A stretch of 24,068 nt of DNA from a virus. This document shows, in pieces, positions 1 through 24,068 of the stretch. Location of the stretch: IMG/VR virus record IMGVR_UViG_3300020123_000522, positions 1-24,068 of that record. The stretch is one strand, 5' to 3'. The position numbers and the translations under genes were made by a program. Below the pieces are notes generated by a model. That model worked only from the letters and a program-made list of their open reading frames with translations, was not told the DNA's origin and did no database searches. The first letter of the stretch is position 1; each line of letters starts with the position of its first letter.

Positions 1-1007
1 AAATTAATCGGATGTAAATTTATATCTCTTATTATATTTTCAGGTTTAACAACATCAAACCAATCTCGTTTCATTAAATTCCCTTCTTCAGGAGCTGGAC
101 GTTGTTGTAACTGACCCGCATATTGTAAACTACCAAGAACTTTTAAATAACTGTTCAACACACTTCTCGAAAATCTTGATTTCCAAAATAATCCATCTTG
201 ATAATTCTTAGAACATTCAATCGGTGTTGGTTTATTCTTATCAGTTATCTCAGCTGGAAAACAAATTAATTCATTGTTATCAAGATTAGTCTCAATTAAA
301 AATCCTGATAGGTCTAAAGCATTTAATCTTTGTTGGATGATAATTCTTACACCTATTTCTGGATTGTTCAATCTTGAAAAAACAGTATGTGAATAATAGT
401 TTATAGTTGTTGTTCTTTCAACCAATGATGCTGCTTTCTTTGGATTTTGTGGATCATCAAGAATTATAAAATCAGCACCAGATCCTGTAACCGCACCGCC
501 CGTTCCAACCGATTTTCTGAAACCGCCGTTTGAATTTTGAAAAAACTCTTTTGAATCTTGAAATTTACTCATCTTAAAACAGTCTCCAAATATATTTTGA
601 AACCAACCTGAATTAATAAGATCTTTACTTCTTTGAGCATGTTCTAACGCTAATGATTCTGCATAACTAACACAAATAAATTTTAAATTAGGGTAATTAA
701 TCCAACACCAAACTGGAAATATAATTGTTGTAATCATACTCTTAGAACTACGAAAAGGGACATTGATGATTAAGTCTTTTGTTCTCGCTTTCTTTTGAGT
801 AATTCTTAAAACTTCATCTTGTAATCTATCACAAATATATTTGATATGCCAATTGTCATTATATGCCTCTCCTTGATGCAAAACTTCAAAAGCTTTCTTA
901 AAAAATTCATAATAAGATTTCTTATAAATAAATTTCTCAAGTTCAAATTCAAAAGTTTCATCAAGATCAAACTTTTTAAGCAGAAAGCTGTAATCTTTTT
1001 CTTTCAT
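1..1007 (-). CDS. Terminase large subunit (TerL), 3' end outside window
   Basis: The packaging motor ATPase is read directly from the minus strand; 335 codons are present and the frame is still open at the window edge. A Walker A-like loop PFRSSKS lies at residues 84-90, the Walker B FIILDDP at 180-186, and a coupling-type motif IIIQQRLN near 222-229. The stretch QYAGQLQQRPAPEEG (295-309) is the usual linker before the nuclease domain, which lies outside the window. The ATG at 1007-1005 is chosen because it is the first in frame; it overlaps the end of the upstream TerS-like gene by 32 nt, which suggests translational coupling. Family known: TerL ATPase plus RNase H-like nuclease cuts concatemers and pumps DNA into the prohead. 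Only the ATPase half can be judged here. Confidence 0.93.
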   Translation of the reverse strand, partial: MKEKDYSFLLKKFDLDETFEFELEKFIYKKSYYEFFKKAFEVLHQGEAYNDNWHIKYICDRLQDEVLRITQKKARTKDLIINVPFRSSKSMITTIIFPVWCWINYPNLKFICVSYAESLALEHAQRSKDLINSGWFQNIFGDCFKMSKFQDSKEFFQNSNGGFRKSVGTGGAVTGSGADFIILDDPQNPKKAASLVERTTTINYYSHTVFSRLNNPEIGVRIIIQQRLNALDLSGFLIETNLDNNELICFPAEITDKNKPTPIECSKNYQDGLFWKSRFSRSVLNSYLKVLGSLQYAGQLQQRPAPEEGNLMKRDWFDVVKPENIIRDINLHPIN

Positions 1008-1734
1008 TCTTATCATCCATTCTTTTCAAAATACTAAACAGCTCTTTTTGTTCTTCTTTAGTTAAATTATCTAATCCATAAGTTACAAATTCTTCATCTT
1101 CTTGTTCATAGATATTATTTATCTGAACTTCAAAAATATCACTTCCAATATTATTAAGATTCTCTTTTGCACGCAATACTTTCATTGCTACTTTTGGTGC
1201 TTCTAATTCAATTAGTTTCTTATAAAGTTCATCATATCTTTCTCCATGGTCTAATACAATTGTCCTTATTTGATTTTCATCTTTATCTTTAGCTAATTCT
1301 TCATAGCACCAATCGGTAGCTCTCATAGCTATACTGAAACTTATTTTGTAAATTCTTACTAATTCATTTGCTATCGCTTCTTTGTCATAACCGTCTACTT
1401 TTAATTCAAGAGCTTTTGTTAAAAATTCTCTTGTGACTAATTTATTATTAGTTCCTTTTAATGGATTACTTTCAAAAAATTTTGCTTTTTTCTTTTTTGA
1501 TTCATCAACTTTTGTTTTTGTTTTTATGACAGGTTTTTCTATTTTTTTTAATTCAATAAGATATTGTCTTACTTTCTGATATTCTTTAACTACTAAATGT
1601 TTGTTTTTATTTCTAAAACTTTCAATATAATCTCCCTCTGGATTAAGCCATGTAAAAAAGAATTCATTATTATCATCCTTATCTGGAGCATTTAAAAATT
1701 GCAAATAGTCAATACTAACTTTTTTTTTAGCCAC
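976..1734 (-). CDS. Probable terminase small subunit
   Basis: This 252-aa protein lies directly upstream of TerL and overlaps it. Residues 1-95 are lysine-rich with no recognised motif. Residues about 100-150 form a helical region (TREFLTKALELKVDGY...) that could be a helix-turn-helix. The C-terminal half has the pattern of phage small terminase proteins: a HGERYDELYKKLIEL helix, then a KENLNNIG segment, then a hydrophobic patch (DIFEVQINNIYE), then LTKEEQKELFSIL near the end. In other phages such proteins recognise the packaging site and feed DNA to TerL. The function rests mainly on gene order and the C-terminal pattern, so it is less sure than TerL. Confidence 0.6.
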   Translation of the reverse strand: MAKKKVSIDYLQFLNAPDKDDNNEFFFTWLNPEGDYIESFRNKNKHLVVKEYQKVRQYLIELKKIEKPVIKTKTKVDESKKKKAKFFESNPLKGTNNKLVTREFLTKALELKVDGYDKEAIANELVRIYKISFSIAMRATDWCYEELAKDKDENQIRTIVLDHGERYDELYKKLIELEAPKVAMKVLRAKENLNNIGSDIFEVQINNIYEQEDEEFVTYGLDNLTKEEQKELFSILKRMDDKNERKRLQLSA

Positions 1735-1755
1735 TTAATTTCATATCACTATTCA

Positions 1756-2049
1756 CTATTTATATTTGATTCCATGTTTGCGACTAAAATGTTCTTTCTC
1801 AAATTTAGGCAATCCCGGAAATATCTCTTTCTTAAAATGATTCAAATTCCTTTCAGTAGATTCTTTTTTGCTTCTTCCATTTTTATGTTTTGCTTGAATT
1901 ACAGTAACTATTGTCCCCAATAACTTAAGTTTATGCTTCTTTGAATTAGGACAAATAAGTTTTGATTCTTCACTTTGAACATCTCCTTTTTTATTGCATA
2001 AAATACAATTTTCATTGTCACTACGATTTTCGCACCAAAAATTGTTCAT
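1756..2049 (-). CDS. Small putative zinc-binding protein
   Basis: I do not recognise a family for this 97-aa protein. The N-terminal third has cysteines at about residues 6, 15, 18 and 33 (WCEN, CILCNKKG, LICPNS), spaced like a small zinc ribbon. The rest is strongly basic (KHKNGRSKKES), which fits nucleic-acid binding. It sits between the RuvC-like gene (2 nt gap) and the TerS-like gene (21 nt gap) and shares their transcript, so a role in DNA processing or packaging is possible but not shown. Confidence 0.6.
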   Translation of the reverse strand: MNNFWCENRSDNENCILCNKKGDVQSEESKLICPNSKKHKLKLLGTIVTVIQAKHKNGRSKKESTERNLNHFKKEIFPGLPKFEKEHFSRKHGIKYK

Positions 2050-2051
2050 TC

Positions 2052-2618
2052 TTATTTATTTGTTCTTCTTAAATATTCAGCCATTAAAAGAGCATCTATA
2101 ATCCCATAATGCTCATTACGACTTCTTTTTGTTGGTATAAAATTCACATTAGGAAAAAGTCTTTTAGCAACTAAAAGAGCTGTTGATTTTGTATCTGTCT
2201 TTTCTTTAAATCCATCTGGAATTTTTTTACCAGTAATTTTATCTTTTTTAAATTTCTGAACTGTATCTGTTTTAAGATGAGTTCCTTCAAAAATATTCTT
2301 TTGCCAAGATTTACTGTGAACTAATGTGAATGGTAATGAATATGCTGTAGAAAAACATTCTAAAATAGCTTTTCCTCTACTAAAAGTCCAATTTGATTTT
2401 GCACTCATTTCAAACATACTCGCCACATCTTCTATAGCTATATGACAATCATATTGGATAAATGATTCAAATAAATCACTTATAGCTGATAAATCATATT
2501 CTTCTTTTATAAGAAAATTTTTAATCAAAAAAATATCAACTTCTTTATTTTCATGAAGAATAACTATAGCTCCATCTTTGCCAGGATCACATCCTATATA
2601 AACTTTTTCTTTGTTCAT
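2052..2618 (-). CDS. RuvC-like Holliday junction resolvase
   Basis: This 188-aa protein has the RNase H-fold pattern of RuvC-type resolvases. An acidic first strand GCDPGKDGAI holds the first catalytic Asp (residue 11). AIEDVASMF holds the Glu after strand 4 (about residue 62). TDTKSTALLVAKRLFP matches the helix conserved in RuvC proteins, and GIIDALLMAEYLRR supplies the last Asp. The family cuts four-way junctions; in phages it debranches replicating DNA before packaging, which fits the terminase genes just downstream. The start ATG overlaps the stop of the homing-endonuclease gene by 4 nt. RuvC length in bacteria is similar (about 170-190 aa). Confidence 0.85.
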   Translation of the reverse strand: MNKEKVYIGCDPGKDGAIVILHENKEVDIFLIKNFLIKEEYDLSAISDLFESFIQYDCHIAIEDVASMFEMSAKSNWTFSRGKAILECFSTAYSLPFTLVHSKSWQKNIFEGTHLKTDTVQKFKKDKITGKKIPDGFKEKTDTKSTALLVAKRLFPNVNFIPTKRSRNEHYGIIDALLMAEYLRRTNK

Positions 2619-3415
2619 TTTTTTAATTTACAATTATTAAAATGATGAGTCATCATTCCAGATTTTCCACCAGATTTTCCACAATAAGGACAAATAACTA
2701 TTTCAGCTAAACTAATTTTAACAAAATCTTTCATTGGAACACCTTTATTCCAAGAAGGTTTACCTTTTTTAGATTTACCCGTTTTTTCAGAACCTTTTTT
2801 AACAAATTCTGATGTTTCTTTTGTTAAACCTTTATTCCAAACAACTCCTTCGTTTTTAAAATATTTTTTACGACCATTTGACACTTTTTTTCCAATAAGA
2901 TCTTTTGTTTTTAAACCTTTATTCCAAGGTTCAACACCTTTTCTTTTTTCTGACATTTTCTTACGACTTTCTAAAGAATGTTTTTTATCTTTCATAGGCT
3001 TTCTCAATTTATTTTTATCTCTCATTGATTCAAGACCTTCTTTTGAAAAATTATGTTTTTTACCTTTTTCTATTATTTGCAATGCTCTTTTTTTTCTTAT
3101 TTTAATTTTAGTTTCTTCATGTAATTTACCACCATTACCGCCTTGTCTTAAATTATAACCAAATTTACTATTTGTAGCAAGATATGTTCTAATCCAAAAA
3201 ATTTCTTTACTATCAAGTTCAATTTGATCTAAAGCTGTATCTATACATTCAACTATAAAATTTTCTTTACCGTGTTTTTTAATTGCTTTTGAAATATAAG
3301 ATTTAGGTTTTGTTTTATAACAAAAATGTCCTTTAATTCTTTCACTTATTTGATGAATAGTCTGCCCTATATAAACTTTCTTACTTATAAGATTTGTTAT
3401 TTTATAGATATACAT
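2615..3415 (-). CDS. GIY-YIG homing endonuclease with WNKG repeats and zinc finger
   Basis: This 266-aa protein starts with a GIY-YIG nuclease domain (residues 1-95). YIYKITNL and KVYIGQT carry the two signature strands, Arg follows at SERIKGH, AIKKHGKENF is the second helix, and the catalytic Glu is in SKEIFWIRTY. The middle is lysine-rich DNA-binding linker with three NUMOD3-type WNKG motifs (PWNKGL, VWNKGL, SWNKGV). The C-terminus carries a C2HC-like finger (CPYCGKSGG ... HHFNNCK). The family makes site-specific breaks in intronless alleles so that its own gene is copied in. Here it is free-standing, squeezed between the 159-aa gene (1 nt away) and the resolvase gene. No intron boundary is visible. 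Confidence 0.93.
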   Translation of the reverse strand: MYIYKITNLISKKVYIGQTIHQISERIKGHFCYKTKPKSYISKAIKKHGKENFIVECIDTALDQIELDSKEIFWIRTYLATNSKFGYNLRQGGNGGKLHEETKIKIRKKRALQIIEKGKKHNFSKEGLESMRDKNKLRKPMKDKKHSLESRKKMSEKRKGVEPWNKGLKTKDLIGKKVSNGRKKYFKNEGVVWNKGLTKETSEFVKKGSEKTGKSKKGKPSWNKGVPMKDFVKISLAEIVICPYCGKSGGKSGMMTHHFNNCKLKK

Positions 3416-3895
3416 TTATTTTTTATTACTCATTTTATTTAAAAATTTTCTTTGCTCATCATTTAATGATTCTTCACCTTTCTTACTTATTTGTTCTAAG
3501 ATGTTATCTAATTTCTTATCTTCATCTTCAACAATTTTCATATTTACAGGCAACTCACCTGTCTCAAAATAATTAAGAGCATCTTGTCCAAAAAGAGTTT
3601 CAACTACAGTTTCACTTTCTTCATCAAAAATTGTAGCATAAGGTTCATAAACACCTACTTGCAAACTGTTCTTTAATGCGAATTGAATAACTTGAATTGT
3701 CAAATTAGCAGCAAATGTAGGTGCTGCATTAACTTCAAAAGCCAAAGCTATTTCTTTATTTCTTTGTTCTAAAACAATTGAAGCATATATGCATACAAAA
3801 ATAATATTATGCTCATCGTCAAATTCTATATGACAAAAACCATTATTTGCTAAATAATTTGTCAAATTGCTTAAAATTCTTGTTTCTTTTTTCAT
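3416..3895 (-). CDS. Hypothetical protein with rhomboid-tail-like C-terminus
   Basis: This 159-aa protein has no family I can name. Residues 1-110 look like an alpha/beta domain with alternating hydrophobic strands (NIIFVCIYASIVLEQ; IALAFEVNAAPTF). The last 35 residues (LDNILEQISKKGEESLNDEQRKF) match the pattern of a short C-terminal helix pair found in some bacterial rhomboid-related proteins, in which a repeated 'L..IL..I...G..SL...E' motif recurs; this is a weak similarity. It lies between the two homing-endonuclease loci, so it is one of the genes they may have invaded around. Confidence 0.6.
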   Translation of the reverse strand: MKKETRILSNLTNYLANNGFCHIEFDDEHNIIFVCIYASIVLEQRNKEIALAFEVNAAPTFAANLTIQVIQFALKNSLQVGVYEPYATIFDEESETVVETLFGQDALNYFETGELPVNMKIVEDEDKKLDNILEQISKKGEESLNDEQRKFLNKMSNKK

Positions 3896-3907
3896 AATGC
3901 AAAATTA

Positions 3908-4336
3908 CTAAATTTTAGGTTTATTTTTAAATAAATTTCTACGTCTTAATTTTTCAGCTTCAATATCGATATTTGGATTTTGATAACAGTGGTCATTATG
4001 TATTAATTTAAGATTACCCATATCAGTAATTTTACCACAGTGAATGCAAGCTTCTTTTTTAATATTTTCTCTTTTCTTATATTTTATTCCAAATTCTTTT
4101 TTAATTTCACTATTTTTCTTTCTCTTTTCTAAAGATGACTTTGAAGGTTTTCGAATTTGTTTTTCTACTTCGATGTTAATGTTTGGATTTTGATAACAAT
4201 GTTCATTATGAAATCTTTCAATATTTGTACAAGAAGCAATTTTACCACAATGAACACAAATAGCTATTTTTTTAGGAACACCTTTAAGTGGACTAACTTT
4301 ACCATCTAATTTTCTTTGTCTTTGAGCTTTACTCAT
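3908..4336 (-). CDS. Double zinc-finger protein, detached tail of a GIY-YIG endonuclease
   Basis: This 142-aa protein has two near-identical finger units: CVHCGKIASCTNIERFHNEH followed by CYQNPNINIE, and CIHCGKITDMGNLKLIHNDH followed by CYQNPNIDIE. Each has a CxxC pair plus His/Cys at the far end. No nuclease motif is present. Its start overlaps the stop of the preceding 110-aa GIY-YIG gene by 4 nt (ATGA), and that protein ends in NNPNINIIKKI, a broken copy of the same repeat. I infer that the two are halves of one former homing endonuclease, with this gene carrying the DNA-recognition tail. It could still act together with the nuclease half as a two-part enzyme. Confidence 0.75.
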   Translation of the reverse strand: MSKAQRQRKLDGKVSPLKGVPKKIAICVHCGKIASCTNIERFHNEHCYQNPNINIEVEKQIRKPSKSSLEKRKKNSEIKKEFGIKYKKRENIKKEACIHCGKITDMGNLKLIHNDHCYQNPNIDIEAEKLRRRNLFKNKPKI

Positions 4337-4665
4337 ATTTTTTTAATAATATTAATATTTGGATTATTAGTAAAAACATCGCTTGATTCTCCACCTATTG
4401 TAATATTATAACCAAATTGTCTATTAGTTGACATATAAGTTCTAATCCAAAAAATTTCTTTTGAAGATAATTCTTCTTTTGAAGAAGCAGAATCTATTTG
4501 AATCCATGAAAAATTTTCTTTTCCATGTTTTTGAATAGCTTTACAAATAAGCATTTTAGAATCTTTTGAATTTTCATGACATATTTTTCGTAATTCTAAA
4601 ATTCTAATAGTTTGTCCAATATAAACTTTATTGTTTAGTAAATTTGTAGCTTTATAAATTATCAT
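4333..4665 (-). CDS. GIY-YIG nuclease domain (homing endonuclease, split or truncated)
   Basis: This 110-aa protein is almost only a GIY-YIG domain. IIYKATNL and KVYIGQT are the signature strands, LELRKICHEN holds the Arg region, AIQKHGKENFSW the second helix, and SKEIFWIRTYMSTN the catalytic Glu. It closely parallels the nuclease at 2615-3415 (shared KHGKENF, SKEIFWIRTY, QFGYN / KFGYN), so the two are paralogues. The DNA-binding tail expected after residue 95 is missing; the end NNPNINIIKKI echoes the finger repeats encoded by the next gene, with which it overlaps by ATGA. A small deletion or frameshift could have produced the split. The gene sits just after SbcC. Confidence 0.85.
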   Translation of the reverse strand: MIIYKATNLLNNKVYIGQTIRILELRKICHENSKDSKMLICKAIQKHGKENFSWIQIDSASSKEELSSKEIFWIRTYMSTNRQFGYNITIGGESSDVFTNNPNINIIKKI

Positions 4666-4675
4666 TTGTATATAA

Positions 4676-6763
4676 TTAATTTAATAATAATTTAGAAATT
4701 CCAAATTCTTTTTCAACAACAACTTTATTGAAATCAATATTTTCATTTGCATTACTATGAGCTATTATCATAATGGTTTTATTTAACTTATTCAAACCAT
4801 TAATAACACTATTCAAACCTTCTGCATCTACACTCTCAAGGACTTCATCACAAGCAAGAAAATTCAATCCACCCGTTTTAGAAGTCATATTGATAATGTT
4901 TTGCATTGATAATATAGAAGAAATATCTGCACAAGCTTTTTCGCCACCTGAAAATTTTCCAAAAGTTTCCGAAGTTATTCCATTATCACGACTTAGTTCT
5001 ATAGTAATTTCTTCTTTTGTTTTTTTATTTGAAAGTTCACGAAATCCATCTATTGAAACTAATAATTCTACTCCCATCTTTTCAAGATAAAAATTTGCCT
5101 GTGATTCAATTGTCTCCAAACTCTTATTTGCCAAAAATGATTTAAAGGATTTAAACCTTTGATACCACTCGTTTTTCTGAGCTAATTCTACTTGCAAAAT
5201 ATCAGTATCATCCATGATTTTTTTCATTTTAGATTCCTCTAAAACTATTTTATCATTAATGATTGCAATCTCAGCAACTTTATTTTCTTCTCTGACATTC
5301 AAGATTTGCGCCTCAAATGATTTTATGGTCTCTTGTGTATTATCTATTGTCTTACGCTTAAATTGCATATCTTGCATGTTTCTTGCAATATTAGCATTAC
5401 AATTATCAATCAATCCTTGGATCTTAGTATTCTCTCTTATTTTTTCAGTCCTTAATCTTTCAAGCTCGTCTATTCGCTTTTTGATTTTATTAGCTTCTTC
5501 AGTACTTTTATTTTGATCTTCTTTGATCTTTAAATCAATAGCTTCTATTTCTTCTCTTAATTTATTTCTAACAACTCTTTGCTCTGATAAAAGTTTTTCG
5601 CTTTTTTGTTTTTCTTTTTCAAAAAGTTTAACTTCTTTTTTTGCAGCTTCAACATCAAAATCTGAATCAGCTAAAATAAAATGATGTTTGCATTTTGGAC
5701 ATTCAATTTCTCCACTTATATACTTTTCTAATTGAACTGCTTCTTTATGAAAACCATCTATTTCTTTCTCATATTGAGTTATCAATTTTTTATTCTCACT
5801 TTCTTTTGCTTCAATTACTACAAAATCTCCTTTATAATTAAATATGATTTTTGAATAATCATCTCTTTTCTTTTCAACATCTTTGTTTAATGAATCAATA
5901 TTGTTTTTCAAAGCAACGATCTCAGTTTCTTTAATGAATGTTTTTTTATAAGTCTTTACTTTGTCTTCAAATTCTAACTTAGATGTTTCAAGTTTCTTAA
6001 TTGCTTCTTCACAATCTAATATCTTGTCATTTTCTGTATCAATCTTTAATTGAATGATTTGAATCTTTTCACTTTTCTTTTCATAAGAATCTTCATTCAA
6101 TAAATCTTCAATTTGTTCTTCGAATAATATTATCTTTGTAGAACATTCAACAAGACTTTTTTCTAATTGATTTATCTTACCTTGATCTTCTTTAATGTCT
6201 TTGTCAATTAATGGAAAAACATTATCAATAAAATCAGCTTTTGAAAAACGATTAATGACTTCTTTCTTAGTTGCATCATTTGCTAAGAATAGTGATTGAT
6301 ATGAAAATTTTGAAATCAAATAATAGTTCAACAAATCATCAAATGAGATTCCTAACTCTTCTTCAATAAAATCATTGCTTACACTTGGCTTTAGATCTAT
6401 CAATTGGTTTTGCAATTTACCATTTATAAAGATTTCTACTTTTTGACTTTTTTTCAAATGTAAATATCTTCTTATTTTTAATGTCTTATCTAAAACATTA
6501 TTTTGCATTTCTATTTCTGCAAAACAAGACTCTTCATTATTTGAAATTATCTCTTTTATAGTTTTCACTTTTCGTAAACAATCTCCTGTGATAGCAAATG
6601 TAATAGCGTCTAATATAACTGACTTTCCGGAGCCATTGCTTCTCTTTGCATTCAAATCCTTATTGGTTCCATAAATCATAGTTAAAGAATTATTGACTAT
6701 ATTATAATCAAGATCTTTATATGAAAAGAAATTATTTGCTTTTATAGAAGTTATTTGCCACAT
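4676..6763 (-). CDS. SbcC / T4 gp46-like recombination nuclease ATPase subunit
   Basis: This 695-aa SMC-type ATPase has the Walker A SNGSGKS ending at residue 48, preceded by a short insertion after YGTN as in T4 gp46-type proteins. Two long coiled-coil arms (about 190-350 and 365-570) flank a zinc hook CPKC at 355-358. The ABC signature FSGGEKACADISS comes near residue 600 and the Walker B FLACDEVLES after it, then a D-loop-like SVDAEG and a switch His in IIAHSN. With SbcD/gp47 (7668-8726) it forms the complex that resects DNA ends for recombination-dependent replication. It is separated from SbcD by one nucleotidyltransferase-like gene, 2 nt downstream of that gene. Confidence 0.95.
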   Translation of the reverse strand: MWQITSIKANNFFSYKDLDYNIVNNSLTMIYGTNKDLNAKRSNGSGKSVILDAITFAITGDCLRKVKTIKEIISNNEESCFAEIEMQNNVLDKTLKIRRYLHLKKSQKVEIFINGKLQNQLIDLKPSVSNDFIEEELGISFDDLLNYYLISKFSYQSLFLANDATKKEVINRFSKADFIDNVFPLIDKDIKEDQGKINQLEKSLVECSTKIILFEEQIEDLLNEDSYEKKSEKIQIIQLKIDTENDKILDCEEAIKKLETSKLEFEDKVKTYKKTFIKETEIVALKNNIDSLNKDVEKKRDDYSKIIFNYKGDFVVIEAKESENKKLITQYEKEIDGFHKEAVQLEKYISGEIECPKCKHHFILADSDFDVEAAKKEVKLFEKEKQKSEKLLSEQRVVRNKLREEIEAIDLKIKEDQNKSTEEANKIKKRIDELERLRTEKIRENTKIQGLIDNCNANIARNMQDMQFKRKTIDNTQETIKSFEAQILNVREENKVAEIAIINDKIVLEESKMKKIMDDTDILQVELAQKNEWYQRFKSFKSFLANKSLETIESQANFYLEKMGVELLVSIDGFRELSNKKTKEEITIELSRDNGITSETFGKFSGGEKACADISSILSMQNIINMTSKTGGLNFLACDEVLESVDAEGLNSVINGLNKLNKTIMIIAHSNANENIDFNKVVVEKEFGISKLLLN

Positions 6764-6765
6764 GA

Positions 6766-7677
6766 TTATTCTACTTCAGTTGTTTCGTCATCAAAGTTAT
6801 TAAAAACTCTATCAATAATTGTATTCAAATAAGCTGATGTTAATTTATTTTGCTCAACGCCTCTTAAAATAGAAATTATCTTTCCAAAATAAGCTATATC
6901 AACACCTATCAATTGTTCCTCTAAAACATAAGGATCTTTTAAATTCAATTCACTAACTTGAAATAACATCTTTAAAATTTCACCGGCATTAATGTTCCAA
7001 TTTCTTTTTAAGAATTTTTTCATCCTAATAACTGATGTTAATGGATATTGACTTCCTTGATATTTTAATTGTTTTGTAAGAATAGATTCTAAAGCTGCTT
7101 TGTTAGTAACAAGTCCATCTTCAAATGTAAAATAATTTGTAGCATGAATAAAATCGAATGTTTTATGAATAGCTTCATTGTCGCCATGAAATCTAATCAC
7201 TATTTGAATTTGATCTGATAAACTAATAGCATTAGGTGAAAAGAATTTTGGCACATATTTCATTCCTTCTTTCACTTCATTATTTACTTTCAATCCACCG
7301 GTCTTATTAAGCATCCATAATTTTACTTGATTCTCTTTAAGATTGTTTACAGATATTTTGTAAGCAAAAACAAAATCTTCATCAACACCTTCTTCCTTAA
7401 AATCTCTCAAATAATCTTTTTTCAATTCTCCATAAAGGATTTCAACATCACTTCCAAAAGGTTTGATATAGTATTTTACAAGTTCAACAAGAACATTCCT
7501 ATCTTTTATATAAATATCATAATCATTTATAGGTTCATTCAATAACATTGAAGTTATAGAACCACCACTTACCAATATATTTGATTTAAGACTTTTTCTA
7601 AAATTTTCATCTGTAATGGAACCAACCCATTCTGTAAGTTTTTCAAAAATATTTCTTTCAATAGTTTTTATTTGCAT
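6766..7677 (-). CDS. Nucleotidyltransferase-like protein
   Basis: This 303-aa protein begins with a polymerase-beta-type head: ILVSGGSITSMLL (residues 34-46) matches the GGS helix and NDYDIYI (51-57) the DxD metal motif. The C-terminal part (about 145-300) is conserved-looking (ISLSDQIQIVIRFHG; FDFIHATNY; LKYQGSQYPLTSVIRMKKFLKR; GVDIAYF) and resembles phage proteins of unknown function that share this head. Substrate is unknown: a nucleotide, an RNA end or a protein are all possible. It lies between SbcD (10 nt overlap with the SbcD 3' end) and SbcC (2 nt gap), so it is translated together with that pair and may act with it. Confidence 0.7.
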   Translation of the reverse strand: MQIKTIERNIFEKLTEWVGSITDENFRKSLKSNILVSGGSITSMLLNEPINDYDIYIKDRNVLVELVKYYIKPFGSDVEILYGELKKDYLRDFKEEGVDEDFVFAYKISVNNLKENQVKLWMLNKTGGLKVNNEVKEGMKYVPKFFSPNAISLSDQIQIVIRFHGDNEAIHKTFDFIHATNYFTFEDGLVTNKAALESILTKQLKYQGSQYPLTSVIRMKKFLKRNWNINAGEILKMLFQVSELNLKDPYVLEEQLIGVDIAYFGKIISILRGVEQNKLTSAYLNTIIDRVFNNFDDETTEVE

Positions 7678-8726
7678 AATATTTGATTTAAAATTTGTTC
7701 CAAATATTTATTTCCTAACTTATTGTCTTTTATTTTACCTAACTTGCAAAAATCTCCAAAAGCTTCTTTGATGTTGCTTCTATCATAAATTACTATTTCA
7801 CTACTTTTTTCTGATTTGATAATTGATGTAGATTCAAACTTAACTTCAATTCCAATTTTTGTGAATGGAGTTTTATCGAATGCTTGTAGTTTTTCTTTTT
7901 CACCGGTTAATATTAATCTAACATTATTATATGATGTTTCAACGATCTCTAAAATTTCTGCTAATAAGTTATAATCATCAACATCAGCTTTTATTTTGAT
8001 GTATTCTGGAAATCTGCTTTTAACAAACTTATGACTTCCATCACTATATAAAATAGTGAAACCTTTTAAATTATCTTCTCCAAAATTTTGTGCGAAAGAT
8101 CCACCGATATAGTAAATATTTCCTTGACTTTGTTGTTGATGATAGTGACCTACAAACACCGAATCGTATTGTTTAAATAAGTCTTGTTTAATTTCATTTT
8201 CAACACCACTACCGTCATTATTAGTAACTCCATTAATTGAAATGTGAGTCAATAAAATATTGATTCTTTTTTTATCAATAGACTTTGAAAGTTTTTCAAG
8301 ACGTTCTAAATAACTTCCATTCTCTTTAAAATATGGTAAAAAAGCAAATCCAAAATTTTCATTATCAAAAACATGTCTAACAACTTCTTTATGAAAAATG
8401 CAAGCTCCATGTTTATCAATTCCAGATAAATAACTACTTTCACTTTCTAAGTGAGTTCTATCGTGATTTCCATCGATTCCTATTAAATCAATTTCATTAT
8501 CATTTATCAATTTAAAAATCTCACTCATCTCATTAATTACGAGCTCTGGTTGAGCTTCTCTTGAATGGACAAAATCTCCTAAATGGAATATCAATTTTAT
8601 ATCAAGCTCTTTACATAAATCAATAGCTTGTTGAAAAATATCTTTCACCAACTCAATGTTGTTTTTATGAAGATGAGTGTCCGTCATCATCAAAGCTACC
8701 GGATATATATTTTTAGATTTTGTCAT
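7668..8726 (-). CDS. SbcD / T4 gp47-like nuclease subunit
   Basis: This 352-aa calcineurin-like phosphoesterase shows all core motifs in order: MMTDTHLH (residues 13-20), LGDFVHSR (about 45-52), GIDGNHDRTH (about 82-91), LLTHISING (about 159-167) and FVGHYHQQQ (about 191-199). These supply the Asp/His/Asn ligands for two Mn ions. The C-terminal 130 residues form the capping domain. Partner is the SbcC-like ATPase at 4676-6763. The start ATG lies directly after the stop of the upstream 110-aa gene. In T4 the gp46/gp47 pair makes 3' single strands for UvsX-type strand exchange; the host or another phage gene would supply the recombinase, which I do not see here. Confidence 0.95.
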   Translation of the reverse strand: MTKSKNIYPVALMMTDTHLHKNNIELVKDIFQQAIDLCKELDIKLIFHLGDFVHSREAQPELVINEMSEIFKLINDNEIDLIGIDGNHDRTHLESESSYLSGIDKHGACIFHKEVVRHVFDNENFGFAFLPYFKENGSYLERLEKLSKSIDKKRINILLTHISINGVTNNDGSGVENEIKQDLFKQYDSVFVGHYHQQQSQGNIYYIGGSFAQNFGEDNLKGFTILYSDGSHKFVKSRFPEYIKIKADVDDYNLLAEILEIVETSYNNVRLILTGEKEKLQAFDKTPFTKIGIEVKFESTSIIKSEKSSEIVIYDRSNIKEAFGDFCKLGKIKDNKLGNKYLEQILNQILCK

Positions 8727-9059
8727 TTAATTAATTACTCTTGGATATTTTTTCAAATCTTCTTCTGTTACAACTTCTTTTCTTGTTGTCCAACCAATAC
8801 CAACAAAATGTAAAACTTCATTTCCTAAAATAACATCATTTAAAGTAGATTTATCATTTAAAATTCTTGATTGAAATTCTCTTAAAGAAATTGTTTTACA
8901 TTTTGAAGTATCAATTACTTCAAGCATTGATTCTTTAGTTTTAATACAATCATAAATTCCAAAATTAACAGCAATATTATTCTTAAAAATTTTTGATACA
9001 CAACCTATTCCAAGTGATTGTAATTTTTTATGTCTAACTAATGTATTTACTTCTAACAT
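8727..9059 (-). CDS. Hypothetical small beta-barrel-like protein
   Basis: No family is recognised for this 110-aa protein. Residues 1-35 (VNTLVRHKKLQSLGIGCVSKIF, then a strand ending in VNFG) look like a small SH3/Tudor-type barrel of the kind found in transcription-coupled or helicase-associated proteins. That is a fold guess only. The start is placed at the ATG at 9059-9057, which lies in the last of three 13-bp direct repeats, each bearing an ATG; only this ATG leads into the long frame. The stop adjoins the SbcD start without a gap. Confidence 0.65.
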   Translation of the reverse strand: MLEVNTLVRHKKLQSLGIGCVSKIFKNNIAVNFGIYDCIKTKESMLEVIDTSKCKTISLREFQSRILNDKSTLNDVILGNEVLHFVGIGWTTRKEVVTEEDLKKYPRVIN

Positions 9060-9093
9060 TTTCTTTTAACATTTTCTTTTAACATTTTCTTTT
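9055..9093 (-). repeat. Three tandem 13-bp repeats with three ATGs at a gene start
   Basis: On the minus strand the unit AAAAGAAAATGTT occurs three times without a gap. Each unit carries an A/G-rich ribosome-binding-like tract and an ATG. Because 13 is not a multiple of 3, only the last ATG opens the 110-aa gene; the two upstream ATGs lead to stops within about 13 codons. It looks like tandem duplication of a translation start, and the stop of the possible 24-aa ORF lies in it. Confidence 0.9.
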
Positions 9094-9153
9094 TATTGTT
9101 CCACAAGTAAATTTCGAATTTACAACATCTCGTCTTTTTTGTGGATCCGTCAT
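9079..9153 (-). CDS. Possible 24-residue peptide ORF
   Basis: An ATG at 9153-9151 opens 24 codons starting MTDPQKRRDVVNSKFTCG and ending in a basic KRKC before TAA. It fills the gap between the SSB stop and the next gene, and its stop overlaps the repeated ATG of the downstream gene, a stop-start overlap typical of this genome. Composition is basic with two Cys. Very short length means it may be chance; I list it because the spacing is what a real gene here would show. Confidence 0.3.
   Translation of the reverse strand: MTDPQKRRDVVNSKFTCGTIKRKC
9107..9123. repeat. Short inverted repeat
   Basis: GTAAATT, a 3-nt centre, then AATTTAC form a perfect 7-bp dyad between the SSB gene and the downstream gene. 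There is no T-run after it on the minus strand, so a terminator is unlikely. It could be an mRNA hairpin or a protein site, and it lies inside the possible 24-aa ORF. Confidence 0.45.
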
Positions 9154-9167
9154 CAAACTAAAACTTC

Positions 9168-10649
9168 TTATTTTTGTTCATCTCTTATTCTTGTAATTCT
9201 TTCTTCAGGGGCCTCTTTCTTTTTTGCAGGTTCTGCTTTTTCTTTCTTATCAACCTTATTAGCTTTATCGTTAGATTTCATTGCTCCTGGTTTTGAATTA
9301 AGAACTTTATCAATATCTGATTCTTCATCTGTTTCAGAGGCGTTTTCAATATCATCAACTACCGGAAGTTTTTCATTAACTGATTTTGCATTTTTAGGTT
9401 TTTCTTCTTCTTCATCTTCAATTTCTTCAGATTCTTCTTCGTTTGCTTTTTCCCATTCTCTCAATTTTTCACGAATTTGATCATCAGTAACATTGTTGAT
9501 AATAGCAACTCCACATTTGTTTTGACGATTAAATGCTTTCAACTCATTACGATCCATTGCTTCAAATTTATCAACATTCTCATCATCTTCAACTTCTTTA
9601 GTTTCTGCTTCTGTAGCAGCAACTGGAGCATCAGGATAAAGATCCCTCAATGCTTCTGCTTCATCAAAAAATTCATCATCTGCAAACAAACCAAATTCAT
9701 TTTTATCATCGAAAAGTTCAAGTCCTTTTAAAGCTAATTCAAAATCTCTTTTCGAATAACAATTCACATATTGATCTGTTAACGAAGGATATTTTAAAAA
9801 GCTTTCAAGTTCATCATCACTAAGCGGATATGTTTTCACTTGTTTGTATGTTGGACTTTTCTGATCCTTATCAATGTCAGAATCAATTTCAGTAGTATAA
9901 TAAAGATTCGCTTCTTTTGCATCCGAATTATACTTAATCGTCAATGCTCTTCGTAATTCAATATCGGTAAATGGATTGTTTGAATCACTTCCAATAACAG
10001 CTCCGGATTCTTCCATAGCTATCAATTCATTGATTCTCATCTTCACAGCTTTTCCGATTTCAAGACGTCCGAATGTTCTTGTATCTCCAACAAGTTTTTC
10101 AGCATATAATACCCAGGAAGGTTTTGCTACAATCCCCATCACTCTTTTTTGAAAAGAACCATAAACAGGTAACATTTTTTCTTTAATCCTGTCTTTAGCA
10201 TCAACACCAAACTCTTCTTCAAATTTCTTTTGCAACATTGTGATATAAATATCAACAATGTCTTTTCCACATTCAGAGTGAATTCTTGCATCATAAACCG
10301 GAGAATTAATGACCTTCATAATTGGTTTACCAGAACGTTTGTCAAGTTTAACAACACCTTTATCATCTTTTTCTTCAACCTCTTTTGGAAGCCAATAAAT
10401 TTGACGCGAACGAACAAATGGTTCATTCTTAATTTCTTCTCCACTGGGTAACATTTGCTGAATGTTTTCATGTGAAGGGAAAATCAAAAACTTATTAACT
10501 CCGTTCTCAATTTTCAAAAAGCCTGCAAAATCTTTGCTCCCGGTTTTTACTACATCTTCGACTTTTTTGTCTTGAGCTTTTAGCTCTTCTGAAGTTACTT
10601 TATCTTTGTAAGCACTTCGATTAAATTTACTTTCTTTACTTTTTTCCAT
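9168..10649 (-). CDS. Single-stranded DNA-binding protein, gp32-like
   Basis: This 493-aa protein has the layout of phage gp32-type SSBs. A basic N-terminus (1-40) is followed by a core at about 45-300 with NKFLIFPSHEN, PVYDARIHSECGKDIVDIY, VMGIVAKPSWVLYAEK, RTFGRLEIGKAV and then NPFTDIELRRALTIKYN plus ANLYYTTEID, the motif run seen in many phage SSBs. Residues 364-400 (MDRNELKAFNRQNKCG ... IREKLREW) look like a small SAP/HeH-type helical motif. A very acidic stretch (403-416) follows, then a charged tail ending in lysines; gp32 also has an acidic tail that recruits partners. It is long for the family because of this tail. It is the first gene behind a palindromic promoter. Confidence 0.8.
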   Translation of the reverse strand: MEKSKESKFNRSAYKDKVTSEELKAQDKKVEDVVKTGSKDFAGFLKIENGVNKFLIFPSHENIQQMLPSGEEIKNEPFVRSRQIYWLPKEVEEKDDKGVVKLDKRSGKPIMKVINSPVYDARIHSECGKDIVDIYITMLQKKFEEEFGVDAKDRIKEKMLPVYGSFQKRVMGIVAKPSWVLYAEKLVGDTRTFGRLEIGKAVKMRINELIAMEESGAVIGSDSNNPFTDIELRRALTIKYNSDAKEANLYYTTEIDSDIDKDQKSPTYKQVKTYPLSDDELESFLKYPSLTDQYVNCYSKRDFELALKGLELFDDKNEFGLFADDEFFDEAEALRDLYPDAPVAATEAETKEVEDDENVDKFEAMDRNELKAFNRQNKCGVAIINNVTDDQIREKLREWEKANEEESEEIEDEEEEKPKNAKSVNEKLPVVDDIENASETDEESDIDKVLNSKPGAMKSNDKANKVDKKEKAEPAKKKEAPEERITRIRDEQK

Positions 10650-10696
10650 GACTTTTTAATTTTTTTTAAGTTTTACTTGTTATATTTTTATTGTCA

Positions 10697-10739
10697 GGAC
10701 AAAAATACACATTTTATTCCAAATAAAAACTTTTTACTT
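10697..10739 (-). promoter_or_regulatory. Palindromic promoter upstream of the SSB gene
   Basis: On the minus strand AAGTAAAAAGTTTTTATTT leads into a 19-bp dyad (10711-10729, plus strand ATTTTATTCCAAATAAAAA), and TATTTTTG follows at 10707-10700, a match to the Bacteroidetes -7 box TAnnTTTG. The SSB ATG is 51 nt beyond the box. The same block occurs at 19619-19660 and, less exactly, at 14938-14970. I infer a phage promoter or a regulator site overlapping one. Confidence 0.65.
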
Positions 10740-10750
10740 AAAATAAATTA

Positions 10751-10996
10751 CTATTCTTTTGAAAATTCTCTTTTAACTTCAAGTTTATGATTCAAAACTA
10801 AATCCATTTCTTTATCTGAAATAAAATTAGTAATAAAAGGAAAGACACAATCGTGCTTTCTATTTTCAATTATTCTATGTCCACATTTACATTCTACAAC
10901 TACATTTCTATAATTAAAACTTCTATATTGAGAAGCAATAATTTTCGAATGTATATGAATATGAAACTTCTTTTTAAACCAACTTATTATCTTCAT
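10751..10996 (-). CDS. Hypothetical small protein with CxC motif
   Basis: This 81-aa protein is not recognised. It starts with a basic amphipathic stretch (MKIISWFKKKFHIHIHSK) and has ECKCGHR with a later HDC, possible ligands for one metal ion, but too few for a confident zinc finger. It starts at the base where the 189-aa gene ends (1 nt overlap) and is followed by the promoter at 10739-10697. It is probably the last gene of the transcript that begins near 14938. Confidence 0.6.
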   Translation of the reverse strand: MKIISWFKKKFHIHIHSKIIASQYRSFNYRNVVVECKCGHRIIENRKHDCVFPFITNFISDKEMDLVLNHKLEVKREFSKE

Positions 10997-11565
10997 TACT
11001 TTATTGCTTTGTTTCTTACTCTCAATAATACACCATTAATCTTTTCTTCAAGGATCTCCCCAGCAAAATCTTCAGGACGTAATTTTTCTGTGATGCGATT
11101 CAACTTCTCATCCTTTGATTTAACTGCCCAATAAAATGAATTGATAATATCTCTGTTCTTTTGCTTTTCAATCAAATTTTTCTTCTTCACTTTATATCTT
11201 GGATCTCTAACAATAGCTGATTCAACTTCATCTTGTGAAGGTTTTTTATATTTCTTCACCCCTTTAGAATCAACATCTTCAAACTCAAGTTTTTTACGAT
11301 ATTCTTCTTTCATTTGAGCTTCAAAAATGTCAAAATCTAATTTTGTCTCTGACAATATCTCATCAAAATTAGCTAATAAGTTTCCTATTCTGTTCATTGC
11401 TGTTGAACAAGTAAGAATCTCTCCCATTATATTATGATAATGGATTGTTGTGAATTCATCCATATCTACATCTGAATCAAAAGGCAATAGTTCTAAAATG
11501 ACTATCTTATCTTTTAATTCGATTGTGAATTTTTCTTTTTGATCTTCTTGATTATTTTTTTTCAT
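10996..11565 (-). CDS. Hypothetical protein, possibly a UvsY-like recombination mediator
   Basis: This 189-aa protein opens with beta strands (FTIELKDKIVILELLPF), then is mostly helical: NRIGNLLANFDEILSETKL, an FEAQMKEEYRKKLEF helix, PSQDEVESAIVRDPRY, and IINSFYWAVKSKDEKLNRI. The last three segments resemble the layout of phage mediator proteins related to T4 UvsY (a short charged helix bundle with an 'I..D..Y' motif and a final K...L helix). Location just upstream of the SSB and SbcCD genes supports that, since UvsY works with gp32. The similarity is at pattern level only. It overlaps the 73-aa gene by 14 nt. Confidence 0.65.
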   Translation of the reverse strand: MKKNNQEDQKEKFTIELKDKIVILELLPFDSDVDMDEFTTIHYHNIMGEILTCSTAMNRIGNLLANFDEILSETKLDFDIFEAQMKEEYRKKLEFEDVDSKGVKKYKKPSQDEVESAIVRDPRYKVKKKNLIEKQKNRDIINSFYWAVKSKDEKLNRITEKLRPEDFAGEILEEKINGVLLRVRNKAIK

Positions 11566-11773
11566 GACTTTTTCTTATCTCTATATACTCTTTCATTTTT
11601 CTTACAATAAACTCTTCAAAAGTTTCTTTTCTTCTTTTTATTATACTCTTTCCAAAAATTCCTAAAAACTTAGGTTCTTTATATATTATAAATAAAAAAT
11701 CAAAATCTTCTCCTGGAATTAAAATTTCTTTTTCATATAATATACCTAAAAACATTGAAGTTAATCTTATCAT
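11552..11773 (-). CDS. Hypothetical small protein
   Basis: This 73-aa protein is not recognised. It has a hydrophobic first half (MFLGILYEKEILI; FDFLFIIYK; FLGIFGK) and a basic helical second half (IIKRRKETFEEFIVRKMKEY). The hydrophobic parts contain charges and are too short for a clear membrane segment. Its end overlaps the start of the 189-aa gene by 14 nt, which supports it being translated. Confidence 0.55.
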   Translation of the reverse strand: MIRLTSMFLGILYEKEILIPGEDFDFLFIIYKEPKFLGIFGKSIIKRRKETFEEFIVRKMKEYIEIRKSHEKK

Positions 11774-11785
11774 ATATCGTCTATC

Positions 11786-11842
11786 CTATCTATTTTCTTT
11801 TATAGAATCAACAAAATTTTCTAAAGTTTCTATTTTTATCAT
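11786..11842 (-). CDS. Possible 18-residue peptide ORF
   Basis: ATG at 11842-11840 lies 1 nt after the stop of the 90-aa gene and opens 18 codons (MIKIETLENFVDSIKENR) before TAG. The spacing fits translational coupling and the sequence is a plausible helix. It otherwise only fills a 70-nt gap and may be chance or the remnant of a longer gene. Confidence 0.25.
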   Translation of the reverse strand: MIKIETLENFVDSIKENR

Positions 11843-11843
11843 C

Positions 11844-12116
11844 TTAATTATTATGTCTCGCACCTAAAAATTTAAAATCACAACAGCCATTTATCACTTC
11901 TCTTTCATTATAAATAACTGTATTGATATTATCAAACATATTCTGTAATGCTATATAAGGAATGAATCTTGCGCTTTGTGAATGATTATGATAACAATCA
12001 AAAGTATATTTCTTTCCTTCACTTCCATCAGTAATATCTTTAAAAATAACTCGTTGATAGATTCCTCCATGGCGAGATGTTTTCTTTTCTCCAACTTTAA
12101 CTATTATTGCTTTCAT
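11844..12116 (-). CDS. Hypothetical small beta-rich protein
   Basis: This 90-aa protein is not assigned. Strand-like segments (MKAIIVKVGEKKTS; YQRVIFKDITDG; KKYTFDCYHNHS; NTVIYNEREVING; CDFKFLGAR) suggest a small OB-like barrel, in which case nucleic-acid binding would be likely, but this is a fold guess from alternation only. Its start overlaps the stop of the 53-aa gene by 4 nt (ATGA). Confidence 0.6.
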   Translation of the reverse strand: MKAIIVKVGEKKTSRHGGIYQRVIFKDITDGSEGKKYTFDCYHNHSQSARFIPYIALQNMFDNINTVIYNEREVINGCCDFKFLGARHNN

Positions 12117-12274
12117 ATTACTTTCTTTCGTAATTTCATTATAGCATTAAATAAAACCTGTCTATCAAATTCATCTGGAATTAAACCGTCATAAGTTTTA
12201 ATCAACTTTGCAGATTTTTCTACAGCTTTATTAAAAGCTACTTTTTCTTTTTTAGAATATTTTACATTAGCCAT
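12113..12274 (-). CDS. Small hypothetical basic protein
   Basis: This 53-residue gene is read directly from the minus strand. It starts MANVKYSKKEKVAFNKAVEK, continues with a helical stretch around LIPDEFDRQVLFNAIMKL and ends RKKVI before TGA. Its ATG lies 2 nt after the exonuclease stop and its stop overlaps the next ATG (ATGA), exactly as its neighbours do. It fills a gap of about 160 nt that would otherwise be empty in this dense genome. Function is unknown; the basic N-terminal helix could bind nucleic acid. Confidence 0.65.
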   Translation of the reverse strand: MANVKYSKKEKVAFNKAVEKSAKLIKTYDGLIPDEFDRQVLFNAIMKLRKKVI

Positions 12275-12276
12275 AT

Positions 12277-13125
12277 TTAATCTATTATATAATTTCCTTT
12301 GTATGTAAATTCAACATTCTCTTTATGTAAGAAAAAATTTGCTTGAAAGTGAAGTGGAGTAAATTTTCCAGACAAATCAACTAATTGTTGATTCATTTTT
12401 ATTTGCTCAATAGTAATGTTGTCACAAAAAACTTGATTCAATTGCTCAAAAAGCTTACTTAAATCTCCATTAAAATTTTTATTATAAATTTTCTTTTTAA
12501 AAGTCTTTTCACCAACTCTTCCTTTCAAAAGTTTTGGTACCATATCTCCATCACAACCTAAAACAATTTTACAAGCTAATATGAATTTAGGATCTACTCT
12601 TTCATACTCAATAGCATCTTTAAAAATAATATTGACTTTGAAAGTATCTTGATGAATATACAACAACTTTCTTGTTGATTGATTGTTGAATACATAAACA
12701 TTCTCATAAATCAACTGTCTTACATCTTCATCATTTGATATTATACAATTAATTTGTTCTTTCAATTCATCAATCCATAAACCAATTAAATCATCTGCTT
12801 CAAGACCATCAATACAACTAACAATGAATCCGAGTTTTTTCAAGTGTTCTTTTGAATAGTTGAATACATTATAAAACATATCTTCTTTTTTTGAACGATT
12901 TGATTTATAATCAGGATATAAATCCTTTCTGAAAACGTTCTCACTATCAAAACAACAAATAACTTTTTCAATTTTATTTCTATCTTTGAATATTCTAATA
13001 GTTGAAAATAAGTCAAGAATGAATTTATTGAACATTAACTTTTCATTTATCTTATCTCCATACATTTTTTTTGAGATGTAGTAAGATTTATGAAAAGCAT
13101 TATTTATATCTATTATGAGATTCAT
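12277..13125 (-). CDS. 5'-3' exonuclease / flap nuclease, T4 RNase H-like
   Basis: This 282-aa FEN/PIN-fold nuclease has the acidic metal ligands in order: IDINNAFH (D6), CCFDSEN (D60), the arch Arg/Lys in FRKDLYPDYKSNR (65-77), GLEADDLIG (E109, D111, D112), ISNDEDVRQL (D132, D134) and GCDGDMVPKLLKGRVGEKTF (about 190-209), the H3TH that binds duplex DNA. Length fits T4 RNase H (305 aa). The role is removal of RNA primers and 5' flaps during lagging-strand synthesis. No polymerase I domain is attached, so the polymerase is the separate DnaE-like protein at 19659. The start is 1 nt from the stop of the octapeptide-repeat gene. Confidence 0.9.
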   Translation of the reverse strand: MNLIIDINNAFHKSYYISKKMYGDKINEKLMFNKFILDLFSTIRIFKDRNKIEKVICCFDSENVFRKDLYPDYKSNRSKKEDMFYNVFNYSKEHLKKLGFIVSCIDGLEADDLIGLWIDELKEQINCIISNDEDVRQLIYENVYVFNNQSTRKLLYIHQDTFKVNIIFKDAIEYERVDPKFILACKIVLGCDGDMVPKLLKGRVGEKTFKKKIYNKNFNGDLSKLFEQLNQVFCDNITIEQIKMNQQLVDLSGKFTPLHFQANFFLHKENVEFTYKGNYIID

Positions 13126-13126
13126 T

Positions 13127-14017
13127 TTAGTCTAAATAAATTATTTCAAATTTGTTTTTCTTAATATAAATCTTTTTTGAATTAAAATCCATTAAAATTG
13201 ATGAATCTTCTTGTTTTATATTTTTAAAATTTCCTTTATAATATTCATCATTAATTCTTATACTTGAGTTTTCCCAAGCAGTGACTTCTGAGTTTTCCCG
13301 AGCAGTGACTTTCGAGTTTTCCCGAGCAGTGACTTTCGAGTTTTCCCGAGCAGTGACTTCTGAGTTTTCCCGAGCAGTGACTTTCGAGTTTCCACAAGCA
13401 GTGACTTTCGAGTTTTCCCGAGCAGTGACTTTCGAGTTTTCCCGAGCAGTGACTTTCGAGTTTCCACAAGCAGTGACTTCTGAGTTTTCCCAAGCAGTGA
13501 CTTTCGAGTTTTCCCAAGCAGTGACTTTCGATTTTTCCCGAGCAGTGACTTCTGAGTTTTCCCAAGCAGTGACTTTCGAGTTTTCCCAAGCAGTGACTTT
13601 CGAGTTTCCACAAGCAGTGACTTTCGAGTTTTCCCGAGCAGTGACTTTCGAGTTTTCCCGAGCAGTGACTTTCGAGTTTCCACAAGCAGTGACTTCTGAG
13701 TTTTCCCGAGCAGTGACTTTCGAGTTTCCTATAGAAATTATTTTCCCTTTGTATTCATGAATCCCATGAAAAAATATTCCAAACTCACTTAATTTTTCTT
13801 GTCCATAATTCTCAAATAATTCAGTTGAAATTATCTTATGTTTAAAAGACCAATTTACATTTGTTTTAATAACATCCCAAAATTCTTCTTGAGTTTTTGA
13901 ATTAATCAGTTTACCAAACTCTTTATCATACGGAGTATTTTCACTCCCACATGCTTTTTCAACAACACACTTATCTAAAATTATTTGTCTAATTTGTCCA
14001 AATGTATATTTTTCCAT
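13127..14017 (-). CDS. Octapeptide-repeat protein with phage N-terminal domain
   Basis: This 296-aa protein has three parts. Residues 1-96 form a compact domain (PYDKEFGKLINSKTQEEFWD; VNWSFKHKII; GIFFHGI) of a kind I know from hypothetical proteins of Bacteroidetes phages and prophages, often joined to short repeats. Residues 97-248 are 19 copies of an eight-residue unit (G/E)NS(K/E)VTA(R/W/C). Residues 249-296 are an unrelated tail. The unit, with one Asn-Ser turn and a Val-Thr-Ala strand, suggests a beta-solenoid. Function is unknown; adsorption or structural scaffolding are guesses, and its place among replication genes argues against a tail protein. The ATG at 14017 follows the tRNA by 31 nt. 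Confidence 0.8.
   Translation of the reverse strand: MEKYTFGQIRQIILDKCVVEKACGSENTPYDKEFGKLINSKTQEEFWDVIKTNVNWSFKHKIISTELFENYGQEKLSEFGIFFHGIHEYKGKIISIGNSKVTARENSEVTACGNSKVTARENSKVTARENSKVTACGNSKVTAWENSKVTAWENSEVTAREKSKVTAWENSKVTAWENSEVTACGNSKVTARENSKVTARENSKVTACGNSKVTARENSEVTARENSKVTARENSKVTARENSEVTAWENSSIRINDEYYKGNFKNIKQEDSSILMDFNSKKIYIKKNKFEIIYLD
13274..13729 (-). repeat. 24-bp tandem array, 19 units
   Basis: The DNA behind the octapeptides repeats with a 24-bp period over 456 bp. Variation is confined to a few positions: CGG, TGG or TGT/GGA at the R/W/C position, and TCG-AAA versus TCA-GAA at the K/E position. One unit has AAA for AAC (N to K). Silent sites are almost invariant, so the array was expanded or homogenised recently. 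The pattern of units 2-5 returns at units 11-14, a higher-order duplication. The tract is clearly richer in G+C than its surroundings and open in three minus-strand frames and one plus-strand frame. Confidence 0.95.
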
Positions 14018-14048
14018 TTTACTATTTTTTAGTTTTAATTCGATTTTG

Positions 14049-14120
14049 TACTTTGTAGGAGAATCGAACTCCTCTTGATTGGTCGAAAACCAACTGTCCT
14101 AACCGATAGACGAACAGAGC
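14049..14120 (-). tRNA. tRNA-Glu (anticodon UUC)
   Basis: A 72-nt cloverleaf is read on the minus strand. The acceptor 5' strand is GCTCTGT with ACAAAGT at the 3' side (one C-A mismatch, a G-U at the end). The D arm is GTCT-loop-GGAC with GGTTA. The anticodon stem GTTGG/CCAAT encloses loop TTTTCGA with anticodon TTC, and the T arm is AGGAG-TTCGATT-CTCCT. CCA is not encoded (ACA follows). It starts 3 nt after the stop of the 75-aa gene, so it must be cut out of the operon transcript. GAA is a common codon in this AT-rich genome. Confidence 0.85.
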
Positions 14121-14123
14121 AAA

Positions 14124-14351
14124 TTATTGATAAGTTTTGATTAATCTTCCACATAAAGGATATAAAATAGTTTGAACTTCAGTGTTGGCTTTGATTTTCT
14201 TTTTATTATCAAGCATTAATTCTTCATTAATCATCTCAGTAATTTTACCATCAAATCCAATAACTTCACGATCTTTTTCAGATTTTAAAGTACCAAGGCA
14301 CTTACTGCCTTGGTAATATTCTTTAAAATATCCTAAATGTTCAAAATTCAT
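14124..14351 (-). CDS. Hypothetical small protein
   Basis: This 75-aa protein is not recognised. It is mixed alpha/beta (LGYFKEYYQGSKCLGTLKSE; REVIGFDGKITEMI; TEVQTILYPLCGRLIKTY) with no motif I can name. It lies between the 175-aa gene (9 nt) and tRNA-Glu (3 nt), on the transcript starting at the 14938 promoter. The tight spacing supports its being a real gene. Confidence 0.55.
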   Translation of the reverse strand: MNFEHLGYFKEYYQGSKCLGTLKSEKDREVIGFDGKITEMINEELMLDNKKKIKANTEVQTILYPLCGRLIKTYQ

Positions 14352-14360
14352 TTTCAGTAA

Positions 14361-14888
14361 TTATTTACTGTGCTTAACTGAATCAGCACGTTTTGCGAAA
14401 TTCTTGCCATCTTCAGTTCTGATGATAACATACTCAACAACTTCATCTTTGAGTTTGTTAAGATTGACTTTCACAACTTTTCCTTTTAAAGGAGTTTCTT
14501 GACGGAAAGGAGTGAATTCAACTTTATCAGTAATTTTAAACTTATATTTAAAGTCAGGATAGTCATCCTTATTAGCTAAAGATGAGGTTTCACTTTTTTC
14601 TTTCTTTTCACCTTTAACTTTAGGTTCTTTACTTTCTTTTTCTTCTTTAGCAGCAACTACTTTAGTTGAAGGTTTTTTTCCAAGTTTTTCACTAACTGTT
14701 TTAACTTCTTTTTCAAACTTTGAAAGATCACCTTTAAAAGTTCCTTTTGCAGCACGTTCTTTAAGAACTTCAATTGCCACTTCTTTTGAGATACCGAAGA
14801 ACTTGTCTTCATTCAATTTTTTGAATATCACTTCAGATGTCTGAGTCGTGATAGCTTTTCTTGTTTTCTTTTTTAATTCTATATCCAT
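14361..14888 (-). CDS. Hypothetical basic linker protein with C-terminal beta domain
   Basis: No family is recognised for this 175-aa protein. Residues 1-75 are helical and charged (RKAITTQTSEVIFKKLNEDK; KEVAIEVLKERAA), 76-105 a Lys/Glu-rich flexible linker, and 110-170 a small beta domain (YKFKITDKVEFTPF; PLKGKVVKVNL; VEYVIIRTEDGKNFAKRADS), compatible with a KOW/SH3-like barrel. Such a layout is common in nucleic-acid-binding proteins, but I make no claim. It is the first gene after the 14938-14970 promoter, with a leader of about 50 nt that contains a short hairpin (TCGG/CCGA). Confidence 0.6.
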   Translation of the reverse strand: MDIELKKKTRKAITTQTSEVIFKKLNEDKFFGISKEVAIEVLKERAAKGTFKGDLSKFEKEVKTVSEKLGKKPSTKVVAAKEEKESKEPKVKGEKKEKSETSSLANKDDYPDFKYKFKITDKVEFTPFRQETPLKGKVVKVNLNKLKDEVVEYVIIRTEDGKNFAKRADSVKHSK

Positions 14889-14937
14889 TTTTTTATTTCA
14901 GCGTCGGATTGTCTACCGAACTACTATTTTGATTATG

Positions 14938-14970
14938 ATGTAAAATTACAACTTTTATTTGAGATAAAAA
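14938..14970 (-). promoter_or_regulatory. Palindromic promoter copy upstream of the 175-aa gene
   Basis: On the minus strand TTTTTATCTCAAATAAAAG leads to TTGTAATTTTACAT. It aligns with the 10697 copy over 33 nt without a gap, most positions agreeing, though the -7-like box is TAATTTTA. The dyad lies at 14952-14970. The first gene's ATG (14888) lies 53 nt beyond the box, against 51 and about 55 nt at the two other copies. Confidence 0.55.
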
Positions 14971-14971
14971 A

Positions 14972-14990
14972 ATTTTATTTAAAATAAAAT
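14972..14990 (-). promoter_or_regulatory. 19-bp perfect palindrome, second copy of the dyad or AT-only terminator
   Basis: ATTTTATTTAAAATAAAAT is a perfect 9-bp dyad around one base. It is the same motif as the dyads in the promoters and lies 20 bp from the one at 14952-14970, about two helical turns. On the minus strand it is followed directly by a run of T, so it might instead (or also) end the modification-operon transcript after dCMP deaminase. Both readings are open. Confidence 0.45.
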
Positions 14991-15043
14991 GACTTTAAAA
15001 GCTAAATGTATTGATTCTCAATATAAAAAAGTTAACTTCATTC

Positions 15044-15499
15044 TTACTCACTAAACATTCTTTCAACATTTATTCCGGCTTTTTTGAGTAATTCTAATCC
15101 ATCTGTCTTTCTATATTCATTTAAATATACAACTCTTATAATTGAAGACTGTATTATCAACTTAGAACATTCTATGCATGGAGATAAGGTTATATATAAT
15201 ATAGAACCTTCTGATGATTGATTTGATTTGACTAACTTACTTATAGCATTTAATTCAGAATGCAATACTTCCTTTTTAGTTATAAGTTTTCCATTAACTT
15301 CATCTTCACAATTATTATCAAATCCTTTTGGCATCCCGTTCCATCCATAAGATATTATATTGTGATTCTTTACAAGTACACAACCAACCTTATTCCTTAT
15401 AGCATCACTCATTTCAGATACTCGTAATGCTATATATAAATAGAATTTATCATGCTTTTGTTGCTTAATAGCCTCTTTTTTGTCTGTCTCTGTTTTCAT
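15044..15499 (-). CDS. dCMP deaminase
   Basis: This 151-aa zinc deaminase converts dCMP to dUMP. The zinc motif is HSE (H80, E82) with PCIEC (C108, C111), and YGWNGMPKGF (51-60) is the substrate-loop motif of the family; Ser replaces the common Ala in HAE. A longer in-frame start upstream (15616) would add 39 mostly hydrophobic residues that belong to the reverse reading of the dUTPase gene, so I chose the ATG at 15499-15497, which gives a normal length. It overlaps the dUTPase gene by 35 nt and is last in the operon behind the 19619 promoter. In modified-base phages this enzyme balances dCMP and dUMP pools. Confidence 0.9.
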   Translation of the reverse strand: MKTETDKKEAIKQQKHDKFYLYIALRVSEMSDAIRNKVGCVLVKNHNIISYGWNGMPKGFDNNCEDEVNGKLITKKEVLHSELNAISKLVKSNQSSEGSILYITLSPCIECSKLIIQSSIIRVVYLNEYRKTDGLELLKKAGINVERMFSE

Positions 15500-15932
15500 T
15501 TTGTTTAGCCATATAATAATTATAAACTTCACCTGGTTCCATTCCAATAGATATTGCATAATTAAATACAAAATGCAGTTTATCAATAAACTCAAAAAAA
15601 AGTTCTTTCTTATCATCTTCTGATAAATCTGAAATCTTCATTTCAAGTCCTTTTGGATAAGATTTTTTCCAATTCTTCCAAACACCAGAACCAATACCAT
15701 CATTGATTCCACCAAGAGCATCAAACATCTCATTAGTCTCGTCATCTTCAGAATGTTTATTCAAAAACCAAAAGTCTTTAATTTCTCTTAAAGTCATGTT
15801 TTTAAAGTCATAATTGAAAACACCTTGTTGTAAGTCTTTTTGAGCATTCATAAGATCTCCAAGAGTATCTTTAGAATCTTTATGTAAATCTACTATTTCA
15901 AGATTTGAACATTTATTATCACTGTTAGCCAT
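15465..15932 (-). CDS. Dimeric all-alpha dUTPase (MazG-type superfamily)
   Basis: This 155-aa helical protein has the acidic helix ELFFEFIDKLHF (about 109-120) with the E..D metal motif, and ISIGMEPGEVYNYYMAKQ followed by NENRDRQKRGY, the sugar-phosphate-binding end typical of dimeric dUTPases. The N-terminal QKDLQQGVF and LREIKDFWF helices match the first helices of the family. It turns dUTP into dUMP plus PPi, which keeps uracil out of DNA and supplies dUMP. Gene order (before dCMP deaminase, after the glucosyltransferase) fits a nucleotide-pool role. Some relatives also act on dCTP-like nucleotides, so substrate range is open. Confidence 0.85.
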   Translation of the reverse strand: MANSDNKCSNLEIVDLHKDSKDTLGDLMNAQKDLQQGVFNYDFKNMTLREIKDFWFLNKHSEDDETNEMFDALGGINDGIGSGVWKNWKKSYPKGLEMKISDLSEDDKKELFFEFIDKLHFVFNYAISIGMEPGEVYNYYMAKQNENRDRQKRGY

Positions 15933-15938
15933 TTTTTA

Positions 15939-17135
15939 TTATTTATTTATATTATTAATATTTTTAAGTATTTCATTCATCGCATCATTTTGATTAGCAT
16001 GAATCATCGCTACTTCTAATGAAGTATCTCTGTATTGTTTTATAAGTTTTTGTGAATTATATATTTCATTCATTTGATTCGCTACATCTTCATAACCATC
16101 TTTTTTATTTGACCAAATAGCAAAATTTGGAATATCAATTAATTTAGTTTTCGTATTTTTTAAAAATACATGTTCACCAAAATGAGAATCAAATATTGGA
16201 ATAGAACCTACACCTATTATTTCTAACATAGCATATTCTATCATATCACCGTAAGCACTTTCTTCTAAATTATAAAAATCACACCCAAACATTGATGTAG
16301 ATAATTGTTCTAAACCAACTGAACGATTATATGCTCCAAAAATATGGAGTTCATTTAATGATAGATTTTCTCTTAATTTGGGTAAATTATATTTTTGCAT
16401 CAATCGTGCGTATTCGTGATGAATTGGAATTTCAATATTATAAATTAATTTCATCGCAGCTAAACTTTTTTCTATCCCATTCATTTCACACAAAAAACCT
16501 AAATCTCTTAAATAAGGAAAAAGTTTTATCATTCTTAATGGATCTTTAAATATTCCAAATCTTGAAAAGAATGTTAACTTTTTTTCTAATTGTGAAATAT
16601 CTTTTCGATATTTAGTCAAATTATTAAAATCAAAACCTTGACTCATTTTTATTAAAGGGACATTAATTTTATTTTCATTAATTAATTTTCCAAAAGCTGA
16701 AGTTAATGAGTGAGTAAACAATAAATCCATTTCAGATGCTATTTCTAACATTGCATAATTACGATTCAAACTTGCTTTTTTGTGATCAAATTGAAACATT
16801 ATTTTTTTAGGTTTATGAATACCTTTCACTAAACGTTTTAAAAAATTATCTTTTGCATTATCATTATATTTAACTGAAGGTAATGAATAATATCCGACTA
16901 CATCTACTTTATCATCTTCTATTATTTTAACTACATCACACGCTTCTTCCTGTTTAAATACTCGAAATTCATTTTCTTGAGAATTTGTTCGCACATACTT
17001 TCCTTTAAATTTATCTATCATCGTATAAACTTCACAAGTATGTCCATTTTTACGAAACCAGTTTTGATGTTCAATAGTTACACGTGTAACACCACAACCT
17101 TCAGTTCCACGACCTAATAATATTGCTATATTCAT
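15939..17135 (-). CDS. DNA glucosyltransferase, T4 alpha-glucosyltransferase-like
   Basis: This 398-aa GT-B-type protein resembles T4 alpha-glucosyltransferase (400 aa), which puts glucose on 5-hydroxymethylcytosine in DNA. From memory of the T4 sequence, the N-terminus GRGTEGCGVTRVTIEHQNWF parallels a T4 segment of the form ARGLEGCGVTKFSLEQRDWF. The middle FQFDHKKASLNRNYAMLEIA parallels YQHDHSALSLRRNLGLEETV, THS parallels SHS, and the C-terminal EYAMLEIIGVGSIPIFDSHF parallels EYTHLELGACGTIPVFW. Similarity runs end to end, so this is homology and not a shared fold only. The start overlaps the upstream helical-modification gene by ATGA. The acceptor base in this phage is an inference: a 5-hydroxymethylpyrimidine. 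Confidence 0.85.
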   Translation of the reverse strand: MNIAILLGRGTEGCGVTRVTIEHQNWFRKNGHTCEVYTMIDKFKGKYVRTNSQENEFRVFKQEEACDVVKIIEDDKVDVVGYYSLPSVKYNDNAKDNFLKRLVKGIHKPKKIMFQFDHKKASLNRNYAMLEIASEMDLLFTHSLTSAFGKLINENKINVPLIKMSQGFDFNNLTKYRKDISQLEKKLTFFSRFGIFKDPLRMIKLFPYLRDLGFLCEMNGIEKSLAAMKLIYNIEIPIHHEYARLMQKYNLPKLRENLSLNELHIFGAYNRSVGLEQLSTSMFGCDFYNLEESAYGDMIEYAMLEIIGVGSIPIFDSHFGEHVFLKNTKTKLIDIPNFAIWSNKKDGYEDVANQMNEIYNSQKLIKQYRDTSLEVAMIHANQNDAMNEILKNINNINK

Positions 17136-17914
17136 TTTACTTTATATTTTGTTCTTATTTTTCCACCATTGATACCTCGATGATATTTAAAAAATTCACA
17201 TAATGAATGTTCTATTTCTTCTAACTCAATCCAATTTAAACTTCGAATATCTTTTTTAATTTCATTCAAAAGTATTATCAGATTTTGTAAATTTTCAGGC
17301 ATTAATTTCATTCCTTTAATACTACCGATTCCAAATATTACAAATGTTTTTTCATCTAATGTTTCATTAATAAAACCAAACAACTTCAAATCACATAAAA
17401 TTTGCCAAGCCATAAATTTACCAATAGATGGAAATGATTCTAATTCTTTAAATATCTCTTTTGATAAAGAACTATTATTTATAAAATCATAAAATTCTTT
17501 TTTATGTTCATCGAAATATCTAAAACCTTCAAAAATTTTCTCTTTAGTTAACGCTCTATAAAAAGCTCCAGTCATAAATTTATCATTAGTTTCATTACTT
17601 TCAATAAATGCTTTTATAACACTATCACTATTTTCAAACCAATTATATTTATTTAAAATATTACATTTTGAGTGCATCCGATGTATTATTATATTAAACA
17701 CAATATCTTCAATTTTTTTAGTTTTTCTCCACTCTTCAACTTTTAATTTTAACAAAATTGTAAAAGCATCGTGTTTACGACTTATATTTGTGAATTTCCA
17801 ATCTCTTAAAATTTCATCTTTAGTCCATGGAAATTTTTCATTATTTTCTTTTTTCAATCTTATAGATTCTCTTTCTTGAAGAAAATACAAATATAATTTA
17901 TAATTATCGTTCAT
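17132..17914 (-). CDS. DNA base hypermodification helical protein (HMUDK-hel / aGPT-PPlase type)
   Basis: This 260-aa helical protein has the marks of the helix-hairpin-helix-like domain found in thymine hypermodification enzymes. FPWTKDEILRDWKFTNISRK (28-47) is followed by HDAF. Later come PSIGKFMAWQILCDLKLFGF (the core 'P.iG.F.A.Qi..DL' motif), GIGSIKGMK, and near the end WIELEEIEHSLCEFFKYHRG. Known members handle 5-hydroxymethyl-dU in phage DNA, either as the helical part of hmdU DNA kinases or as pyrophosphorylases that attach amino acids or polyamines. No P-loop is present, so this is not a full kinase. Its 4-nt overlap with the glucosyltransferase suggests a shared pathway. Which subfamily it belongs to, I cannot settle. 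Confidence 0.75.
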   Translation of the reverse strand: MNDNYKLYLYFLQERESIRLKKENNEKFPWTKDEILRDWKFTNISRKHDAFTILLKLKVEEWRKTKKIEDIVFNIIIHRMHSKCNILNKYNWFENSDSVIKAFIESNETNDKFMTGAFYRALTKEKIFEGFRYFDEHKKEFYDFINNSSLSKEIFKELESFPSIGKFMAWQILCDLKLFGFINETLDEKTFVIFGIGSIKGMKLMPENLQNLIILLNEIKKDIRSLNWIELEEIEHSLCEFFKYHRGINGGKIRTKYKVK

Positions 17915-17915
17915 C

Positions 17916-18188
17916 TTATTTTTTCTTACTTTCTAAATAATCATTCATAGATCCGGTATAAGCTACAATGTCTAATAAATTGTCTTCTTTATGAGCAAAT
18001 GATTCTCTCGATAATTTAACAGCTATCATAACTTTATAAACATCTTCAACTTCAATTTTTTTTCCAGTCAATGAACTTGCTATATTGGCAGCTTTTTCCA
18101 TACTTTCGAAAAAATCACCATATTGACGTTCTTTTTCTTCAGAACGTTCATTAACTATCTCATCAGCTTTTTTCAGTATGTTACTCAT
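17916..18188 (-). CDS. MazG-like / DUF6378-type small protein
   Basis: This 90-aa all-helical protein has ERQYGDFFESMEKAANIASS, VYKVMIAVKLSRES, and EDNLLDIVAYTGSMNDYL, the layout of the small phage family I know as DUF6378, related to all-alpha NTP pyrophosphatases. KLSRES followed by EDNLLDIVAY holds the acidic residues (E, D, D) expected to bind Mg. If it hydrolyses a nucleotide, dCTP is the attractive substrate: T4-like phages with modified cytosine must destroy dCTP. That is inference from the operon only. It overlaps the TS-fold gene by 8 nt. Confidence 0.6.
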   Translation of the reverse strand: MSNILKKADEIVNERSEEKERQYGDFFESMEKAANIASSLTGKKIEVEDVYKVMIAVKLSRESFAHKEDNLLDIVAYTGSMNDYLESKKK

Positions 18189-19026
18189 TTTTTAAACTTT
18201 CAATAAACCACCGTGTAAATTCAAATTCCTTTTTTATTTTAAAAACAGAATTATATTTGTTTCTATAACTCTCTTCTAAAAATGGAAATTGTAATCTTAT
18301 ATAATTAACTTCTTCAACTGAAGATATTCTCGGACAACCAATTTCAATAAACTCATCATCTTGTAATATCTTCTCAAACATCTCGAAATGTCTTTTATAA
18401 AAATGCAATGAATCACATTTATTAGTCAATAAACCTGTTTGTAAATCTTTATATGTTTCTTTTAAAATAACATACATCATTTCATAAATGATTGAAAATT
18501 CAAACAGGTCAATCATTGTACCATAAAAAAAATCCTGCGAGCGAAAGTTAGAACTCATATTTAAGACATTTTCTCGGATCCGAAACGAGAGTGCATACGT
18601 GCATATTTTATCATTTGTTGTAGACATCATCACATTTGGTCGAGAAATGATTATACATGCTTGTCTTGAATCCTTATCTTGGATTAAAGTATCAACACAG
18701 TAATCAAATTGTTTTTCTCCAAAAATATATTGACCATAATTTGAATGAAAATAAGGTTTTTCAGTATTCTTAATAGTTTTCCAAAAAGTTGAATATTTTT
18801 CCATCATTTCATCATTTGGATCACCATTCAAATACCAAGCTAATTCAGCACAAAGATATTTTAATGAAAGATTTCGATGCTTAAATGAACAAAATTTATC
18901 TTTTATAGGATCTATTGAAAACATATAATTCTCAATCTCAATAGTCTCTAATCCTCTTGGAAAGGATTTCTTACCATGTTTTTTCAAATCCTTAAAAACA
19001 CTTAGCCAAACTTCTTTACTGCTCAT
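18181..19026 (-). CDS. Thymidylate-synthase-fold enzyme, probable dCMP hydroxymethylase
   Basis: This 281-aa protein has the TS core: SNYGQYIF (95-102), KDSRQACIII with the phosphate-binding Arg at 121, catalytic Cys in NDKICTYALSF (C142), FRSQDFFYG (161-169) and DSLHFYKRH (205-213). In classical TS the motif after RS.D...G ends in an Asn that reads dUMP; here that place is Asp (D173 in TMIDLF), as in T4 dCMP hydroxymethylase. Hence I prefer a hydroxymethylase for dCMP, supported by the T4-type glucosyltransferase in the same operon. A dUMP-using enzyme, or an odd thymidylate synthase, is not excluded, since some phage TS-like proteins also carry Asp. It overlaps both neighbours by a few nt. 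Confidence 0.75.
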   Translation of the reverse strand: MSSKEVWLSVFKDLKKHGKKSFPRGLETIEIENYMFSIDPIKDKFCSFKHRNLSLKYLCAELAWYLNGDPNDEMMEKYSTFWKTIKNTEKPYFHSNYGQYIFGEKQFDYCVDTLIQDKDSRQACIIISRPNVMMSTTNDKICTYALSFRIRENVLNMSSNFRSQDFFYGTMIDLFEFSIIYEMMYVILKETYKDLQTGLLTNKCDSLHFYKRHFEMFEKILQDDEFIEIGCPRISSVEEVNYIRLQFPFLEESYRNKYNSVFKIKKEFEFTRWFIESLKNE

Positions 19027-19427
19027 AGTTTTAATAATTCAGGATTTTCATAAATATTTCCAATTATTTCACTATCTTCAATGTTTGCTATCCATCTATA
19101 AGGTGCTATTTTTTTAGGATGATTAAGCCTCCAACCACCTAAAGAGCTTTCGTTAAAATGAACTTCACAATTAAACACCTTATATTTAGTTGATTTACCA
19201 CCGTGCCCCGTAGCAAATTCCCCAGACATAATATCTCCTTCATAAACTTCTACTCCGTTTTTATCCTTTAATCCAGTGAATTGCCGTTTATATTCTATCT
19301 CCCAAATATTCGGGTGAAATAAACTACCATTCCTATTCAATAAATCATCTAATGTTAGATATTCAAAATAAGAATCTGTCCCATCTTTTCTACGTAATTT
19401 TATTTCAAATTTTATCTCTCTACTCAT
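19023..19427 (-). CDS. YopX-family protein
   Basis: This 134-aa protein carries the two hallmarks of YopX: the middle motif RQFTGLKDKNGVEVYEGDI (about 49-67) and the terminal EIIGNIYENPELL. The N-terminal REIKFEIKLR is also normal for the family. YopX proteins are common in Gram-positive and Bacteroidetes phages; the fold is known but no clear function is. It overlaps the TS-fold gene (ATGA) and the preceding small gene (8 nt), so it is part of the modification operon, perhaps by position only. Confidence 0.92.
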   Translation of the reverse strand: MSREIKFEIKLRRKDGTDSYFEYLTLDDLLNRNGSLFHPNIWEIEYKRQFTGLKDKNGVEVYEGDIMSGEFATGHGGKSTKYKVFNCEVHFNESSLGGWRLNHPKKIAPYRWIANIEDSEIIGNIYENPELLKL

Positions 19428-19566
19428 CTTTATTTATTTCTTCTTCAACTATCTTACCTAAATGATTCATAAAACTTGCAAGAACTTTCTTAGATGATAA
19501 TAACAATTCACTTTTTCTTTCATCATTAATATCTGTTCTATTTCTTGTTACCTTAATATGTTTCAT
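19420..19566 (-). CDS. Small hypothetical protein, first gene of the modification operon
   Basis: This 48-aa protein (MKHIKVTRNRTDINDERKSE...) is charged and helical, with no known family. A longer version would start at a GTG at 19617-19615, but that lies almost inside the promoter, at or before the likely start of transcription. The ATG at 19566 is 55 nt beyond the -7-like box, matching the 51 and 53 nt seen at the two other promoter copies, so I use it. An AAAGAG lies upstream. The stop overlaps the YopX start by 8 nt. Confidence 0.5.
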   Translation of the reverse strand: MKHIKVTRNRTDINDERKSELLLSSKKVLASFMNHLGKIVEEEINKDE

Positions 19567-19618
19567 TTGCTCATTTATTCTCTTTAAACAAAAATTAAAA
19601 TTATTAATCTCATTCACA

Positions 19619-19660
19619 ATGTAAAAATATCATTTTATTTTAAATAAAAACTTTTTACTT
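19619..19660 (-). promoter_or_regulatory. Palindromic promoter of the modification operon
   Basis: On the minus strand AAGTAAAAAGTTTTTATTT (19660-19642), shared exactly with the SSB promoter, leads through a 19-bp dyad (19632-19650, plus strand ATTTTATTTTAAATAAAAA) to TATTTTTA (19628-19621). It starts directly after the DNA polymerase stop codon, so the eight genes down to 15044 can be transcribed apart from the polymerase. Confidence 0.65.
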
Positions 19661-22600
19661 ACAAAATCTTAAACAAACTGTTCTTTCCATGACTAATACT
19701 TGCTTTCTCATTATAAAAATTCACATACCCGCTTCCAATAAAAATCTTACCAACATTTGATCTTATTTCTTCTTGATGTTTTTCCCAATAATCTGCCCAC
19801 AAGGTAACCTCTAAAAAATTTCCATTCTCATTTAGTCGCAACTTACAAGCTTGTCCTTTCTTAGTATTGAATGTCTTACATGATTCTATAATTCCTAAAC
19901 ATACAACATCTTCTCCATCATTATCTGTATCACTAATGTCACTAAATGAGAGATATTTTTGTCCATTGAAAGTCTTAATGCTTCCATTCATCTTACAATT
20001 ATCATAAACCCTATTAAATTGAATGTTACCAATACCACAAAGATTTTTTTGCTTAATCAACCAAAAATATTTCTTTCCAATATTCTCATTCGAATATTCT
20101 TGCAAATCCAAATCTTCTCTTAAATATTGATGTAATAACTTATAACGTTTAGTAATGTTTTCAAGATTCTCAACCTTATCAAAACAACCACAGAGAATAA
20201 AATTAACAACAATAGTTTTATTGATTCTTTTCCCATTCATACGAGTTAAAAAATCTGACAATGATTTGAAGTGGCCATTAAGGTTTCTTTCTTCAATTAT
20301 CTTTTCAACACTTTTTTCTCCAGCTGATTTGATTGAATCTAAAGCCCAATAGATTTTATTCTCTTCAACATCATATCCATATTCTTTACTCGATTGATTA
20401 ATATCTGGCGGAAGTAACTCAATCATTCCAGCTTTTTCAATTTCTAAAATCTTCTTTTCTAAATCATCATCCTTTGAAAATTTTAATGATGTTACCCAAA
20501 ATTCTAATGGATAGTAATATTTGAAAAATGTGCAGACAAAAGCTTCATAAGCATAACAAGCAGCGTGTGATTTATTGAAGCTATATAAAATGAAACTCAT
20601 GATTTTACTTAACACAAAGTCAGCATTTTCTTTTGTACTTCCTTTTTTAATGTAAGCTTCTAAAAAGATATTCTTGAATTTTTGAATTGCTTCTTTATCT
20701 TTGTTTTCAGATGATTCTACCTTAGTCATAGTCTTTCTGAAAGCATCTGAAACTTCTAATGAAGCATCTGTTATGATTTGAAAAGCTTTCATAATCTGTT
20801 CTTGATATACCAAAAGTCCATAAGTTTCTTTTGTCACATCTTCAAGTAAATAATCCAACTGCATTTCAGTTTCACCTCTTTTAATTTTAGCATAATTTAT
20901 ATGAGCTCCAATAGTCATCGCTCCAGGACGAGCAAGTGCATTTGCAGCAATCAAATCTTCAAAACAATCTGGTTTCAAATACTTACAATATTTTTTAAGA
21001 TTATCTGTAGTGAATTGAAACACGTCCTCAGTCAAACCATTTTTCCACAAAGTATCATAGACATCTTTATCTTCAACATCAATGTCTTTCGTCCAATTAA
21101 TATCAATTCCTCTGTTTTGTTTGATTAGCTTTAAAATCATTGAAAACTTATCTAACTGTAAAAGACCAAGAATATCCTCTTTAAGAAAACCAACTTTCTC
21201 ATTTTGTTTACCTTCCCATTCTGAAATTAAAATCCCATCAATCTTTTTCACCGGGATCCAACTATAAATATCTCTTTTATTTCCTTCACTATCTTCTTTT
21301 GGAACTATGATAACCGCTGAAGCATGAATGGATTGATTCTTTGGATTATCAATCGCCAGGTTGATTTTATTAATGAGCTTATGGTTCTTATTGATAAATG
21401 ATTTAAGTTTAGATTCCTTATTAGATTCAATCATCAAGTCCATCATATTGCCATCAGTTGAATCTTTTATTATTGAGGTCATAAAATTACAATCACTATA
21501 ATTCAAATTCATTTCTCGTCCTAAGTCTTTAATGATACTTTTAATTTTGAAGTTTCCAAAAGTTCCAACTGAAGACACATAGTTGAAACCATAACGTCCT
21601 TCCATATATCTCTTTACATCATCGCGAAAAGCTGACTCAACATCAGTGTCTATATCGGGCAATTCTCCGCCTTTTAATCGAGCTTCGTTCAAAAATCTTT
21701 CAAATATAAGTGAGTATTTTATTGGATCAATTTCAGTTATATTAGTCAAATAAGCTGCTATAGATCCTGCACTCGATCCTCTCCCAACTCCAACTAATAT
21801 ATTTTTACTATGACACCAATTGATAATATCACTAAGAATTAAAAAATAATCAATAATTCCACCTTGTTTGATAACTTCAGTTTCCATAGATATTCGATCC
21901 CAATAAATATCTTCATCTTCAACCTTACCAGCTATTTTTCTTTCAAATCCATCTTGAATCAAACCAAAAAACAAATCCTCATTTGTCTTATATTTTTTAG
22001 CTTCTTCAAAAGTCATTTCATACTTTGGCATTTTGTGAGTTTTAGTTTCAATCTGAAAATCACAAAGTTCACTTAACTTTTTTGTATTGCTTATACATTC
22101 ATTAAATAACTTTTCATTGAGTCCTAATGTTCTGAACTTTTCATAAATCTCATCTAATGATTTGAAGTGCTGATCTTTTGATTGATATTTGAAACCAACT
22201 TTTCCAATCTTGTTCAATAATGTTTTTATCTCATAATCTTCTTGGTCTAAATAGTAAGCATCTTCAAGTAAAATTGGTTGAATTCCATTTGGCCATTTAC
22301 TATAGTAATTTAAAAATAATTGAGTGTTCAACAATATTTTTTTGTCATACTCATTTGATGAAAATTCAGTTAAACTAATTTGATAAAATAAATCATCATT
22401 TTCTGTATTCCAAATATTTATAAAGTCAACAAATCTTTTTTCATTAAAATCACAACTATTAGAAATAATACAACTTAAACCTTCATTATGTTCTACTAAA
22501 AAATCATAAGTAACAAATCCATTATTGAACACATTTATTTGAGCATTGATGTTTAAGAGATTTTGCCAACCAATTTCATTTTTGACGAATAACTTAATTT

Positions 22601-23135
22601 CAAATAAATTATCTTCATCTTTGACTAATATAGTTTCACCAATGATTGATTTAATCTCTTTTTTCAAACATATTTCTTGAAATTTCAATGTACCGGCTAA
22701 TGTGTTATATTCACAGATTCCTAATGAAGTAATTCCTAAAAATTTAGCTTTTTTAACCCAATCTTCAATGACACGACTTCCATTACATAATTCATAACCA
22801 TCATGGATGCCTAAAAATGTATAAGGACTTTTTATCTCTTGTCTTGCTAATCCAAAGTATTTGAAAAGGCTCAGTTCTGCTTTTTCTTTTGAAGTTGAAA
22901 AGTAGTACCATAAACTACCAAAACAAAATAAGTAAAAATCAGGTTTGAAATTCTCTATGAATGAGTAATCATTTGAGTCTAAGATGAGATTGAAATCTTC
23001 ATCAAATAACTTTTGATCGCCTTCAATTTCTTTTGACTCTATGATGATAAAAATTTTCTCATCTATCTTTATGATTTTACTATTGATAAATTCATAATCT
23101 AAAAGATTGTTTTTAAGCCAGATTAATAGTTCCAT
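19659..23135 (-). CDS. DNA polymerase III alpha subunit (DnaE-type, family C)
   Basis: This 1158-aa replicative polymerase has the family C catalytic core. VGVGRGSSAGSIAAYL (448-463) and LPDIDTD (492-498) hold catalytic D494 and D496, and KEDILGLLQLDKF holds D654. IHASAVIIV, ALARPGAM, YQEQIMKAFQ and FNKSHAACYAYEAF (853-866) are the other conserved blocks. A tandem helix-hairpin-helix region follows (908-968), and a C-terminal OB domain (1075-1158). Residues 1-100 precede a PHP domain that has lost most metal ligands: GIHDGYE replaces HxHxxxS and CEYNTLAG replaces TDHGNMFG, so PHP proofreading is unlikely. No DnaQ-type exonuclease is fused. It lies downstream of the iteron-like repeats. Confidence 0.95.
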   Translation of the reverse strand: MELLIWLKNNLLDYEFINSKIIKIDEKIFIIIESKEIEGDQKLFDEDFNLILDSNDYSFIENFKPDFYLFCFGSLWYYFSTSKEKAELSLFKYFGLARQEIKSPYTFLGIHDGYELCNGSRVIEDWVKKAKFLGITSLGICEYNTLAGTLKFQEICLKKEIKSIIGETILVKDEDNLFEIKLFVKNEIGWQNLLNINAQINVFNNGFVTYDFLVEHNEGLSCIISNSCDFNEKRFVDFINIWNTENDDLFYQISLTEFSSNEYDKKILLNTQLFLNYYSKWPNGIQPILLEDAYYLDQEDYEIKTLLNKIGKVGFKYQSKDQHFKSLDEIYEKFRTLGLNEKLFNECISNTKKLSELCDFQIETKTHKMPKYEMTFEEAKKYKTNEDLFFGLIQDGFERKIAGKVEDEDIYWDRISMETEVIKQGGIIDYFLILSDIINWCHSKNILVGVGRGSSAGSIAAYLTNITEIDPIKYSLIFERFLNEARLKGGELPDIDTDVESAFRDDVKRYMEGRYGFNYVSSVGTFGNFKIKSIIKDLGREMNLNYSDCNFMTSIIKDSTDGNMMDLMIESNKESKLKSFINKNHKLINKINLAIDNPKNQSIHASAVIIVPKEDSEGNKRDIYSWIPVKKIDGILISEWEGKQNEKVGFLKEDILGLLQLDKFSMILKLIKQNRGIDINWTKDIDVEDKDVYDTLWKNGLTEDVFQFTTDNLKKYCKYLKPDCFEDLIAANALARPGAMTIGAHINYAKIKRGETEMQLDYLLEDVTKETYGLLVYQEQIMKAFQIITDASLEVSDAFRKTMTKVESSENKDKEAIQKFKNIFLEAYIKKGSTKENADFVLSKIMSFILYSFNKSHAACYAYEAFVCTFFKYYYPLEFWVTSLKFSKDDDLEKKILEIEKAGMIELLPPDINQSSKEYGYDVEENKIYWALDSIKSAGEKSVEKIIEERNLNGHFKSLSDFLTRMNGKRINKTIVVNFILCGCFDKVENLENITKRYKLLHQYLREDLDLQEYSNENIGKKYFWLIKQKNLCGIGNIQFNRVYDNCKMNGSIKTFNGQKYLSFSDISDTDNDGEDVVCLGIIESCKTFNTKKGQACKLRLNENGNFLEVTLWADYWEKHQEEIRSNVGKIFIGSGYVNFYNEKASISHGKNSLFKIL

Positions 23136-23169
23136 GTTTTTATTGTTTTTTTTTATTTTAGTTGAAAAA

Positions 23170-23186
23170 GCGAATGTTTCATTCGC
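23170..23186 (-). terminator. 7-bp hairpin followed by T-run
   Basis: GCGAATG, a 3-nt loop, then CATTCGC form a perfect stem; on the minus strand TTTTT follows at once. This is a weak intrinsic-terminator shape that could stop the winged-helix transcript before the polymerase gene, or act as a leader hairpin 35 nt before its ATG. Confidence 0.45.
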
Positions 23187-23231
23187 AAATTATCTTTCCT
23201 TCTTTTTATCTTTCCTAATTTTCCTTCCTTG

Positions 23232-23296
23232 TATGAAATTTTGTTACTATATCTATGAAATTTTGTTACTATCATGATATGAAATTTTGTTACTGT
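23232..23296. repeat. Three iteron-like direct repeats
   Basis: TATGAAATTTTGTTACT followed by AT, AT or GT occurs at 23232-23250, 23254-23272 and 23278-23296. The first 17 bases are identical in all three, and starts are 22 and 24 bp apart, close to two helical turns. They fill the stretch between the winged-helix gene and the polymerase gene and are the kind of array a replication initiator or a repressor binds. The last copy runs to the stop codon of the winged-helix gene. Confidence 0.8.
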
Positions 23297-23928
23297 TAAG
23301 CTACTTTTAAATAGCTATTTATTTGTTTTTTTAAAAATTCAAAAGAATCATTCCATTTATTAGTTGTTTCAAGATATTTAGTTGTTTTATCTTTAACGAT
23401 AAAATTTTCATCTATTAAAGAATTAATCATCCTATGAATTTGCATTTTACTTAACTTAAACTCTTCAGCTAATTTTTCTTTACTTATAGAACATTTAAAA
23501 TTTGAATTTTTAAATGAACGAATTCTTTCAAGTAATATATATTCGTTAGAAGTCAAATCAAAATCAGTCTTTAAAGAAAAAAAGAATAAAACATAAAAAG
23601 ATTTTTCTTTTTCATTTTTCTTAATTCTATTTTTTTCAATTTCTATTTTTTTACACCATTCTTTTGAAGGTTGTAAATATTTAGTTTTTTCATCTTTAAA
23701 AAGAAACTCTTCTTTAATTAAATAATTAATAATTGTAAAAACTTGTCGTTCACTTAATCCAAGTTCTTTAGCTAAACTTCTTTTACTCATTGAACAAGAA
23801 TAATCATATTTTTTACTATAACTTAAATTATTTATTCTTTCTAAAACAAGGTATTCGTGTATAGATAGTCCTAAGTCTTTCTTTAAAGAAAGAAAAATAG
23901 TCACATATATTAGATCTTTATTTATCAT
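23296..23928 (-). CDS. Protein with two winged-helix repeats (initiator or regulator)
   Basis: This 210-aa protein is an internal duplication. Half one (about 15-88) has LSIHEYLVLERINNLSYSKK, SKRSLAKELGLSERQVFTII, LIKEEFLFKDEKTKYLQ and SKEWCKK. Half two (about 108-200) has LTSNEYILLERIRSF, SKEKLAEEFKLSKMQIHRMI, LIDENFIVKDKTTKYLETT and NKWNDSF. Each is a winged helix of the type seen in phage and plasmid replication or regulatory proteins. Two tandem winged helices are the layout of Rep_3-type initiators, which bind iterons, and three direct repeats lie directly behind this gene. I infer that it binds them; whether as replication initiator or as regulator of the polymerase gene is open. No ATPase motif is present. 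Confidence 0.75.
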   Translation of the reverse strand: MINKDLIYVTIFLSLKKDLGLSIHEYLVLERINNLSYSKKYDYSCSMSKRSLAKELGLSERQVFTIINYLIKEEFLFKDEKTKYLQPSKEWCKKIEIEKNRIKKNEKEKSFYVLFFFSLKTDFDLTSNEYILLERIRSFKNSNFKCSISKEKLAEEFKLSKMQIHRMINSLIDENFIVKDKTTKYLETTNKWNDSFEFLKKQINSYLKVA

Positions 23929-23935
23929 TTTATTT

Positions 23936-24068
23936 TTAGTTTAATTTTTCTGTCCAAATTTCAGTAACTCGTAAAAGTCCTGTTTTTTTATCTTCTTCTA
24001 ATAGATTTCTTAAGATTAAAGATTCTATCATTTTATTTAATTTCTTTAAATTTATTGTAAAATCATCT
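23936..24068 (-). CDS. C-terminal end of a second winged-helix gene (partial)
   Basis: The last 43 codons of a gene entering from the right edge are read on the minus strand and end in TAA at 23938-23936. The sequence NKMIESLILRNLLEEDKKTG followed by LLRVTEIWTEKL lines up with the end of each half of the next protein (HRMINSLIDENFIVKDKTTK then YLETTNKWNDSF), so this is a paralogue and the locus has been tandemly duplicated at gene level too. Only the wing and the last helix can be seen. The gap to the next ATG is 7 nt. Confidence 0.7.
   Translation of the reverse strand, partial: DDFTINLKKLNKMIESLILRNLLEEDKKTGLLRVTEIWTEKLN

Follow-up and report, generated by a model that had tools for sequence, protein, structure and literature searches.

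Three identical 17-bp direct repeats were located between the gene for a 210-aa protein built of two winged helices and the gene for a DnaE-type replicative polymerase in the window, by which we mean the whole 24,068-nucleotide stretch of viral DNA analyzed here. Judging from the sequence, these repeats are probably iterons of the phage replication origin, with the 210-aa protein serving as its initiator. We regard the locus as a lambda-type initiator-origin arrangement in modified form, carried by a Bacteroidota phage group that has received little study; this assignment is supported but unproven. The general kind of arrangement is known, and the one described here differs from it by the duplication of the winged-helix domain without a C-terminal domain, by iterons that lie outside the gene and have no dyad symmetry, and by its place before a polymerase gene.

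Table 1. Features of the candidate origin region, in order of window position.
Feature	Position	Strand	Sequence, placement or basis
DnaE-type replicative polymerase, 1,158 aa, with DNA_pol3_alpha and PHP domains	19659-23135	-	Family search
Terminator-like hairpin GCGAATG-AAA-CATTCGC, then TTTTT	23170-23186	-	34 nt ahead of the dnaE start
Strand-asymmetric tract, 42 nt, candidate unwinding element	23190-23231	-	88% purine; AGGAAAGATAA twice
Candidate iteron, copy 1	23232-23248	+	TATGAAATTTTGTTACT; read in gene orientation, AGTAACAAAATTTCATA
Candidate iteron, copy 2	23254-23270	+	Same 17 bp as copy 1
Candidate iteron, copy 3	23278-23294	+	Same 17 bp; 1 bp off the winged-helix gene stop codon
210-aa protein, two winged helices of the O/DnaD-N type, candidate initiator	23296-23928	-	Families and internal alignment
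Upstream gene truncated at the contig end, 3' part, encoding the last portion of a third winged helix	23936-24067	-	Alignment

The first-pass annotation had reported three identical 17-bp copies spaced 22 and 24 bp apart, placed between the winged-helix and polymerase genes and directly downstream of the former, and all of this was borne out. Exact copies of TATGAAATTTTGTTACT begin at 23232, 23254 and 23278, with start-to-start distances of about two helical turns, and the array is separated from the winged-helix gene by 1 bp and from the dnaE start by 96 bp. The search for further copies that the annotation had proposed found no fourth copy in the 24,068-base record with up to three mismatches allowed, the record being a 24-kb genome fragment to which both the copy count and the origin candidates apply. 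The GC-skew analysis that it had also proposed was run and gave a uniform, uninformative profile along the window, in which all genes lie on one strand.

When the region was shuffled 3,000 times under a first-order Markov model, no exact three-copy word with comparable spacing exceeded 11 nt, a length reached once. The 17-bp units are identical and the spacers between them are unequal in both length and sequence, which fits protein sites better than a recent duplication. Exact repeat pairs were absent from the viral contigs searched. Within the 24-kb record, no copy of TATGAAATTTTGTTACT was present ahead of the 210-aa winged-helix gene itself, and autoregulation through these repeats was therefore rejected.

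Read along the minus strand, the gene cut by the contig end is followed by the 210-aa gene, the repeats, the purine tract, the hairpin with its T tail and the polymerase gene. Only 0.02% of the 42-nt stretches of the window are as purine-skewed as the tract beside the array, which includes an 11-nt pair (AGGAAAGATAA) and whose A+T content does not exceed the window average. The hairpin is the sole terminator-like site found on the minus strand of the window. The tail of the cut gene scored 70 when aligned to winged helix 2 of the 210-aa protein, compared to at most 48 in 500 shuffles, indicating that the locus encodes three or more winged helices of the same kind in succession. Relatives of the window phage include Chryseobacterium phage MA9V-3, which is 103 kb long, and G001, a viral contig of 97 kb, and the replication and recombination genes shared by the three occur in the same order.

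The two halves of the 210-aa protein are 43% identical over 95 residues. Its best family match was PHROG 270 (phrog_270), 'replication initiation protein', at 2e-15, followed by O-like initiators (7e-11), DnaD_N (2e-8) and Phage_rep_O (5e-7). The curated cut-offs were exceeded for Phage_rep_O (30.7 bits, cut-off 28.7), DnaD_N (34.7, cut-off 27) and HTH_36 (36.7, cut-off 25), these being whole-protein Pfam scores that sum two domains. MarR and similar regulator families, in addition to HTH_36, also matched the protein. The two winged helices occupy all 210 residues, and the C-terminal domain that contacts the helicase loader is absent; a separate protein could supply the missing contact. The halves carry unlike recognition helices (SERQVFTIINYL and SKMQIHRMINSL) and thus probably contact distinct half-sites. 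Searches of viral contigs, genome contigs, phages and plasmids by tblastn and peptide patterns yielded no homologue of the 210-aa protein; PLSDB plasmids gave no match, and a sequence search of solved structures returned nothing useful.

The winged-helix type was sought in related phages by profile, with repeats disregarded, and was present in MA9V-3, in contig G008 and in the near-identical pair G009/G017; the profile did not find it in G001. All 127 noncoding gaps of five genomes were then scanned for three-copy arrays with a period of 14-30. The window array scored highest (56 bits), followed by those of G008 (35.5), G009 (35.5) and MA9V-3 (25.6), and all four gaps adjoin winged-helix genes. 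If about eight gaps flank such genes, the chance of all four top places falling beside them is approximately 7e-6 (C(8,4)/C(127,4)), although the repeats of G008, G009 and MA9V-3 had been spotted by eye beforehand and the scan thus ranks rather than discovers them. The fifth-ranked array, in a different gap, scored 25.5, which makes MA9V-3 marginal by score; its 22-bp repeat pair is nonetheless clear, and its array lies upstream of its winged-helix gene. The repeat sequence differs in each of the four genomes, no two having it in common. Further arrays occur in the coding DNA of these genomes, where most are coding repeats of the triplet type or rich in glycine. Separately, the winged helices of G009 (L089 3420) and a human-gut phage scaffold (L123 3368) are 47% identical, and the iterons at L123 and L089 are similar, both with 16-bp spacing (AATAAAATACTTAA and ATAAAGTACT).

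An additional 17 loci (16 independent) were collected from annotated phages by tblastn with the G008, G009 and MA9V-3 proteins and chosen by rank and taxonomic spread, not by repeats. Nine of these 17 loci (16 independent) had an array scoring at least 30 in the interval from -30 to +130 bp relative to the point where the winged-helix match ends, namely HU1, LspM-01 (vB_LspM-01), Cruim01, PaV-LD, SE-1, Ceridwen, CNPH82, MT837066 and MT837225, and no array with such a score occurred elsewhere in the survey loci. The MT837066 array and the larger MT837225 array have a period of 30 bp and may represent repeated coding sequence for a protein linker. Seven of the 16 independent initiator loci had no array in the scan; no clear array was found in Leptospira phage LE1, Flavobacterium phages FPSV-S2 and Fpv5 or Bacteroides phage C3_41T2LP. 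Phage lambda, with its annotated iterons, served as the positive control and scored 35, the array lying at +18 bp relative to the end of the winged-helix portion of O. In several unrelated phages, TAATACAAGTA-like A+T-rich repeats follow the in-gene iterons of O/DnaD-like genes (L120 3392-3440, L129 3320-3370, L130 3356-3380 and L119 3352-3380); they may represent an unwinding motif common to these phages, or else encode an NNTS linker.

A three-copy array in the -30 to +130 bp interval around the end of the winged helix is shared by the window, HU1, vB_LspM-01, Cruim01, PaV-LD, SE-1, Ceridwen, G008 and G009, and the proteins of those phages have one winged helix whereas the window protein has two. 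In the annotated gene models of the first six phages the array lies in the gene, before the C-terminal part, while in G008 and G009 it follows the stop codon, as in the window. The window units have no detectable dyad symmetry (p = 0.76 against column shuffles), and p fell below 0.05 in six of 11 single-helix arrays, lambda included (p = 0.01). With only these six passing, dyad symmetry was rejected as a clean mark separating single- from double-helix proteins. The missing symmetry in the window fits a fused pseudo-dimer, yet some single-helix loci also lack clear symmetry, and the observation is only suggestive.

Lambdoid origins lie centrally within gene O and are made up of iterons plus an AT-rich tract (PMC7466680). 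The lambda iterons are inverted repeats bound by O dimers, and the A+T-rich region beside them has nearly all of its purines in one strand (PMC5043065). The window locus resembles lambda in the O/DnaD-N type of its winged helix, in iterons of 17-18 bp spaced 20-24 bp directly behind the winged-helix coding part, and in an adjoining one-strand purine tract, where the agreement is in strand asymmetry and not in A+T excess. In contrast to lambda, the iterons follow the gene stop instead of lying inside the gene, the units are not palindromic, the winged helix is duplicated in one chain, the C-terminal domain is missing, and no gene for a lambda-P-type loader comes next. The first-pass annotation knew of no such array described for this protein type; the point does not hold, as iterons beside an O-type winged helix are standard for lambda.

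That annotation had also likened the layout to that of Rep_3 initiators and had proposed either a phage origin or an operator of the polymerase gene. The likeness in layout stands, as Rep_3 iteron plasmids and the window have in common two winged helices per chain and direct, non-palindromic iterons about two helical turns apart. It does not extend beyond layout: the two window winged helices closely resemble one another and belong to the O/DnaD type, and membership was rejected as Rep_3 families were not among the best 25 of 41 Pfam matches of the 210-aa protein. The annotation is partly supported: its origin proposal gained strength from the phrog_270 match, the family cut-offs exceeded and the arrays at the corresponding place beside related initiator genes, including lambda O.

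In the mechanism that we propose for such an origin, the 210-aa protein would bind one unit per chain as a built-in pseudo-dimer, and the winged-helix protein encoded upstream would perhaps join it in binding the three phased direct repeats. Wrapping of the DNA by three phased chains would follow, with opening of the adjacent purine tract. The replisome would load at the opened tract with the DnaE polymerase, together with a helicase and primase expected elsewhere in the genome; a DnaB-like helicase, such as the one encoded by G001, would have to load without a C-terminal recruiting domain of the initiator. A more specific version, which we put forward only tentatively, is that a lambda-type origin has been rebuilt in plasmid style: the O-type winged helix may have been duplicated in one chain and the C-terminal domain lost, giving a fused pseudo-dimer whose two different recognition helices would contact non-palindromic direct iterons lying beyond the gene, another winged-helix gene being part of the cluster.

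The repeats could instead be an operator on which the 210-aa protein controls dnaE and the replication operon behind it, with the hairpin insulating dnaE from the upstream gene. The position of the array 96 bp ahead of dnaE, the hairpin separating the two, a TATAGT-like -10 hexamer on the minus strand at the repeat edge and the matches of the protein to HTH_36, MarR and similar regulator families are all consistent with such control. Transcription of the winged-helix gene could stop at the hairpin and T tail; dnaE would then depend on a separate promoter, which might lie close to the repeats. However, promoter-like matches are no more frequent than chance predicts (28 found against an expected 28.7), and the best family matches of the protein are replication initiators. 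Moreover, no array was found ahead of dnaE in any DnaE relative with upstream sequence, so the array goes with the winged-helix gene and not with dnaE, and a conserved array-dnaE pairing was rejected because only the window phage has an array before dnaE. An operator function, the main rival to the origin reading, is for these reasons unlikely, though still worth considering. Iteron plasmids limit their replication by autoregulation, and an origin combined with an operator, through which the initiator would limit its own replisome, would suit an array that separates the initiator gene from the polymerase gene and is accompanied both by an asymmetric tract and by a terminator-like hairpin; each of the two functions is itself read from sequence, and we give the combination a small chance. 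The least probable reading is that the repeats are a site for another host or phage protein, or a chance remnant of local duplication, unrelated to the winged-helix protein: a large tandem repeat does occur in a gene at 13.2-13.8 kb of the same contig, but identical units with unequal spacers are not expected from recent tandem duplication, and arrays recur beside this winged-helix gene type.

In several relatives (L025, L026, L030, L045 and L090-L092) the phage dnaE is split. The split takes the form of two adjacent genes in Cellulophaga and Tenacibaculum phages, and in contigs as much as several kilobases can separate the pieces, so phage dnaE may contain inserts, for example inteins or introns.

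Several other features of the window were recorded. The gene at 13127-14017 (minus strand) contains about 20 tandem 24-nt units encoding ENSKVTAR/W-type octapeptides, which weakly resemble ice-nucleation and DUF2345 repeats. A 41-nt A+T-rich repeat (family D2), 76-85% identical among its copies at 10710-10750, 14951-14991 and 19631-19671, lies in the leader of three minus-strand genes and is a candidate phage promoter or leader motif. The Rfam search of the window returned tRNA only; the tRNA-Glu gene at 14048-14120 (minus strand) is 86% identical to a Serratia phage tRNA-Glu and is the sole part of the window with nucleotide similarity to known phages. Two minus-strand ORFs (2615-3415 and 4333-4665), whose starts look by eye like those of GIY-YIG homing endonucleases, have diverged repeats in common (D3, D10) and are set among recombination genes.

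To our knowledge, the origins of the approximately 100-kb DnaE-encoding Bacteroidota phages have not been mapped, and a search of the open-access literature on Bacteroidetes phages and iterons found nothing. The array described here provides a precise origin candidate for these phages, as well as a search rule, namely a three-copy array of 15-30 bp adjoining an O/DnaD-type winged helix. It suggests a path from a dimeric initiator that binds palindromes to a monomer that binds direct repeats, and a lambda-type origin rebuilt in this manner would, if true, represent an independent route to the Rep_3 layout.
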